The notes below the pieces were generated by a model. The model ran no database searches and was not told where the DNA came from. It was given only the letters and a program-made list of their open reading frames with translations. From Halostella limicola (GTDB taxonomy: Archaea; Halobacteriota; Halobacteria; Halobacteriales; Natronoarchaeaceae): a DNA stretch of 64,000 nt. The position numbers and the translations under genes are program-made. The stretch covers positions 808,786-872,785 of the forward strand of contig NZ_RCDI01000002.1 of NCBI RefSeq assembly GCF_003675875.1, in the 5' to 3' direction. Each line of letters starts with the position of its first letter. Positions within the stretch are counted from its first letter, which is position 1. Positions 1-64,000 of this stretch are shown piece after piece.

Positions 1-390
1 AGCCCCCGCGACCAGAACGACGCCCCAGTGGAACAGCCCGAAGAGCTGCCCGACGACCGCGGTTGCGAAGATCGCCTGTTTCTGCGTCTTCGGGATCTCG
101 GCGATGCGGCCGAGGACCCGTTTGATCGGTGGGGAGTCGGCGAACGCCCATCCGGTCAACAGCGCCAGCGATGCCTGCATCGAGAACGCGAGGACGAACC
201 AGAACCCCTCTCCCCAGTGGGTCACGACCGCGACCGGACCCTTGTCGGTGAGAAGCGTCGCGAGGATCATCGTCAGGAACGTGAGCATCAGCGCGAAGAT
301 GAACGCGTCCGGCAGGTACCGCTGCACGAGGCTACTCGCTCCGTCGCCGAGCCGCGTGAATATCCCCCGATTCGCACCGCTCGTGCTCAT
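1..390 (-). CDS. Short-chain fatty acid permease, AtoE family (N-terminal part, runs off left edge)
   Basis: Only the first 130 residues are in the window. The family moves short-chain fatty acids such as acetoacetate or butyrate across the cytoplasmic membrane. Seen: a start MSTSGANRG, then RYLPDAFIFALMLTFLT (residues 24-40) leading a membrane helix, HWGEGFWFVLAFSMQ (58-72), a DSPPIKR loop (85-91) and a second long hydrophobic stretch from about 108. This order matches my memory of E. coli AtoE (ORF with WLPDPLIFA and WGDGFWNLLAF). An internal Shine-Dalgarno GAGGTG (complement of 398-403) sits 7 bases before the ATG, so the start is well fixed. The gene lies downstream of and in the same direction as an IclR regulator, which is a plausible controller. 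Substrate is inferred from family only. Confidence 0.82.
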   Translation of the reverse strand, partial: MSTSGANRGIFTRLGDGASSLVQRYLPDAFIFALMLTFLTMILATLLTDKGPVAVVTHWGEGFWFVLAFSMQASLALLTGWAFADSPPIKRVLGRIAEIPKTQKQAIFATAVVGQLFGLFHWGVVLVAGA

Positions 391-671
391 CCGGTTACAC
401 CTCTATTCGGCCGTGCGATGGACTCGTACCCCGTCATATGGGAACACTACACAGGATAACCCGCCGACCAGCCCAATAAAGATTATGTAAACTGAGCCAT
501 GAATCACCCGTTCATCACTGAACAGCGTCTCCGTATCCCCGCTTCGTCGACGTTTTTCCAAGTCGGGGAACGCACAGTACACACCCTCTACTGCTGGTAA
601 CAGCACCTATCGTCGGACACCGTGTTCCACAAGGCTGAACACTGAGAACAGTTCACTACAGCGGAGAGTGG

Positions 672-1454
672 TTACGACGATTGCTGGGCGTGAGCGACGT
701 TGATCTCGATTTCGTTAGAGCTCCCCAGCAGCAGGTCGGGGATTTCCCTCTCGAAACGGTGGCCCTTCAGGCGGTGCGTCGGTCCTGAGACGCTCAGAAC
801 GCCGAGCAGCTCCCCGTTCGGGTAGAGGATCGGCGCGGCGACGGCCCGCAACCCCAGCATCGATTCCTCGTCGTTCTGGGCGTACCCGCGGTCGCGAACG
901 GACTCGAGTTCCTCGAACAGACGTTCCCTCTCCGTTATCGTGTTTCCCGTGTAGGCCTCCAGGGTATTCTCCTCGAGGAAACGCTCGAGTTCGTCGTCCG
1001 GTAGGTACGCGAGGATAGTTTTTCCGGCCGCGACGGCGTGGAGGTCGGTCCGACGCGTCCCGGAGTCGGTCCCGTTCTCAACCGCGTTCGCGCCCGTCTT
1101 CGTGTGGACGTGGATCGCGTGGCGTTGCTCCTCCGCGACGAAGTGAGCGCGTTCGTCGGTTTTCTCCGCGATCTCTTCGACCTTCGGTTCGATCATTCTG
1201 TACACCTCTTTCTTCTCTCTCACGAACTCCCCGAGCCCCAGAAACCGGAGTCCGAGGTGGTACTCGCCCCGGTCCTTCACAACGAACGCCTGCTTTTCGA
1301 GCGTTTTGAGCTGGTTGTAGACCGTACTTTTCGGCAATTGCATTGCCTCAGCGAGGTCAGTCACGCCCGCTCCACCCTGTTCTCGGAGTTCTTCGATTAT
1401 ATTGAACGCTGTATCGACGGACTTGATCGAATCGTTGGATTCGGATTTTGCCAT
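672..1454 (-). CDS. IclR family transcriptional regulator
   Basis: One-component DNA-binding regulator of 260 residues, the usual IclR length. The N-terminal winged helix covers about residues 8-70, with the recognition segment LPKSTVYNQLKTLE. The C-terminal effector-binding domain follows from about 80 to 255 and ends with the typical APILYPNGELLGVLSVSGP block. The ATG at 1454 has a TATA-like box about 27 bases upstream (complement of 1478-1485), which suggests a leaderless transcript, although a GGAGGAGG run also precedes it. It is upstream of and co-directional with the AtoE-type permease, with 281 bases between them, so it may regulate fatty acid uptake. Ligand and targets cannot be read from sequence. 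Confidence 0.9.
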   Translation of the reverse strand: MAKSESNDSIKSVDTAFNIIEELREQGGAGVTDLAEAMQLPKSTVYNQLKTLEKQAFVVKDRGEYHLGLRFLGLGEFVREKKEVYRMIEPKVEEIAEKTDERAHFVAEEQRHAIHVHTKTGANAVENGTDSGTRRTDLHAVAAGKTILAYLPDDELERFLEENTLEAYTGNTITERERLFEELESVRDRGYAQNDEESMLGLRAVAAPILYPNGELLGVLSVSGPTHRLKGHRFEREIPDLLLGSSNEIEINVAHAQQSS

Positions 1455-1477
1455 GATTATTGTTCATACTCCTCCTC

Positions 1478-1485
1478 CTTATAGT
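1478..1485 (-). promoter_or_regulatory. TATA-like box of the iclR gene
   Basis: On the minus strand the sequence reads ACTATAAG, centred about 27 bases before the iclR ATG at 1454. This is the normal archaeal TATA-to-start spacing for a leaderless gene. Position and composition only; no transcript evidence. Confidence 0.5.
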
Positions 1486-2625
1486 TCATCGCTGTGGGAC
1501 AGTACTGTTCGTTCACTTCTCGAGTATAGATTACGGGTTAGAAGTGATTTCCTCGTCTCTTACTGCCGTATTTCAAACGTACAGCGATTGGCGATACGAG
1601 GGACCAGACTGGATGCGGGAAGATAGCAGGAGTAAAATTGGTTCATTGGGGCCCTTAGACGAGAAAATACGAACAACGAAGAAGAAGTGGATTCCAAACG
1701 GGCACGACAGATACGCGTTCCGTAGCATGGGACGATGATCCGTCTCAGAACCGTCACCGCGACCGGAGATCTGACCGCCCAGTTTTTCTCCGGTGGTGTT
1801 GCGAGAATCGCCCAGAGGACTCTGACGAACTGTATCAGAGTTAGACGACCGAAAACAGGACCATCGCGAAGAACACTGCGCTGGACGAGCTAGCGTTGAG
1901 ATGATCCGACGGTCGCTAGAGCATCCGGATTACAGAGATAGCCCCGTAAAATAGCGAAACCGGATATAATTCTCAGAGATTAGCAGGGGACTAGATACGC
2001 AGATCTCGTGAAAATCAAGTGGACAATAGACCCCCCGGTTTCTTCAGCAGCGACACGAAAGCAACCAAATTGAAAGAGATCTAAACTGGTGAAAATTAGT
2101 ATTCGTTCTATCTGATACAGCCACCGAACTGATTTGCATATAGTGATCGAATTTCTACTTGTTGGCCAATACATAAGAAATACTATCACAGATGAAATAT
2201 TGTATACTTATATCTACTTATCCGGAGAACCCACAGTCGTTATATCCTCTTTAAACCCCCATGTAGTAGCCTATATCGCTTTTTTACTATTACTTGAAGT
2301 TGTAACGATGCCTCTTGGCGGAAACCATATAGAATTTCGAGACACCCAAAGATAGGGTTTTATGCCGGCGAAAAGAGGAATATTGGTTTCGACATCGTAC
2401 CTATCGAGCTGGCGCGAGGAAATGAATCTAAACCTACTATATAGATATAGTATAACAAGACCATAATTGAAATATATTTTATGTAATGTATGCTCGGTGA
2501 TGGAATACGAGTTGCACTCAAAGCGATCACTACCAACGACTGTCAGCGTCAGTAAACGCTCGGTCAACCCTCGGTGGCCTCCAGTGGGGGGAACCGGACA
2601 GGGCGTGTCCTGCCACCGGGTATTA

Positions 2626-2633
2626 TTTATATC
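2626..2633 (-). promoter_or_regulatory. Isolated TATA-like box facing a non-coding GC-rich island
   Basis: The minus strand reads GATATAAA here, a strong archaeal TATA match. About 25 bases downstream (leftward) the sequence becomes GC-rich from about 2605 to 2500 and has no usable start codon for a real protein. It may drive a small RNA, or be a leftover promoter of a lost gene. Confidence 0.35.
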
Positions 2634-2728
2634 CATTCCCCCTGTGAAACTGCCCAGATAGTCCCAAAAGGAATGGGCAGAGGCCCGCTCGAGATCTCGA
2701 CGCCGGTGTACCGTCGAGACCGCCGCAG

Positions 2729-3178
2729 TCACCCGTCGAGCGACTTCGTCATACAGACCGCGGAGTCCGGACAGAGATCCTCGAACTGCGTCGTCCGCCG
2801 GATCCGCGGCGGCGCGCTCTCCCGGTCGATCGTCTCGTAGCCGTTGCGGCGGAAAAACGCCGCCGCGGTCGTCGTCAGCAGGTAGAGCTCGTCTATCCCT
2901 TCGGTTCGTGCGCGCTCCTCCAGCGCGGCGCACAGCTCCGCCCCGTAACCCTTCCCGCGGCACGGTTCCGCCACGACGACCGAGCGGAGGAGCGCGTTCG
3001 AGCCGCGGGGTTCGAGCCCGCCGACGCCGACGAACTCCGATCCGGACTCGGCGACGAACAACTGTACTGCGTCGGTTCGCACGTCCCGGTGCGGGAAGTC
3101 GTTCGCCGCGAGCAGGGCCTCGGCGCGGTCGAGGTCCGCCGGATCAGCTCGTCGGAGCGATATTGTGGAGTCAGTCAT
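2729..3178 (-). CDS. arsN2: Arsenic resistance N-acetyltransferase, ArsN2 type (GNAT)
   Basis: GNAT acyltransferase of 149 residues that should transfer an acetyl group from acetyl-CoA. The CoA-binding loop is CRGKGYGAEL (73-82), followed by the core segment LYLLTTTAAAFFRRNGY (98-114). The C-terminal block, with PPRIRRTTQF and LCPDSAVCMTKSL, is the signature I associate with ArsN2. Its substrate is not established; the related ArsN1 acetylates arsinothricin or phosphinothricin. It is the last gene of the arsR-arsM cluster, 99 bases after the small membrane protein, and reads the same way. The assignment rests on the family signature plus context. Confidence 0.82.
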   Translation of the reverse strand: MTDSTISLRRADPADLDRAEALLAANDFPHRDVRTDAVQLFVAESGSEFVGVGGLEPRGSNALLRSVVVAEPCRGKGYGAELCAALEERARTEGIDELYLLTTTAAAFFRRNGYETIDRESAPPRIRRTTQFEDLCPDSAVCMTKSLDG

Positions 3179-3277
3179 GCTGTATCGGTGGTCGCGAGCG
3201 TCAGTCGCCGACTCGCTGGCCCGCAGGATCGCCGGTCGCGCCGGTCGGCGGGTCGACGACGCGACTCGAAGCGACGG

Positions 3278-3565
3278 CTAGCAGGGGTCATCGATGGACG
3301 GGTTCGTGACGGTGATTCGAACCCTGCCGCCGAGGTCGAACGCGAACCCCCGACACTCGCGGAAGCAGCGGACGAGGCTCGCGGTGCGGCGCGCGCCGGC
3401 CCGCAGGGCGACGACCGCCGCGACGGCGGCGACGCCAGCCAGCGGGTAGCTGACGAGCCAGAACAGCGCCGGGATCGCGGCGGCGACGGCGTAGGCGGCG
3501 AGGATGCTCCGCCACGTGGGTTCTTGCGGTCCTGTGCGGTATCGTGCGCCTGGTGGTCGCGTCAT
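3278..3565 (-). CDS. Small membrane protein of the arsenic operon, function unknown
   Basis: A 95-residue protein that I cannot assign to a named family. A short polar N-terminus is followed by two adjacent hydrophobic segments (about residues 20-40 and 42-58), then a basic stretch with two cysteines around CFRECRG and a polar tail ending SIDDPC. Its ATG overlaps the arsM stop in an ATGA junction, so it is translationally coupled to arsM. It could be a membrane partner for methylated arsenic handling, or only a hitchhiker. Its last residue being cysteine, with two more at the membrane face, is worth noting for a thiol-reactive metalloid. Confidence 0.65.
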   Translation of the reverse strand: MTRPPGARYRTGPQEPTWRSILAAYAVAAAIPALFWLVSYPLAGVAAVAAVVALRAGARRTASLVRCFRECRGFAFDLGGRVRITVTNPSIDDPC

Positions 3566-4410
3566 CGGTCAGTATCGGGGTCGCTGTCGGGGCGTTTGGC
3601 TGGCTTTTCTGCTTCGATCGTCGCCGCGACGACGAAGTCGCTCGGATCGCGCTCGGCGTCCCAGTCGCGGACGATCGCCTCGCCGTTCGCTTTCGGCTCG
3701 ACGGAGACGGCCACGAACCCGGCGTCGGTCAGCATCGCTTCGAGCGCGGGGATCGACGCCGCGCCGGCGACGCAGGCGGCCACCGAGTCCAGGTCGGTCC
3801 GGAGGTCAGCCGGGGGTTCCGCGGTCAGCACGACGTCGGAGATCGCGAGGCGGCCGCCCGGTCGAAGGACGCGGTACGCCTCGCGGAACACCTGCGACTT
3901 GTCCGGCGAGAGGTTGACGACGCAGTTCGAGATGACCGCGTCGACGGACTCGTCGGCGACCGGGAGGTGCTCGATCTCGCCGAGCCGGAACTCGACGTTC
4001 GTCGCGTCGCTCTCCTCGCGGTTCTCGCGGGCCTTCTCGACCATCTCGGGCGTCATGTCGACCCCGACGACGTGCCCGGACGGGCCGACCTCCCGCGCCG
4101 CGAGGAAGCAGTCGAACCCGGCGCCGGAGCCGAGGTCGAGGACGGTCTCGCCCTCGTCGAGCCCGGCGATCCCCGACGGGTTGCCACAGCCCAGACTCAG
4201 CTCCGCGTCCGAGCCGACCGCTTCGCGGTCGTCGTCCGAATAACCGATATCGCTCGTCCGGTCGGCGGTGGCAGTTCCGCCGTCGCCATCGCCGCAACAC
4301 GCGGACGACTCCGTCGCGATCCGCGCGTACCGTTCCCGCACGGCGGCGCGCTGTTCGGCGGCGTCGAGTCCCTCGGCGTCCGTCGCCGCGGGTCGCGCGT
4401 CCTCACTCAT
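3562..4410 (-). CDS. arsM: Arsenite S-adenosylmethionine methyltransferase
   Basis: Methylates arsenite using S-adenosylmethionine, giving methylated and possibly volatile species; cytoplasmic. The 282 residues show the class I methyltransferase fold: SAM motif VLDLGSGAGFDC (90-101), acidic GVD (116-118) and the SNCVVNLSPDK post-motif (161-171). The arsenic-binding cysteines expected of ArsM are visible: the CC pair at 38-39, Cys163 and Cys213. It starts with an 8-base overlap with arsR and overlaps the next gene at its stop, so the three form a compact operon. The C-terminal ~25 residues are polar and variable. Confidence 0.93.
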   Translation of the reverse strand: MSEDARPAATDAEGLDAAEQRAAVRERYARIATESSACCGDGDGGTATADRTSDIGYSDDDREAVGSDAELSLGCGNPSGIAGLDEGETVLDLGSGAGFDCFLAAREVGPSGHVVGVDMTPEMVEKARENREESDATNVEFRLGEIEHLPVADESVDAVISNCVVNLSPDKSQVFREAYRVLRPGGRLAISDVVLTAEPPADLRTDLDSVAACVAGAASIPALEAMLTDAGFVAVSVEPKANGEAIVRDWDAERDPSDFVVAATIEAEKPAKRPDSDPDTDR

Positions 4411-4777
4411 CGTCGGACGGCCTCGTGTCGTCGAGCGCGCGGAGCAGTCGCTCCGCGCGGGGCGTCGCGGAGTAGTACCGCCACCGCCCCTCCTTCCGCC
4501 GTTCGACGAGACCGGCGCTGAAGAGCCGAGAAAGCGCCTGACTGACCGCTCCCTGACTCACGCCGAGCGTCGGCTCCAGTTCGCAGACGCACACGCCGTC
4601 GTCCGACGCGGCGATGAGCCGAAGCGCCTCGTAGCGGGTGTCGTTGCCGAGCGTCGCGAGGGTCTCCACGTCGGTCGCGACCGCCGCTTCCGTCAGCGAA
4701 TGGCCGACCGAACAGCAGTCGGCCGCCTCCCCGCCCCGCTCGTCCGTTCTCTCGTCGCCGGTCTGTGTCCCCTCCAT
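4403..4777 (-). CDS. arsR: ArsR family metalloregulator
   Basis: Metal(loid)-responsive winged-helix repressor of 124 residues. The helix-turn-helix spans about 66-95, and the classic metal-sensing pair is CVCEL at 63-67, in the position of the ELCVCDL motif of ArsR. An additional CC pair at 21-22 in the N-terminal tail could contribute a third thiol. It is the first gene of the arsR-arsM-membrane protein-arsN2 operon. A candidate operator covers the TATA region just upstream of its ATG, which fits autorepression relieved by arsenite. Start chosen at 4777 because the TATA-like box lies 27-36 bases before it. Confidence 0.92.
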   Translation of the reverse strand: MEGTQTGDERTDERGGEAADCCSVGHSLTEAAVATDVETLATLGNDTRYEALRLIAASDDGVCVCELEPTLGVSQGAVSQALSRLFSAGLVERRKEGRWRYYSATPRAERLLRALDDTRPSDDE

Positions 4778-4788
4778 TTTAGCGTACC

Positions 4789-4813
4789 CTAATATTAGAC
4801 TCTTCTAATATAG
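4789..4813 (-). promoter_or_regulatory. Promoter and candidate ArsR operator of the arsenic operon
   Basis: Two copies of an AT-rich palindrome-like word lie in the arsR promoter: CTAATATTAG (4789-4798, a perfect 10-base palindrome) and CTAATATAG (4805-4813). They are spaced about 16 bases centre to centre and overlap the TATA region 12-36 bases before the arsR start. Binding here would block TBP, the usual archaeal ArsR mode. Direct evidence is only the repeat and its position. Confidence 0.6.
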
Positions 4814-4814
4814 T

Positions 4815-5196
4815 AGTTACGGACGGAACGACTCGGTCGCCACCGCCGTTGTGGCGACCCCGGACACTCACTCGAGGCCTTCTCTGCCGTGATTTCGCTT
4901 GATCTGGAGAGTGCGACAGGCGCCGCTGCCAAACGGGGTCGGTCCGGATCGGCCGCGGCCGTCGATATCGTCGAAGCGGTCGCGTCCACACTCTCTGCGG
5001 GTCGTATCCGCTCGGTCCGGCGACGAGTCCGCCTCCGCGGTCCGGCGGAGGTCGTCGTCCGGACCGATGACGGCTCGGAATCGCTACCGGCAGCGGCGAC
5101 GGCCCGCGCCAGCGGTCCGAGAAATGAAACGTTTCCGACCGGATTCAAGATAGTTTGGCCGGGAGGTTATCCCCCTAACGGTGCAATTTACGTATC
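4815..5196. other. Intergenic region, no gene recognised
   Basis: 382 bases of GC-rich DNA between the divergent arsR and a DUF7344 gene. Frames on both strands give arginine-rich or alanine-rich products with no family resemblance and no promoter spacing. An AT-rich stretch just before 5197 (around CAATTTACGTATC) probably holds the next gene's promoter. Confidence 0.5.
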
Positions 5197-5574
5197 ATGT
5201 CTAGCGAATCTCCCGGTCGACAGGACGTTCGGACCGACGCCCTCGAGTTCGGCCTCAATCCGTCCCTGGATGCGGTTTTCAAGCTGCTGTCCAGCCAGCG
5301 GCGTCGCCACGTCATCGACTGTCTGAAAGAACGCGAGGCACCGATGGAGTTACGCGAGTTGGCCGAGGAAGTCGCCGCGCGCGAAAACGACGTACCGAGG
5401 GCGGAAGTGACGACGGAGGAGGCGAAGCGACTACATCTGTCGCTGTATCACACCCACGTTCCGAAACTGAAGGACGCGGGCACCATTCGTCACGACGAGG
5501 CGAACGACACGGTGACGCTCGCCGTTGACCCGAAGCGAGTGGAGCGGTACGAGGACCTTCTCGACGTCGAGTGA
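5197..5574 (+). CDS. DUF7344-type winged-helix protein
   Basis: A 125-residue haloarchaeal protein with a predicted winged helix, probably a DNA-binding regulator. Typical features are the LNPSLDAVFKLLSSQRRR opening (residues 18-35), the LRELAEEVA helix and the conserved SLYHTHVPKLKDAGTI wing segment (about 77-92). The protein has no ligand domain, so it may sense through partner proteins or act constitutively. It stands alone, facing away from the arsenic operon, with no clear target next to it. Family name is from memory; the DNA-binding role is inferred. Confidence 0.78.
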   Translation: MSSESPGRQDVRTDALEFGLNPSLDAVFKLLSSQRRRHVIDCLKEREAPMELRELAEEVAARENDVPRAEVTTEEAKRLHLSLYHTHVPKLKDAGTIRHDEANDTVTLAVDPKRVERYEDLLDVE

Positions 5575-5701
5575 GCGGGTAGCACGACCGAACTGGGGGT
5601 GGACCGGCGCATCCCGACCTCATCGCTAATGGTTGCCGATCCACAAGTACCCCAATTCTTTTGGCCGTTAGTTGATGCGGCGGGTCGCTAAATAGGGAGG
5701 T

Positions 5702-5890
5702 ATGGCACTGAAAGAGACGGCTCCCGACCGGGGCGAGGCGAGGCAGTTCATCGTGAAGTGCGACGGGTGTTCGTTCGAACGGACGGCGGAGGGCCGCGAC
5801 GAAGCGACCGAGATCGGAAACGGCCACGGGCGAGAAACGGGCCACGAACTCGTCGCCGTGGAGTTCCCGTCGTCCGTCGAGTCCTCGTAG
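5702..5890 (+). CDS. Small C2H2-like zinc-finger protein
   Basis: A 62-residue protein. The visible pattern is CDGC (Cys20, Cys23), then His42 and His48 in GHGRETGHELVAVE, giving Cys-x2-Cys-x18-His-x5-His, a plausible single zinc site. Haloarchaea encode many such very small zinc proteins, some of them regulatory. It starts with ATG at 5702, and the upstream AATAGGGAGGT contains a Shine-Dalgarno-like GGAGGT. It is followed tail to tail by a tiny membrane protein. I do not know its specific function. Confidence 0.65.
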   Translation: MALKETAPDRGEARQFIVKCDGCSFERTAEGRDEATEIGNGHGRETGHELVAVEFPSSVESS

Positions 5891-5893
5891 CTC

Positions 5894-6070
5894 TTACTGT
5901 ACGCCGTCCGCGTCCTCCGGATCGGGGTCGGATCGCGCTTCCTCGTCAGCCGAGCGCCCGCCGCTATCAGCGGACCGTCGCTGCAGCAACTTGGCGGCGA
6001 CGGCGCCGGTCCCGACGGCGAGCGTTCCCAGAGCCAGTATCCACGGACCGGTCATGTCGTCGTCGGTCAT
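5894..6070 (-). CDS. Single-pass small membrane protein, function unknown
   Basis: A 58-residue protein starting MTDDDMTGPW. Residues about 7-27 form one hydrophobic helix (WILALGTLAVGTGAVAAKLL), followed by a charged, acidic cytoplasm-type tail. The reading frame is uninterrupted with ATG at 6070 and TAA at 5894-5896. The composition (acidic, GC-rich third positions) matches haloarchaeal genes. It converges with the zinc-finger gene, leaving three bases between stops. No family assignment. Confidence 0.55.
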   Translation of the reverse strand: MTDDDMTGPWILALGTLAVGTGAVAAKLLQRRSADSGGRSADEEARSDPDPEDADGVQ

Positions 6071-6182
6071 ACAGCAGTTACACGGGCTCGAGACGAATGA
6101 ACCGTTCCCCTGCGACGACGGGGCAGAAAGCCGGACGCGGACCGTCGGTTACCGCGGCGAGCGCTCTACGCGCGAAGGAGTG

Positions 6183-6512
6183 TCACCGCCAGTCCGGCGC
6201 CGGCTCGTCGCCGTGGTTCGTCAGGGACTCCAGAAGCGGGCTGATCTCGTCGAAGTTCTGCCCCGTCGAGACCTCCTGCGTCTCGCTGTCCCACTCTACG
6301 AATCCGTACTCCGCCAGTTCGGACAGGTGCTCCTGACTGATCGGCAGTCGACGTTCGGTGACGGAGTACTCGCCGTCGGAATCGGTGCGAACGACCGTCA
6401 CTTCGTCTCGCGGTTCACCTTCCAGTAGCGCCACCAGCAGTTTCCGTCGCTGGACGTGAGCCAACGGATCGAACGCGATGTCGGAGGAAGAAATCCCCTC
6501 CCAGTCCTTCAT
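6183..6512 (-). CDS. Haloarchaeal winged-helix type regulator, uncharacterised
   Basis: A 109-residue protein from the chosen ATG at 6512. The core FDPLAHVQRRKLLVALLEGE resembles the first helices of short haloarchaeal ArsR-like regulators, followed by RRLPISQEHLSELAEYGFVEWD, which looks like helix-turn-helix plus wing. An in-frame ATG lies 45 bases upstream at 6557, but the TATA-like GTGTATACA about 20-28 bases before 6512 favours the shorter form. It resembles the DUF7344 protein encoded nearby in size and in the QRRK/QRRR helix. DNA binding is inferred. Confidence 0.68.
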   Translation of the reverse strand: MKDWEGISSSDIAFDPLAHVQRRKLLVALLEGEPRDEVTVVRTDSDGEYSVTERRLPISQEHLSELAEYGFVEWDSETQEVSTGQNFDEISPLLESLTNHGDEPAPDWR

Positions 6513-6669
6513 ACGGAGTTTTGTGGCTGTATACACGTTAACGCTGTACATTTTCACTGCGGTCAGGTGTTTTCATTAACCGAGTGATCGGTCGTGCAGG
6601 CACCGGAATTCCAGTCATATCACTGATTAGTATCGGTCGCGGACAGTAGGTTCATAGTCCCCGAGTCCC

Positions 6670-7128
6670 ATGCGTCGAACAATGGGCGTTGGTCGGGTCA
6701 GAGGATACTGGAACCAGGCCAAGCAGCAGCTTCGGGCGTCGTTCGCCGAGGATCACTCCCCGCACCACATCGCGATGAGCTTCGCCGTCGGGATCTTCGT
6801 CACGGCGCTTCCCTCGCTCGGGACGGGTCTGATCGTGCTCGCGTGGGTTGGCTACCAGTTCGCGTGGGCGAACAAGCTCGCGCTCGGGGCGGCGGTCGCG
6901 GTGTTGAACCCGCTGGCGAAGAGCAGCTTCTACGCCGCGAGTTTCGCCACGGGAACGGCCCTGCTGGGGCCGGTGCCGAACTTCTCCGTCGCCGACCTGG
7001 GACTGAACGCCGGGACGGACGTGCTCGCCCGCTTGCTCGTCGGCGTCGCCGTTCTGGCCGTCGTTCTCACGGTCGTCAGCTACGTCGCCGTCTACCGGAT
7101 GGTCCACGCGTACCGGCGGCGCGCGTAG
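6670..7128 (+). CDS. DUF2062 membrane protein
   Basis: A 152-residue integral membrane protein of the DUF2062 family. A basic amphipathic N-terminus precedes EDHSPHHIAMSFAVGIFVTALPSLG, which is the family's hallmark segment: HxIAxSFAxGxFxxxxP. Three to four hydrophobic helices follow, with the last at about 112-138. Function in archaea is unknown; bacterial relatives sit next to glycosyltransferases. Two in-frame ATGs (6670, 6682) are both possible starts. It converges with a DMT-type exporter and has no operon partner. Confidence 0.85.
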   Translation: MRRTMGVGRVRGYWNQAKQQLRASFAEDHSPHHIAMSFAVGIFVTALPSLGTGLIVLAWVGYQFAWANKLALGAAVAVLNPLAKSSFYAASFATGTALLGPVPNFSVADLGLNAGTDVLARLLVGVAVLAVVLTVVSYVAVYRMVHAYRRRA

Positions 7129-7160
7129 CCCGCACGACGGGCGGGCGGTAGCGACTCACC

Positions 7161-8087
7161 TCAGTCGCCGGCGCGGGCGACGGCCACCCGTCCCTCACTC
7201 ACGAGGTCGGCGATCGCCCGGCGCTTGAGGGCGACGAACCCGACGAAGATCACGAGGAAGCCGATGACGGTGAGCGGGGTGATCGACTCCCCGAGGACCG
7301 CGACCCCGGCGACGGTCGCGACGACCGGGACCAGGTACGCGACCAGCGACGTCTCAAGCGCGCCGCGGACCTCGAGCAGCGTGAAGTAGATGAAGAAGGC
7401 AACGGCGGTGGCGAAGACACCGAGATAGCCCACCGCTGCGGCCGCCGCGACCGACGACGGGAGCGCGAACGGCTCACCGATGCCGGCGCTGACGGCGTGC
7501 AGGACGATCCCGCCGACGAGCATCGACCAGCCGGAGAGCGCCACCTTGTCGATCGTCGGGCCGATCCGCTGGACCAGAACCCCGCCGAGCGCCACGCCGG
7601 CGACCTGCAGGAGGATCAGCAGTCGACCGACGACGTCGGCCCCGAGCAGGTTCGCGGGGTCGGGGCGGACGATCAGGCCGACGCCGACGAAGCCCAGCGC
7701 GATACCGACAGCGTCGGTCGCCGAGACGCGCTCCTCCGGGAGGAGCACGAGCGCCCACAGCGACGTGGCGATGGGGACGAGGCTCTGCATGATCGACGCC
7801 ACCCCGCTGGGGACGGTCTGCTGGCCGAGAAACAGGAAGGCGTTCGCGGCGACGAGAAAGAGGCCGCCCGCGACGACGCCGAGGACGTTCCGCCGGTCCG
7901 TCGGCCGCCATGCGATGCCTGCGAGGACCGCGTAGCCGAGCAGCAACACGGCCGCGAGGTCGTAGCGAAAGGCGGCGAACAGTACCGGCTCCAGCGACTC
8001 GAGGCCGACGGCGATGGCGAGAAAGGAGAGGCCCCACAGGACGGCGAGGGCGACGAACATGCCGACGGTGGCGACGCGACGGTTCAC
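7161..8087 (-). CDS. EamA/DMT superfamily transporter
   Basis: A 308-residue membrane protein with about ten hydrophobic helices in two EamA repeats (roughly residues 5-140 and 155-290), the fold of drug/metabolite exporters. Seen: the VLWGLSFLAIAVGLE opening, RYDLAAVLLLGYAVLAG, and the second-repeat end LGESITPLTVIGFLVIFVG (262-280). Substrate is unknown; relatives export amino acids or other small metabolites. The gene is single, and its start lies only about 80 bases from the left end of the tnpB element, so the element inserted just upstream of its promoter. Confidence 0.9.
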   Translation of the reverse strand: MNRRVATVGMFVALAVLWGLSFLAIAVGLESLEPVLFAAFRYDLAAVLLLGYAVLAGIAWRPTDRRNVLGVVAGGLFLVAANAFLFLGQQTVPSGVASIMQSLVPIATSLWALVLLPEERVSATDAVGIALGFVGVGLIVRPDPANLLGADVVGRLLILLQVAGVALGGVLVQRIGPTIDKVALSGWSMLVGGIVLHAVSAGIGEPFALPSSVAAAAAVGYLGVFATAVAFFIYFTLLEVRGALETSLVAYLVPVVATVAGVAVLGESITPLTVIGFLVIFVGFVALKRRAIADLVSEGRVAVARAGD

Positions 8088-8303
8088 GGGACGAAAACGG
8101 GCCGCCGGACAATTATCTCTCTCGGTTTCCAGTCGATCGCGCTTACAGACCGCCGCTCAATCCGGTTTACAGGTTGAACAGGCGCAATGCCACGGCCTTC
8201 AGGCCGTGGATACGCGCCGTCATTTAGTGACACAATCCACCGATGATAGCACGGCCTGATATTCCCATAGGTACTTAGCACATCATATCTAATTACAGTT
8301 GTA

Positions 8304-9597
<1,294 letters not shown>

Positions 9598-10305
9598 CTT
9601 CACGTCGGAACGAAAGCCGACGCGGAGTCCGAGATACCGAACGGAGGCGACGCCGAGCACAGTACAGTCCTCGGTGTAGACCTCGGTATCGAACAGATCG
9701 CCGTATCGTCGACTGGACGGTTCTGGAGTGGCGACTACCTCAGGCATCGGCGACGAGAATACGAGCGGATTCGCGGTTCTCTTCAACAAACCGGAACGGA
9801 ATCCGCACACCGGACTATCGAACGAATGAGCGGCCGCGAAACGCGGTGGGTCAAGGACTATCTACACCGGATCTCTAAGGAGATCATCGAAGAGGCGGTC
9901 GTGAACGATTGCGATATCATCGCGTTCGAGGACTTGACCGACATCGGTGAGCGACTACCTACGGGAAAGAAATTCCAGAATTGGGCTTTCCACCGGCTGT
10001 ACGAGTATGTATCGTACAAAGCCGAAACAGAGGGAATAGAAGTTAGGCAAGTCGATCCGGCATACACCTCTAAGCGGTGTTCGAGATGTGGATCAATATC
10101 AGACGGGAATCGTCCGTCGCAGGCGAAGTTCAGTTGCCAAGAGTGCGGATATCAGGTACAAGCGGACTACAACGCGGCGAAGAATATCGGCATCAGACTA
10201 CTCCGTGGGAGGCAAAAGTCCTCACACGGAGGGGCGACACGTCATCTCGCCCTGAAGTCGGGGACGTTGAGCGTGAACGGCGAGTACTCGCCTGCCTCGG
10301 GATAG
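9598..10305 (+). pseudogene. 5'-truncated tnpB of a second, older element
   Basis: An open frame starts immediately after the inserted element (LHVGTKADAE...) and runs to TAG at 10303-10305. It carries the C-terminal two thirds of a TnpB: GVDLGIEQIAV, the FEDLTDI catalytic glutamate, the zinc ribbon CSRCG...CQECG and QADYNAAKNIG. Thus all three RuvC residues remain, but the N-terminal RNA-binding part is gone. An internal ATG at 9826 lies after the first catalytic Asp, so a protein from there would be inactive. Codons before the upstream element (8102-8170) continue this frame without a stop. The sequence is clearly different from the intruding TnpB. Confidence 0.8.
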
Positions 10306-10601
10306 AGGCCAGAACGGGAGTCCACCGACAAGCTCACGGCTAGAACCGTGATCTGGTGACCTGAAATTTGGTGTGGAAACGTCTCTAACAAACTATCGCT
10401 GTTAATTCGTGACGAGGGCAACGGATGGGAAATCCTCTCGTCGCCACGAGAGGGATCGATGTCCCGTCGTCTATCGGGGTTAGACCCATCGCTCGTCGGG
10501 AGTGAGCGCTCGGAGAATCCTTCACTACGAACCCTTGTCGCGAGAAGCACTTAAAGGACGGCCGCGGTCTCGCGAGGCGAGCGCGAGACTCGCGCGGTCC
10601 G
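10306..10601. other. Remains of the older element's right end
   Basis: About 296 bases without a gene. A perfect hairpin CCTCTCGT-CGCC-ACGAGAGG (10434-10453) followed by GATCGATGTC looks like the hairpin-plus-GATGTC right end of these elements, so the older element probably ended near 10461. The terminal TCAA is not present, consistent with decay. Confidence 0.45.
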
Positions 10602-10751
10602 CTAGCGCCAGACCATGAACCAGCCGTCGCTGGTCTCCACGTCGACGGCTTCGCTCCCGCAGGCCGGACAGCGGGGAGCCTCGTCGAGTTCCTCGGCGGG
10701 CGCGTCCGTTTCCCACTCGTGGTCGCAGTCGTCGCAGCGTGCGTCGGCCAT
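10602..10751 (-). CDS. Small zinc-ribbon protein (CPxCG type)
   Basis: A 49-residue protein with two knuckles, CDDC (Cys6, Cys9) and CPAC (Cys28, Cys31), forming one zinc-ribbon site, and an aromatic tail SDGWFMVWR. Haloarchaea encode dozens of such CPxCG-related micro-proteins, several implicated in regulation or protein contacts. ATG at 10751 and TAG at 10602-10604. It is divergent from the DUF2270 gene, with about 149 bases between starts. Specific role unknown. Confidence 0.7.
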   Translation of the reverse strand: MADARCDDCDHEWETDAPAEELDEAPRCPACGSEAVDVETSDGWFMVWR

Positions 10752-10900
10752 CGGTCACGCGTACGCGGCCGTCGGCCGAAAGCGTTTGCACCGGTGCGGC
10801 GACGGCCCAGAGGCGTCTCGGCGACGAGCGCCGACCCGCGTCACGTCCCGAAGCACCTGACAATAGACGTTTCACCGGCGTTCTCGTAGTGGCTGGCGTA

Positions 10901-11608
10901 ATGGCTCGCGACGAGAGCGAGGAGGAGTTCGATCCCGAAGCGCGCGAGGAGCGCCGGATCGGTCGCGAGATGGTCGACGACAGCAGCGGACTCGGCTCCG
11001 TCGTCGCGCATCTGTACCGCGGCGAGATGGACCGGGCAGTCAACTGGCGCGGCCGACTGGACTCGACGACGAACTGGGCGGTGACGATCATCTCCGCGAT
11101 CCTCGCGTACGCGTTCTCCAGCAGCGACGTCGCGCACTCGATCATCCTGGTCGGCATGGTGATCGGCGTCGTCTTCCTGCTGATCGAGGCCCGCCGCTTC
11201 CAGCGATACGACATCTGGCGGTCCCGGGTGCGATCCATGCAGGAGAACCTCTTCGCGGAGGCGCTCGACCCCTCCCGCGACGTCGAACAGCGCGACTGGC
11301 GGCGACAGTTGAGCGAGGACTTCCGGAACCCGAAGCCGAGGATGTCGCTCCCGAGCGCGCTCGCCCACCGTCTCCGCAGGGTGTATCTGCCGCTACTGTG
11401 CGGCCTGCTGCTCGTCTGGCTCTTCCGACTCGGCGGGGAGGAAGCGCCGATAGTGGAAGCCGCGACCGTCTCCGGAACGGCCGGCTGGGTCGTCTTCGGC
11501 GTCGTCATCGCGGGCTACGTCTGCCTCTTCGCGCTCGCGTTCTGGCCGAACGTGGCGGCCACGTCGGAGACTGCCGAGGGCACCGACCGCGGCGATCTGG
11601 GGCGGTGA
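10901..11608 (+). CDS. DUF2270 membrane protein
   Basis: A 235-residue protein of the DUF2270 family. The conserved block HLYRGEMDRAVNWRGRLDST (about 38-57) precedes two membrane helices (58-75, 80-98), then a soluble helical part with RRFQRYDIWRSRVR and LLAEALDPS-like motifs, and two more helices at about 160-215. Function is unknown; archaeal members occur in many haloarchaeal genomes. The ATG at 10901 was chosen over upstream in-frame ATGs because the protein family begins near MARDESEEEFDPEAREERR. Single gene, convergent with PCD. Confidence 0.82.
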   Translation: MARDESEEEFDPEAREERRIGREMVDDSSGLGSVVAHLYRGEMDRAVNWRGRLDSTTNWAVTIISAILAYAFSSSDVAHSIILVGMVIGVVFLLIEARRFQRYDIWRSRVRSMQENLFAEALDPSRDVEQRDWRRQLSEDFRNPKPRMSLPSALAHRLRRVYLPLLCGLLLVWLFRLGGEEAPIVEAATVSGTAGWVVFGVVIAGYVCLFALAFWPNVAATSETAEGTDRGDLGR

Positions 11609-11660
11609 GAGACCGTTCCGGACCGGGCGCCTCCGCGGCGGACCGGACCCGAGAGCGCGG

Positions 11661-12026
11661 CTACGCACCGCCGTCGGGTTCGTAGTCCTCGTAGATGCGG
11701 TCCATCCGGGCGGCCATCACGAAGTCCGCCTCGTGGAGGCCATCGATCTTGTGGGTCCACATCTCGACGGTGACCTCGCCCCACTCCAGTCCGATGTCCG
11801 GGTGGTGCCACTCCTCCTCGGCCAGTTCGCCGATCTCGTAGGTGAACTCCAGCGCGTCCCGGAAGTCCTCGAACGCGTAGGTCCCCTCCAGGTGGTGGTC
11901 GTCGACGACCTCCCACACGTCGCCGCGAACCTCCGCGAGGTACTCCTCGTACTCGTCCGGACCGAACGGTTCGTCCTCGCTCGTGCAGGCCTCGCACTCC
12001 CGGTCGGCGAGCGCTGTGTCGGACAT
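11661..12026 (-). CDS. Pterin-4a-carbinolamine dehydratase
   Basis: Dehydrates 4a-hydroxytetrahydropterin, recycling the pterin cofactor after aromatic amino acid hydroxylation. The 121-residue protein carries the family signature [20 protein letters not shown] (residues 74-93) and [19 protein letters not shown], with the catalytic histidines in HHP and in the THK segment. The extra N-terminal part has a CEAC pair (12-15). Start at ATG 12026 gives the family's normal length. No hydroxylase is nearby, so the partner enzyme is elsewhere or the role is different. Confidence 0.88.
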
Positions 12027-12082
12027 GTCCGGACGTACGGGAGCGAACGGGTTGAAGATTCGCCCCAGACGAACACGGACCG

Positions 12083-13300
12083 TCAGTCGGACTCCGCAGC
12101 GACCGCGGGCGCGCTCGCGGGGGCCGTCGACTGGTCCCGCACCGGCGAGGTGCGGATCCAGAGCAGGCCGGCGATCCCGGCGACGGTGAGGCCGGCCCAC
12201 GGCAGGACGCCGACAGCGCCCAGCGACCCGGCCGCGGCGCCCCCGGCGAGTTTGGCCGCGCCGCTGGCGAGCGACAGCGCCATCGACGCCCCGGAGAGCA
12301 CCGTCGCGCGGCCGATGTCCCCGAGGCGGTCGTTGAGGTACTGGTTCCGGAGCGGGCGGATGACCGTCTGCGCGGCGCGGTACAGCACCAGCGTCGGCAC
12401 CAACAGCAGCGGCGAGAGAGCGATGCCGGCGTACGCGACGGCGAAGGCAGGCACGAACAGCGCGAACGTCAGGCGCACCCCGAGCGCGTCGTTCAGCCAC
12501 CCCGTCGCGGAGGCGGCGGCCGCGGAGACCGCTTTGAACCCGGCGTACAGCAGACCGATGCCGACGACGGGCACGCCGGCGGCGTCGAGCGCCGGCTGCT
12601 CGAACGTGCGGGTGACGCCGAACAGTCCCGCGAACAGCGCGGCGTAGGCGACGAACCACCGGACTTCGGGCCGGCGGACCTGCACGCGGAGCACGCGGAC
12701 CGCTTCACGGACGGTGAACGCGTCGTCCGCGTCGTCCCCGCACTCGACGCAGGGGAACGTCGCGAGGACGGCGATGCCGGCGCTCGCCAGCGCCGCGTTC
12801 ACGAGGAACGGCAGGCCGGTGTCGACGGTGTAGAGACCACCGCCGACCACGGCGCCGACGCCGGACGTGACGAGCAGGACCGTGCTTCCCCGACCGTCGA
12901 TGCGGGCGTACTCGGACTCGTCGAACCGCGAGGAGAGCAGCTCGTACAGCCAGGCGCTCTGGGTGCCCGAGCGGAAGGCCCACCCCATCGCCCAGACCGC
13001 CTTGACGGCGAGGATCCCGGCCGCCGACCCCGCGAAGACGTACGCGACCATCGCGCTCGCGCGGAGCGCGTTGCCGAGCGCGAGGCTCCCGCGTCGACCG
13101 ATGCGGTCGCCGAGGTAGCCGGACGGGATCTCCGACAAGAGGAGCGCGAAGGAAAACACCGCCTGCGCGAGGCCGATGAACGCCAGCCCGTACCCCTGGT
13201 CTTTCAGGTAGAGGACGCTGACGGGGAGGTAGAACCCGGCGGCGCTGCTGGCGCGGTAGGCGTAGTACTTCCAGATGAGTCGTCGGGACTCCGCCATCAC
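12083..13300 (-). CDS. Major facilitator superfamily transporter
   Basis: A 405-residue permease with twelve predicted helices. The MFS loop between helices 2 and 3 is visible as [21 protein letters not shown] (starting near residue 60; GDRIGRR is the key part). A central cytoplasmic loop with [10 protein letters not shown] (about 186-195) separates the two halves. Such proteins export drugs or move small metabolites; the substrate cannot be read. It diverges from the alpha/beta hydrolase gene across a short promoter region. Two adjacent ATGs at the start make no difference to the product. Confidence 0.88.
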
Positions 13301-13360
13301 TAGAGAGTTCGGTAGTCGGTAAGAAGGCAGTTTCCGGAAGCGAGTTACTGTAATTTTTTC

Positions 13361-13368
13361 TATATATG
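13361..13368 (+). promoter_or_regulatory. TATA-like box before the alpha/beta hydrolase gene
   Basis: TATATATG follows a run of six T. The ATG inside it (13366) cannot be the gene start if this is the promoter, so the start at 13423 was preferred, giving a leader of about 30 bases. Confidence 0.5.
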
Positions 13369-13422
13369 CAGTCGAAGCATCGGGGGCGAGCGTTCATCCG
13401 TCTCCGTACCCACCTAGAGTCG

Positions 13423-14292
13423 ATGGCAGAACTCTCTCTCGACGACGGAACGATCTGGTACGAGGAACGCGGCGAGGGGCGACCGCTGGTGTTCGTCCAC
13501 GGCGGCTGGTCCTCCAGCGCGGCGTGGGACCGGCAGGTCGAACGCTTCGCCGATTCGCACCGGGTGATCACGGTCGACGTCCGCGGTCACGGCGAGACCG
13601 GCGCGACCGACGCGCGTCGGTACTCGGTCGGGCTGTTCGCCGACGACCTGGAGGCGCTTCTCGACCACCTCGACGTCGAGGACCCGGTGCTCTGCGGGCT
13701 CTCGCTCGGGTCGATGGTCGTCCACGAGTACCTCTCGCGTCACCCGGACGCGGCGGCGGGCGCGGTCCTCGCCGGGCCGGTCCGGTCGATGCCGCCGGTC
13801 GACATGCCGGCGGCGGTCAAGCCGTTCGTCTCGCCGCTGCCGGCGCTGGGGATGTCGCTCTCGACACTCGGGTCCGAGGCGACGTTCCGGTCGATGCTCG
13901 GGTCGATCCGGGCGACGACCGGCGGGGTCTGGCTGGCGCTCGAACCGTCCGTCCGGTCCGAGGCGCTCGACGCCGTCGGAGAGGTCCCGGCCTCGGAGTT
14001 CCGGAAGATCTTCGGCGCGCTGTATCACTACGACCCGCCGTCGCTCGTCGGCGTGTCGACGCCGACGCTCGTCGTCTACGGCGACGAGGAAGCCCCGCCA
14101 GTCAAGCGACAGGGTCAGGCCATCGCGAGCGAGGTCGACGACGGCCGAGTGCTGGAGATCGCGAACGCGGCGCACATGGTCAACCAGGACGCACCGGAGG
14201 CGTTCAACGACGCGCTCGCGGAGTTCCTCGACGGCCTCGACGCCGGCGGCGCCGTCGCCGACGAGCGCGGCGACGGTCGCAGCGCGGCCTGA
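13423..14292 (+). CDS. Alpha/beta hydrolase
   Basis: Soluble serine hydrolase of 289 residues from the chosen start. The oxyanion-hole motif is FVHGGWSSS, the nucleophile elbow GLSLGS (serine at about residue 99), and the catalytic His lies in the ANAAHMVNQDAPEAFND segment near the end; an Asp in VVYGDEEAP is the likely acid. The family includes esterases, lactonases and haloperoxidase-like enzymes, so the substrate is open. The C-terminal ~20 residues are a polar tail. Single gene between divergent MFS and convergent YdjM-like genes. Confidence 0.88.
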   Translation: MAELSLDDGTIWYEERGEGRPLVFVHGGWSSSAAWDRQVERFADSHRVITVDVRGHGETGATDARRYSVGLFADDLEALLDHLDVEDPVLCGLSLGSMVVHEYLSRHPDAAAGAVLAGPVRSMPPVDMPAAVKPFVSPLPALGMSLSTLGSEATFRSMLGSIRATTGGVWLALEPSVRSEALDAVGEVPASEFRKIFGALYHYDPPSLVGVSTPTLVVYGDEEAPPVKRQGQAIASEVDDGRVLEIANAAHMVNQDAPEAFNDALAEFLDGLDAGGAVADERGDGRSAA

Positions 14293-14355
14293 CGTCGACG
14301 AAGCGGCGACAGTGGCCGCAGTGCGGTCTGTTGCTGCGAGGCAGCGATCCGTTCT

Positions 14356-14958
14356 CTATTCCCGGTAGCGCGCCGGCACGTACTCCCGGACAGGGCCCGG
14401 TACGCGGCCGAAGACGGTCGGGGCGAGCCTCGCGAGACGGCGGCGGAGTGCGGCGTACGCGCCGCCGACGAGCAGCGCGGCGGCGACGACCCACCGGAAC
14501 GGCCCGTCGAGGACGACGAGCAGCGGGACGCCGAGCGCTAGCGCGAACAGGAAGTCCCCGGGCGACCCGTCGTAGGCGACCCAGCGCTTCGGCGCGAGCC
14601 AGCGGCCGCGGACGTGGTCGTAGACGCCGCGGTCGGAGGTGCCCTCCCACGGCCGGAGTTCGAGGCCGCCGCCGTAGCGGTCCATCCGGCAGTGAAGCGC
14701 CGCGCCGACGAGCAGCGCGGCGGCGGCGACGGCGACCGGCGTCGCGAGCAGCGCGGCGGCGGCCGCGGCGGGGACGGCGGCGACGGAGTAACCGGTCGGG
14801 TAGTGGAGCGTCCGGCGGTGGCCGGCGTAGAGGTCCAGGTCCGGCAGCACGCTCCCGATGAGCGCGCCGACCAGCGCGGCGGGAACGACGTCGGGCGCGA
14901 GGACGACCAGCGGCGCCGCTACCGCCAGGCCGACCATCGCGTGCGTCGGAAGCATCAT
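14356..14958 (-). CDS. Membrane-bound metal-dependent hydrolase, YdjM/DUF457 type
   Basis: A 200-residue membrane protein. The opening MMLPTHAMVGLAVAAP and the GSVLPDLDLYAGHRRTLHYPTG segment (about 39-58, cut here) carry the conserved His/Asp residues of the YdjM family: HAMVG, PDLD and HRRTLHHP-like. Bacterial YdjM members are linked to membrane-stress responses, and the hydrolase label is by family only. Several hydrophobic segments surround these motifs. Start is one of two tandem ATGs (14958, 14955). It diverges from a pair of membrane protein genes. Confidence 0.78.
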   Translation of the reverse strand: MMLPTHAMVGLAVAAPLVVLAPDVVPAALVGALIGSVLPDLDLYAGHRRTLHYPTGYSVAAVPAAAAAALLATPVAVAAAALLVGAALHCRMDRYGGGLELRPWEGTSDRGVYDHVRGRWLAPKRWVAYDGSPGDFLFALALGVPLLVVLDGPFRWVVAAALLVGGAYAALRRRLARLAPTVFGRVPGPVREYVPARYRE

Positions 14959-15031
14959 ACAGTGATGGAAGCGAGGCAACAAAATAAGTCCGTCGGCGGT
15001 GTTTATGCCCGACGACGTGGGGATCACGAAC

Positions 15032-15673
15032 ATGAGCGACGACCGAGCTGCGAGCGGCGAAGCGCCCTCGAAGGACGGCGGAGAACGGGGGGTCGTCCGC
15101 CGCCTGTTCCGGAGCGGGCGGGCCAACGCGGCGCTCGCGTGGGCGGTGGTCGGCGTCCTCACCCTGGCGTTCGTCGAGAGCGCTCTCGACTTCGATCGGC
15201 AGTGGATGGCCTTCGTCGCCGGGATCGTGGCCGTCGTGCTCATCCCGGCCGCGGCGTACGGTGAGTGGCGCGTGATGCCGCCGTGGGAGCTGCTCGTCGT
15301 CGTCGCTGTCCCCGTGATCGGCCGCGCGCTGTACGCCGGGGACGTCGGGGCGTTCGCCTCGTACTTCGCCGTCGCCGGGCTGGCGCTAATCGTTACCGTC
15401 GAGCTGCACGCGTTCACGGATCTAGAGGTGACCCACTGGTTCGCCATCGCGCTCGTCGTGCTGACGACGATGGCGTCGGCCGCGGCGTGGACGGTCGTCC
15501 GCTGGAACCTCGACCGCGTCCTCGGCACCTCGTACCTCTCGACGAACGAGGCGCTGATGACGGAGTGGCTCTGGGTGACTGCCGCGGGGTTCGCCGCGGG
15601 GCTGCTGTTCGACGTCTACTTCACGCGGCGCGACCGCGAGCTGTGGGCAGCCGTCGGCGAGGTGATCGACTGA
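15032..15673 (+). CDS. Haloarchaeal membrane protein, function unknown
   Basis: A 213-residue membrane protein with about six hydrophobic helices: residues 34-52, 58-75, 81-96, 103-122, 130-148 and 178-195. A polar N-terminus precedes them. No enzyme motif is visible; the family is not one I can name. The ATG at 15032 was chosen because a TTTATG TATA-like word lies about 30 bases upstream. The stop TGA overlaps the start of the next gene by one base (TGATG), so the two membrane proteins are probably made together. Confidence 0.72.
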   Translation: MSDDRAASGEAPSKDGGERGVVRRLFRSGRANAALAWAVVGVLTLAFVESALDFDRQWMAFVAGIVAVVLIPAAAYGEWRVMPPWELLVVVAVPVIGRALYAGDVGAFASYFAVAGLALIVTVELHAFTDLEVTHWFAIALVVLTTMASAAAWTVVRWNLDRVLGTSYLSTNEALMTEWLWVTAAGFAAGLLFDVYFTRRDRELWAAVGEVID

Positions 15674-16305
15674 TGCACCTGCTCCCGCAGCCGACGGAGG
15701 AGAACCAGCGACGGGTCACGCGCGTCGTGCAGGCCGTGCTCGTCGCCATCGTCGGCTACGGCCTCGTCGCGGGGCAGTCGAAGGCCATCGTCAACGGCGG
15801 CATCGCGCTGGCGGTGACGGTCATGCCGGCGCTGTTGGAGCGTAACTACGAGATACCGCTGGACCCGTGGCTCGGCACCTGGCTCACCGCCGCCGTCTTC
15901 CTGCACACGCTCGGGTCGGCGGGGCTGTACGGCTACATTCACTGGTGGGACCACGTCACCCACGCCATGTCAGCGTCGCTCGTCGCGGGCACCGGCTACA
16001 TCGCCGCGAGGGCGATCGACCTCCACGACGACGACATCCACATCCCGCGGCGGTTCGCGTTCGTCTACATCCTCGTCGTCGTCCTCGCGTTCGGCGTCAT
16101 CTGGGAACTGTTCGAGTTCGGCCTCGACGTCGCGTCGGCCGAGACCGGCCTGGAGATGCCGCTCGCCCAGCACGGCCTCGACGACACCGTGCGCGACCTG
16201 ATGTTCAACACCCTCGGCGCGCTGCTGGTCGCGGCGTTCGGGCAGGCCCACCTGACGAACGTCGCCGACCGGGTCAGGGTCGGTCTGTTGACCCGGGAGC
16301 CTTAG
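15673..16305 (+). CDS. DUF2238-like membrane protein
   Basis: A 210-residue multi-pass membrane protein. The pattern YIHWWDHVTHAMSASLVA (about 93-110), then FGVIWELFEFG (about 146-156) and GLDDTVRDLMFNTLGALL (about 172-189) resembles the YjdF/DUF2238 family, in which conserved His, Asp and Glu residues sit at helix ends. Function is unknown in all members I recall. It is coupled to the preceding membrane protein gene and overlaps the convergent molybdopterin oxidoreductase gene by four bases. Family call is from pattern recognition. Confidence 0.7.
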   Translation: MHLLPQPTEENQRRVTRVVQAVLVAIVGYGLVAGQSKAIVNGGIALAVTVMPALLERNYEIPLDPWLGTWLTAAVFLHTLGSAGLYGYIHWWDHVTHAMSASLVAGTGYIAARAIDLHDDDIHIPRRFAFVYILVVVLAFGVIWELFEFGLDVASAETGLEMPLAQHGLDDTVRDLMFNTLGALLVAAFGQAHLTNVADRVRVGLLTREP

Positions 16306-17393
16306 TCGAACCCGCTGACCAGCGTCACCAGCCACTGCGCCGGGTCGCCCGAGCGCCGCATCTCGACGCGTTCGACCCACTTCACCCACTGGAACCCCCG
16401 GCGACCGGGTGCGACCAGTCGCAGGGGCCCGCCGTGGCCGTGAGTCAGCCGCTCGCCGCCGACGTGCGTCGCGAGCAGCGCGTCGCGCGCCTCGTCGAGC
16501 GGGAGGCTCCAGCGGTAGCCCGTCACCGAGACGAAGCGGACGTAGCGCGCCTCGTCGGTCGCGCCGACCTCGTCGAGCAGGTCGCCGACCCGGAGCCCCC
16601 GCCAGTCCTGCACGGTGTACCACCCGCTCGTGCAGTCGAGCAGCGCCGCCCGCTCGACGTCGGGCGAGAGATCGGCGTACGCGAGGTCCCGCGGCTCCTC
16701 GACCGCGCCCCGGACCGACAGCGACCACGCGTCTCGGTCGACCGAGTCGGGGTCGTCGGCGACCCACGAGGTGACGGGGAACGCCCCGTTACCGTCGCCC
16801 TCTCGGGGTTGGGACCCGGTGAACCGCCGGTCCGCGCCGGCCGTCTCCAGCAGCGAGTTCGCCGCCTGCTGTGTGCGGTAGACGAGCGCCCCGCCGACGA
16901 GCATCGCGCCGTACTGGAGCGCGGTGCGTCGCCCCTCGAAGTCGGCGCGGCGCGGCGGCCGGAAACGGGTGCCGACGTGCAGCAGGACAAGCGGGATCAG
17001 CACGAGGCCGACACCGACGTGGACGGACAGCAGCGTCCAGTACGAGAGGCGGACGTCGAGGCCGAACACCCACGCCGCGCCGGTTCCGACGGCCCCCAGC
17101 GCGGCGACGGCGGTCAGTACGGACAGCGCCGTCGACGGCCGCCACTCGTCGCGGTTCGTCAGGCGGGAGGCGACCCGCGCGAACTTGAACCCGAGCAGGA
17201 GGACGAACGCCAGTCCGGTCGCGCGGTGGAGCCAGAACAGCGGCCGCCACGCCGGCGTCGCGACGGTGAACGAGAGCAGGCCGGTGACGGCTTCGACCAG
17301 CACGACGGCGAGCAGCGACCAGTCGACGACGCGCGGACGGGGCCGTAGCCGGCGGAGCGCCCGCGCCACGGCGCCGCGTTCGCGGTCGTCCAT
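16302..17393 (-). CDS. Cytochrome b-like domain fused to sulfite-oxidase-type molybdopterin oxidoreductase
   Basis: A 363-residue protein joining two functions. Residues about 24-145 form four helices with His56, His125 and His139 placed as likely haem b ligands; a fifth helix near 160-172 leads out. Residues about 195-363 are a molybdopterin domain of the sulfite oxidase/YedY fold, with Cys254 in LLDCTSGWYT as the expected molybdenum ligand and HVGGERLTHGHGGPLRL as the cofactor-binding block. The arrangement resembles YedZ plus YedY in one chain, suggesting electron transfer between a membrane quinone and an external substrate. There is no separate Tat signal; helices probably place the domain. 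Start at ATG 17393 avoids an unlikely 12-residue extension. Confidence 0.82.
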   Translation of the reverse strand: MDDRERGAVARALRRLRPRPRVVDWSLLAVVLVEAVTGLLSFTVATPAWRPLFWLHRATGLAFVLLLGFKFARVASRLTNRDEWRPSTALSVLTAVAALGAVGTGAAWVFGLDVRLSYWTLLSVHVGVGLVLIPLVLLHVGTRFRPPRRADFEGRRTALQYGAMLVGGALVYRTQQAANSLLETAGADRRFTGSQPREGDGNGAFPVTSWVADDPDSVDRDAWSLSVRGAVEEPRDLAYADLSPDVERAALLDCTSGWYTVQDWRGLRVGDLLDEVGATDEARYVRFVSVTGYRWSLPLDEARDALLATHVGGERLTHGHGGPLRLVAPGRRGFQWVKWVERVEMRRSGDPAQWLVTLVSGFD

Positions 17394-17454
17394 ACCCGTA
17401 GCTGTGGGTCGGAGTGCCAAGAACCGCACGGCGCCGTCGAGCCCCGGCTCCGCC

Positions 17455-18243
17455 CTACTCCGGGCCCTCGTAGGCGTCGAACCACGACGACACCGCGCCC
17501 TGCAGCGCGCCGGTCGTGCTCCCGAGGTTGATGATCTGGTAGCCGGACTCGGCCTTCCGGTTCACGTCGTCCATACCGAGGCCGAGTCCGCCGAGGGGGA
17601 CGCCAGCGTCGGTGGCCTTGCTGCGGATCGTCTCCACCGCGTCCTGCACGTCCTCGTGGCCGGCCTCGCCGGGGTGACCGAGCGACACCGAGAGGTCGAG
17701 CGGCCCGGCGAACACGAAGCCGAGGTCGGGCACCGCGAGGATCTCGTCGAGGTTCTCGACGGCCGTCCGGTTCTCGACGGTGACGCCCACGACCACTTCC
17801 TCGTCCTCGGTCGCGGCGTAGTCTTCCGTCGTCCCCCACCTGCTCGCCCGCGGGTTGGCGAACCCGCGCTTGCCCGGATCACCGTCGTACTCGAACCGCG
17901 AGGCCTCGACGGCGCGGCGCACCTCCTCCGCCGTCTCGACGCGGGAGACGAACAGGTTCCGGACGCCGGCGTCGAGCGCCTTCCGAACTAGTCCGGGGTC
18001 CGGGTGCGGGAGGCGGACGAGCAGTTCCGTCCCACCGAGGTCCGCGGCGCGGAGGAGGTCCTCCATCCGCTCGCCGTCCCACGGGCTCGGCCCGCCGTGT
18101 TCGAGGTCGATCCAGACGAAATCTAGGCCGAGTTCGCCGTAGAACTCGACGAGCGTCGGGTCGTACGTGTTCTCCAGCACGCCGAGCGCGACCTCGTCCG
18201 ACTCCAGCGTCTCGCGGAGGTCGTTGGAACGCGGTGACTCCAT
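17455..18243 (-). CDS. HpcH/HpaI aldolase family protein
   Basis: A 262-residue class II aldolase-like protein that would cleave or form a C-C bond between pyruvate (or acetyl-CoA-type donors) and an aldehyde using a divalent metal. Visible: LGVLENTYDPTLVEFYGE near the start, WIDLEHGGPSPWD (about 45-57), and the metal-ligand region FAGPLDLSVSLGHPGE (about 178-193; Asp in the PLDLS motif). It lacks partner genes that would identify the substrate. Length is normal for the family. ATG at 18243. Confidence 0.86.
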   Translation of the reverse strand: MESPRSNDLRETLESDEVALGVLENTYDPTLVEFYGELGLDFVWIDLEHGGPSPWDGERMEDLLRAADLGGTELLVRLPHPDPGLVRKALDAGVRNLFVSRVETAEEVRRAVEASRFEYDGDPGKRGFANPRASRWGTTEDYAATEDEEVVVGVTVENRTAVENLDEILAVPDLGFVFAGPLDLSVSLGHPGEAGHEDVQDAVETIRSKATDAGVPLGGLGLGMDDVNRKAESGYQIINLGSTTGALQGAVSSWFDAYEGPE

Positions 18244-18394
18244 GGTCGTACCACACGGCCGGTCCGTCCATAAGCCCCGGTATCGGCCGGGATTCTGACA
18301 CGCGGGAGCGTCGGACCCGGTGACTACCCTGCAAGTAAGTGGCCTCGAACACCGGAAAACGCCTTTTCGCGTCGACGCCGTCCGTCCGGACAGG

Positions 18395-18640
18395 ATGGAC
18401 CGATACATCGACCGGGAGACGATGCTGGATCTCACAGTGAACTTCATTCCGCTCGGGATCCTCGCGTTCTTCTTCGTGGTCTTCGTCGCGTTCGACCCGT
18501 GGGGGTGGGACCCGCTGTTCACGGGCTTGGCCCTGTTCATCGTCGCGTGGCACTTCCTGCTGCTCGCCCTGCTCACGTGGTTCTCGGGCCGGATAATCGC
18601 GAAAGAGGAGAAGTCCGGCGAAGCCCACCACACCGAGTGA
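18395..18640 (+). CDS. Small two-helix membrane protein (DUF6684-like)
   Basis: An 81-residue membrane protein. It opens MDRYIDRETMLDLTVNFIPLGILAFFFVVFVAFDPWG (cut here; two hydrophobic segments, about 16-33 and 41-66) and ends with a charged tail. It resembles a haloarchaeal small family I recall as DUF6684. Function unknown. It diverges from the aldolase gene and converges with the next membrane protein. Start ATG 18395 was preferred to the upstream frame extension, which has atypical composition. Confidence 0.7.
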   Translation: MDRYIDRETMLDLTVNFIPLGILAFFFVVFVAFDPWGWDPLFTGLALFIVAWHFLLLALLTWFSGRIIAKEEKSGEAHHTE

Positions 18641-18664
18641 CCGCGGCGAGAGAGGCGGGCGTCC

Positions 18665-19153
18665 TCAGGTTCTGACGGTCGCCGTCCCGCTCTCGACTAT
18701 CACGTCCAGCGTGCCGGTTCGGGGGCGCTGTGACTGGCAGGCCGTCGTGTACGAGAGCCGATAGCGGCCGTCGCCGGGCACCGTGGCGGTCCCGTCGTAC
18801 AGTTTGAAGCCGGTGTCGCGGTAGACGATGTCGTCGATGAACGCCTTCCACTCGCCGTCGCGAGCGGTCGTCTCGTCGTCGCAGGTCGTCGTCGAGAGGC
18901 CGTCGACCGGCGTCGCGTCGAGCGTCCAGTCGCTCGCGGTGACGGCGACGTAGCCGTCCTCGGCGAAATCTCGGCCGACGTTCGCGACGTACAGGTCCAG
19001 GTCGAGGGCGACGCCGTCGGCGGTCCGGGCCGCGCCCGCGACCTCGGCGTCGACGATCAGCGACGGCCGCTGTATCCAGAACTTGTACACCGTGATGGAG
19101 GTCGCGAGGAGGGCGGTGAACGGCACCACCCACTGCGAGAGTAGCGGGAGCAT
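18665..19153 (-). CDS. Membrane-anchored protein, function unknown
   Basis: A 162-residue protein. Residues about 5-22 form one N-terminal helix (LSQWVVPFTALLATSITVYK), and the rest looks like a beta-rich domain, with strands such as LDLDLYVANVGRDF and GYVAVTASDWTL. Two cysteines (about 91 and 141) could form a disulfide outside the cell. No family is recognised. It lies alone between convergent and co-directional neighbours, with about 95 AT-richer bases upstream. Confidence 0.65.
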   Translation of the reverse strand: MLPLLSQWVVPFTALLATSITVYKFWIQRPSLIVDAEVAGAARTADGVALDLDLYVANVGRDFAEDGYVAVTASDWTLDATPVDGLSTTTCDDETTARDGEWKAFIDDIVYRDTGFKLYDGTATVPGDGRYRLSYTTACQSQRPRTGTLDVIVESGTATVRT

Positions 19154-19248
19154 CGCCTGTCGAACCGTCGAACTTACTTGTAGGTCTGTCGGTTTTATAC
19201 TGTTTCTGTCAGTTTCACGCGGGCAACAGCGCCGCTCTACCCCGGAAA

Positions 19249-20106
19249 CTATCCGGATCTATTCGGAAACATGTCGTCGATACTGAGATCGTCCCCGTCC
19301 TCGACGGCGGCCGCGTCCTCGTCCAGTCGGTCGGCGAGGACGACGTTGACGACCGCGCCGAGCAGGAGAACGAGGCCACCGAAGTAGAGCCACGTGAGCA
19401 ATAGCAGAACGGCGCCGATGGTGCCGTACACCTCGTACGTGCTCGCCACCGCGGCGTAGGCCTGAAACACCGCCTCCAGCGCCGCCCACCCGACCGCGGC
19501 GGTGACGGTGCCCGGGACGACCTCGCGGGCGGTCACGTCCGCGTCGGGGAAGACGTAGTACATCGGGAAGAACGCAAGCGTGAGTCCCGCGACCAGCAAC
19601 AGCGGGTTGAGTACCCCGATGAACGGTATCTCGGGGAACATCGCGAACGCCGCGCCGGCGACCCCCGCCGCGAGGATGGCAAAGAGGACGGCGAAGAGGA
19701 CGACGGCCCCGTCGCGGAGCTGGTCGACGATCGACGAGTCCGCCGCGACGCCGTACAGCACGCCGAACGCGGTGTCGATGCCCCGGAAGATCTTGAACGT
19801 CCCCCACAGGAGCGTGACGGCGCTGATGGCCGACAGGCCGGCCTGCCCCGCGTCGTCGGAGAGCGCGCTCGCGACCAGTAGCTGCGCGGTCGGCGTGAGG
19901 TACTCCTCGGTCAGCCGGACGACGTAGAGCGCGAGGGGGTCGTCGCCGACCGCCGCGACGACGAGAAAGAGGATCAGCAGCAGCGGCAGCAGGGAGACGA
20001 AGGCGTTGTAGGCGATGCTGCCAGCCATGAACGGGATGTTCTTCCGCCGGGCGACGCGGACGACGGTGACGACGACAGCCAGCGCCCGCCGGAGTCGCGC
20101 ACGCAT
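19249..20106 (-). CDS. YihY/BrkB family membrane protein
   Basis: A 285-residue integral membrane protein with about six helices. The family's hallmark is visible: RRKNIPFMAGSIAYNAFVSL (about 22-41), then TLLWGTFKIFRGIDTAF in mid-protein and YGTIGAVLLLLTWLYFGG (about 228-245) near the end. YihY/BrkB proteins are of uncertain function (once mislabelled RNase BN). The ATG at 20106 was chosen; upstream codons would run into the neighbouring tnpB element, whose right end is only 38 bases away. That insertion probably disturbed the native promoter. Confidence 0.87.
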   Translation of the reverse strand: MRARLRRALAVVVTVVRVARRKNIPFMAGSIAYNAFVSLLPLLLILFLVVAAVGDDPLALYVVRLTEEYLTPTAQLLVASALSDDAGQAGLSAISAVTLLWGTFKIFRGIDTAFGVLYGVAADSSIVDQLRDGAVVLFAVLFAILAAGVAGAAFAMFPEIPFIGVLNPLLLVAGLTLAFFPMYYVFPDADVTAREVVPGTVTAAVGWAALEAVFQAYAAVASTYEVYGTIGAVLLLLTWLYFGGLVLLLGAVVNVVLADRLDEDAAAVEDGDDLSIDDMFPNRSG

Positions 20107-20143
20107 GGCGGGCACTACGACCAGCAGCAGTGAATCGCTTCGG

Positions 20144-21466
20144 GTCAAGCCCCGAGGCTTCCCGTTTCAATGACGCGACTTGCAGGAACCGACGAAGACC
20201 GTCCTCCGTCGGTTTCCACAGCGGTCGCAGTCTCCACGGGCGTGACTTCGGCCTGTCCCAGACCTAACTCCTGAAGACCGCGAAAAAGAACGTTGTACGA
20301 TGCATTTTCGTCCCTATCTGCCTCGAACCCACAACTCGGGCAACTGTGTTCCCGCACCCATAACGGCTTCTCCGTCTCGATACCACACTCGGCGCACTCC
20401 TTGGTCGTCCCCGCAGGGTTCACTTGCACGACGTGCGTCCCGTACAGGTCGCCCTTATACTCCAGCATCTCGATGAACCTGCGCCACGAGGCGTCCTGCT
20501 CGTTCCGCGCATTTCCTTCGCTTTGGAGCATCCCTGTGACGTTCAAATCCTCCACGAACACGGCGTCATACTCTTTGACAAGCCACGTCGTGAGTTTGTG
20601 CTGGAAGTCCTCGATCTTTCGCTTGATCCTGCGCTTGACTTTGGCGACCTTGCGCCGCTGTTTCTCCCAGTTGTTGCTACCGTGTTCTTTCCGGGAGTGA
20701 CTGCGTTGCTCGCGGCGTAGGCGTTCATATTCGTCTTCGAGGTCGAGCCAGTCCACGCTGTCGTCATCCGACGTGTAGATGTAGTTGTTGATGCCGAGGT
20801 CGATGCCAACGCAGTCCTTGGCATCCAAGTCGTCCACGTCGGGTTTCTCGGGGAGCGCGGTGTTATCGACTTCGAGGCCGAACGTGACGTACCATTCACC
20901 CGTCCGTTCTTTCTTCAAGGTGACTTCTTTGATGGTGGCGGTGTCGGGGATGGAGCGGTGGTAGCGAATGGGGATATTACCGATTTTGGAGAGCCAGAGT
21001 GTCGCGTGTCGGCCACTCGTGTTTTTGAGTTCGAAACCGGACTGCGAATACGTCATACTCTGGTACTCCCGTGGTGACTTCCATTTGAGCCACCCGACGT
21101 TGTGCCCGTTTTGCTTCTTTTCGGAGAGGATCGAGAGGTTCGTGTAGAAGCGTTCGACGGTCTTCTGTAACGCTTTTGAGTGGACTTCGGAGAACACGGG
21201 CCACTCGTCCTTCCATTCGGTGAGACGCTTCTGATGCTGGTACGTGGAGCCGATGTTATCCTCGTCGGTGTCGAGGGCTTGGTATTCGTAGCGGGTGTGA
21301 TTGTAGGCTTGGCGATGGATGTCGATGTGGCGCTCCACTTCTGCAGTCACACCTGTCCGGTCTGGATAGGCGCGGAAGCGGTAGTCGTACCACATCGCTG
21401 TACCATGATTATCGGTGTGTCACTGCTTAATGGTTTGTGTCACGGGGTGTCGGCTTCAACCCTGGG
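20144..21466 (-). mobile_element. IS200/IS605-group element carrying only tnpB, ISDra2-like ends
   Basis: Read on the minus strand, TTGAT (complement of 21467-21471) flanks the left end and TTGAC (complement of 20144-20148) forms the right end. This pair matches what I recall of the ISDra2 cleavage sites. The right end holds a small hairpin AAGCC-CCGA-GGCTT (20147-20160, plus strand). The whole element is about 1.32 kb with no tnpA. The outer flank of the left end, TCAAGCCCCGGGGC, nearly repeats the right end, TCAAGCCCCGAGGC, as if it had landed at the end of an earlier copy. Boundaries inferred from motifs. Confidence 0.72.
20145..21395 (-). CDS. tnpB: TnpB RNA-guided nuclease (transposon-associated)
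   Basis: Full-length TnpB of 416 residues. RuvC residues are Asp199 in GIDLGINN, Glu282 in VEDLNVTGM and Asp362 in DRDENASYN; zinc cysteines are 334, 337, 352 and 355. The N-terminal YDYRFRAYPDRTGVTAEVER and helical lysine/arginine-rich mid-region fit RNA binding. The stop codon TGA lies within the TTGAC right-end motif, so coding extends to the very edge of the element and the guide RNA must be made from coding sequence. The C-terminal ~45 residues are low in structure and probably reflect that constraint. It belongs to a different subgroup from the TnpB at 8304-9353. Nuclease activity is inferred. Confidence 0.92.
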   Translation of the reverse strand: MWYDYRFRAYPDRTGVTAEVERHIDIHRQAYNHTRYEYQALDTDEDNIGSTYQHQKRLTEWKDEWPVFSEVHSKALQKTVERFYTNLSILSEKKQNGHNVGWLKWKSPREYQSMTYSQSGFELKNTSGRHATLWLSKIGNIPIRYHRSIPDTATIKEVTLKKERTGEWYVTFGLEVDNTALPEKPDVDDLDAKDCVGIDLGINNYIYTSDDDSVDWLDLEDEYERLRREQRSHSRKEHGSNNWEKQRRKVAKVKRRIKRKIEDFQHKLTTWLVKEYDAVFVEDLNVTGMLQSEGNARNEQDASWRRFIEMLEYKGDLYGTHVVQVNPAGTTKECAECGIETEKPLWVREHSCPSCGFEADRDENASYNVLFRGLQELGLGQAEVTPVETATAVETDGGRSSSVPASRVIETGSLGA

Positions 21467-21517
21467 ATCAAGCCCCGGGGCATTCGCCATGACAGCCTGT
21501 AAAAGCGGCGGCCGCCG

Positions 21518-23203
21518 TCAGTCGGCGCTTCCCGTCTGGCGGGGAGCGTCGGCGTCGGCGACGGTCGGCGCGAGGGCGCTCTCGACGGCGGGTTCGAGGC
21601 TGTTCATCACCGCGCGGCCGTCGCGCTCGCGGGCGACCAACCCGTCCTCGTCGAGGCGCTTGAGGTGGTGGGTGACGGTGCTGGGGTCCCGTCCCAGCTC
21701 CTCGGCGAGCGTCGACACCGTCGCCGGGCCGGTGTAGGCCAGCGTCTCCAGCACCGTGGCGGCCGCGTCGTCCGACATCGCCGCAGCGAGTTCCCGCTCG
21801 TCGTCGCCGGCCGGGAAGTAGCGGCGCTTGCCCCGGTGTTTCGCGGTCGCGATCAGGCCCTCGTCCTCCAGTACGCGCAGGTGGTGTCTGGCGGTCGATA
21901 GCGTCACGCCGGCGCGGTCGCACAGCTCGGAGAGGTGGACGCCGGGAGCGTCGACGACGGTCTCGTACAGGCGCTCGCGGGACTCGTGTTCGAGCGGGTC
22001 GGAGTCGTCGAACTTGCTGTACAGCCCGGCCATCCCGCGGAGGAACCAGCGGTGGTCGGGCAGGGCGGTCGTCGCGGCGGAGGTGGTGAGGTGGGTCGCG
22101 GTAGTGTTGCCGTATCGCACCGCCGCGCCGGCGGCGATCACCCCGACGCCGTACCCCATCGGCGGGGTTCCCTCGCTCGGCGCGTCCGGGCCCGGAATGC
22201 CCGCGGCGACGACCTCGTTCGTGAGGTTGCTGTGGTTATGGTCGCCGCCGTTGCGCTCCTCCTCGCCGGGGTCGGACGCGGGCTCTGTCTCGTCGATCTG
22301 CGTCGCACCGCCCGCGTCCGGCTTGTCCTGAGCGCCGCCCATCCCCGACGACTTCTCCGCGCCTTGGCTCGTGGCGGGCGCGGCAGAGTCGTTTCCGGCG
22401 GGACCGTTCGCGCCCGTGGGAGCGTGCGGAGGTGCACCGGGGTTCCCGTCGGCCTGTCCTGGGGGCGCGTCCGCCTGTCCGGGGGGCGCGTCGGAGGGGC
22501 CTTCGCCGGGAACGCCGCCGTCGGGGCCGGGCCAAGAACCGCTCCGTCCGGGCGCCGATCCGCTGGAGTGGCCGTCGCTCTGGCCCGGCGGCTCGTTTCC
22601 GCTGGCGCCGGGTCCGCTGTCGCGCTGCTCGGACGGGGTTCCCGTTCCGCTCGCGCCGGGCGCATCCGCGCTCTGTCCCGGACCGCCGTCGGTCGGACCG
22701 CCGTCGGTCCGTCCCGGCGGTCCGCTAGTCGCCGCATCGCTTCCCGGCGTATCGTCGTGGGAGGCGCCGCCGGGGGACGACCCGCTGGTCTCCTCTCGGT
22801 CGGCGTTCGCGGTGTCGGGCGCCGCGCTCCCGCCGTCCGACGCGTTACCGGTCGGTGCCGACGAACCGTTCGACGGACTACCGGCGGTCGAGCCGCCGCG
22901 GTCGCCGGCGGGACCGGGCGATCCGCCGTTGCCCGCCGATTCGGACCCGTTCCCGGCGGGTCCGGAGCTGTTCCCGGGTGACGACGCGTTCGCACCGGAT
23001 GCTGTCGCGTTCGCGCCGGTCGTCGCGGCGTCGGTCGCGTTCGTCTTCTGGCCCGGGGATCCGTCGGGTGGTCCCTGACCGTTCCCGGATGAATCGCCCG
23101 GCGGCGCCGCTGCGGCCGCGGGGGCGGCACACAGCAAGACGACAACGAGCGCAACGGCGAGGCGTATCCCCGCCGTTCGGACACCGGACCCGTCGCTTTG
23201 CAC
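21518..23203 (-). CDS. Membrane-anchored double winged-helix regulator with long low-complexity region
   Basis: A 561-residue protein of unusual build. A signal-peptide-like helix covers about 13-33 (LAVALVVVLLCAAPAAAAA). Residues about 34-348 are almost entirely Gly, Ser, Pro, Asp, Ala and Asn, with repeated PPGQADAPPGQAD-like units. A weak hydrophobic segment GVGVIAAGAAV lies at about 352-362. Two winged helices follow: about 408-465 (HLSELCDRAGVTLSTARHHL) and about 480-540 (STLAEELGRDPSTVTHHLKR). Known haloarchaeal regulators combine membrane helices with winged helices, but the long disordered part is notable. Likely a one-component sensor; signal and targets unknown. The middle segment is too weak for a confident topology. 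Confidence 0.78.
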   Translation of the reverse strand: MQSDGSGVRTAGIRLAVALVVVLLCAAPAAAAAPPGDSSGNGQGPPDGSPGQKTNATDAATTGANATASGANASSPGNSSGPAGNGSESAGNGGSPGPAGDRGGSTAGSPSNGSSAPTGNASDGGSAAPDTANADREETSGSSPGGASHDDTPGSDAATSGPPGRTDGGPTDGGPGQSADAPGASGTGTPSEQRDSGPGASGNEPPGQSDGHSSGSAPGRSGSWPGPDGGVPGEGPSDAPPGQADAPPGQADGNPGAPPHAPTGANGPAGNDSAAPATSQGAEKSSGMGGAQDKPDAGGATQIDETEPASDPGEEERNGGDHNHSNLTNEVVAAGIPGPDAPSEGTPPMGYGVGVIAAGAAVRYGNTTATHLTTSAATTALPDHRWFLRGMAGLYSKFDDSDPLEHESRERLYETVVDAPGVHLSELCDRAGVTLSTARHHLRVLEDEGLIATAKHRGKRRYFPAGDDERELAAAMSDDAAATVLETLAYTGPATVSTLAEELGRDPSTVTHHLKRLDEDGLVARERDGRAVMNSLEPAVESALAPTVADADAPRQTGSAD

Positions 23204-23380
23204 GGTACTGTAGCGTTTGTCGAGTTACAAATATATTGTGGTGAATACTTCGGGCCTGACCGAACCCCCTGCGGGCGACGACGAGCGCGGGCGCGGGCAC
23301 GGACCGCAAGCGCCCCCGCCGGATTCCGACGACCGATAGAGGGAAATTTTAAACAGTTGGGACGACAATATTTTCGTCGT

Positions 23381-24208
23381 ATGGATATACCGAAACGGTT
23401 CGTTACCGTCGCCCTGATCGCCCTCCTCGTCGCCGGCGCGGGCTGTGCCGGCCTGACCGGCGGCGACGCCGCCGGTGACGACGACGGCGCGGAACAGTAC
23501 GACAACGCGACCGCCGTGCAGGAGGCGGCCACCGAGCAGATGCAGGACGTCGAGTCCTACACGTTCACGATGGAGATGTCGATGGTGTCGGACAACATGA
23601 CGATGAACTCCACCAGCGAAGGTGCTGCGGACATCGCGGACCGTCGCCTCCGACAGAACCAGACGATCACGATGCAGACGCAGGGTCGGAACATGACGAT
23701 AAACAGCACGTCGTACATGATCGGCGACACGATGTACTCGTCGTACGACGGCGGCGCGTGGCAGACGATGAACCTCTCCGAGATGCCCGGCGGGATGGGC
23801 GTCGACGACATGTGGAACCAGAGCGACACGATGGAGCAGCAGGAGGCCCTGCTGAACGGGTCCGAGGTCTCGTTCGGCGACGAGAAGACCACCACCATCG
23901 ACGGGCAGGAGGTCTACGTCATCGAGATGGACATCGACGAGGAAGGGTTCACGAACCTGACGAACCAGCAGATGATGAGCGACGCACAGCAGCAACAGGC
24001 GATGAGCGACGTCAACTACTCCGAGATCAGCATCACGCAGTACGTCGACACGGAGAGCATGTACGTCGTCAAGACGGAGATGAGCCTGGAGATGACCACG
24101 AACGGCCAGACGATGCGCCAGGAGATGGTGATGACGTTCGATAACTTCAACGAGGACCTGACGATCGAAGCGCCGGTCGACGACGCGAACGCCACCGTCG
24201 CGCCGTAG
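23381..24208 (+). CDS. Met/Gln-rich lipoprotein, function unknown
   Basis: A 275-residue exported lipoprotein. The signal ends in LLVAGAGC, a lipobox with Cys at about 22, followed by an acidic GGDAAGDDDGAEQ linker. The body has beta-type segments such as VESYTFTMEMSMVS and YVDTESMYVVKTEMSLEM, recalling DUF6612/LppX-type lipoproteins that bind lipids. Methionine is strikingly frequent (for example QMQD, NMTMNST, GMGVDDMWNQ). There are many N-glycosylation sequons (NxT/S). ATG at 23381 has a TATA-like TTTTAAA about 30 bases upstream. It stops directly against the end of the convergent trmB gene. Confidence 0.75.
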   Translation: MDIPKRFVTVALIALLVAGAGCAGLTGGDAAGDDDGAEQYDNATAVQEAATEQMQDVESYTFTMEMSMVSDNMTMNSTSEGAADIADRRLRQNQTITMQTQGRNMTINSTSYMIGDTMYSSYDGGAWQTMNLSEMPGGMGVDDMWNQSDTMEQQEALLNGSEVSFGDEKTTTIDGQEVYVIEMDIDEEGFTNLTNQQMMSDAQQQQAMSDVNYSEISITQYVDTESMYVVKTEMSLEMTTNGQTMRQEMVMTFDNFNEDLTIEAPVDDANATVAP

Positions 24209-25276
24209 CTACGCCCCCTCTGTCCCCGTTTCTTCGGTCGTCTCGGCCTCGGAGAACGTGATCTCGCTCGCCTCGTAGTCCTCGATGAAGGCGCCCTCGC
24301 CGCCGACGGTGAACCGCCTGTCGTCGGTTTCGAGGACGAGCGTGTTCTCGACGGGGAAGGCGTTGTTCGTCGGTTCGACGAGGCCCTGCCGGACGTCGAC
24401 GACCCGCGCGTTCACGGTTTCCCCGTCGGGCGTCTCGAACGCCGCGGCGATCGGCGCGTCGGCGCGGAGATGCAGCGTCGCGTCCCGGACGGCGTGGCGG
24501 AACGTCCGGTAGGTGGCCGGCAGGTCCCGCGGGGCGTCGACGTACGCCTCGTCGGCGACCTGCCAGTAGTTGCCCAGAAACGAGCCGATGAGCGTCGGCA
24601 CGAGCTGTTCCTGTGCGAGGACGAGCGCCTGCCGCGTCGAGTGGGCCTTGGCGAGGAGCTCGTTCGGGGCGAACACGCCGACCCGCTGGTCGGCGGCCAG
24701 CAGCATCGGCGCGTTCTCCGCCCACGTCCGGACGACGTTGCCGAGTCCGTCGTACTCGTCTTCGGCCGCGTCGCCGTCGGCGCCGGTCACGAGCACCAGG
24801 ACGAACACGTCGCGCTCGACGGTGTCGACGAGGTCCTCGCGGACTTTCGGCACGACCGGCGCGGGGATGGAGAGGACGACCTCCTCCTCGGCGTCGGCGG
24901 TGAGCTCGGCGATGCGCTTGTGGACGGTGGCGCGGGACTTGATCACCTCGAACTGTTGCGGGGCGTCCCGCGTCTCGCTGTAGCGGTCCTCCAGGTCGTC
25001 CTCCATGTCGGCCAGTTCCTGCTGGAGCAGGTCGACGACCTCCGACGGCGGCTTCGCCTCGATCATCGTCGGAACGACGTGGTCGTTGACCTCGACGAGC
25101 CCGCGGTCCTCGAACTTCTCGACGATGTTGTAGACGTAACGCTTCGAGACGCCGGAGTCCTCAGCGATGGTGCTCGCCTTCGCCGAGCCGTGTTCGAGCA
25201 CGGTGAGGTACGTGTCGATCTCCTTCCCGGAGAACCCGAAGCGACGCAGTCTATCCGTGAGATCGTTGTCGTCCAT
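24209..25276 (-). CDS. trmB: TrmB family sugar-sensing regulator
   Basis: A 355-residue regulator. The N-terminal winged helix (about 5-70) includes GFSGKEIDTYLTVLEHGSA and EDSGVSKRYVYNIVEKFE; a short coiled segment (about 82-105) dimerises; and the C-terminal part (about 115-350) resembles the TrmB sugar-binding domain. TrmB proteins bind sugars such as maltose, trehalose or glucose and switch sugar uptake and glycolysis genes. It is co-directional with the GH13 and malK genes, 65 bases after GH13. A TATA-like CTATAAAG precedes it at about 25300-25307. The likely targets are the adjacent divergent promoters (28527-28807). Confidence 0.87.
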   Translation of the reverse strand: MDDNDLTDRLRRFGFSGKEIDTYLTVLEHGSAKASTIAEDSGVSKRYVYNIVEKFEDRGLVEVNDHVVPTMIEAKPPSEVVDLLQQELADMEDDLEDRYSETRDAPQQFEVIKSRATVHKRIAELTADAEEEVVLSIPAPVVPKVREDLVDTVERDVFVLVLVTGADGDAAEDEYDGLGNVVRTWAENAPMLLAADQRVGVFAPNELLAKAHSTRQALVLAQEQLVPTLIGSFLGNYWQVADEAYVDAPRDLPATYRTFRHAVRDATLHLRADAPIAAAFETPDGETVNARVVDVRQGLVEPTNNAFPVENTLVLETDDRRFTVGGEGAFIEDYEASEITFSEAETTEETGTEGA

Positions 25277-25341
25277 TCGGTTGTCTCTGCTATTTCCGGC
25301 CAGCTATAAAGATTTGTCAGTCGCTCATCCCGAACGCGGCG

Positions 25342-27390
25342 TCACCCGTCGACCGAGCGGTCGGCCGCCGGGAGGACGACGGCGTCGTCGACGGAGACGG
25401 TCGCGGTCCCGCCCTCGCGCTCGACGCCCACCGGTTCGCCCGCGAGGAGGTCGCGGTCGCCGACCGGTTCGTCGACGGTGACGGCGGCGCTCCCCTCGCC
25501 GAAGTTGAGGCAGACGACGACGTCCCCGGCGTCGTGCCGGCGGGCGAACGCGACCGCGTCGTCGGTGTCCGCCTCCCAGTCGACGGCGGCGAGGTCACCG
25601 GCTCTGAGGGCCGGCTCGTCGGCGCGCGTCCGGACGAGCCGGCGGTGGAAGCGCGTGAGGTCGTCGTCCCCCTCGGTCCACTGCATCGGCCCCCGGTACT
25701 CGGTCATCCCGCGCTCCTGCCCGTAGTAGATCATCGGACAGCCCGGGAGCGAGAAGACGGCGGCGGCGGCCGCCCGCAGGGCGTCCCGGTCGCACTCGTC
25801 GAGGTAGCGGTCCTCGTCGTGGTTCTCGACGTAGCGCATGTGCGCGGCGTCGGTCGGGAACCCGCGCTGTTCGTGCGCGCGAGCGGCGTCGAGCAGCGAT
25901 CCGGCCGGGGCGTCGCCCGAGCCGATGTCCCGCAGCTGGCCGTACAGGGTGGTGTCGTAGTGGACGTCGAACTCCAGTTCGTGGAAGTCCGGGTCGCGCG
26001 GCACCGTCTCGTCGAGCAGGAGGAACTCGTCGTCGACCGCGCGGACGCGGTCTCGGACCTCCTTCCAGAAGCCGTGGGGGACGCCCCACGCCACGTCGCA
26101 GCGGAAGCCGTCGACGACGGGTGCCCACTCCTCGACCACGTCGAGGAGGAACTCCCGGACCGCCGGCGAGTCAAAGTTGAAGTTGGGGATGCGGTTCCAG
26201 TTGAAGTAGTACTCCGGTTCGCCGTCCTCCCAGACGTACCAGTCGCGGTACTCGTCGACGCCGGCGGCGCTCATCTGGTGGGCCGGGTGCTGGCGGCTGG
26301 AGTGGTTGATGACGAGGTCGAAGACGACGCGGATGCCGTCCTCGTGGCAGCGCTCGACGAACGACTCGAACTCCGCCCGCGACCCGAGGTCGTCGTCGGT
26401 GTCGAAGTAGTCGGTGATGTGGTAGCCGTGCCGGCGCATGCTGTCGAGGACCGGCGTCAGCCACACCACGTCGACGCCGAGCCACGAGAGATAGTCGACG
26501 CGGCGCTCCAGTTCCGCGAAGGTGGTGTCGGCCCCGCCCGCGAACTCGCGGGTGAATATCTCGTAGATGGTCGCCGATTCGGCCCACTCCGGCGGCTCGT
26601 TGAGGCGGGTGACGCGCCCGTCGTCCGCGACGCTGACGGCGTCGGCCACGCCGTGGCGCTCGCCGACGGGGACGGCGTGGACTCGAACGGCGTCGTCGAC
26701 CGCGCTCAGGTCGAAGCGCGCCTCCCGTCCCTCGACCGAGAGGTCGTCGGTGAGCGTCCCGCGGTCGCGGTCGTCGACGTAGAACTCGACGTCGACGTCC
26801 CCGTCCGTCAGGTCGTCCTCGGGCGGCGCGAACGTCTCCGCGGAGACGACGACCTCGCCGTCCTCGACCGCCGCGTCGAGTCGGACGCGGGGGCGGCCGG
26901 GGCCCTCGACGGTGCAGTCGGCGGTGGCGGTGGCCTCGAAGTCGTCGCCGACGACGAATATCGCGGAGTGATCGCCGGGTTCGAGCGGTCGCTCGTGGAC
27001 GTACGCGTCGCCCTCGACGCGGGGGGCGTCGACCCCCAGCGTGTAGTCGTTGAACGGCCCGATCACGGAGACGTCGTCGCGGTCGTGGTCCGGGAGTTCG
27101 TCGAGCGAGAGATCGAATCGGGCCGTCCGGCGCTCGTCGGGGAACGCGCGAACGGTGAGGTCGTGCGCGCCGTCGGGGGCGTCGAGGCGGAAGCGGTAGC
27201 GCCCCGGAACGTCGGGCTCGACGTGCTCGACGGGGGCCTCGCCGACCGTCACGTCGCTGTCGTCGGGCGCGTCGAGGACCGACCAGGCGAACGACGCGTC
27301 GGGGCCGGGCGATCTGGGGGCGAGTTCCACGTCCTCGCCCACTCTGACGAACCGCGGCGGACCGGGGTGGTGGTCGGCGTCGCCCGTCAT
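25342..27390 (-). CDS. Cytosolic glycoside hydrolase family 13 (alpha-amylase superfamily)
   Basis: A 682-residue enzyme acting on alpha-glucans. Residues 1-265 are beta-rich N-terminal modules; the catalytic barrel starts near ATIYEIFTREFAGG (273-286). GH13 regions are clear: DLVINHS (358-364), GFRCDVA with nucleophile Asp432, acid/base Glu461 in LLDETVP, and NHD with Asp525. The C-terminal beta domain ends at 682. There is no signal peptide, so it works in the cytoplasm on imported oligosaccharides. It overlaps malK by four bases (ATGA) and belongs to its operon. Exact specificity (amylase, neopullulanase or cyclomaltodextrinase) is open; the N-terminal module favours the last two. Confidence 0.88.
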   Translation of the reverse strand: MTGDADHHPGPPRFVRVGEDVELAPRSPGPDASFAWSVLDAPDDSDVTVGEAPVEHVEPDVPGRYRFRLDAPDGAHDLTVRAFPDERRTARFDLSLDELPDHDRDDVSVIGPFNDYTLGVDAPRVEGDAYVHERPLEPGDHSAIFVVGDDFEATATADCTVEGPGRPRVRLDAAVEDGEVVVSAETFAPPEDDLTDGDVDVEFYVDDRDRGTLTDDLSVEGREARFDLSAVDDAVRVHAVPVGERHGVADAVSVADDGRVTRLNEPPEWAESATIYEIFTREFAGGADTTFAELERRVDYLSWLGVDVVWLTPVLDSMRRHGYHITDYFDTDDDLGSRAEFESFVERCHEDGIRVVFDLVINHSSRQHPAHQMSAAGVDEYRDWYVWEDGEPEYYFNWNRIPNFNFDSPAVREFLLDVVEEWAPVVDGFRCDVAWGVPHGFWKEVRDRVRAVDDEFLLLDETVPRDPDFHELEFDVHYDTTLYGQLRDIGSGDAPAGSLLDAARAHEQRGFPTDAAHMRYVENHDEDRYLDECDRDALRAAAAAVFSLPGCPMIYYGQERGMTEYRGPMQWTEGDDDLTRFHRRLVRTRADEPALRAGDLAAVDWEADTDDAVAFARRHDAGDVVVCLNFGEGSAAVTVDEPVGDRDLLAGEPVGVEREGGTATVSVDDAVVLPAADRSVDG

Positions 27391-28526
27391 GGCGTCGGCG
27401 CGACGGGGGCCTCGGTCTCGCCGTCGTAGAAGATCGACTCGCCGGTGTCGGCGTCGAAGAGGTGGATCTTCGACTCGTCGAAGGTGACCGACACCGTCTC
27501 GCCGACGTCTGGCTCGACGTCGGCGTCGACGCGCGCGATGAAGTCGTCGCCGAGCGCGAGGTAGAGGTAGTTGTCGCTCCCGATGGGTTCGAGCACTTCG
27601 AGCGACGTGCGGACCGCGTCCTCGCGGCCGGGGTCCGCGGTCCGGACGTCCTCCGGCCGGATGCCGAGGACGAGCCGGTCGGCGTCGGTCCGGTCGGTGA
27701 CGCGCTCGGAGAGCGACGGCGAGAGCTCGTACGCGGCCCCGTCGTCGGTGCGCAGCGTGACCGACCGGCCGCTCCCCTCGACCGAGACGTCGAGGAAGTT
27801 CATGCTCGGCGAGCCGATGAAGCCGCCGACGAACTCGTTGACGGGGTCGTCGTAGACGGTCTTGGGGTCGCCGACCTGCTGGAGGCTCCCGTCGTTGAGG
27901 ATGACGATGCGGTCGCCCATCGTCATCGCCTCCTCCTGGTCGTGGGTGACGTAGACGGCCGTGATGTCGAGTTCGTTCTGCAGGCGCTGGATCTCGGTGC
28001 GCATGGAGGTCCGCAGCTTCGCGTCGAGGTTGCTGAGGGGCTCGTCGAAGAGGAACACGTCGGGCTCGCGGACGATGGCGCGGCCGAGCGCGACGCGCTG
28101 TTTCTGCCCGCCGGAGAGCTCGTCGGGCTTTTGCTCCAGCAGCTCCTCGATGTCCATCATCTCGGCGGTCTCCTCGACGCGCTCGCGGCGCTCGTCCTTG
28201 GTGAGGTCGGTGCTCATCCGGAGGCCGAACGCCATGTTCTGGAACACCGTCTTGTGCGGGTACAGCGCGTAGTTCTGGAACACCATCGCGATGTTCCGCG
28301 TGCGGGCGTGCTGCTCGGTCACGTCCTCGTCGGCGATGCGGATCCGCCCCCGCGTCGGCCGTTCGAGACCCGCGACCATACGCAGCGTCGTAGACTTCCC
28401 GCATCCGGAGGGACCGACCACGGTGACGAACTCGCCGTCCTCGACCGTCAGCGAGAGGTCGTCCACGGCGACGATACTGCCGTTGCCGAACTCTTTCGTT
28501 AGGCCGTCCAGTTCGAGAGTTGCCAT
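27387..28526 (-). CDS. malK: Sugar ABC transporter ATP-binding protein (MalK/UgpC family)
   Basis: ATPase of 379 residues that powers the sugar importer. Walker A is GPSGCGKST (38-46), signature LSGGQ (137-141), Walker B VFLFDEP (157-163), and the H-loop lies in YVTHDQEEAM. The C-terminal ~140 residues form the TOBE-type regulatory domain typical of MalK/UgpC. It is encoded divergently from the binding protein and permeases, and is followed with a four-base overlap by GH13. Together they make one sugar uptake system split over two transcripts. The specific sugar is not shown; maltooligosaccharides fit the GH13 partner. Confidence 0.92.
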   Translation of the reverse strand: MATLELDGLTKEFGNGSIVAVDDLSLTVEDGEFVTVVGPSGCGKSTTLRMVAGLERPTRGRIRIADEDVTEQHARTRNIAMVFQNYALYPHKTVFQNMAFGLRMSTDLTKDERRERVEETAEMMDIEELLEQKPDELSGGQKQRVALGRAIVREPDVFLFDEPLSNLDAKLRTSMRTEIQRLQNELDITAVYVTHDQEEAMTMGDRIVILNDGSLQQVGDPKTVYDDPVNEFVGGFIGSPSMNFLDVSVEGSGRSVTLRTDDGAAYELSPSLSERVTDRTDADRLVLGIRPEDVRTADPGREDAVRTSLEVLEPIGSDNYLYLALGDDFIARVDADVEPDVGETVSVTFDESKIHLFDADTGESIFYDGETEAPVAPTP

Positions 28527-28723
28527 TGTACTCTGTGGGTAGTTCCCACGGTATAATTCTTCCCCTATCGATAGGATTTATGATGCAATATTTCGTAGTA
28601 CTTCTATACCAGCCGGGATAACCCGCACTCGCACCCGTCCTACAGGGGTGAGGACGGTATTCCGATCGTCCCGTCTCCGTCGCCACGGTCCGGTTTCCCG
28701 GCCGCGATACTTATCACCCTCCG

Positions 28724-28739
28724 TACGTTTCTCCGAGTA
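28724..28739. promoter_or_regulatory. Candidate TrmB-type operator in the divergent sugar promoter
   Basis: TACG, seven bases, then GAGTA. The reported Halobacterium TrmB motif is TACT-N7-8-GAGTA, so this is a one-base miss. It lies about 70 bases before the binding-protein gene. Nearby TACT words at 28746-28749 and 28767-28770 may matter too. The match is weak by itself. Confidence 0.35.
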
Positions 28740-28807
28740 GCTGGTACTATCAGGAACGATCCCAAAGTACTAAATAAGTGAATACATACTTCATCACATA
28801 TTGACCC

Positions 28808-30019
28808 ATGAGAATGGATCGCAGAACCCTGCTGCAGGGAATGGCCGGTGCATCGACGCTGGGAATCGCGGGCTGCATGGACGTCATCAGCGGCAGTAGC
28901 GGTCCGAACGACGACGCGACGCTGTGGCATGCTCGCGCCGAGGGGCCGAAAGCCGAGTTCGAGGAGAACCTCGAGACGTACAACGAGGAAAACGACGTGA
29001 ATATCTCCGGGTCGCACATCGCCGATCTGGAGTCCAAGGTGACGAGCAACATCCCGGCCGGCGACGGGCCGGAGGCGTACCAGTGGGCACACGACTGGGT
29101 CGTCAAGTTCCACCAGCGCGGCGACCTGAGCGACCAGAGCGACCAGGTCGACGTCGACCTCGGTCAGTTCACGGACGCGGCCGCCAACGCCGTCCAGACG
29201 GACGGCGCGCTGGTCGGGCTCCCGGTGAACGCGGAGACCGTCGGGCTCGTGTACAACAAGGACATGGTCGACGAGCCGCCGGAGACGATCGAGGAGATGC
29301 AGTCGATCATGGACGAGTACCACGACCCGGACAACAACCAGTACGGTCTGAGCTACCCGGTCGACGGGTACTTCATCAGCGCGTGGGCGCACGCGTTCGG
29401 CGGCTACTACTACGACCAGGAGAACGACGAACTCGGGATCACGAACGACGAGACGATCGAGGGGTTCCAGTTCATCCTCGACGAGCTCATCCCGTACATG
29501 CCGTCCGACTACGAGTACGACCCGCAGGCGGCCGCGTTCGCCGACGGGAACGCGCCGTTCGCGATCAACGGCCCGTGGTTCCTCGGCACCGTCGCCGGCA
29601 ACGACTACGACGTCGGCGCGGCCCCGCTCCCGTCGCCGGAGGGCGGCGAGCCCAAGCCGTTCACGGGCATCAAGATGTGGTACTTCACCGCCCGCATGGA
29701 CGACGACGAAGAGCGCGCGGAGGCGGCGCGGAACTTCGTCGAGTGGTACGCCACTAACGAGGACATCGCGACCCAGCGCGCCGAGGAACAGGCGGCGATC
29801 CCCGTCCTCAAGAGCGTGGCCGACCGCGACGACCTGCCCGAGAACGTCCGGGGGTACGCCGCGGCCGTCGAACAGGGCCAGCGCATGCCTAACCACCCCC
29901 ACATGGACAAGGTCTGGGAACCCACCGAGAACGCGTTCAAGAGCGCGATCAACGGCGAGCAGGAGCTCGAGCCGGCGCTCGAAAACGCCGCGGAGACCAT
30001 CCGGGACGACTGGGAGTAG
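28808..30019 (+). CDS. Sugar ABC transporter substrate-binding lipoprotein
   Basis: A 403-residue extracellular binding protein. The twin-arginine signal MDRRTLLQG (Arg5-Arg6) leads to the lipobox LGIAGC with Cys23, so it is exported folded and anchored by lipid. The mature part has the bilobed maltose-binding pattern: EAYQWAHDW, LVGLPVNAETVGLVYNKD and FAINGPWFLGTVAGNDYDVG. It begins a three-gene transcript with the two permeases (two-base and ATGA junctions). The promoter region is AT-rich with a TAAATAAG just upstream. An ATG six bases later is an equally possible start. Ligand probably a maltooligosaccharide, by context. Confidence 0.92.
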   Translation: MRMDRRTLLQGMAGASTLGIAGCMDVISGSSGPNDDATLWHARAEGPKAEFEENLETYNEENDVNISGSHIADLESKVTSNIPAGDGPEAYQWAHDWVVKFHQRGDLSDQSDQVDVDLGQFTDAAANAVQTDGALVGLPVNAETVGLVYNKDMVDEPPETIEEMQSIMDEYHDPDNNQYGLSYPVDGYFISAWAHAFGGYYYDQENDELGITNDETIEGFQFILDELIPYMPSDYEYDPQAAAFADGNAPFAINGPWFLGTVAGNDYDVGAAPLPSPEGGEPKPFTGIKMWYFTARMDDDEERAEAARNFVEWYATNEDIATQRAEEQAAIPVLKSVADRDDLPENVRGYAAAVEQGQRMPNHPHMDKVWEPTENAFKSAINGEQELEPALENAAETIRDDWE

Positions 30020-30021
30020 CG

Positions 30022-31176
30022 ATGTCCGCTGACTCCGAAGCATCGAGCAGCGCCGGCGGCGGAGCCCGGCGTAAAGTCAACCGGATGCTCGACACGGCGG
30101 GGACGCATTTCCCGTTCGACAGTGGCGACGCCTGGTTCCTGCTCGTGGCGCCGGGACTGCTGCTTTTCTCACTGTTCATGGTGTACCCGGTCGCGTACCT
30201 GATCTACCTGTCGTTCACCAACGCGCGGCCGCGGAACATGTTCAGCGGCGACGAGCAGTTCGTCGGCGGTCCCGAAGTGCTCGGCGTCACCCTGCCACTG
30301 GAGAACTACACGCAACTGTTCGCGACCGGTCCCGTGCTCCGGGCCGACGTGCCCCTCTGGCAGGTGTGGGACGTCGTTCGCTGGAGCAACTTCAACGCGG
30401 AGTTCTGGAACTCCTTCGGGATCACCTGGCTGTGGGTCGCGACGAGCGTGACGCTGAAGCTGCTCGTCGGGATCACCATCGCGCTGGTGCTGACCCACGA
30501 ACTCGTCCGCGGGAAACGCGGCATGCGCGCGCTCGCCATCCTCCCGATGGGCCTCCCCAACATCTTCACCATCACGGTGTGGCGAGGGATCTTCAGCACG
30601 GCCAACTACGGGCTGGCGAACCAGTTCATCACCTACAGCGCCGAGAAGATCAACGCGGTCATCGGCGCGGTCAACGCCGTGTTCGGCGTCGTCGGCGTCG
30701 AAGTCGGGAAGCTGGCGGTGCAGGAGGTGTCATGGCTGACCGACCGCTGGATGGCGTTCGTCGCGTACAACGTCACGGAGGCGTGGCTCGCGTACCCGTT
30801 CATCGTCATCATCACGGTGAGCGCGCTCCAGGACGTGCCGAAGGAGCTCCACGAGGCGGCGAAAGTCGACGGCGCGGGCTTTCTGACCCGCTTCGTCCAC
30901 GTGACGCTGCCGTCGATCAAGCGCCCGGTGATGTTCGCGTCGATCCTGACCGCGGCGGCGTCGTTCCAGCAGTTCCTCATCCCGTTCGTCTTCAACGAGG
31001 GGGGTCCCGGCCGGAAGAACGAACTGCTCATCGTCTACGGCTACCGGCAGGCGTTTAGCAAGGACTTCTACGGCGAGGGGGCCGCGATCATGCTGACCGT
31101 CATCCTGACCATCGGCGTGTTCATGTGGATCAACGTGAAGAAAGGGAAGCTCGCCGAGGGGGTGGACTCGCAATGA
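30022..31176 (+). CDS. Sugar ABC transporter permease (MalF-like)
   Basis: A 384-residue membrane component with at least six helices, the first at about 36-58. The EAA loop that docks the ATPase is visible as ELHEAAKVDGAGFLTRF, followed by HVTLPSIKRPV. A long segment between helices (about 60-125) is larger than in most MalF/UgpA homologues, and so is the LANQFITYSAEKINAVIGA region. It is followed by the second permease with an ATGA overlap. Should form a heterodimer with it and be driven by the MalK protein encoded divergently. Confidence 0.9.
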   Translation: MSADSEASSSAGGGARRKVNRMLDTAGTHFPFDSGDAWFLLVAPGLLLFSLFMVYPVAYLIYLSFTNARPRNMFSGDEQFVGGPEVLGVTLPLENYTQLFATGPVLRADVPLWQVWDVVRWSNFNAEFWNSFGITWLWVATSVTLKLLVGITIALVLTHELVRGKRGMRALAILPMGLPNIFTITVWRGIFSTANYGLANQFITYSAEKINAVIGAVNAVFGVVGVEVGKLAVQEVSWLTDRWMAFVAYNVTEAWLAYPFIVIITVSALQDVPKELHEAAKVDGAGFLTRFVHVTLPSIKRPVMFASILTAAASFQQFLIPFVFNEGGPGRKNELLIVYGYRQAFSKDFYGEGAAIMLTVILTIGVFMWINVKKGKLAEGVDSQ

Positions 31177-32135
31177 GCCTCCTCGGTAACGTCGCGCGGA
31201 GCCTGAAGGAGGACGTCGTCAACGTCGCGACCGCGCCCGTTCGGGGGTACCGCCACGGGAAGTACGTGGTCCGGGGCCTTCGGAACGGGACGGTCCGGAA
31301 GCGCGACGTCGCCCGGAGCGCCGCGGCGACGCTCGGCGCGACGGCGATGATGGCGGTGCTCCTGTTCCCGGTGTACTACGTCACGACGGCGGCGTTCACG
31401 GGGAGCCAGACGCTCCAGAGCACGAACGGCGTCAGGCTGATCCCCTCGGACCCGACGATCGAGCCGTTCGTCTGGGTGATCCAGGAGTCGTCGTTCTTCG
31501 ACTACATGTACAACAGCATGTACGTCGCCACGTTCACGGTCCTGCTGTCGATGTCCGTCATCGTGCCGGCGGCGTACGCGCTCTCGCGGCGGGAGTTCCT
31601 CCTCCGCAAGAAGATCCTGTACGGCTACGTGCTGTTGACCCAGATCGGCGGCGGCCTCGGCATCGCGACGCTCATCGCGCTGTACGCGATGCTGTCGAAC
31701 GCCGGCCTCACCGACAACAAGTTCATCCTCGCGTGCTACTACGCCGCGACCGCGGTGCCGTTCAACACGTGGCTGCTGAAGACCTACATGGACGGCATCC
31801 CCGTCTCCTACGAGGAGGCGGCCGTCGTCGACGGCGCGCCGCCGTGGCGCGTCGTGCTGGAGGTCATCCTGCCGCTGTCGAAGGCGGGGCTGGCGACGGT
31901 GTTCATCTTCGCCTTCCTCGCCGGGTGGACGGAGTTCGTCATCGCCCAGCAGCTGCTCCGGGCGGGCAACTACACGCTGCCCGTCGGGCTGTACGCGCTG
32001 GTCGGCCGGTACTCCATCCCGTGGTCGCAGTTCGCGGCGTACGCGCTCATGTTCGCGTCGCCCATCGCGTTCATCTACCTGTTCGCGCAGCGCTACATCG
32101 AGGGCGGCCTGTCGTTCGGCGGGATGGAAGGGTAG
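31173..32135 (+). CDS. Sugar ABC transporter permease (MalG-like)
   Basis: A 320-residue permease. After a basic N-terminal ~48 residues, helices begin at about 50. The EAA loop reads SYEEAAVVDGAPPWRVVLE, with VILPLSKAGLATVF after it, and the protein ends IEGGLSFGGMEG (the GGVKG-type tail of MalG). The ATG at 31173 overlaps the previous stop, so the two permeases are translated together. It completes the importer with binding protein and MalK. Substrate by context, an oligosaccharide. Confidence 0.92.
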   Translation: MSLLGNVARSLKEDVVNVATAPVRGYRHGKYVVRGLRNGTVRKRDVARSAAATLGATAMMAVLLFPVYYVTTAAFTGSQTLQSTNGVRLIPSDPTIEPFVWVIQESSFFDYMYNSMYVATFTVLLSMSVIVPAAYALSRREFLLRKKILYGYVLLTQIGGGLGIATLIALYAMLSNAGLTDNKFILACYYAATAVPFNTWLLKTYMDGIPVSYEEAAVVDGAPPWRVVLEVILPLSKAGLATVFIFAFLAGWTEFVIAQQLLRAGNYTLPVGLYALVGRYSIPWSQFAAYALMFASPIAFIYLFAQRYIEGGLSFGGMEG

Positions 32136-32235
32136 CCGCGCGACCCCCGGATCTCCGTTTCCGCCCCTTTCGCCCGCTGTTTTGCCCGCATCGGACGCGG
32201 GTTTATACGTCCTCGCGACGTGAACTATACGATCT

Positions 32236-32508
32236 ATGCCAGACAACGTGTTCACGGAGCCGGACGATCCCGACGAGGAGTGGGTCGACGTGCGGATGTC
32301 GGACCCGCAGGAATCGGAGTGGGACGTCGACGCCGTGGTCGTCGGCGGACAGGTCGAGTACGTCGACCTCCGGATCCGACCGGAGCTCCTCGACGGGTTC
32401 GTCGGGTGCCTGCTCGACGACGTGAGCGAGGAGCGGGCCGAAGCGCTTCTGCGGACCGTCGCGGAGCGGCAGGGCGTCGACCTCGGGGAGCGGCCGGCCG
32501 ACGACTGA
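32236..32508 (+). CDS. Acidic protein, function unknown
   Basis: A 90-residue protein rich in Asp and Glu, starting MPDNVFTEPDDPDEEW. It shows alternating short hydrophobic strands (VDAVVVGGQVEYVDLRI) and a C-terminal helix ALLRTVAERQGVD. No family is recognised. A TATA-like TTTATACG lies about 30 bases before the ATG. It is downstream of the sugar permeases but separated by about 100 bases, so it is probably independent. Confidence 0.6.
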   Translation: MPDNVFTEPDDPDEEWVDVRMSDPQESEWDVDAVVVGGQVEYVDLRIRPELLDGFVGCLLDDVSEERAEALLRTVAERQGVDLGERPADD

Positions 32509-32597
32509 CACCGTCGGAGAGCCAGGAGGTGGTTCGTCACCCCGGAGCGTCGACTATCCCCAGAAGTCCCATCCGACGGCACGAGCCGCCGCGTCGG

Positions 32598-33059
32598 TCA
32601 GCGGTTCTCGCCCTGGTAGGACCCGTCGTACGTCCCGTCGTGGTTCGCCTCGGCGAACACCATCTGGGCGACCCGCGCGCCCCGCTCGATCTCGATCGCC
32701 CGGTGAACCTGGAGGAGCCCCTCGCCGCGGCCCTCGTAGCCGGCGTCCCAGACGGCCGTGTTCAGCATACATGAGTTCCGCAGCAGCGACGACCGCGGAT
32801 AGATGAACCCGACGTGGCCGTCGGGGATGCGGACCGTCTCGCCGTAGCGGACGACGTACGCGCCCGGGTCGAGCGCGTACGCGCCGTCGTCCGGCTCGAC
32901 CGCCGACCGCTCGCCGACGGTCTTCCCGTCGCGGCCGATGCGGCCGCGCTCGACCTGTTCGAAGACGGCCTCGACGGTGAGGTCGACGCCGTTGGGCTGG
33001 ACCTGTTCGGCGGTCGTCGGGTCGAGGTGCTCGGCGACGAAGGCTCCGGACCGGAACAT
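32598..33059 (-). CDS. dut: dUTP diphosphatase (archaeal, dCTP deaminase family)
   Basis: A 153-residue enzyme that removes dUTP by hydrolysis to dUMP, protecting DNA from uracil. The fold is the trimeric dCTP-deaminase/dUTPase type. Conserved pieces are VQPNGVDLT (19-27), FIYPRSSLLRNS (the phosphate-binding RSS loop) and WDAGYEGRGEG, with the glycine-rich turn before GARVAQMVFAEA. Haloarchaeal proteins of this exact layout are annotated dut. The MFRSG start at 33059 was chosen over an upstream ATG nine bases away. Deaminase activity cannot be excluded from sequence. Confidence 0.85.
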   Translation of the reverse strand: MFRSGAFVAEHLDPTTAEQVQPNGVDLTVEAVFEQVERGRIGRDGKTVGERSAVEPDDGAYALDPGAYVVRYGETVRIPDGHVGFIYPRSSLLRNSCMLNTAVWDAGYEGRGEGLLQVHRAIEIERGARVAQMVFAEANHDGTYDGSYQGENR

Positions 33060-33208
33060 AGGCACCACACGCGCCCAGCAGATACAAAACAGTCACGTTT
33101 TTCCGCGGGCGGGAACTGATCATTCGAAAGATATCCTCGGGTCTCGACGCGAAAATTGCCACCACGGGGGCCGAAAGTACACGGAAGTATGCACGGAAAC
33201 TCGCGGGA

Positions 33209-33216
33209 TTTATATC
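33209..33216 (+). promoter_or_regulatory. TATA-like box of the aconitase gene
   Basis: TTTATATC, centred about 29 bases before the ATG at 33242, fitting a leaderless transcript for a highly expressed gene. Confidence 0.6.
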
Positions 33217-33241
33217 CGTGGAAAGACGATATCCGGCCGCT

Positions 33242-35215
33242 ATGGGACAAACCCTTACAGAGAAAATTCTCGATGACCACCTCGTCGAGGGCGAGCTCAC
33301 GCCCGGCGAGGAGATCGGCATCGAGATCGATCAGGTCCTGACGCAGGACACCACGGGGACGATGGTGTGGCTGCAGTTCGAGGCGATGGGGCTGGACGAG
33401 GTCCAGACCGAGATCGCCGCGCAGTACTGCGACCACCAGACGTACCAGTTCGACTTCAAGAACACGGACGACCACCGCTTCCTGCGCTCCGCCGCCGGCA
33501 AGTACGGCGCTCACTTCTCCCGGCCCGGCAACGGCATCTGCCACCAGGTCCACAAGGAGAACTTCGCCGCGCCCGGCAAGACGATGCTCGGCAGCGACTC
33601 CCACACGCCGACGCCCGGCGGTCTGGGCGAGCTCGCCATCGGCAGCGGCGGCATCGACGTCGCCGTCGCGATGGGCGGCGCGCCCTACTACATCGAGATG
33701 CCCGAGGTCGTCAACGTCCGCCTCGAAGGTGAGCTTCCCGAGTGGGCCACCGCGAAGGACGTCATCCTCGAGCTCCTCCGTCGCCTCTCCGTGAAGGGCG
33801 GCGTCGGCAAGGTGCTCGAGTACACCGGCCCCGGCGTCGAGACGCTCTCGGTTCCGGAGCGGACGACGATCACCAACATGGGGACGGAGCTCGGCGCGAC
33901 CACCTCGATCTTCCCGACGGACGAGCGCACCGAGGACTTCCTCGAGACGCTCGGCCGCGAGGACGAGTACGTCGAGATCGGCCCCGACGAGGACGCCGAG
34001 TACGCCGACGAGATCGTCGTCGACCTCTCGGAGATCGAGCCGCTCATCGCCAAGCCGTCGATGCCGGACAACGTCGTCCCGGTCAGCGAGGTCGAGGGCG
34101 AGGAGGTCGAGCAGGTCATCATCGGCTCCTGTACGAACGGCGGCTACGAGGACATCCTCCCGTCCGCGAAGATGCTGGAGGGCCGCGAGGTCGCAAAGCA
34201 CACCGAGATGATCGTCGCGCCCGGCAGCAAGCAGGCCTCCGAGATGCTCGCCCGCGAGGGCTGGACGGCCGAGATGATGGCCGCCGGCGTCAACTTCTCC
34301 GAGGCGACCTGCGGCGCCTGTATCGGCATCGGCCACGTGCCGGCCAGCGACTCCGTCTCGCTGCGGACATTCAACCGCAACTTCGAGGGTCGCTCCGGTA
34401 TCGAGGACGACTCCGTCTACCTCTGCTCGCCCGAGGTCGCCACCGCCGCGGCTCTCAAAGGCGAGATCGTCGACCCGCGGGACCTCGCCGACGAACTCGG
34501 CGACCTCGAGGACCCCGGCTTCCAGATGGGCGACAAGTACGGCAAGCGCGACGCCGACCTCATCAGCCCCGAGGAGGCCATCGACGACGAGCTCATCAAG
34601 GGCCCGAACATCGGCGACGTGCCGCTGAAGGACCCGCTCAGCGAGGAGCTCAAGGGTGAGACCCTCCTGAAGATGGAGGACAACATCACGACGGACCACA
34701 TCATCCCGGCCACGTCGGACATCCTCAAGTTCCGCTCGAACGTGCCGAAGCTCTCGGAGTACACCCTCAGCCGCGTCGACGAGACGTTCGCCGACCGCGC
34801 GCTGGAGGCCGACGGCGGCTTCCTCGTCGCCGGCGAGAACTACGGCCAGGGTTCCTCCCGCGAGCACGCGGCCCTGTGCCCGATGTACCTCGGCGTCGAG
34901 GGCGTCCTCGCCCAGAGCTTCGCCCGCATCCACAAGGCGAACCTCTTCAACTTCGGTCTCATCCCGCTCGAGATCGACGAGGACACCTACGAGCAGATCG
35001 AGCAGGGCGACGACATCGAGATCGTCGACGACGTCCGCGAGGCCGTCGACAGCGGCCAGGAGGAGTTCACCATCCGCGTGAACGACGACTGGGAAGCGAC
35101 CGCCCACCTCGACGCCTCCGAGCGCGAGCGCGACATCCTCGCGGCCGGCGGCAAGCTCGCCTGGACGAAGGAGCAGGCCGAAGGCGGCAGCGGTGCGGCT
35201 CCTGCCGACGACTAA
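33242..35215 (+). CDS. acn: Aconitate hydratase
   Basis: Citric acid cycle enzyme interconverting citrate and isocitrate, cytoplasmic. At 657 residues it is the single-chain archaeal form. Iron-sulfur cluster cysteines are Cys297 in GSCTNGG and Cys357/Cys360 in TCGACIG. Other signatures are GSDSHTPTPGGLGE (117-130) and GENYGQGSSREHA in the swivelling C-terminal domain. The coding sequence is notable for low use of rare codons and many cytosine third positions, suggesting high expression. A leaderless promoter lies just upstream. Confidence 0.96.
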   Translation: MGQTLTEKILDDHLVEGELTPGEEIGIEIDQVLTQDTTGTMVWLQFEAMGLDEVQTEIAAQYCDHQTYQFDFKNTDDHRFLRSAAGKYGAHFSRPGNGICHQVHKENFAAPGKTMLGSDSHTPTPGGLGELAIGSGGIDVAVAMGGAPYYIEMPEVVNVRLEGELPEWATAKDVILELLRRLSVKGGVGKVLEYTGPGVETLSVPERTTITNMGTELGATTSIFPTDERTEDFLETLGREDEYVEIGPDEDAEYADEIVVDLSEIEPLIAKPSMPDNVVPVSEVEGEEVEQVIIGSCTNGGYEDILPSAKMLEGREVAKHTEMIVAPGSKQASEMLAREGWTAEMMAAGVNFSEATCGACIGIGHVPASDSVSLRTFNRNFEGRSGIEDDSVYLCSPEVATAAALKGEIVDPRDLADELGDLEDPGFQMGDKYGKRDADLISPEEAIDDELIKGPNIGDVPLKDPLSEELKGETLLKMEDNITTDHIIPATSDILKFRSNVPKLSEYTLSRVDETFADRALEADGGFLVAGENYGQGSSREHAALCPMYLGVEGVLAQSFARIHKANLFNFGLIPLEIDEDTYEQIEQGDDIEIVDDVREAVDSGQEEFTIRVNDDWEATAHLDASERERDILAAGGKLAWTKEQAEGGSGAAPADD

Positions 35216-35340
35216 ACGGTTTCGAGTGCCCGTAGGGGCCGAGAAACCGTGGTCGCGGCAGGACATCGGCGGACGATTAAACAGCGCGAGCCGCGTGCGA
35301 GCGCCGTGAGCGTCCGCCGGACACCGGCGGACGACTGAAC
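35216..35340. repeat. Inverted repeat and degenerate tail repeats after aconitase
   Basis: Directly after the stop, ACGGTTTC (35216-35223) pairs with GAAACCGT (35243-35250), a possible 3' end hairpin. In addition a GACGA-TAAAC-like word recurs: CCGACGACTAAAC at the gene end, CGGACGATTAAAC near 35270-35282 and CGGACGACTGAAC near 35328-35340, about 60 bases apart. This looks like short duplications of the gene's end. The function, if any, is unclear. Confidence 0.45.
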
Positions 35341-35444
35341 GACTGCTCTACCGCGCCGACCTTTTCTTTCTTTTCCGCGTCCGATAGCCACACGTCGCAC
35401 CCGTCTCCGAAACGACTATTCCGTCGCCCGCCGCCGAGGTAACC

Positions 35445-36182
35445 GTGCGAGTCCCGAACCTCACCGGCGGGCGACTCCGCGCGGTCGCCGTCGGGGTGCT
35501 GATCAGTCTCGTCGGCGTGATCGGCGGCGTGCTCGGCGCGTACGTCGCCCTCTCGGTCGCCGGCGCGCTGGGCGTCTCAGCGGAGGCGCCCGCAATCGAG
35601 CGGATCGTCACGCAGGTGGGGCAGAACGCCCTCGGGTTCGGCGGCGTCTCGCTGGGGTATCTGGTCCTCCGGCGGCGGGGATTCGACCCGTCGTTCGTCG
35701 CCCGCTACCTCCGGGTCCGACGCCCGACGCTGCGGGACGCGGGGTGGGTCATCGGCGGCTTCGCGCTGGTGTTCGCCGCGCTGATCGCCTTCTCGGTCGT
35801 CACGAACGTCCTCGGCGCGGAGACGGCGACGAGTTCGGGCATCGAGGAGGGCCGGGAGAACCCCTCGCTGTTCCTCGTCGGCATCCCGCTCGCGCTGCTG
35901 TTCGTCGGCCCGGGCGAGGAGCTGCTGTTCCGCGGGGTGGTGCAGTCGCGGCTCCGCGAGAACTTCTCCGCGCCGGTCGCGGTCGTCGCGGCGGGCGTCT
36001 GCTTCGCCGTGCCGCACCTGCTCGGGGCCTACACGGGCGACGGCGCGCTGACGAGCATCGCCCTCGTGACGCTCATCGGCGTCGCCCTCGGGGCGGTCTA
36101 CGAGTACACCGGCAACCTCGTGATCCCGGCAGTCGTCCACGGACTGTTCAACGCCACCGTGTACGCGCTGAACTACGTCTGA
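35445..36182 (+). CDS. CPBP family intramembrane protease
   Basis: A 245-residue membrane protein of the CAAX-protease/bacteriocin-processing (CPBP) family. It has about six to eight helices and the conserved catalytic pattern: EELLFRG (158-164), then His191 in FAVPHLLG and HGLFNA (232-237). Such enzymes may process prenylated or secreted peptides; no candidate substrate gene is adjacent. GTG start at 35445, first of a run of co-directional genes up to the NUDIX gene at 38400. Function inferred from motifs. Confidence 0.88.
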   Translation: MRVPNLTGGRLRAVAVGVLISLVGVIGGVLGAYVALSVAGALGVSAEAPAIERIVTQVGQNALGFGGVSLGYLVLRRRGFDPSFVARYLRVRRPTLRDAGWVIGGFALVFAALIAFSVVTNVLGAETATSSGIEEGRENPSLFLVGIPLALLFVGPGEELLFRGVVQSRLRENFSAPVAVVAAGVCFAVPHLLGAYTGDGALTSIALVTLIGVALGAVYEYTGNLVIPAVVHGLFNATVYALNYV

Positions 36183-36284
36183 GACCGCCGTCCGGGGCGC
36201 CGCGATGCGACCGCGGCGGTCCGACGAGACTGTCGTCCGCCCCTCGCCGGGGGACTGATTACGGACGCCCTCGTACACCGTGGC

Positions 36285-36788
36285 GTGACGACCGCACCAG
36301 ACGCCCGGAGCGACGTCCGGATCCGGGAGGCGGAGGCGGCAGACCTCCTCGCCGTCGTGCGGATCGAACGGGCGTCGTTCCCCCAGCCGTGGCCGTACGA
36401 CGCGTTCGAGCGCTACCTCGACGCCCCGGGCTTTCTCGTCGCCGTCGACGAGGACGAGAGGGACGACGAGGACGCGATCGACACGCAGAACGTCGTCGGC
36501 TACGTCGTCGCCGATTTCGTGCCCAACCACGGCCGCGGGCTGGGCCACGTGAAGGACCTCGCGGTACATCCCGACCGGCGCGGGGAGGGGCTCGGCGCGA
36601 CCCTGCTGGAGGCGGCACTGTCGAAGCTCGCCGCCCAGTCGGCCCGGACGGTCAAGCTGGAGGTGCGCGAGAGCAACGACCGCGCGCGCTCGCTGTACGA
36701 GGCGTTCGGCTTCGAACCGCTCCGGCGCGTGCCGCGGTACTACGACGACGGCGAGGACGCGCTCATCCTGGTGCGGGACCTGTCCTGA
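36285..36788 (+). CDS. rimI: N-terminal protein acetyltransferase, RimI-like GNAT
   Basis: A 167-residue GNAT enzyme, probably acetylating protein N-termini (RimI/Ard1 type). The acetyl-CoA loop is RRGEGLGATLLEAAL (about 103-117), preceded by HVKDLAVHPD, with ESNDRARSLYEAFGFE as the last core element. An insert EDERDDEDAIDTQ (about 56-68) is acidic and loop-like. GTG start at 36285. Its stop codon provides the first base of a long inverted repeat. Substrate is by family analogy. Confidence 0.86.
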   Translation: MTTAPDARSDVRIREAEAADLLAVVRIERASFPQPWPYDAFERYLDAPGFLVAVDEDERDDEDAIDTQNVVGYVVADFVPNHGRGLGHVKDLAVHPDRRGEGLGATLLEAALSKLAAQSARTVKLEVRESNDRARSLYEAFGFEPLRRVPRYYDDGEDALILVRDLS

Positions 36789-36867
36789 TACGAACTGTTG
36801 TAGTCCTTTACCGGTCATCGCCGGTGCGGGTCGGCGATGACCGGCAAATCGTTACAACAATTCGTAT
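36788..36867. repeat. 80-base imperfect inverted repeat
   Basis: Left arm 36788-36822 and right arm 36833-36867, 35 bases each, match at 29 positions when one is complemented; the loop is 10 bases (36823-36832). Innermost 12 bases (CCGGTCATCGCC) pair perfectly and the outer 7 (ATACGAA) also pair. It fills the whole space between rimI and the next gene's promoter. Possible uses are a transcription terminator for rimI, a folded RNA, or a small non-autonomous mobile repeat. Confidence 0.85.
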
Positions 36868-36903
36868 GAAACCGTTTTCACGCTGGAGGCGCTCCGTTCG
36901 CGC

Positions 36904-37344
36904 ATGGGATACGCCTGTCCGGTCTGTTCGACGCCCCAGGCCGACGCCGAGCACCTCGCGAACCACCTCGCCTTCACCGCCATGCTCGGGCGCGAGGACC
37001 ACGAGTCCTGGCTGGACGAGCACGCGCCCGGCTGGTCGGAGCAGGACCCCGACACGCTGGGGCCGCGCGTCGCGGAACACGCCGCGGAGACGGAGTACGA
37101 GGAAGTGTTCGAGGACACGACCCACGACCACGGCCGGGAGATGCCGTTCGAGCAGCAACTGGAGCAGCAGGTCGGCGGCGGTCGCGGCCGACGGGGCGCG
37201 GGGCGGGGGAACCTGACCGGCGACGCGGAGCAGGTCCTCGCCGAGGCCCGCGAGATGACCGAGCGGATGCTCGACGAGGAGGACGCCGACGGGGACGACG
37301 AGGGTTCCGACGCCGGCGAGTCCGACCCGGAAGAAAAAGCGTAA
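36904..37344 (+). CDS. DUF5810 protein with C2H2-like zinc site
   Basis: A 146-residue haloarchaeal protein. The N-terminus MGYACPVCSTPQADAEHLANH has Cys5, Cys8, His17 and His21, a C-x2-C-x8-H-x3-H zinc-finger-like spacing. The middle is helical, and the tail is acidic (DEEDADGDDEGSDAG). It precedes the DUF5809 gene by 25 bases and the two names are neighbours in haloarchaeal genomes I recall, so they may act together. Function unknown. Confidence 0.8.
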   Translation: MGYACPVCSTPQADAEHLANHLAFTAMLGREDHESWLDEHAPGWSEQDPDTLGPRVAEHAAETEYEEVFEDTTHDHGREMPFEQQLEQQVGGGRGRRGAGRGNLTGDAEQVLAEAREMTERMLDEEDADGDDEGSDAGESDPEEKA

Positions 37345-37369
37345 CTACCACCCCGAGAGAGTCGACCGT

Positions 37370-37783
37370 ATGCAATCAACCGGGTTCCTCTCGCCGGAGA
37401 GCGAGGACGAGGTCGCCGCGCTGTCGGACGTGCTCGGACCGACCGCGCAGGTGCTCGTCAAGGAGACAGCGAAGGCGATGGAGTTCGACAAGGAGGAGTA
37501 CGACGAGCGAGTGACCTCCGACGTCGTCCTCACCGCGCGCGACGCCCTGTTCGCGTCGCTACTGGAGGTTCAGGTGGGGACGCGCGAGGAGTTCGAGGAG
37601 TGGGCCGACGGGTTCGACGGCGAGGTCGTCGAGACGGGCAGCGAGAACGTCGACCACGTCGCCTGGCACGCCGCCGAGTTCGCGGACACGGCGGTCGCCG
37701 CGACGTTCCAGGACGAGGAGCAGGCCGCGGTCGCCACGCTCCGGCGACAGGCGTTCGGCCGGATCTATCAGGACCACCTGTAG
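37370..37783 (+). CDS. DUF5809 protein
   Basis: A 137-residue soluble, helical, acidic protein of a haloarchaeal family. Opening MQSTGFLSPESEDE, then LGPTAQVLVKETAKAM and the VENVDHVAWH-like segment NVDHVAWHAAEFADTAVAAT. No catalytic motif can be named. It follows DUF5810 closely and precedes the NUDIX gene by 35 bases, suggesting a transcription unit. Function unknown. Confidence 0.78.
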   Translation: MQSTGFLSPESEDEVAALSDVLGPTAQVLVKETAKAMEFDKEEYDERVTSDVVLTARDALFASLLEVQVGTREEFEEWADGFDGEVVETGSENVDHVAWHAAEFADTAVAATFQDEEQAAVATLRRQAFGRIYQDHL

Positions 37784-37818
37784 TAACCTCTTTTCCCGTG
37801 CCGGCCGACGGTGCGACC

Positions 37819-38400
37819 ATGTCGGACCACGACTGGCCCGTAATCGAGTCGGCGACGGAGTACGAGACCGGCTGGTACGACGGGGGGTACGACCTGGTCG
37901 AGCAGCCGGACGGGACGACGAAGCGCTACTACTGGGCGGAACTGCCGCCCGCGGTCGTCGTCGTCCCCGTCGTCGACGGCGACGTGGTGTTCGTCGAGCA
38001 GTACCGCCCCACCGTCCGGGAGACACAGCTCGAACTGCCGGCCGGCATCGTCGAGGACCACACCGAGGGCGACGCTCACGCCGAGGGAACCGTCCCGCGG
38101 GAGTCGGGCGAGAGCTACGAGAGCGCCGCCGCCCGCGAACTCCGCGAGGAGACGGGGTACGACCCCGACGAGACGACGCTACTCCAGACCTGCGACGTGG
38201 CGACCGGCGCGATGCGTCACGAGCGAGGGTTCGTCGCGGCCGCCGGGCTCACCGAGACGGGGCGCGAACTCGACGAGAACGAGTTCCTCACCGTCGAGCG
38301 CGTTCCGGTCGAGGAGGCGGTCGCGACGGCTCGCGAGCTTCCGACGAACGACGCGACGCTAGAAGGGTTGCTGCTCGCGAAGGAAGACGGGTTACTCTGA
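37819..38400 (+). CDS. NUDIX hydrolase (ADP-ribose pyrophosphatase-like)
   Basis: A 193-residue pyrophosphohydrolase that probably cleaves ADP-ribose or a related nucleoside diphosphate. The Nudix core is RELREETGY with the preceding AAA; the initial Gly-Glu part (LPAGIVEDH) is separated from it by about 18 extra residues (EGDAHAEGTVPRESGES), an expanded Nudix box. VFVEQYRPTVRETQLELPAG before it matches the ADP-ribose type. ATG at 37819; the longer upstream frame is not family-like. Last gene of the run beginning with CPBP. Confidence 0.86.
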   Translation: MSDHDWPVIESATEYETGWYDGGYDLVEQPDGTTKRYYWAELPPAVVVVPVVDGDVVFVEQYRPTVRETQLELPAGIVEDHTEGDAHAEGTVPRESGESYESAAARELREETGYDPDETTLLQTCDVATGAMRHERGFVAAAGLTETGRELDENEFLTVERVPVEEAVATARELPTNDATLEGLLLAKEDGLL

Positions 38401-38514
38401 CCGCGTCGGCCAGTGGACGAAGGGGACGGCTCGCGATTCGCCGCTCCCGTCGGTGTCGACCGACGGTCGCGGGCGCATCAGCGCTGCGCGCGGGTCTTCG
38501 GTGCGTTCGGACAT
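38392..38514 (-). CDS. Possible 40-residue protein, doubtful
   Basis: A short minus-strand frame starting MSERTEDPRAALMRPRP. It lies between the NUDIX and rhodanese genes and overlaps the NUDIX stop by nine bases. Composition is acidic/proline-rich, as in real haloarchaeal small proteins, but there is no motif, and the promoter is unclear. Kept only because the 38401-38663 gap holds nothing else. Confidence 0.2.
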   Translation of the reverse strand: MSERTEDPRAALMRPRPSVDTDGSGESRAVPFVHWPTRSE

Positions 38515-38663
38515 TGTATTCGAGACTAGCCGACGAGCCCTACATGTGCGTTGCGTGAGGGGGATCCTCTCACACGGCCCCGCTCGGGACCGGAACCGCG
38601 CTCGAGGCGGCAACGCGGTCGGACATCCGCAGTCTTATTCCCGACGACCGCCGACCGACTCCC

Positions 38664-39008
38664 ATGGACGGCGAGACCACGCCGGCGGAAGTGCGCGACC
38701 TCCTCGAATCGGCGAACGAAGACGTCCGCGTCGTCGACATCCGGTCGCCCGCGGCGTTCCGGCGCGACGGCATCGACGGGAGCGTCAACGTCCCTTTCCC
38801 GCGGCTCACGGCCGAGGTCGAGCGGTTCGCGGACGCGGACCAGATCGTGACGGTCTGTCCCCACGGGAAATCGAGCGTTCGCGCCGCGCGGCTCATCGCG
38901 TCGGCCGAGGCGGTCGACGCGACCGTCGAGAGCATGGCCGGCGGGCTCGAAGCGTGGAGACGTACGGAAGAAGGGAAAGCGAACGAGGGGCCGGACGCGC
39001 CGTTTTAG
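38664..39008 (+). CDS. Rhodanese-like sulfurtransferase
   Basis: A 114-residue single-domain rhodanese, likely carrying sulfur as a persulfide on Cys65 in the loop CPHGKSS. Other marks are VRVVDIRSPAAFRRDGIDGS (21-40) and VNVPFPRL, both typical of the fold. A TCTTATTC TATA-like word lies about 30 bases upstream. Donor and acceptor cannot be told; no sulfur pathway gene is adjacent. Convergent with the aIF1 gene. Confidence 0.88.
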   Translation: MDGETTPAEVRDLLESANEDVRVVDIRSPAAFRRDGIDGSVNVPFPRLTAEVERFADADQIVTVCPHGKSSVRAARLIASAEAVDATVESMAGGLEAWRRTEEGKANEGPDAPF

Positions 39009-39057
39009 CCTCACCCCGCTCTCGGGAGAGGCGAGCGCGGCCGGGTCGACGGCGGGC

Positions 39058-39375
<318 letters not shown>

Positions 39376-39419
39376 CTATTAAACACTGTCGGGACCGCGC
39401 CCCCGTCCTGCGGTCGTTT

Positions 39420-41696
39420 TTACCGCCGGGGGGTCCCGACCACGGGCGTCCGCTCCGCGACGAGTTCGTCGACGAGCCGCACGGCCTCGTCGGCCTCCTC
39501 CCGGGAGACCCCGCCGCCGTACCGCGCCTTCTCGTGGAGGCGGGCGACCCGCTCGGCGCGGTCGTCGAGGCCGGCGAGCGAGAGGGCGTTCACGTACTGC
39601 CGGCGCGTCTCGCCGGCGCGGCGCTCGCGGTACTGCTTCGCGAGCAGGGCGTCGAGGCGCTCGGCCGCCCGCTCGACGTCCGTCGCGGGGGACCCGCTGG
39701 CGCCCTGCCAGTGGAGTCGGACGAAGCCGTATGTCCGCTCGGTGATCCCCGTCCGGTGCGCGCCCGCGGCGAGACCGATGCCCACGAGCAGGCTCCAGCC
39801 GACCGTCTCCGGCGAGGGCGGGTCGGGCAGCGACCGGCCGTCGCCGGTCGCTCCGTCGCCGCCGCCGGCTGTCGTCGTGGTCGACTCTGACGGCGCGTCG
39901 GCGGTCGCGTTACCACTCTCCGCGGACCTGTCGAGGTCGCCGAGCTGCGGCAGGTCTTCCGACTGGGTCGTGTTCACGGTGCCGTTGAACCCGGGGCGGT
40001 CGACGGGCGAGCTCCGGGGAGTGGTCGTCTCGGTCGTCGTCAGCGGCTCGCCCTCGCTGGTATCGGTGTCGACGCCGCCGATCCCGTCCTGCCGCGCCTG
40101 CTCGACGGTCGAGCGCTCGGCCTCGGTGCGCTCGTCGCCGGGCGTGGGGTCGAAGCGAACCCACCCGTAGTCGGGGAAGTACACCTCGACCCAGGCGTGG
40201 GCGTCGAGGCCGCGGACGACGTACTCGTCCTCGCCCACCTGCTGACCGGGCGTGTACCCGGTCACCATGCGGGCAGGGATCCCCTCCTCGCGGAGCATCA
40301 CGGTCATCGTCGTCGCGTAGTAGGTGCAGTAGCCCCGCTCCATCTCGAAGAGGAAGGCGTCGGCGACGTTGCCGTCCGGCCGCTGGACGTCCAGCGAGTA
40401 CTCCTTGTTTCGCTCCAGCCACTGCTCGATCGCGACGGCCTTGTCATAGGGGTTGTCCGCCCCCTCGACGACCTCGGCGGTCCGCTCGCCGACGCGGTCG
40501 GGCGTGTCGTCCGGGAGCTGGGTGTAGTCGCGCTGAGCGACGTAGTCGGGGTAGTCCGTCCCAGCGCCGCGAAGCTCCCCGGGCGAGGCGGTGACGACCT
40601 CGCTCCGGACGGTGTACGTCGCCCCGCTCGACAGCCGCTCGCCGGCCGCCAGGCCCCCGTGGTCGGTGACCACGGCCGCCGACGCCGCGTCGCCCTCGAC
40701 TTCGACCGGGTCGGCCGCGGCGGGCATCGCCCGCATCGGCGTCTCGACCGTCACGCGCTGTTCGACCGTCTCGGCGGGGCCGGGCGGCCCGGTGAGCTGG
40801 CCCGCGTAGTCGGTGGTCGTGCCGGACCGGATCCACTCCCGGCCGGTGAACCGGTCGTACGTGGCGACCCGCCAGTACTCGGCGCGGTCGCTCTCGACGG
40901 TGAACCGCACCTTCGGCGACAGCTCCGTCTCCCCCTGGATCGTCATGCGGTCGGTCGACTCTGCGAGCCCGCCGGACCCGCTCGCGCCGCCGCCGGGCAC
41001 CAGGAACAGGGGGTTGGCGCTGTCGCCTCCGACCGCGGGGGCCCACAGCGAGACGACGGCCATCAGGACCACGAGCACGATGAGGACGTCGGCTTCAAGC
41101 AGCGACCCGCCGCGGCGCGAGAGCTCGCCGAACCCGACCGCCGCGACCGCGCCGACGACGCCGATCAGCGTGATCTCGACCCCCGCGTCGCCGGTCAGCA
41201 CGAGGACGAGGAGGGCGACGCCGCCCGCCGCGACCGAGAGCGCCCACCGCCGCCGGAAAGCGAGGTACCACGAGAGAAACACTGGCGCGGGGGCGAACCC
41301 GAGCGACCAGACGTGCGCCTTCGTCATCCGGAGGACGGAGTACCCCGTCAGCAGCGCCACCGCGTCGGAGATGATCCGGTCGGTCGCCGTTATCAGGACG
41401 GCGAGGCCCCCCGGCGTCACGAGGAGGTAGTAGGCGTAGCCCAGCGCGGCGATGGCGACGCCGAGTCCGAGCGCCGTCCGCTCGCCGATGGTCCGGGAGA
41501 GCGCGACCGCGACGAGCGCCGACGCCGCCACGACCGGGAGGAGCATGCTGCTGTCGCCCACGACCGTCGCCAGGTCGTGCAGGACGGCGACGTACGACGC
41601 GGTGAGCGTCAGCACGCCCCCGAGGGCGAGCAGGTGATAGAGGTCGACGCCGTCCGCGACGCCGGCGACGCCCTCGCCGACCGACCGCGTGCTCAC
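39420..41696 (-). CDS. TgpA-like membrane transglutaminase protein (DUF3488/transglutaminase/DUF4129)
   Basis: A 758-residue membrane protein. Residues 1-220 carry about eight helices (DUF3488-like). The extracytoplasmic part has a transglutaminase-like protease fold with catalytic Cys457 in RGYCTYYATTM, His500 in DAHAWVEVYFPDYG and Asp516 in RFDPTPG. A Ser/Thr-rich stretch (about 555-615) leads to one more helix and a DUF4129-like cytosolic tail (about 650-758). It is the last gene of an operon with DUF58 and MoxR (four-base overlap). The trio is conserved widely in prokaryotes; its role, possibly in folding or envelope maintenance, is unclear. Confidence 0.9.
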   Translation of the reverse strand: MSTRSVGEGVAGVADGVDLYHLLALGGVLTLTASYVAVLHDLATVVGDSSMLLPVVAASALVAVALSRTIGERTALGLGVAIAALGYAYYLLVTPGGLAVLITATDRIISDAVALLTGYSVLRMTKAHVWSLGFAPAPVFLSWYLAFRRRWALSVAAGGVALLVLVLTGDAGVEITLIGVVGAVAAVGFGELSRRGGSLLEADVLIVLVVLMAVVSLWAPAVGGDSANPLFLVPGGGASGSGGLAESTDRMTIQGETELSPKVRFTVESDRAEYWRVATYDRFTGREWIRSGTTTDYAGQLTGPPGPAETVEQRVTVETPMRAMPAAADPVEVEGDAASAAVVTDHGGLAAGERLSSGATYTVRSEVVTASPGELRGAGTDYPDYVAQRDYTQLPDDTPDRVGERTAEVVEGADNPYDKAVAIEQWLERNKEYSLDVQRPDGNVADAFLFEMERGYCTYYATTMTVMLREEGIPARMVTGYTPGQQVGEDEYVVRGLDAHAWVEVYFPDYGWVRFDPTPGDERTEAERSTVEQARQDGIGGVDTDTSEGEPLTTTETTTPRSSPVDRPGFNGTVNTTQSEDLPQLGDLDRSAESGNATADAPSESTTTTAGGGDGATGDGRSLPDPPSPETVGWSLLVGIGLAAGAHRTGITERTYGFVRLHWQGASGSPATDVERAAERLDALLAKQYRERRAGETRRQYVNALSLAGLDDRAERVARLHEKARYGGGVSREEADEAVRLVDELVAERTPVVGTPRR

Positions 41697-42712
41697 GGCA
41701 CCACCCCCGTCCCGGCGGGCGCCGCCCGGCCGCCGTCCCGCGGCGCGGCGTCGCGAGCGAGGTCGTCGAAGGCGACGCGGCGGTCCTGGAACTCGACGGT
41801 CGCGCCCTCGTCGCCGGTCGCGCGGACGTGCACGTCCGCCGCGCCGCGGCGCTCCGACGGGACGGAACCGGCCCCGGCGCGGGCGAGCAGGGCGAGGACG
41901 GCCGTCCGCTGGCCCTCGCCGCGGCCCGCGTCGACGGTGCCGTTCGGCGCGGCGACCCGCACCGGGACGTCGGCGTCGAGCAGCGCGAGGGCGACGCTCG
42001 CCGCAGCCGTGGCCATCTCGTCCGCCCGGCCTCGGTCGGCCTCGGCGACGATGTCGAACGCGTCCGGCTCCTCGTCGCTCTCGTACTCCCGGACGAGCAG
42101 GTCGGCCCCGGGAGTGCCGGCGCTCGACTTCCAGTGAACGTCCCGGAGCGAGTCGCCGCGGACGTACTCCCGGAGCGTGTCGAACTCCTCGCGGTCGTCC
42201 GCGAACGCGTCGACGCCGAGCGCCAGCACGCCGCCGGCGGTCAGGTCGCGCACCTCCGGGTACGCGAGGAGGGTGTCGGTGCCGCGGTACTCGAAGCTGC
42301 GCTCGGCCAGCCCAAGCACGTCCGTGACGGTCACCGTCGCGGGGCCGAGCTCGTGCTCGCCGCGCCGTCCGAGCGTGACCTCGTAGGTGACCGTGCCGCC
42401 GAGCGTCGTCTCGCGCCGGACGACGCCGGCCCCCAGCGCGGCGGCGGTCCGGTCGGTGACGACGGCCGCGATGGCGGTCCGGGTCTCCGCATCGAGCGCG
42501 ACCGTCCGCGTCTCGCCGACGAACCCGTCAGCGGGGACGCGGCGAGAGACGCTCGGGCGGTCCGCCCGGCGGACCTGGACGACCGCCGCGACGAGCGCGA
42601 GCAGGGCCGGCACCATGACGGCGTTGAGCGAGCGCGCCCCGTACCCCGTCGCCATGACGAAGCTGAAGGCAGTCACCCCGGCCAGCGCCCAGCCGCGTCG
42701 CGTGAGCATCAT
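41693..42712 (-). CDS. DUF58 protein
   Basis: A 339-residue protein with two N-terminal helices (about 10-40), then a predicted beta-rich and von Willebrand-like region. The family signature is visible as REYVRGDSLRDVHWKSSAG, near the middle, followed by LLVREYESDEEPD. DUF58 proteins are encoded next to MoxR ATPases almost everywhere and are taken as the client or partner of MoxR. The start ATG pair overlaps the moxR stop (ATGATGA type), and its own stop overlaps the transglutaminase gene. Confidence 0.9.
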   Translation of the reverse strand: MMLTRRGWALAGVTAFSFVMATGYGARSLNAVMVPALLALVAAVVQVRRADRPSVSRRVPADGFVGETRTVALDAETRTAIAAVVTDRTAAALGAGVVRRETTLGGTVTYEVTLGRRGEHELGPATVTVTDVLGLAERSFEYRGTDTLLAYPEVRDLTAGGVLALGVDAFADDREEFDTLREYVRGDSLRDVHWKSSAGTPGADLLVREYESDEEPDAFDIVAEADRGRADEMATAAASVALALLDADVPVRVAAPNGTVDAGRGEGQRTAVLALLARAGAGSVPSERRGAADVHVRATGDEGATVEFQDRRVAFDDLARDAAPRDGGRAAPAGTGVVP

Positions 42713-43689
42713 TCCACCGGCACGGCGTCGAGCGCCTGCGAGACGATCCCTCCGCCGTCCGCGGCGGTGCCGCTCTCGGCGCGTACCCGGTGAGAGAGCA
42801 CCGTCGGCGCTTCGGCCTGCACGTCGTCGGGGATCACGTAGTCCCGCCCGTCGAGCACGGCGCGGGCCTGCGCGGCGCGGAGCAGGGCGATGGTCCCGCG
42901 CGGGCTCACGCCGAGCGCCGCGTTCTCGCGGGTGTAGCCGGCCAGTCGGCTCGCGTACGCGCGGATCGGCTCGTTGACCGTGACGTTCGTCACCGTCGCC
43001 CGCGCCCGGCGGATCGTCTCCACGTTCGTCACCGGCGCGAGGTCCTCGATCGGGTGCCCGCCGACGACCCGGTCGAGCATCCGCGTCTCCTCCTCGTGGT
43101 TCGGGTAGCCGAGCCGTATCTTCTTCATGAAGCGGTCGATCTCCGCGAGCGGGAGTTCGTACGTGCGGTTCCCCTCGACCGTGTTCTGGGTCGCGACGAC
43201 GGTGAACGGGTCAGGGAGGTCCCGCGTCTCGCCGTCGACGGTCACCTGTCGCTCCTCCATCGCTTCGAGCAGCGCGCTCTGGGTCTTCGGCGGCGCGCGG
43301 TTTATCTCGTCTCCGAGCACGAGGTTCGCGAACACCGGTCCGCGCTGGAACTCGAACTCGCGGGTCTTCTGGTTGAACACGTTGACGCCCGTGATGTCCG
43401 AGGGCAGCAGGTCGGGCGTGAACTGCACCCGGTTGAACGAGCAGTCGATCGAGCGGGAGACCGCCCGGGCGAGCATCGTCTTCCCGACGCCGGGCACGTC
43501 CTCCACGAGAACGTGCCCGTCCGCGAGCAGGGCGGTGAGGACGTGCTCGATCTCGTCGTGGTGGCCCACGATCACCTCCTCGACGTTGTCGATGACTGCG
43601 TTGCCGGTCCGCGCGGCCTCGTCGACCGAGAGCGGGTCGACGTCCCCGCCGGAACCGTTCGCCGCGTCCGTTCGGTGTGCGTCGGTCAT
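42709..43689 (-). CDS. MoxR family AAA+ ATPase
   Basis: A 326-residue chaperone-like AAA+ ATPase. Walker A is DVPGVGKT (64-71), Walker B LVLGDEIN (123-130), the sensor region is VVATQNTVEG, and the RFMKKIRLGYP arginine finger-like block follows. MoxR proteins help assemble or insert metal into proteins; in this operon the likely partner is the DUF58 protein. It is the first gene of the three-gene unit. The ATG at 43689 was chosen because the longer upstream frame is arginine-rich shadow sequence. Confidence 0.92.
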   Translation of the reverse strand: MTDAHRTDAANGSGGDVDPLSVDEAARTGNAVIDNVEEVIVGHHDEIEHVLTALLADGHVLVEDVPGVGKTMLARAVSRSIDCSFNRVQFTPDLLPSDITGVNVFNQKTREFEFQRGPVFANLVLGDEINRAPPKTQSALLEAMEERQVTVDGETRDLPDPFTVVATQNTVEGNRTYELPLAEIDRFMKKIRLGYPNHEEETRMLDRVVGGHPIEDLAPVTNVETIRRARATVTNVTVNEPIRAYASRLAGYTRENAALGVSPRGTIALLRAAQARAVLDGRDYVIPDDVQAEAPTVLSHRVRAESGTAADGGGIVSQALDAVPVE

Positions 43690-43826
43690 GCCTGGTGAGA
43701 GAGTGACGCGGGCGCGTCGGGTCCGGTGCCCCGGTTCGTCCGGGACCCGTCCGACGACCGCCCGCGCCGCTTTGGCCGTTCTAACGGGCCAACGCTTGTA
43801 ACGTTGCCGTGTCGGATCATCGACCG

Positions 43827-44108
43827 TTACCAATCCTTGCAGTCGGCGCAGACGAACGCGTCGCCGTCGCGCCAGCGCCGCCGCACGTCGGTTCCGCAGT
43901 CGGGACAGGCGGCCGGGTCCGGAGACCACCGGTACGTCGCGGTCGCGGGGTCGGCGTCGGCCGCGGGATCGCCGTCGCTCTCGGCGGCCGGGTCGGAGTC
44001 GCCTGCGGGATCCTCTCCGCCGGTATCGGCGTCCGCGCTCCGCCCACCGTCGTCCTCGGCGTCGCTCGTCCCCTCGTCGAAATCGAAGAGGGACGCGTCG
44101 TCCGTCAC
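43827..44108 (-). CDS. Zinc-ribbon protein with acidic region (DUF7573-like)
   Basis: A 93-residue protein from a GTG start at 44108. Residues about 12-65 are very acidic and repetitive (EGTSDAEDDGG, AAESDGDPAADADPA), and the C-terminal ~28 residues form a zinc ribbon: CPDCG, then CADC before the end (CKDW). It resembles a haloarchaeal zinc family whose name I recall only loosely. Probably a protein-interaction or nucleic-acid adaptor. Divergent from a small membrane protein gene. Confidence 0.7.
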   Translation of the reverse strand: MTDDASLFDFDEGTSDAEDDGGRSADADTGGEDPAGDSDPAAESDGDPAADADPATATYRWSPDPAACPDCGTDVRRRWRDGDAFVCADCKDW

Positions 44109-44197
44109 GCGTCGTCGTAGGAGCGGCCGGGTCTTATATCTCCGGCCTGCCACGAGGAGACGAACCACACAAGTACCAGCGCTCCGAACCCTCCGCT

Positions 44198-44404
44198 ATG
44201 GTTTCGATTATCGAGAACATCGTAGAGATGGTCGACCTCTTCGGTAACGTCGCGACGTCCGGGCCGCTGTCGGCGGTCCTGCTGGCTCTGGGCGCGTTCT
44301 TCGTCATCGCCCCGAGCGCGCTGTTCGGCTACCTCGCGGTCGGCGGGCTCGTCGACCTCGTCATTCCGGACTCGCTCGGTCGATCGCCGCTCCAGCAAGG
44401 CTGA
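44198..44404 (+). CDS. Small membrane protein, function unknown
   Basis: A 68-residue protein with an amphipathic opening MVSIIENIVEMVDLFGN and two adjacent hydrophobic segments (about 22-38 and 42-56). No family is recognised. Its last 44 bases overlap the end of the convergent F420 oxidoreductase gene on the other strand, an unusually long tail overlap. The composition and the clean ATG support a real gene, without motif proof. Confidence 0.5.
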   Translation: MVSIIENIVEMVDLFGNVATSGPLSAVLLALGAFFVIAPSALFGYLAVGGLVDLVIPDSLGRSPLQQG

Positions 44405-45341
44405 CCGCGGACTCGAGATCCGGCCCCAGCGGGGCGCTCGCGACGATGCTGTCCGCGTAGTCCGCTATCTCCCCCAGCCGGTCGGCCGCCGTCTCCTCGG
44501 TGCCGGCGACGGCGAAGGCATCTATCATGGCGGGCGTCACGGCCTCGAAGGCCTCGGAGAACTCGCCGGCCTCGATGCGTCCGCCGATCGCCGCGGCCGC
44601 GTCGCGGTCGATCCCGTGCCGGTCGAGCACCGGCGGGGCCGCCCCGCCGACGATGAACGCGACCGGCGGCCGGGCCGCCTCGCGCGCCGCGGCGGCGTCC
44701 TCGGCGACGCTGAGGCTGACGTGGGCGGCGAAGTCGAACTCGCCGCGCTCGTCGGGCCGCTCCGCCAGCCCCTCCTCGACGCGCTCGGCCGCCCACTCGA
44801 AGTCGGCCGGGTGAGAGGCGTTCAGCAGCACGCCGTCGGCGTGTTTCGCGCTCATTCGGATCATGTGCGGCCCCTGCGCGCCGACGTACACCGGCATCGT
44901 CCCGGCGTCGTAGTTGAGCGAGGCGTCCCGGGCGGTGAACGTCCCCTCGTGGTCGACGGACTCGCCCGCCCAGAGCCGCTTCGCTACCTTGAACGACTCC
45001 AGCACGCGCCGCAGCGCGTCGTCGTGGTCGTACCCCAGGTTGGCGATGGTCGAGCGGTCGCCCGCGGCGACGCTGCAGAGTGCGCGCCCGCCGCTGACCT
45101 CGTTCAGCGTCGCGAGCTGTGAGGCGAGTTTGACCGGGTGCGTGTCGTACGGGTTCGCCGCCGCCGGGCCGACCGCGATGTCGTCCGTGGCCGCGGCGAC
45201 CCGTCCGAGCGTGAGAAACGGGTCGCGGTTGTTGTAGTGACAGCTCGCGAGCGCGGCGTCGAAGCCGGCGGCCTCTGCGCGCTCCGCGAGGTCGACGATG
45301 CGGTCGACCGGGTGCTCCGGCGTGAGTTCTATCCCTTTCAT
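44361..45341 (-). CDS. F420-dependent LLM-class oxidoreductase (Mer-like)
   Basis: A 326-residue flavin/F420 enzyme of the luciferase-like family. Visible: ELTPEHPVDRIVDLAERAEAAG, the PAAANPYDTHPVKLASQ region, the NEVSGGRALCSVAAGD block that binds cofactor, and MPVYVGAQGPHMIR. It resembles 5,10-methylenetetrahydromethanopterin reductase and a haloarchaeal F420-dependent subfamily (TIGR04024); the true substrate in a non-methanogen is unknown. It follows cofE, the enzyme that completes its cofactor, by 19 bases, a telling pairing. Confidence 0.84.
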   Translation of the reverse strand: MKGIELTPEHPVDRIVDLAERAEAAGFDAALASCHYNNRDPFLTLGRVAAATDDIAVGPAAANPYDTHPVKLASQLATLNEVSGGRALCSVAAGDRSTIANLGYDHDDALRRVLESFKVAKRLWAGESVDHEGTFTARDASLNYDAGTMPVYVGAQGPHMIRMSAKHADGVLLNASHPADFEWAAERVEEGLAERPDERGEFDFAAHVSLSVAEDAAAAREAARPPVAFIVGGAAPPVLDRHGIDRDAAAAIGGRIEAGEFSEAFEAVTPAMIDAFAVAGTEETAADRLGEIADYADSIVASAPLGPDLESAVSLAGAAIDRASPE

Positions 45342-45360
45342 GCGTCGTCCTCCGTCCGCG

Positions 45361-46119
45361 TCACGGCTCGTACTCCCACTCCTCTAGCGCCTGCCGCACG
45401 AGATCGCTCTCGCGCTCCCGGAACAGGTTGTCGCTGCCGTCGTGGTCGCCGAACGCCCAGTCGCGGACGACCGCGACCGGCGTGCCGCCGCCGCCCTCGC
45501 CGGTGACGAGGTTGGCCGCGGCGGCGAGCTCGTCGACGACGCTCTCGACCGTGACTTCCAGTTCGTGGCCGTCGCGGTCGGTCTCGCCGCGCCAGTCCCG
45601 GCTCGCGGGCATCCCGGCCCAGCCGATGGCGACGCCGCGCTGGCCGTGGCGGAACGGCCGCCCGCTCGTGTCCGTGACGACGACCGGCGCGTCGACCGAG
45701 AGGTTCTCCCGGATGCGCTCGGCGCTCGCCGTCGGGTCCTCGGGCAGGAGCAGCAGGTCGGCGTCGGGCACGTTCGACCGGTCGATGCCGGCGTTGACCC
45801 CGACGTGCCCGAAGCGCGTCTTCGTGAGGAGGAACGGCTCCTCCGTGAGCAGCGCCTCGCTCTCCTCGATCACGGCCTGCGCGAACCGCGGGTCCTTCTC
45901 CTCGCCGGTCAGCTCCTCGATCCGGGCGGCGATCGACTCCGCCCGCTCGCTCGGCGAGAAGTCGTCGAGGTCGACGGCGCGGCCCTCCGCCTTCGAGACG
46001 ACCGTGCTCGCGACCAGCACGACGTCGTCGTCCCGGAGGTCCGTTCGCTCCTCTATCAGCGCGGCGAGGTCGTCGCCGCGGCGCACCTCCGGCAGTCCCG
46101 GAACGGCGAACACGTCCAT
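45361..46119 (-). CDS. cofE: Coenzyme F420:L-glutamate ligase
   Basis: Adds glutamate residues to F420-0 using GTP, finishing coenzyme F420. The 252 residues include the N-terminal VPGLPEVRRGDDLAALI, VLVASTVVSKAEGR (about 34-47), the HVGVNAGIDRSN segment (about 105-116) and VVVTDTSGRPFRHGQRGVAIG (about 146-166, cut in key residues). Metal-binding acidic residues lie in these loops. The next gene is an F420-dependent oxidoreductase, so the pair makes and uses the cofactor. ATG at 46119. Confidence 0.92.
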   Translation of the reverse strand: MDVFAVPGLPEVRRGDDLAALIEERTDLRDDDVVLVASTVVSKAEGRAVDLDDFSPSERAESIAARIEELTGEEKDPRFAQAVIEESEALLTEEPFLLTKTRFGHVGVNAGIDRSNVPDADLLLLPEDPTASAERIRENLSVDAPVVVTDTSGRPFRHGQRGVAIGWAGMPASRDWRGETDRDGHELEVTVESVVDELAAAANLVTGEGGGGTPVAVVRDWAFGDHDGSDNLFRERESDLVRQALEEWEYEP

Positions 46120-46201
46120 GCCCGGGAGTCGGCGCGATGCGGTAAAAAGCGCGCCGATGTTGGCAGGTTCCCCCGCTGTCGGCGACGGGTCGCGGGGGCC
46201 G

Positions 46202-46717
46202 TCACCCCCGCCGCACCGTCACGTCCACCTCGCCGTCGACCGCCTCGACGGTCATCATCGTCGCCTCGTCGGCGGGGTCCGCCCCGGTCGCGCTCCCGGG
46301 GTTGAGCAGTCGGACCGACTCGCCGCCGGCCGACGCCGCCTCCCCGTCGAACACCCGGTGGGTGTGGCCCGCGACGCCGACGACGGGCGCACCGACGTCG
46401 TCGCGCTTCTCCGCGACGATGCCGGCGACGCGCTCCTCGTAGTTCCGCACCGCGCCGGTGCCGTGGGTGACGACGAACGTCGCGCCGCCCAACTCGACGG
46501 TCGCCGTCTCCGGCAGTTCGAGCGCGACGGGGTCCATGTTCCCCTTGACGGCGGTGAGGTCCGCGGCCAGCTCCGCCACCTCGTCGTACGCCTCGGCCGA
46601 GTCGAAGTCGCCCGCGTGGACGACGTGGTCGGCCGCGCGGACCCGCTCGCTGACCCACCGCGGTACCTCGTCCGCGCGCGTCGGCACGTGTGTGTCGCTG
46701 AGTATGGCGACCTCCAT
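46202..46717 (-). CDS. Metallophosphodiesterase (YfcE/MJ0936 type)
   Basis: A 171-residue phosphodiesterase with a two-metal site. Motifs in order: SDTHVPTR (7-14), HAGDFDS, GNMD and GHTHRVFDG, the standard calcineurin-like set; the LLNPGSATG block near the end is also typical. The cellular substrate is unknown for this group. ATG at 46717, with the longer upstream frame rejected for its arginine-rich composition. Divergent from the NUDIX-eIF2B fusion gene. Confidence 0.9.
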   Translation of the reverse strand: MEVAILSDTHVPTRADEVPRWVSERVRAADHVVHAGDFDSAEAYDEVAELAADLTAVKGNMDPVALELPETATVELGGATFVVTHGTGAVRNYEERVAGIVAEKRDDVGAPVVGVAGHTHRVFDGEAASAGGESVRLLNPGSATGADPADEATMMTVEAVDGEVDVTVRRG

Positions 46718-46776
46718 ACGGTCGCGTTCGACCCGAACTCCGAAAGAAGTTCCCGCTGGAACGAGAACGCGGCGAC

Positions 46777-48078
46777 ATGAGCGACAGCGTCGCGTGTTTC
46801 CTGCGAACGGACGGCGAGGTACTCCTCGGGCGACGCCGCGGCGAGGGCGCGGCCGACGAGGCTGCGAACGACGCGGACGGGAGCGCGGAGAGCGCGAGCG
46901 ACACCGACGGGGCCGGCGTCCGGGACGTGGTTCGGGCCGAAGTCGACGAGGACCCGGAGGCGGCCGCGGTCGACGCCGTCGACCGGATCGCGGACGACGC
47001 CGCCCTCGTCCGCGCCGGCGGGCCGGTCTACCCGGACGGCGCCGCGCTCCGCCCGTTCCTGTTCGACGTGACCGGACCGCTCTCGGAGACGACTCTCGAC
47101 GAGGCGTTCGCCGAGACGGAGTGGGTCCCGCCGACCGAACTGCGCCGCCGCGAGACGCCGCCAGGGCGGTGGCGCGCCTACGAGAGCGTCGCGCCGACGG
47201 TCCGCTCCGTCGCGGCGGACGATGAGCACGGCTCCGCCTACCTCTCCGTGCGGGCGCTGGAGGTGCTGCGCGACCGCGCCGCCGTCGTCCGGGACGAAGA
47301 GGACGACGCGGGCGCGGGCGAGGCGGCGGCCGACGAACTGTTCGACCTCGCGGCCCGCCTCCGTCGCGCCCGGCCGAGCATGGCGGCCCTGCACAACCGC
47401 GTGAACCGGGCCGTCGCCGAGAGCGACGGAACGCCCGCGGGCGTCGAGCGGGCCGCCCGAAAGGGGATCGAGCGCGCGCTCTCCGCGGACGCGGACGCCG
47501 CGAGCGAGGCCGCCGAGCGCGTCGCCGGCGGCGGGGTGCTGACGCTCTCACGCTCCGGGACGGCGCTGTCGGCGCTCCGCGAGGCCGTCCCCCGGGAACT
47601 GTTCGTCGCGGAGTCCCGCCCCGGCAACGAGGGCGTCGGCGTCGCCGAGGCGCTCGCCGGGGATCACGCGGTGACGCTGCACACCGACGCCGCGGTCGCG
47701 CACGTCCTGCGCGAGGCCGACGTCGACGCCGTCCTCGTCGGCGCGGACACGGTGCTGCCGGACGGGAGCGTGGTCAACAAGACGGGGACGCGGGCCGCCG
47801 CGCTGGCGGCCGAGCGCGAGGGCGTGCCGTTCTACGCCGTCGCCGCCAGCGACAAGGTGGCGACCGACGAGTCGGTGCCGCTCGAGTCCGGCGACCGGGC
47901 GGCGGTGTACGACGGCGACGCCCCGCTGGACGTCCGCAACCCGACCTTCGACGTGACGCCGCCGGACCTCGTCGACGCCGTCGTCACCGAGCGCGGCGCG
48001 CTGTCGCCCGACGAGGTGGGCGACGTGGCCGCCGAACTCCGCCGTCTGGCCGACCGGGCGTCGCCGAACTCCCGGTAG
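46777..48078 (+). CDS. NUDIX-like domain fused to eIF2B-related (ribose-1,5-bisphosphate isomerase-like) domain
   Basis: A 433-residue two-part protein. Residues about 1-150 look like a NUDIX fold: VACFLRTDGEVLLGRRR at the start and PFLFDVTG/WVPPTELRRRETPPG, but the catalytic REXXEE box is replaced by an acidic insertion (EAANDADGSAESASDTDG), so hydrolase activity is doubtful. Residues about 175-433 form the eIF2B alpha/beta/delta-like domain, with LTLSRSGTALSALRE, VAESRPGNEGVGVAEAL and VLVGADTVLPDGSVVNKTGT. The second half resembles ribose-1,5-bisphosphate isomerase or methylthioribose-1-phosphate isomerase. The fusion suggests nucleotide-sugar salvage or sensing. Role inferred. Confidence 0.78.
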   Translation: MSDSVACFLRTDGEVLLGRRRGEGAADEAANDADGSAESASDTDGAGVRDVVRAEVDEDPEAAAVDAVDRIADDAALVRAGGPVYPDGAALRPFLFDVTGPLSETTLDEAFAETEWVPPTELRRRETPPGRWRAYESVAPTVRSVAADDEHGSAYLSVRALEVLRDRAAVVRDEEDDAGAGEAAADELFDLAARLRRARPSMAALHNRVNRAVAESDGTPAGVERAARKGIERALSADADAASEAAERVAGGGVLTLSRSGTALSALREAVPRELFVAESRPGNEGVGVAEALAGDHAVTLHTDAAVAHVLREADVDAVLVGADTVLPDGSVVNKTGTRAAALAAEREGVPFYAVAASDKVATDESVPLESGDRAAVYDGDAPLDVRNPTFDVTPPDLVDAVVTERGALSPDEVGDVAAELRRLADRASPNSR

Positions 48079-48131
48079 TTCCGACGCTCCCGTCGCACGC
48101 TCGATACCGCTATATAGTACTCACTAACGGT

Positions 48132-48188
48132 ACGGGCGGAAAATACCGGTACCGGCCCGTCATACTCCAAAATACGGCTATTATAAAC
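48132..48188 (+). promoter_or_regulatory. Candidate control region of the phosphate uptake operon
   Basis: Contains the perfect palindrome TACCGGTA (48144-48151) nested in ACGGGC...GCCCGT arms (48132-48137 and 48155-48160), then a TATA-like TTATAAAC (48181-48188) about 35 bases before the pstS start. A second TATA-like CTATATAG lies at 48110-48117. Two promoters with a palindrome between them would suit phosphate control. No binding evidence. Confidence 0.45.
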
Positions 48189-48220
48189 GAGTTTAATAGT
48201 TCCCCGAGCGCTTACTCGTG

Positions 48221-49300
48221 ATGACACGTGACCAGAAGCGGCGGTCCGACGGGGTATCGCGCCGGAAGTTCATCGCGGCGGCCGGGGCGGCGGGCGCCGC
48301 AGCGGCGGCGGGCTGTTCGGGTCTCGCGAACACCGGCAACGCGAGCGGAGGCGGCGCGAGCACCCTGACGGCGGACGGGTCCTCGACGGTGTTCCCCATC
48401 ACGAACACCGCGGCGAGTTACTGGAACTCGAACCCGGAGGCCGGCGACGAGGACTACTGGCCGACCGACTGGGCGGAGGGCGAGTACGGGACCGACATGC
48501 GGCTGGCCGACTTCTTCGCCGAGAAGTACGGCTACGATGCCACGGAGGAGCGCTCCAACCCGCCGTTCCGCGTGAGCGTCGCCCTGAGCCACTCCGGGAC
48601 GGGCATCGAGGGCGTCATGGAGGGCCGCGTCGACATCGGCGACTCCAGCGCCCCGGCCGAGGACGAACTCTCCGACGCCGACCAGGACACGCTCGACAAC
48701 TTCGTCGACCACGTCGTCGGCGTCGACGGCCAGCCCATCGTCGTCAGCACGGAGATCGCCGACGCGGGCATCGAGCAGATCACCCTCGACGAGCTGAAGG
48801 GGATCTACGAGGGCGATATCTCCAACTGGAGCGAGATCGGCGGGCCGGACCGCGACATCCTCGCGCTCGGACGCGCCGAGGGCTCCGGCACCGACACGGC
48901 GTTCCGGTCGAACGTGTTCGGCGACCCGGAGCACCCGATCGAGCCGGACCAGCGGTTCGGCCAGAACCAGCAGCTCCAGCAGGCCATCTCGCAGGCCGAC
49001 AACGCCATCGCGTACATCGCGCTGGCGTTCGTGAGCGAGGACACGCCCGCGATCGGCCTGGAGATCGACGGGACGGTGTACGAGTACGGCGAGAACCTCG
49101 GCTCGCAGGAGTACCCGCTCTCCCGGGACCTGCACGCCTACACGTGGGAGGACACCTCGAAGAAGGAGGCCGCGTTCCTCAACTTCTGTCTCAGCGACTT
49201 CGGGCAGGAGATGTTCGTCGCCGGGAACAACTACTTCAAGCTCCCCGAGGACCGCCTCCAGTCCCAGCGCGAGAAGGTCAGCGCGGACAGCTACGAGTAA
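48221..49300 (+). CDS. pstS: Phosphate ABC transporter binding lipoprotein
   Basis: Captures phosphate outside the cell for the Pst importer. A 359-residue protein with a twin-arginine signal SRRKFIAAAG (Arg14-Arg15) and lipobox AAGC at Cys32. The binding core has TADGSSTVFPITNTA (about 49-63), the phosphate-contacting SHSGTGIEGVMEG and GRAEGSGTDTAFR segments. ATG at 48221 was preferred to the GTG three bases upstream. It opens the pstSCAB-phoU operon. Regulated by phosphate, by family analogy. Confidence 0.94.
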   Translation: MTRDQKRRSDGVSRRKFIAAAGAAGAAAAAGCSGLANTGNASGGGASTLTADGSSTVFPITNTAASYWNSNPEAGDEDYWPTDWAEGEYGTDMRLADFFAEKYGYDATEERSNPPFRVSVALSHSGTGIEGVMEGRVDIGDSSAPAEDELSDADQDTLDNFVDHVVGVDGQPIVVSTEIADAGIEQITLDELKGIYEGDISNWSEIGGPDRDILALGRAEGSGTDTAFRSNVFGDPEHPIEPDQRFGQNQQLQQAISQADNAIAYIALAFVSEDTPAIGLEIDGTVYEYGENLGSQEYPLSRDLHAYTWEDTSKKEAAFLNFCLSDFGQEMFVAGNNYFKLPEDRLQSQREKVSADSYE

Positions 49301-49330
49301 CACGGTCGACGCCCCGGCGAACCAACTCTC

Positions 49331-50410
49331 ATGGAACCAGAACTCTCCGACGTCATCGTCCGCGCCCGCGACTACCGGTCGCGCCACGGCGACGGCGCCG
49401 TTCGGCTGTACGCCCTCTGCTCGCTCGCGATACTGGCGACCTTCCTGCTGTTCTGGATCGGGTCTCGGTGGACGGTCCTCCCGCTGAGCGCCTTCGTCCT
49501 CCTCGCGGCCGTCGGGTGGGCGCGCCACCCGGCGGCGGCGGCGAAAGGCACGACGTTTCTCGCGACGGTCGCGACGGTCGCCGTGCTCGCGCTGATAGTC
49601 GTCTTCCTCCTGATCCGGTCGGTCGAGGCCGTCCGACACATGGGGCTCGGCCTCCTGGTGCGCACCGATCCCCCGCTGTGGACGTCCGGGGACGGCGGCG
49701 TGTACGCGCTGACGCCGATGATGGTCGGCACGGCGATCACGACGGTCATCGCGACGGCCGTCGCCGCGCCCGTCGGGATCGCCGGCGCGGTGTTCGTCAG
49801 CGAGATCGCGCCGGGGAGCGTGCGCGAGGTCGTCAAGCCCGGCATCGAACTGATGGCCGGCATCCCCTCTATCACGTACGGGTTCGTCGGGCTCACGATC
49901 GTCAACCAGTACCTCTATCACGAGCTCCGGACCCCGGCCATCGGGAACTACTTCTCGGCCGGTCTGATGATCGGGGTCATGGCGCTGCCGACGGTCGTCA
50001 CGGTGGCCGAAGACGCCCTGTCGACCGTCCCCGAGTCGATGAAAGACGGGTCGGCCGCGGTGGGGTCGACCCGCTGGCAGACCACGAAGAGCGTGACGCT
50101 GCCGGCCGCGCTGTCGGGCGTCTCCGCCGGCGTGTTGCTCGGCGTCGGCCGAGCGATGGGGGAGACGATGGCGGCGACGGTGATGCTGTCGCACACCAAG
50201 GGGTTCCCGAACCCCTTCTACGACGTGTTCGGCGGCTACGGCGAGACGCTGACCACGGTCATCGCGTTCGAGGGGGGCAACGCGAGCGGCCTCCACATGA
50301 GCGCCCTGTTCGCCGGCGGCGTCGTCCTGTTCGCGATGGTGATGCTGTTGAGCGTCGCCTCGCAGTGGATCGAGTGGCGAATGCACGAGAAGCTCGGGGG
50401 TGAGCGGTAA
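49331..50410 (+). CDS. pstC: Phosphate ABC transporter permease PstC
   Basis: Membrane channel subunit, 359 residues with about eight helices; the N-terminal ~90 residues hold three helices beyond the core. Core marks are GMALPTVVTVAEDALSTVP-like LPTVVTVAEDALS, SMKDGSAAVGSTRWQT as the ATPase-docking loop, and GRAMGETMAATVM. It pairs with PstA. Start ATG 49331, 30 bases after pstS; its stop shares one base with the pstA start. Confidence 0.92.
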   Translation: MEPELSDVIVRARDYRSRHGDGAVRLYALCSLAILATFLLFWIGSRWTVLPLSAFVLLAAVGWARHPAAAAKGTTFLATVATVAVLALIVVFLLIRSVEAVRHMGLGLLVRTDPPLWTSGDGGVYALTPMMVGTAITTVIATAVAAPVGIAGAVFVSEIAPGSVREVVKPGIELMAGIPSITYGFVGLTIVNQYLYHELRTPAIGNYFSAGLMIGVMALPTVVTVAEDALSTVPESMKDGSAAVGSTRWQTTKSVTLPAALSGVSAGVLLGVGRAMGETMAATVMLSHTKGFPNPFYDVFGGYGETLTTVIAFEGGNASGLHMSALFAGGVVLFAMVMLLSVASQWIEWRMHEKLGGER

Positions 50411-52011
50411 TGAGCAACGTCGAGCGCACCGAGATCGTGGGCGGCGAGTCGTCCGCCGGTCGGCGCCTCGCGCACGGCGTCCTCGCCGTCGCCGCCCTCG
50501 GATACGTCGGCGCCTGGGCGACGCTCCTCCAGTGGGTCGACGAGACCGCCGCGCTCGCCGGCGCGGGGCTGTTCGACCTGTTCGGCGGCGCGCTGCTCGC
50601 CGTCGCGGTCGGCCTGACCGCGGCGGGGATCGGATCGCGCTTCGGCTACGTGGAGTCAACGCCCTCGTCGTCCGCGGGCGCCGCGGTCGGCCTCGCGTTC
50701 GGCCTCCTGTGGGGAGTCGCCGGCGGCCTCGCCGCCGCGCACTGGGTCGGCGGCGGGGCGGCAGCGTGGGCCGCGGCGCTCGCCTGCGGCGGCCTCGGCA
50801 CTGCGGCGGGGACGGTACCCCGAGAGGACGTCGGGTCGACGCTCCCGGCCGCCGCACTGCTGGCGCTGACCGGCGCGGCGATCGCCGGCGGGTACCTCGA
50901 CGCCGACTGGACGTGGGAGTCGGCCTGGTCCTCGGCGGTGTTCCCCGGCAGCGAACTCGTCCCGGTGATCGCGGTCGTCGGGTCGCTGCTCGGCCTCTGG
51001 AGCGGGGCCAAGGCGAAGGAGGGGTTCGGCACGGAGGGCCGGCAGAGCGGCGCGTTCGTCCTCATCGGCACGGGCGTGTTCAGCGTGCTGGCCGTGTTGG
51101 GGCTGCTCGTCGGCTTCATCGTCGTCCGCGGGTTCGACGCGATGCTGACCGGGGCGAGCCTCGCGGGGGGACGGCTCGCGCTCCCGTTCGGCGCGTCCCT
51201 CCCCTGGCCCGAACTCCCGTTCGTCACCAACCCGACCGGCGGCCTGTACGTCGCCGTTCCCGGCGTCCTGCCGGCCATCCTCGGCACGCTGTGGCTCGTC
51301 GTCGGCGCCGTCGCGTTCGCGCTCCCGCTGGGGATCGGCGCGGCGGTGTTCCTGACCGAGTACGCGGAGCAGGGGCGGTTCGTTCAGGTCGTGGAAGTCG
51401 CGACGAACGGGCTCTGGAGCACGCCGAGCATCGTGTTCGGCCTGTTCGGTCTGGCGTTTCTCGTCCCGCGGATCAGCGGCGGTAACTCGATACTCGTCGG
51501 ACAGCTCGTCCTCGGGTTCATGCTCTTGCCGTTAGTGCTCATCACCAGCCGCGAGGCGATCAAGGCGGTCCCCGACGAGTACCGCGACGCGAGCGCCGCG
51601 CTGGGGGTGAGCCGGTGGGAGACGATCCGAAGCGTCGTCCTCCCGGCGGCGATGCCCGGCGTCATCACGGGAGCCATCCTCGGCGTCGGCCGGATCGCCG
51701 GCGAGACCGCGCCGCTGTTGCTCGTCTTCGGCGGCCAGCCGTACCCGAGTTCGACGCCGAACGTCCTCGGCTCCTTCCGGGTGACGGCGCAGCCGCCGTT
51801 CGTCACGAACGAGGCGTTGCTGTCGCCGGCGAGCGCCCTGCCGTACCAGCTGTACTCGGCGATCACGGCCGGGACGTTCCCGAAGGAGACCTTCACCACG
51901 ACCGAGTTCGGCTGGGGGACCGCGCTCGTGCTGTTGCTCGTCGTGATCGGGCTGTACGCCGTCGGGGTCGGAAGCAGACTGTACTTCAGGAGGAAGCTAC
52001 GCAATGAGTAA
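50410..52011 (+). CDS. pstA: Phosphate ABC transporter permease PstA, with long N-terminal extension
   Basis: Second membrane subunit. At 533 residues it is far longer than the roughly 280-300 usual for PstA. Residues about 15-220 carry extra hydrophobic helices rich in Ala and Gly (for example [21 protein letters not shown]). The permease core follows: [31 protein letters not shown], the docking loop [20 protein letters not shown] (about 384-403) and [12 protein letters not shown]. The extension could be a sensor or a stabilising module; it resembles none I can name. Overlaps pstB by eight bases. Confidence 0.9.
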
Positions 52012-52909
52012 CACCGAACTACGACACGGAAGCGACCGCGACGAACAGCGAGTGACGACGACCGGAGAGACCGACGAGCGGCTGCGCGAGGAGTGGACGG
52101 AGTACGACTTCGACGGGGAGACGGCGCTCTCGGTGTCCGACCTCGACGTGTACTACGGCGGGGAGCGGGCGCTCCGGAGCGTCTCGATGGACGTCCCCGC
52201 GGAGAGCGTGACGGCCCTCATCGGCCCGTCGGGCTGCGGGAAGTCGACGTTCCTGCGTTCGCTCAACCGGATGAACGACCGCATCGACGCCGCCCGCGTC
52301 GAGGGGTCGGTCGCGTTCGACGGGGAGGAGATCTACCAGGACGGCGTGAACCTCGTCGAGCTCCGGAAGCGGATCGGGATGGTGTTTCAGGCGCCGAACC
52401 CGTTCCCGAAGTCGATCCGCGACAACGTCTCGTACGGACCTCGGAAGCACGGCGACGTCGAGACGGGGCTGGTGTCGCGGCTGCTCGGCCGCGACGACTC
52501 CGCGGCCGTTGACGACCTCGTCCGGGAGGCGCTGGAGCGCGCCGCCCTCTGGGACGAGGTGAAAGACCGGCTCGACGACAACGCGCTCGGCCTCTCCGGC
52601 GGGCAGCAGCAGCGCCTCTGCATCGCGCGCTGCCTGGCCGTCGACCCGGACGTCATCCTGATGGACGAGCCCGCGTCGGCGCTCGACCCCATCGCGACGG
52701 CGAAGATCGAGCAGCTCATCGAGGAACTCGCCGAGAGCTACACGGTCGTCGTCGTCACCCACAACATGCAGCAGGCGGCCCGCGTCTCCGACCAGACGGC
52801 CGTCTTCCTCACCGGGGGGCGGCTCGTGGAGTACGGCGACACCGACCAGGTGTTCGAGGACCCGCGGAGCGACCGCGTCGAGGACTACATCACCGGCAAG
52901 TTCGGGTGA
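52004..52909 (+). CDS. pstB: Phosphate ABC transporter ATPase
   Basis: Energises phosphate import. A 301-residue ATPase: Walker [10 protein letters not shown] (74-82), signature LSGGQQQR (197-204), Walker B VILMDEP (217-223) and [17 protein letters not shown] as the H-loop region, exactly the PstB type. The first ~40 residues are a polar extension. It overlaps pstA by eight bases and is followed by phoU after 16 bases. Confidence 0.95.
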
Positions 52910-52925
52910 CCGCGGGGTGAGCACG

Positions 52926-53993
52926 ATGGAGACCCGCAAGATCCAGACGGTCGGCGGCGGGACGTACACCGTCTCGCTCCCGAAGGAGTGGGCCGAGTCG
53001 AACGGCGTCGCCGGCGGGACGGAGGTGGACCTCCACGCGCACATCGACGGCCTGCTCGTGATCGAGCCGGGGTCCCGCGGGGACGGCACTCGACGGGCGA
53101 CGGTCCGGGTCGACCACGACGATCCGGACCGGCTCGAACGGACGCTGCGGGCGACGTACGGAGGCGGCTTCGAGGAGGTCGCGCTCCGCTCGCCGGACGG
53201 GTTCGCCCGCGAGCAGCGGCGGGCTGTCGACGACGTTGCGGGGTCGCTCGTCGGGCTGACGCTCGCCGACGAGTCCGCGGGGCGGCTGACGGTCCGGACG
53301 CTGCTCGACGCCGACGAGGTGTCGGTCGGCCAGTCGGTGCGACAGCTGCAGTTCGTCGCGCTGTCGATGCACCGAGGGGCCACCGCCGCCCTGACGAGCG
53401 ACGGGGTCGCGCCGCCGCCGGCCGACCGCGACGACGAGGCCGACCGGCTGTTCCGGCTCGTCGACCGCCACTTCGCGCGCGGCCTGTCGCGACTGGACGA
53501 GGTCGACGCGCTCGGACTGACCCGGCCGGAGCTGTTCGAGCTTCGGTCGACGGCGCGCGAGCTGGAGCGCGTCGCCGACCACGCCGAGCGCGTCGCGTCC
53601 GTCGCGGGCGCGGTCGACGAGGTGCCGGCGGACGCGGCGGACGACCTCGAGACCCTCGGCGAGCGGTCGCGGGAGGTCGTCGAGACCGCGGTGAGCGCCG
53701 TCCTCGGCGACGCCGGGCTCGACGCCGCGCACCGCGCTCTGGTCGACCGGGACGAGGTCCGCGAGCTGGCGTCGGCCCTCGACCGCCGCCTGTTCGAGGC
53801 GGCCGACGCCGACTACCGACTGACGCGCGCGGCCGACAGCCTCCTCCGGACCGCCGAGCACGGCGGCAACGTGGCCGAACTGGGCCTCCGGGCCGCGCTC
53901 CGCCGGGGCGAGCGGCCCGGTGCCGATCCCGACGAAGCGGCGGCGTGCGACGACCGCTCAGCGCCGCGCGCGCCGGCGGAAACCGACGAGTGA
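52926..53993 (+). CDS. phoU: Phosphate regulator PhoU with AbrB-like DNA-binding domain
   Basis: A 355-residue regulator joining two parts. Residues about 1-45 form a swapped-hairpin AbrB/SpoVT-like domain (METRKIQTVGGGTYTVSLPK, LVIEPGS), and about 80-355 are helical PhoU repeats with acidic metal-binding helices (for example LFRLVDRHFARGL and ELERVADHAERVA). In archaea this fusion is typical. It should sense the Pst complex and control phosphate genes. ATG 52926 was chosen over a GTG nine bases upstream because a GGTGA Shine-Dalgarno precedes it. A GC-rich hairpin follows the gene. Confidence 0.9.
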   Translation: METRKIQTVGGGTYTVSLPKEWAESNGVAGGTEVDLHAHIDGLLVIEPGSRGDGTRRATVRVDHDDPDRLERTLRATYGGGFEEVALRSPDGFAREQRRAVDDVAGSLVGLTLADESAGRLTVRTLLDADEVSVGQSVRQLQFVALSMHRGATAALTSDGVAPPPADRDDEADRLFRLVDRHFARGLSRLDEVDALGLTRPELFELRSTARELERVADHAERVASVAGAVDEVPADAADDLETLGERSREVVETAVSAVLGDAGLDAAHRALVDRDEVRELASALDRRLFEAADADYRLTRAADSLLRTAEHGGNVAELGLRAALRRGERPGADPDEAAACDDRSAPRAPAETDE

Positions 53994-54021
53994 TGGAGCG
54001 ACGGAGCCGGCGTCGCCTCGT

Positions 54022-54040
54022 CGGGCGCGTTTCGCGCCCG
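54022..54040 (+). terminator. Hairpin after phoU
   Basis: CGGGCGCG (54022-54029), loop TTT, CGCGCCCG (54033-54040): a perfect 8-base stem. It lies 29 bases after the phoU stop, at the end of the pst operon. No T-run follows, so it may protect the RNA end or merely slow polymerase. Confidence 0.4.
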
Positions 54041-54216
54041 CCGACGGCGAAAGGTGGATTCTTCACGCTGGGGGCCGTAGCCGGCGACGGTGGCGATGAA
54101 GACAGTTACCCCCACCGAGCCCCGTGTGACGAGGACCTCTCCCGAGCCACCACTCTACTGACGCGGAGCGGCGCTTCGGCGCAAGATTGAACCCGAGTTT
54201 CCGCGAATAGCTCCGT

Positions 54217-55149
54217 ATGCAACTCCGTCGGCTGGGCATCAACGACTCCGTCAGCGCTGTGTTTCCGCCGGACCGCCTCGAATCGGCACTCGCCGACCTC
54301 CCCGTCGAGGTCGCCGTCGTCGGCGACGACCGCGGGGACCTCGCGGAGTGCGACGGCGTCGTCACGTTCGCGCACCGCGAGTCCTACCTCGACACGGTCG
54401 ACTGGGTCCACTCGATCCAGGCGGGGGTCGACCGCTTCCCCGTCGAGGAGTTCGAGGCCCGCGACATCGCGCTGACGAACAGCACGGGCATCCACGACGA
54501 CACCGTCGGCGAGTTCGTCGCCGGCTACATGCTCATGATCGCCCGCCGGCACCACGAGTACGCCCGCAAGCAGGCGCGCAAGGAGTGGGCGCACGCCGAG
54601 TGGGACGCCCCCTTCACCCTCGCCGGCGAGTCGCTCTGCGTCGTCGGTCTCGGGACGCTCGGCCGCGGCATCGCGGAGCGGGCGGACGCCCTCGGGATGG
54701 AGGTGACCGGCGTCAAGCGTACGCCGGAGGACGTGCCGGGCGTCTCGACGGTGTACCCGGGGGACGAACTCCGGGAGGCCGTCGCGGACGCGAAGTTCGT
54801 CGCGCTCGCGGTGCCGCTGACCGACGAGACCGAGGGGCTGATCGGGAAGGACGAGTTCGACGCCCTGCGAGACGACGCCTACCTGATCAACGTCGCCCGC
54901 GGCCCCGTCGTGCGGCAGCAGGAACTCGTCCGGGCGCTCGAACGCGGCGACCTCGCGGGCGCCGCGCTCGACGTGTTCGAGGAGGAGCCGCTCCCCGATC
55001 GCTCGCCGCTGTGGGAGATGGACGAAGTGATCGTCACGCCCCACGCCGCCGCGCAGACGCGAGACTACTACCGGGACATCGCCGACCTCGTCCGGGAGAA
55101 CGTCGACCGCATACAGTCGGACGAGGAGCTGTACAATCGGGTCGTGTAG
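54217..55149 (+). CDS. D-2-hydroxyacid dehydrogenase
   Basis: NAD(P)-dependent enzyme of 310 residues reducing a 2-keto acid or the reverse. The Rossmann motif is VVGLGTLGRGIA (142-153), the catalytic Arg228 lies in NVARGPVV, a Glu in the FEEEPLP region (255-257), and the catalytic His276 in VTPHAAAQ. The N-terminal domain is shorter than in phosphoglycerate dehydrogenase and lacks an ACT domain, so serine synthesis is unlikely. Substrate unknown. Convergent with the nucleoside hydrolase gene, four bases apart. Confidence 0.9.
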   Translation: MQLRRLGINDSVSAVFPPDRLESALADLPVEVAVVGDDRGDLAECDGVVTFAHRESYLDTVDWVHSIQAGVDRFPVEEFEARDIALTNSTGIHDDTVGEFVAGYMLMIARRHHEYARKQARKEWAHAEWDAPFTLAGESLCVVGLGTLGRGIAERADALGMEVTGVKRTPEDVPGVSTVYPGDELREAVADAKFVALAVPLTDETEGLIGKDEFDALRDDAYLINVARGPVVRQQELVRALERGDLAGAALDVFEEEPLPDRSPLWEMDEVIVTPHAAAQTRDYYRDIADLVRENVDRIQSDEELYNRVV

Positions 55150-55153
55150 CCGC

Positions 55154-56068
55154 CTACAGCGACTCGACGAGGTCGACCACAACCTCGCGGAACGTCTCGA
55201 CGTCGACGTCCGTCGCCACCGAGGCGTTCGGGGTCCCCTTCTCGTCGGCTTCGGCCCGCGTGTCCGCGATGGTCGCGCCGCGGGACGGGCCCTCAGACGT
55301 GTCGACCGCGAGCGGGAGGCGCTCGTACTCCAGCACGTCGGCGATCAGGTCCGCGCCGACGACCGCGTCGGGCACCGAGTAGCCGCCGTCGTGGCGGAGT
55401 TGGTCGGGGTAGTTACACCACTCGCCGACGGTCGACAGCGGGTCGTCGGCCGCGCACCACCGCTCGACGAGCTCGGTCGGCAGCACGGCGGGTTCGGTGA
55501 CGCCCAGTCCGACCATGTGGGGGTCGGTATCCCGGACGACGCGGTACGCGGCCTCGGGGTCGGCGTACGCGTTGAACTCCGCCGCCGGCGTGGCGTTGCC
55601 GCTTGTCAGCGCCGCCCCGCCCATGAAGTAGAGGTCGCCGATCGTCTCGGCGAACGCCGGGTCCCGCACCGTCGTGACGGCGACGTTCGTCAGCGGCCCC
55701 ACGGCCGCGACGGTGAGGTCGTCGCCGTACTCGCGGGCGCGGTCCAGCATGAACTGGCTCGCGTCCATCTCCACCGGTTCGGCGGTCGGCTCCGGCAGGT
55801 CGCCCCTGATGCCGTCGGGGCCGTGAACCCACTCTGCACGCTCCAGTTCGCCCGTCAGCGGGCCGTCCGCGCCGCGAGCGACCGGCACGTCCGACCGGTC
55901 CAGAAACTCCAGCACCGAGAGCGCGTTCCGCGTCGTGTTCTCGACCGTCGTGTTGCCCGCGACGGTCGTGACGCCGACGACCTCCCAGTCGTCGTGGGCG
56001 AGCAGCATCGCCAGCAGCAACGCGTCGTCCGTACCCGGGTCTACATCGAGAAGAACCTTCTTCGCCAT
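55154..56068 (-). CDS. Inosine/uridine-preferring nucleoside hydrolase
   Basis: Cleaves ribonucleosides into base and ribose using a calcium ion. The 304 residues carry the family's defining N-terminal motif DVDPGTDDA (8-16), then VTTVAGNTTVENTTRNALSVLE (about 33-54, cut here by its key VAGN), AVGPLTNVAVT and FNAYADPEAA, which supply further metal and ribose contacts. Upstream, an ACTTTTAAGTATGG-like AT word before the ATG may hold the promoter. Role: nucleoside salvage. Specificity by family. Confidence 0.92.
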   Translation of the reverse strand: MAKKVLLDVDPGTDDALLLAMLLAHDDWEVVGVTTVAGNTTVENTTRNALSVLEFLDRSDVPVARGADGPLTGELERAEWVHGPDGIRGDLPEPTAEPVEMDASQFMLDRAREYGDDLTVAAVGPLTNVAVTTVRDPAFAETIGDLYFMGGAALTSGNATPAAEFNAYADPEAAYRVVRDTDPHMVGLGVTEPAVLPTELVERWCAADDPLSTVGEWCNYPDQLRHDGGYSVPDAVVGADLIADVLEYERLPLAVDTSEGPSRGATIADTRAEADEKGTPNASVATDVDVETFREVVVDLVESL

Positions 56069-56214
56069 TTTCAGACGTTGAACGGACCCATACTTAAAAG
56101 TATGAGGAGGACCGGCAACATTCCCGGAGACGGCTCGGCCGAACTGCTCCGCGGCGCGGAGCGTGTCCGGATAAGGACGCCGACGAACGGCGAGGCGGTT
56201 CGGAGAGCGGTCCC

Positions 56215-56832
56215 TCAGAAGAACTTGAACAGGTCGTCGCGCTCCTGCTCGTGGAGGTGGTGGCGGACCGCCTCCTTCAGGGCGTCGAGGTCGCCGCGCT
56301 TCGCGGTGACGGGCGCGACCGTCTCCCGCCACTGCTGCCACGGCGGGTAGAGGCCGAAGCGGTCGCAGATCTCGTCGAGGCGCTCGTCGCGGTCGTCGAC
56401 CTTGTCCATCTTGTTGACGGCGATCACGGTCGGGACTCCGAGGTCCTGCAGGAAGTAGTACATGTCGAGCACGTATGGGACCTCGTCCTCGTCGGAGTGG
56501 CGGTCGATGATGTCGACGGCGCTCTTGCCGTCGAGCACGATGACCGCGACGAGGACGTTGTCGGCGTACTCCTCCAGGTAGTGGACGATGTCGTCTTTGA
56601 TCTGCTCGCGGTGGTCCTCGGGGACGCCGGACATGAAGCCGAACCCGGGCAGGTCCGTGAGCATGAAGTCCTCGGGCGCCCAGTCGTAGTGGTTCGGCGA
56701 GCGGGTGACCCCCGGCTTCTGGCCGGTGTCGAACGAGTGGCCGGTCAGTTCTCGCATCAGCGTCGACTTCCCGACGTTGGACCGGCCGACGAAAGCCACT
56801 TCGGCGTCGCGGTCCGGGCGGTCCTCGAACAT
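56215..56832 (-). CDS. engB: Ribosome-associated GTPase EngB
   Basis: Small GTPase of 205 residues involved in large-subunit assembly in bacteria; archaeal homologues are assumed similar. G1 is GRSNVGKST (16-24), G3 DLPGFGFM (about 60-67), and G4 NKMD (about 145-148), with EE and helical spacing between. The C-terminal [15 protein letters not shown] is short. Located between a nucleoside hydrolase and a pair of DUF389 genes, without operon partners. Confidence 0.93.
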
Positions 56833-56927
56833 GGCGGCGAGTAGCGGGCGGCGGGGGTTAAGGATGCCGTCTCGACCGCATCCGCGCGTCCCGTGTTTAT
56901 TTCTCCCCGGGGATCCAACCGCGGGAC

Positions 56928-58298
56928 GTGCGCCTCGTACAGGTGATGATACCCGCTGGAAAGCGGGAAGCCGTCCTCGACACGCTGGACGACGAGGGGA
57001 TCGACTACGCGGTGGCGGACGAGACGAGCGGCCGCGAGTACACAGCGGTCGTCTCGTTCCCCCTGCCGCGAAACGCCGTCGAGCCGATACTCGATCGGCT
57101 CCGCGAGGTAGGGATCGACGATAGCAGTTACACGATCGTCCTCGACGCCGAGACCGTCATCTCGGAGCACTTCGAGAAGCTTCAGGAGCGGTACGGCGAG
57201 AGCGAGGAGTCCGAACAGCGGATCTCCCGCGAGGAGATCCGGGCCGGGGCGTCCGACCTCGTGCCGAACTTCCGGACGTACATCACGCTCTCGATCGTGA
57301 GCGCCGTCGTCGCGACGGCGGGCCTGCTGCTCGACTCGCCGGCGGTCGTGGTCGGGTCGATGGTGATCGCGCCGGTGCTGGGGCCGGCGATGGCGACCAG
57401 CGTCGGCAGCGTGATCAACGACACCGATCTGTTCAAGAAGGGCGTGAAGTACCAGATCATCGGGTTCTCCGGCGCGATCATCGCCGCGACGGCGTTCGCG
57501 GTACTGGTGAAGTCGCTGTATCTGGTGCCGCCCGGGATCGACGTGCTGGAACTGAATCAGGTCCAGGGCCGCCTCTCGCCCGACCTCCTCTCGCTCGCCG
57601 TCGCGCTGGGCGGCGGGATAGCGGGCGCGATGAGCCTCTCCGGCGGCATCTCGGCGGCGCTGGTCGGCGTGATGATCGCCGCGGCGCTGATCCCCCCGGT
57701 GGCGGCCGTCGGGATCGGGATCGCGTGGGCGCTCCTGGACGTCGTGATCGGGGCCGGCGTGCTGGTGCTCGTGAACCTGTTCTCCATCAATCTCGCCGCG
57801 CTCGTGGTGCTCTGGTACATGGGCTATCGCCCCGAGCAGTGGTACGAGGAAGACGAGGCCCGGGCCAAGACGCTGCGACGCATCGGGACGCTCGTCGTCG
57901 GCCTGCTGCTCCTCTCGGGGTTTCTCGCAGGCGTCACGCTCACCTCGTACCAGACCGCGACCAGCGACCAGGCGATCCGCGACCAGGTGAACTCGGTCCT
58001 GAGCGAGGAGGAGTACCAGAACCTCACGCTCATCGAAGTACAGATACAGCGAACTGGCAGCACTTTCGGGTCGCAACCCGACCAGGTGCTGGTGACGATC
58101 GGCCACCCGACCGACGAGCAACACCCCGGCTTGGCCGGGAAGATCCGCGAGAGCGTCAGAAACTCGACGGGGACGAACGTCAGCGTACAGGTGCAGTTCG
58201 TCGCCGTCCAGAACGCGGACGGCAGCTCCCAGCGGCTCACGGCCCCCGGGGCTGACCCGCCGCGACCGCACGCCGCCCGCGCGCGGCCCGTAACGTGA
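56928..58298 (+). CDS. DUF389/TIGR00341 membrane protein, first tandem copy
   Basis: A 456-residue protein. Residues about 1-85 look like a cytosolic ACT-like or ferredoxin-fold sensor ([20 protein letters not shown]). Residues about 118-345 contain seven or eight helices with the family's repeated [18 protein letters not shown] and [19 protein letters not shown] motifs. The C-terminus about 350-456 is extracytoplasmic or soluble with an NxS/T-rich beta region. GTG start with a TTTATT TATA-like word upstream. The next gene is a paralogue. Function unknown; possible transporter or sensor. Confidence 0.85.
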
Positions 58299-58396
58299 CC
58301 CTAGGTCGAGAGGGCGCTGAGTAACCGGGTTCTTCGGCCACCGTTGCGACGGTAACGACCATCCACCCTTTTTCGCGCGGACTGCGTGGCACTGCT

Positions 58397-59770
58397 GTGC
58401 GTCTCATCCAGATTCTGGTTTCCGACGAACGGCGCGACGCGGTGACGGACGCACTGGAGTCGGAGAACGTCGACTTCGTCGCGATGCGAAACGAGGCCGA
58501 GGAGGGCGGGTGGGTGATCGAGTTCCCCCTCCCGACGGACGCCGTCGGTACGATCCGCGACAGGCTGGAGGAGGCCGGGTTCCCGGAGGACGGCTACACG
58601 GTTCTCGGCAGCGCGGAGACGGCGACGACGCCGCACTCGGAGGAACTGCAGAACCAGTTCGCGGCCGACTTCGACCCGCTGACGCGGCCGGAGCTCAAGT
58701 CCAAGTCCCAGGACATGAGCCAGGACCCCACGTCGTTCGTGGCGATGATCTTCTTCTCGGCCGTCATCGCCACGGCGGGCCTGCTCGTCGGCTCGCCCGC
58801 GGTCGTCGTGGGGTCGATGGTGATCGCGCCCATCGTCGGCCCGGTGCTGACGACTGGCGTCGGCGCCGCCACCGGCGACACGCAGATGTTCCGGGACAGC
58901 CTCTGGCTGCAGTTGGGCGGCATCGTCGTCGCGGTCGGCGGCGCGTGGCTGTTCGCATCGGCGTTGCGGACCGGCGGGTTCGTCCCGGCCGACCTCGACA
59001 TCGCCGCCATCCAGCCCATCGCGCTCCGCATCTCGCCGAGCGTCTTCTCACTGGTCGTCGGCCTGGCGTCGGGCGCCGCCGCCGCGTTCGGCCTGACGAC
59101 GAAGGGACCGACCTCGCTCATCGGCGTGATGATCGCCGCGGCGCTCATCCCGACGGCGGCGACGACGGGGATCGCCCTCGTCTGGGGGTACCCGGTCATC
59201 GCGGTCGGGACGCTCTTCCTGCTGATCGCCACGCTGATCGCCATCAACGTCGGCGTGTTCGTGACGCTGCGGGTTCTCGGCTACCGCTCCGGGGAGTGGA
59301 AGTTCCTCCTCTCGGGTCCGACGAGGCAGACGGCGACCCTGCTCGTGACCCTCGTGGTGGTCCTCGCGCTGGTCGGCGTCGTCGCCTACGGCTCGGGACA
59401 GCAGATCACCTTCCAGCGCTCGGCGTCCACGGCGGCCCAGGACGTCGTCGAGTCGTCCGAGTACGCGGGCGTGAACGTCGTCTCGGTTCGAACGGAGTAC
59501 ACCGGCATCAAGCCGTTCAGCGCCCCGGAGAACGTCACTATCGCCGTTAGCCGCGCGCAGGGAGAGGAGTACCCCGATCTGGCGAACGCCTTCGCGAGGG
59601 CCATCGCGTCCGAAACGGGCGAGAACGTCACTGTCAGCGTCACGTACCAGACCTACCAGACGTCGACGCCCGAGAGCGCCGCCCGGGCGGCGAACGCGAG
59701 CGACGAGGGTAACGCCTCGGTCCCGGCGCCGGCGCGACGGCCGGCCGCCGTACGCGCGCCGGCGGCGTGA
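58397..59770 (+). CDS. DUF389/TIGR00341 membrane protein, second tandem copy
   Basis: Paralogue (457 residues) of the preceding gene: same N-terminal opening (MRLIQILVSDERRDAVTDAL against [20 protein letters not shown]), same GSMVIAPIVGPVLTTGVG motif, and the same C-terminal beta region (YAGVNVVSVRTEYTG, NVTVSVTYQTYQTSTPE). They diverge clearly, so the duplication is old, and the two proteins may form a heteromer. GTG start at 58397, about 100 bases after the first copy ends. Confidence 0.85.
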   Translation: MRLIQILVSDERRDAVTDALESENVDFVAMRNEAEEGGWVIEFPLPTDAVGTIRDRLEEAGFPEDGYTVLGSAETATTPHSEELQNQFAADFDPLTRPELKSKSQDMSQDPTSFVAMIFFSAVIATAGLLVGSPAVVVGSMVIAPIVGPVLTTGVGAATGDTQMFRDSLWLQLGGIVVAVGGAWLFASALRTGGFVPADLDIAAIQPIALRISPSVFSLVVGLASGAAAAFGLTTKGPTSLIGVMIAAALIPTAATTGIALVWGYPVIAVGTLFLLIATLIAINVGVFVTLRVLGYRSGEWKFLLSGPTRQTATLLVTLVVVLALVGVVAYGSGQQITFQRSASTAAQDVVESSEYAGVNVVSVRTEYTGIKPFSAPENVTIAVSRAQGEEYPDLANAFARAIASETGENVTVSVTYQTYQTSTPESAARAANASDEGNASVPAPARRPAAVRAPAA

Positions 59771-59771
59771 C

Positions 59772-59787
59772 TCAAACGGGCGTTTGA
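59772..59787. promoter_or_regulatory. Palindrome between DUF389 and SIMPL genes
   Basis: TCAAACG-GG-CGTTTGA, arms perfectly paired. It lies just after the second DUF389 stop and about 45 bases before the SIMPL gene ATG (59832). It could be an operator near the SIMPL promoter, or a hairpin at the transcript end. Confidence 0.45.
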
Positions 59788-59831
59788 CCCTACGTGAACT
59801 ACTTTGTCGGGTGTATCGTCGTTCGACCCGT

Positions 59832-60596
59832 ATGACACGAAAGCGACTCATCGCGACGCTCCTCGCGGCGGTTATGCTCGTCACCGCGGGCTGCGCCGGG
59901 GGGATCGGCAGCACCGGAGACGCGGCGAACGACGGCGGCGCGAACAACGCGGCCGCACAGCAGGGACAGCCGGACCGAACAGTGAGCGTCTCGGCGAGCG
60001 GGGAGGTGACCGCCGACCCCGACCGCGCGGTGCTCGACGTCGCGGTCGAGGCGACCGACGACGACCCCGAGACGGTGCGACAGCGCCTCGCGGAGAACGC
60101 CTCGCGGATGCGGTCGGCCCTCGAAGAGATGGGGATCGGCGAGGACCAGATAACGACCCAGCACTACGTCATCCGTCAGAACCGCGAGTCGCGGGAGAAC
60201 CCGGACGTCACCAGCTACAGGGGCATCCACGCCTTCGAGGTCGAAGTCGACGACGTCGACTCCGTCGGCGCCGTCGTCGAGACGGCGGTGGACAACGGCG
60301 CGACGAACGTCGGGAGCGTCCGGTTCACGCTCTCGGAGGACGCCCGCGAGGACCTCCGCGAGGACGCGCTCGCCGAGGCCGTCGACAACGCGCGGGCCGA
60401 CGCCGAGGTGCTGGCGACGAACACGAACCTGACGGTCACGGGCGTCTCGTCCGTCTCGACGGGCCACGTCAGCGTGCGGCCGTACCGCGCCGAGGCCCAG
60501 ACCGCCGCGGCCGGCGACGCCGGGACGAACATCGAGTCTGGCCCCGTCAGCGTCACCGCGCAGGTGCAGGTGACGTTCAACGCGACCGAGAACTGA
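59832..60596 (+). CDS. SIMPL domain (DUF541) lipoprotein
   Basis: A 254-residue exported lipoprotein. The signal ends in a lipobox LVTAGC (Cys at about 20), followed by a Gly/Asn/Ala-rich linker. The SIMPL domain begins at about 53 with VSVSASGEVTADPDRAVLDV and has the repeated beta-helix pattern, including TTQHYVIRQN and GIHAFEVEVDDVDSVGAVVE. SIMPL proteins bind Ca or partners in the envelope; role in archaea unknown. ATG at 59832 chosen for the signal peptide. It may belong with the DUF389 pair. Confidence 0.85.
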   Translation: MTRKRLIATLLAAVMLVTAGCAGGIGSTGDAANDGGANNAAAQQGQPDRTVSVSASGEVTADPDRAVLDVAVEATDDDPETVRQRLAENASRMRSALEEMGIGEDQITTQHYVIRQNRESRENPDVTSYRGIHAFEVEVDDVDSVGAVVETAVDNGATNVGSVRFTLSEDAREDLREDALAEAVDNARADAEVLATNTNLTVTGVSSVSTGHVSVRPYRAEAQTAAAGDAGTNIESGPVSVTAQVQVTFNATEN

Positions 60597-60632
60597 CGCG
60601 GCTTGCGATCGGCAGCGGCGACCGACGGCCGC

Positions 60633-61592
60633 TTATTCGTCGAACGGGAGTTCGGGTTCGTACCCGATCGCGTCGACCGCGGCGTCGAGGACGGCGTCGA
60701 CGTTCTCGTCCTCTTTCACGCTCATGTAGTAGTCGGCCTCGACGTCCCGCGAGCGGTCCGCCTTGTTACACACCGTGAGCACGGGGACGTCCTCGAACTG
60801 CTCCTCGACCGCATCGCGGAGTTCGAGTTGCACGTCGATCGGGTAGCCGCAGTCGAGACTCGCGTCGACCAGAAAGAGCACGCAGTCGGCGAGGTGTTCC
60901 AGCGCGCTGACGGCCTGTGACTCGATGTCGTTGCGCTCCTCCGGCGGCCGGTCGAGCATCCCGGGGGTGTCGACGATCTGATAGCGGATGTGGTCGCGCT
61001 CGAAGTGCCCGAGGCCGATCCCCCGCGTCGTGAACGGGTACGACGCCGTCTCGCCGCGGGCGTTGGTCACGTCGTTGATGAACGACGACTTGCCGACGTT
61101 CGGGTAGCCCGCGACGACGATGGTCGGGTCGTCGGGGTCGATCTCGGGCAGCGTGCGCAGTTCGTCGCGCGCCTCGCTGATGCGCGCTAGGTCGTCCTCG
61201 ACCTCCTCGACCACGTCCGCGAGGCGGGCGAACGCCTGCTTGCGGATCTTCCGCGCGGTGTCGGCGTCGCCGCGCAGGCGGCCCTGGTACTCCTCGCGGA
61301 TGTCGGCGGTCTTGCGGCTCGCCCACTGCACCTCCGAGAGGCTCTGGCGGAGTTCGTCCACGTCGACCAGCGCGTCGGCGAGTTCGTAGTAGAAGGGGTC
61401 GATCTCGCCGAAGTCTGGCCAAGACGTGACGACGTTCTGCAGGTTGTCCGAGAGGATGTTCGACGCCGTCTGGAGCATCGACTGCTGGGCCTCGAAGCCG
61501 CTCTTGGCCCGGCCCGCCCGCGCCGCCCGCGAGAACGCCTTGTCGATAAGTTCCTCCGACGTGGGCGTCGTCGGGAGGTCCTCGAAAATCAT
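60633..61592 (-). CDS. NOG1 family GTPase
   Basis: A 319-residue GTPase implicated in large ribosomal subunit maturation. An N-terminal helical bundle of about 150 residues (FSRAARAGRAKSGFEAQQSML) precedes the GTPase domain: G1 GYPNVGKSS (162-170), G3 VDTPGMLDRP (about 214-223) and G4 CNKAD. The archaeal NOG1 lacks the eukaryotic tail. Divergent from the DUF5518 gene, from which it is 130 bases away. Confidence 0.93.
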   Translation of the reverse strand: MIFEDLPTTPTSEELIDKAFSRAARAGRAKSGFEAQQSMLQTASNILSDNLQNVVTSWPDFGEIDPFYYELADALVDVDELRQSLSEVQWASRKTADIREEYQGRLRGDADTARKIRKQAFARLADVVEEVEDDLARISEARDELRTLPEIDPDDPTIVVAGYPNVGKSSFINDVTNARGETASYPFTTRGIGLGHFERDHIRYQIVDTPGMLDRPPEERNDIESQAVSALEHLADCVLFLVDASLDCGYPIDVQLELRDAVEEQFEDVPVLTVCNKADRSRDVEADYYMSVKEDENVDAVLDAAVDAIGYEPELPFDE

Positions 61593-61692
61593 GCGCGAAC
61601 GTAGGTCGCCGGCGCCTAAAAGCGCGCGGATTCGGCGATTCGGCCGATATCGTCCCGTCCGCCCCCGAGCGCGCCCGACGGTCCCGGGAAGA

Positions 61693-61700
61693 CATATATC
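61693..61700 (+). promoter_or_regulatory. TATA-like box of the DUF5518 gene
   Basis: CATATATC, centred about 26 bases before the ATG at 61723, the spacing of leaderless haloarchaeal genes. Confidence 0.55.
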
Positions 61701-61722
61701 CGCTCCGGTACTACCGTCCCGT

Positions 61723-62112
61723 ATGAACTGGCGCGCAGTCGTCACCGGCTTCCTGGTGGAGATCGTCGCGGGACTGTTCGCGCTGGCGATGCCCGGCGTG
61801 GGCCACGCCGTCGCCGGGCTGATCGGCGGGTTCGTCGCCGGCTACATAGCCGGCGGCGGCCTCGTCAGCGGCGCGTGGCACGGGCTGGTCGCCGGGTCGC
61901 TCGGCGGACTCGTCCTCGCCGCCGCCTTCGGCCTCGGCACGACACTGATCGGGACGGTCGGTCTCGGCCCGCTCGGGCCGTTCCTCGGCGGCGCCGTCTT
62001 CTTCGTCGCGCTCGCCATCGCCGTCCTGATGGCGCTCGACAGCGCGCTGGCGGGTGCGCTCGGCGGGATACTCGGGGACTCCGGGCCGCAGAATCCGGGC
62101 CGGTATCGGTAG
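61723..62112 (+). CDS. DUF5518 membrane protein
   Basis: A 129-residue membrane protein with about four Gly- and Ala-rich helices (about 10-24, 28-45, 50-72 and 76-108). The opening MNWRAVVTGFLVEIVAGLFA and repeated GGFVAGYIAGG / GGILGDSG motifs match the haloarchaeal DUF5518 family. No function is known. A leaderless promoter lies upstream. Convergent with hisE. Confidence 0.82.
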   Translation: MNWRAVVTGFLVEIVAGLFALAMPGVGHAVAGLIGGFVAGYIAGGGLVSGAWHGLVAGSLGGLVLAAAFGLGTTLIGTVGLGPLGPFLGGAVFFVALAIAVLMALDSALAGALGGILGDSGPQNPGRYR

Positions 62113-62134
62113 AAGCGTTCGGCAGCGTCGCCGC

Positions 62135-62467
62135 CTATCGCCGCTCCGCGAGTTCCGCCCGCAGGTCGTCCAGATCCATCCCCTTCATCGACAGGAGCAC
62201 GAGCAGGTGATAGACGATGTCGGCGCTCTCGTGGGCCATCTCCTCGCGGTCGTCGTCCTTCGCGGCCAGGATCAGCTCCGTCGCCTCCTCGCCAAGCTTC
62301 TCTAACACCTCGTTTTCCCCCTTCTCGCTGGTGAACAGCGACGCGGTGTAGGAGCCCTCCGGAAGCGTCTCCTTGCGGTCCTCGATGACGGCGAACACCT
62401 CGTCGAGCACGTCCGCGTCGAACTCGTCCGCGGCGTCCGCCGCGGGGGACCGGTCCTCGCCCGTCAT
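62135..62467 (-). CDS. hisE: Phosphoribosyl-ATP diphosphatase
   Basis: Second step of histidine synthesis, removing diphosphate from phosphoribosyl-ATP. The 110-residue helical MazG-like protein has GSYTASLFTSEKGENEVLEK (about 38-57, cut), then the metal-binding KLGEEATELILAAKDDD and ESADIVYHLLVLLS segments. ATG overlaps the next gene's stop region by four bases. No other his genes are in view, so the pathway is dispersed. Confidence 0.92.
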   Translation of the reverse strand: MTGEDRSPAADAADEFDADVLDEVFAVIEDRKETLPEGSYTASLFTSEKGENEVLEKLGEEATELILAAKDDDREEMAHESADIVYHLLVLLSMKGMDLDDLRAELAERR

Positions 62468-62913
62468 GTGAGCTCTGCCACCTCCCTGATGTCGTCGAGT
62501 TCGTCGAACTCCTCGCGGGGCTGGCGGCCGCTCTCGAACACCGATTCGTCGACCTCGACGGAGGCGTTCGTCCGGGCGGCGAGCGCCAGCGAGTCGCTGG
62601 GACGAGCGTCGATCTCGGCCTCGCCGCGGGGGGTCTGCACGTGGAGGTCGGCGATGTAGGTGCCGTCCTCGACGGCACTGACGACGACGCCGTCGACGCG
62701 CCCGCCGAGTTCCTCGATGACGTCGAGCAGCAGGTCGTGGGTCAGCGGTCGGCCGATGTCCTCGGCGTCGAGGCCGCGCGCGATGCTCGCCGCCTCGTCG
62801 AAGCCGATGAAGATGGGGAGAACGTCGCTCTCGTCCTCGACGGCGAGGACGGCGACGGGCACCGGGCCGTCCGGCGTTCCGGCGACGCGCACGGCGTCGA
62901 TTGTCGCGTCCAT
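62464..62913 (-). CDS. Bifunctional nuclease family protein (DUF151)
   Basis: A 149-residue DUF151 protein; plant and bacterial relatives show RNase and DNase activity. Pattern: LAVEDESDVLPIFIGFDEAASI (about 23-44, cut), RPLTHDLLLDVIEELGG and EIDARPSDSLALAART, which holds the conserved acidic residues. It overlaps hisE by four bases. Activity is by family only. Confidence 0.87.
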   Translation of the reverse strand: MDATIDAVRVAGTPDGPVPVAVLAVEDESDVLPIFIGFDEAASIARGLDAEDIGRPLTHDLLLDVIEELGGRVDGVVVSAVEDGTYIADLHVQTPRGEAEIDARPSDSLALAARTNASVEVDESVFESGRQPREEFDELDDIREVAELT

Positions 62914-62948
62914 ACCCGAACTGAGGCCCCCAGCAAGAAAAGTCCACC

Positions 62949-63545
62949 CTACTGCGTCGCGGGCGTCTCGGCGAAGAACGCGAGTTCGTGGATCCGGTCG
63001 TCGTCGGTCAGTTCCGGGTGGAACGAGGTGCCGATCACGGGGCCGTCGCGGACGGCGACCGCCCGCCCGTCCCACTCCGCCAGCACGTCCACGTCGCCGA
63101 CCTCGCTGATGACCGGCGCGCGGATGAACACGCCAGGGAACGGGTCGTCGAGCCCGTCGACGTCGAGCGGCGCCTCGAAGCTGTCCTTCTGGCGGCCGAA
63201 GGCGTTGCGTTCGACCGTCACGTCGACCAGGTCGAGCGTCTCCACGCGGTCGTCGCCCGCGTCCCGCGCGGCGACGATGAGGCCGGCGCAGGTCGCGAGC
63301 ACCGGTTTCCCGGCCGCGACATGGTCGACGATCTCCCCGGCGATCCCGTCGTCGTGGAGCAGGCGGGAGATGGTCGTCGACTCCCCGCCCGGCATCAGGA
63401 GCGCGTCGCAGTCGGGGACGACCCCGGCGTCGCGGACCTCGACCACGTCGGCCGACCGGCCGCGGCGCTCGGCGGCGCGTTCGATGGCCTCGGCGTGCTC
63501 GCTGACGTCGCCCTGAACGGCGACGACTCCGGCAGTGAACGTCAT
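62949..63545 (-). CDS. pdxT: Pyridoxal 5'-phosphate synthase glutaminase subunit
   Basis: Supplies ammonia from glutamine to PdxS for vitamin B6 synthesis. The 198 residues have GGES (53-56), the nucleophile Cys86 in ATCAGLI, and the catalytic His in GTSFHPELTDD. The partner pdxS is not in the window. ATG at 63545. Next gene in the same direction, upstream, is the Sec61-beta subunit, 40 bases apart. Confidence 0.92.
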   Translation of the reverse strand: MTFTAGVVAVQGDVSEHAEAIERAAERRGRSADVVEVRDAGVVPDCDALLMPGGESTTISRLLHDDGIAGEIVDHVAAGKPVLATCAGLIVAARDAGDDRVETLDLVDVTVERNAFGRQKDSFEAPLDVDGLDDPFPGVFIRAPVISEVGDVDVLAEWDGRAVAVRDGPVIGTSFHPELTDDDRIHELAFFAETPATQ

Positions 63546-63585
63546 TGCGCGTCGCTACGCGCCGAGAGTAAAAAACCCGCTCGGA

Positions 63586-63747
63586 CTAGCCGACGATCGA
63601 CAGCACCTGGATCATGACGCCGAAGAGCACGCCGAAGGCGATGACGGTCTTCGGGTCCATGGTGATCGCGTTCCGGTCTTCCGCCTCGAAGTAGCGGACG
63701 AGGCCCGCGCTGGACATCAGCCCGCCGCTGTTCTGGCCGCTGCTCAT
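63586..63747 (-). CDS. Preprotein translocase Sec61-beta subunit
   Basis: A 53-residue subunit of the archaeal Sec translocon in the membrane. The layout is typical: polar [20 protein letters not shown], then [19 protein letters not shown] and one helix (about 34-52). ATG 63747, TAG at 63586-63588. It is upstream of pdxT and divergent from the thioredoxin gene. Confidence 0.9.
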
Positions 63748-63864
63748 GTGCGACCATCTACCCCCGCACCGGGTAAACCTTTCGCACCACAGCGGGCGTG
63801 TGCGGCCGAGCCACGAGTGGGAAACCCTTATGCGCCAAGCGTGGCAATTCTCTGCGAGCGCAGC

Positions 63865-64000
63865 ATGACTGTAACACTCAAGGATTTCTATGCGGACTGG
63901 TGTGGCCCCTGCAAGACGCAGGACCCCATCCTCGAGGAGCTCGAGGAGGACTGGGAGGACCGATTCGAGGTCGAGAAGATCAACGTCGACGAGGAGCAGG
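63865..64000 (+). CDS. Thioredoxin-like protein (N-terminal part, runs off right edge)
   Basis: Thiol-disulfide oxidoreductase. The 45 residues visible contain the active site WCGPC (Cys13, Cys16) unusually close to the N-terminus ([16 protein letters not shown]), as in short archaeal thioredoxins, then [21 protein letters not shown]. Translation starts at ATG 63865, with a CTTATG TATA-like word about 30 bases upstream. The rest lies outside the window. Confidence 0.88.

Follow-up and report, generated by a model that had tools for sequence, protein, structure and literature searches.

A palindromic repeat at the rimI stop codon of Halostella limicola is very probably a copy of a small non-autonomous mobile element of haloarchaea

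The palindrome that follows rimI in Halostella limicola is very probably one copy of a small mobile repeat of haloarchaea: a MITE-like transposable element that is non-autonomous. Comparison of its many dispersed copies shows a unit of about 78-80 bp with inverted ends (TACGG or TAGGG ... TTGTA) that inserts exactly at TGA, in either orientation, with duplication of these 3 bp. Present in roughly one in two of the haloarchaeal genomes sampled, and with at least 30 matches in many of them, such an element would rank among the repeats that are widespread in the class, and it decorates gene ends. It is a clean natural case of a mobile element that spreads without breaking genes, by duplicating the stop codon. 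Whether a hairpin at the stop codon alters the 3' end of an archaeal mRNA could be tested directly on its copies, and the enzyme responsible for its movement becomes a question in its own right.

Geometry of the palindrome and definition of the unit

We analysed a 64,000-nt stretch of the H. limicola genome, referred to here as the window. A preliminary description had placed an 80-base inverted repeat at 36788-36867, and our analysis recovered it in each particular: arms at 36788-36822 and 36833-36867 with 29 of 35 bases complementary, a 10-base loop, perfect pairing of the core 12 and the outer 7 bases, a start on the final A of the rimI stop codon, TGA (36786-36788), and 36 bases between its end and the ATG at 36904. 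Symmetry of this size was also said to be unlikely by chance. When the window was scanned for 36-nt arms separated by a loop of 8 or 9, the palindrome had the top score (30/36 vs 26 for the next). The 64 kb were also shuffled locally 100 times; the best score per shuffle averaged 23.5 and reached 27 at most, below that of the palindrome. A repeat finder delimited arms of 36 nt (83%) around an 8-nt loop, and the RNA fold of 36780-36905 had an energy of -52.1 kcal/mol (z -3.9), which none of 200 shuffles equalled. Weaker inverted repeats (22/30 arm bases) are present in the window at 54286-54351, 53676-53747 and 49726-49789.

The unit that emerged from the comparison of copies differs slightly from the one first described, being a 78-bp element at 36789-36866 flanked by direct copies of TGA at 36786-36788 and 36867-36869. 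We infer duplication of TGA at this site from the duplication seen in sequence comparisons at other sites of the family. The features are as follows.

36285-36788, + strand: rimI, whose TGA stop is the putative insertion target (open reading frame; TIGR01575, 88.4 bits vs a cut-off of 86.4)
36786-36788, + strand: left TGA, the rimI stop codon and putative left copy of the target duplication (from the sequence)
36789-36866, no strand: element, 78 bp, with terminal inverted repeats TACGAACTGTTGTA and TACAACAATTCGTA
36803-36806, no strand: left-arm bases that stay unpaired, within an asymmetric internal loop common to family members
36823-36832, no strand: central loop, present in the second genomic copy as the reverse complement with one change
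36867-36869, + strand: right TGA, putative right copy of the target duplication (from the sequence and the family)
36904-37344, + strand: DUF5810 protein gene, the next after the element (PF19126, 120.6 bits)

Copies in the genome, the genus and the class

The preliminary description had offered a dispersed repeat or small mobile element as one reading and had suggested a search for more copies in this and other haloarchaeal genomes. That search yielded many, so that the palindrome is not unique, and the reading is borne out by 15 sites in its own genome, by copies across the class and by unoccupied sites in relatives that point to a 3-bp duplication. The 15 distinct sites correspond to 27 matches on both strands (E<=0.01). 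The second copy in the genome is identical to the window copy at 76 of 84 bases (BLAST); its loop is the inverse of the window loop, and one arm pair that is A-T in the window is G-C there.

A search of the genus with the terminal 15-mer found many copies, most of them in one congener (G004; 52 matches vs 1 for the reversed control). From the 43 pairs found, one non-member (L141) was dropped before the columns were counted, and 37 copies were used in an alignment (A2) from which a covariance model (R1) was built. The window copy was among those used to build the model, and its match of 83.5 bits (E 1.6e-17) is accordingly not independent. R1 matched all five genomes of the genus and, with the genomes that fed the model included, 71 of 145 sampled genomes of the class, in 32 of 58 genera; many class genomes contain at least 30 matches each. 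In a phylum-wide sample, 5 of 148 genomes matched, all in the same order. A copy from a Halomicrobium genome (G145) matched a Halomicrobium mukohataei plasmid at 98.8%. One query copy had no match in a phage collection, and a pattern scan of viral contigs returned 104 candidate stretches.

The copies follow the pattern TGA-TA[C/G]GG....[T/C]TGTA...TACA[A/G]....CC[C/G]TA-TGA. Among 42 copies, the base immediately to the left of the left ATA was always G, with T before it in 40; past the right end came G (38 copies) or A (4), and then A in 37. Pair orientation was chosen by TG or GA, and the counts in this set therefore lean towards TGA.

Unoccupied sites and duplication of TGA

The joined flanks of eight copies from the Halomicrobium genome G145 were searched in relatives, among them a genome of the same genus (G093). 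In six of eight aligned site comparisons the site was cleanly unoccupied and had a single TGA; these six represent four insertions (L240, L242, L243 and L248, of which L243 was scored as inside a gene); the other two (L247, and L240 against G077) were unoccupied but altered at the site. Hit spacing in G093 indicated that three of the eight sites were occupied (L241, L245, L247) and four unoccupied, L252 being undecided among the matches listed. The clean unoccupied sites have one TGA and occupied sites two, so each insertion adds about 79 bp plus a TGA. In addition, an identical 79-bp inner sequence was found at six places, three in each orientation (L245-247 vs L252-254), always between TGA and TGA, which points to TGA being a duplicated target, not part of the element.

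Excess of copies on stop codons

The set assembled for this count comprised 114 unique copies, each bounded by TGA on either end and with 400 bp of flank to both sides; an altered TGA or insufficient flank excluded a copy. By a composition rule, the left TGA was an in-frame stop in 67 of the 114 copies, vs 205 of 5,326 TGAs of the same loci; because only copies with both TGAs intact were kept, old copies in the set are biased towards stop sites. The gene caller, itself a crude composition rule applied to copies that are not independent, assigned 62 copies to stops, 38 to intergenic and 14 to intragenic positions, and the background TGA/TCA triplets to 91 stop, 754 intergenic or edge and 2,852 intragenic positions. 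There were thus 62 elements for 91 sites on stop TGAs, and 9 for the 167 TGA/TCA triplets that follow a stop at 60 bp or less. By genome, the stop, intergenic and intragenic counts were 11, 11 and 3 in G145, which has young copies and equal numbers at stop and intergenic sites, 4, 5 and 4 in G102, 8, 4 and 1 in G004, and 39, 18 and 6 in the others. Public annotation placed the end of a coding sequence inside the end of the element in all three plasmid places viewed.

C before and G after the TGA were seen at intergenic, intragenic and stop sites alike, and the target preference is approximately GAC-TGA-G. A motif trained on 52 non-stop copies predicted a stop share of 0.30 among non-genic sites, vs 0.62 seen. 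These data indicate that target preference accounts for part of the excess, and that harmless landing alone is insufficient as its cause. Active targeting of stop codons beyond sequence preference and purging, by a recombinase or transposase of an undescribed kind that gives genes hairpin 3' ends, seems to us rather unlikely.

Origin of the palindrome and alternative explanations

The non-autonomous element that we favour would be moved by a transposase acting in trans, which would excise the double-stranded element and join it to a 3-bp staggered cut in a roughly palindromic target, probably close to (G)AC-TGA-G(W)S. Haloarchaeal genes appear often to end in GAC TGA, so that gene ends would match this target; an insertion at a stop regenerates the stop codon and is thus tolerated, and insertions inside genes would mostly be lost. 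The arms would be kept alike, and the loops flipped, probably by recombination or conversion between the arms.

Alternatively, the palindrome could serve gene ends as an RNA or DNA structure, for instance by terminating transcription or stabilising the 3' end, in which case selection would retain it at stop codons and its repeat nature would be secondary. The strong hairpin would suit such a role, as would the stop share above the motif expectation and the sparse use of TGA/TCA shortly after stops in comparison with the stop TGAs themselves. Arm matching also seems to speak for it: among 53 non-redundant copies (<85% identity), arms agreed more within elements than between them (0.714 vs 0.566), except at arm positions 15-22 (0.39 vs 0.45), which correspond to an asymmetric bulge common to the family. 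In G145, however, arm and loop orientation are combined in all four possible ways (7, 5, 4 and 4 of 20 copies), and exchange between the arms can explain both the likeness of the arms and the flipped loops without any RNA function. We therefore discounted arm covariation as a sign of RNA function, since the opposite orientations and flipped loops offer recombination as a non-selective source. Sites that differ between close relatives, the 14 copies inside genes, the lack of a T-run and the variety of arrangements of the gene that follows a stop-site copy (tandem in 35 of 62, convergent in 25, not called in 2) also argue against this explanation, which we consider improbable.

REP/REPIN repeats are high-copy, mostly extragenic palindromes with tag tetranucleotides and a linked Y1 (RAYT) transposase. 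The family is similarly hairpin-forming, mostly extragenic and abundant, the TGA at both ends could be the cleavage motif of an IS200-type Y1 transposase that moves a single strand, and the unoccupied sites fit this as well as they fit duplication. Yet one inner sequence stands in both orientations relative to TGA, which is not readily expected of a strand-specific mechanism, target preference is seen on both sides of the site, and the 3-bp duplication together with both orientations sets the family apart from REP/REPIN repeats; we regard such an origin as very improbable. A chance palindrome unique to the rimI gap has practically no probability, being refuted by the second copy, the family and the shuffles.

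The rimI-DUF5810 locus in relatives

Family models upheld the gene labels rimI, DUF5810 and DUF5809. Control of DUF5810/5809 expression, the other role proposed in the preliminary description, found no support: the palindrome is present behind rimI in none of the four congeneric genomes and is thus not conserved as a control element for these genes. There was no T-run terminator pattern at the palindrome and no Rfam match in 36200-37400 at E<=1. An effect on the 3' end of the rimI mRNA is possible, but would be secondary.

In the closest relative (G002), whose RimI is 95% identical, the rimI orthologue has the identical ending and TGA stop without the palindrome; the orthologues of G001, G003 and G004 terminate in TAG. 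The 5' leader of DUF5810 is common to the window, G002 and G004, the latter two without the element. Other DNA, about 370-390 bp long, separates rimI from DUF5810 in G002 and G004 (L101, L102) and is missing from window positions 36789-36903, and in G001 and G003 another gene follows rimI. Deletion or rearrangement has therefore also occurred there, and either the window site lost DNA or G002 and G004 gained it; a clean unoccupied counterpart with both flanks of the rimI site was not found in the four congeneric genomes. From the sequences of the palindrome family and the stop codon of G002, we infer insertion into the rimI stop. The copy would have entered it once the lineage had separated from that of the nearest relative examined; alternatively, that relative would have lost it.

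Search for a mobilising element

An end-pair scan of 308 loci revealed no autonomous element with the ends of the palindrome, and an end-pattern search of G102 revealed no autonomous partner, the unpaired ends viewed being truncated or nested copies. Two candidate partners (L463 and L450) were rejected, as they are other insertion sequences inside a palindrome copy. DDE_Tnp_1 matched 94 places in seven genomes; boundaries were tested on 50 loci and 9 more copies, none of which fits. PF13586 gave no match above cut-off in six genomes. The H. limicola genome itself (G000, 4.1 Mb) had no DDE_Tnp_1 match at E<=0.001, and the other six genomes searched had 6 to 37 each. This result and the divergence of the copies in the H. 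limicola genome suggest that the family may be dormant there.

Relation to known repeats

In the literature searched, which excluded ISfinder and most subscription journals, no earlier description of the family was found, which is not proof that none exists. We would class it as a new MITE-like family that comes close to the small mobile repeats (SMRs) of Haloquadratum but duplicates its target. According to PMC3119063, SMR-A and SMR-B of Haloquadratum walsbyi are mobile, 80-110 bp long with prominent inverted ends, and too short for a transposase gene; no transposon with related ends is known, they cause no target duplication, and they land in other mobile elements. Our family is alike in size, inverted ends, non-coding shortness and mobility, and in that no transposon with related ends is known. 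It differs in duplicating TGA and in lying mostly on stop codons, a distinction based on the descriptions of SMRs, not on their sequences.

MITEs of prokaryotes, haloarchaea included, are described in PMC10969869 and PMC3119063 as short, non-coding and multicopy, with inverted ends and target duplication. As in that description, the family has a short non-coding unit with terminal inverted repeats, a target-site duplication (one TGA in six of the eight aligned unoccupied sites, two in occupied ones) and many dispersed copies, some nearly identical. It thus behaves like a MITE, although most of its unit is palindrome and TGA is duplicated at nearly all sites; a parent transposon with the same ends, one of the defining traits of MITEs, was not found in the loci and genomes searched. 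The PATEs of Haloquadratum (PMC3119063) lack terminal inverted repeats and duplication and have ends in common with IS605-type elements. They resemble our family in being palindromic and of high copy number in a haloarchaeon, whereas our family has inverted ends in the 37 aligned copies, as well as the duplication. By the definitions of these repeats, the family is neither SMR nor PATE.

Nested and clustered copies

A second subfamily in G102, about 79 bp long with ends TACTGTCGGCTGTAAC, has TGA or TCA flanks (L420:1501-1581, L421, L422). In the same genome, second-subfamily copies with ends TACTG..GGCTGTAA are nested in first-subfamily copies between two TAA triplets (L413-L415), and adjoining copies share one TGA or TCA (L427, L415). 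Other insertion sequences lie inside palindrome copies at L463:1545-3653, L450:1008-2498, L168 and L169; the landing of mobile elements in other elements is likewise reported for Haloquadratum (PMC3119063). In Halobacteriales archaeon QS_5_68_33 (L057), copies at 370-449, 672-751 and 1944-2023 lie within 1.7 kb around a DUF5810 homologue.
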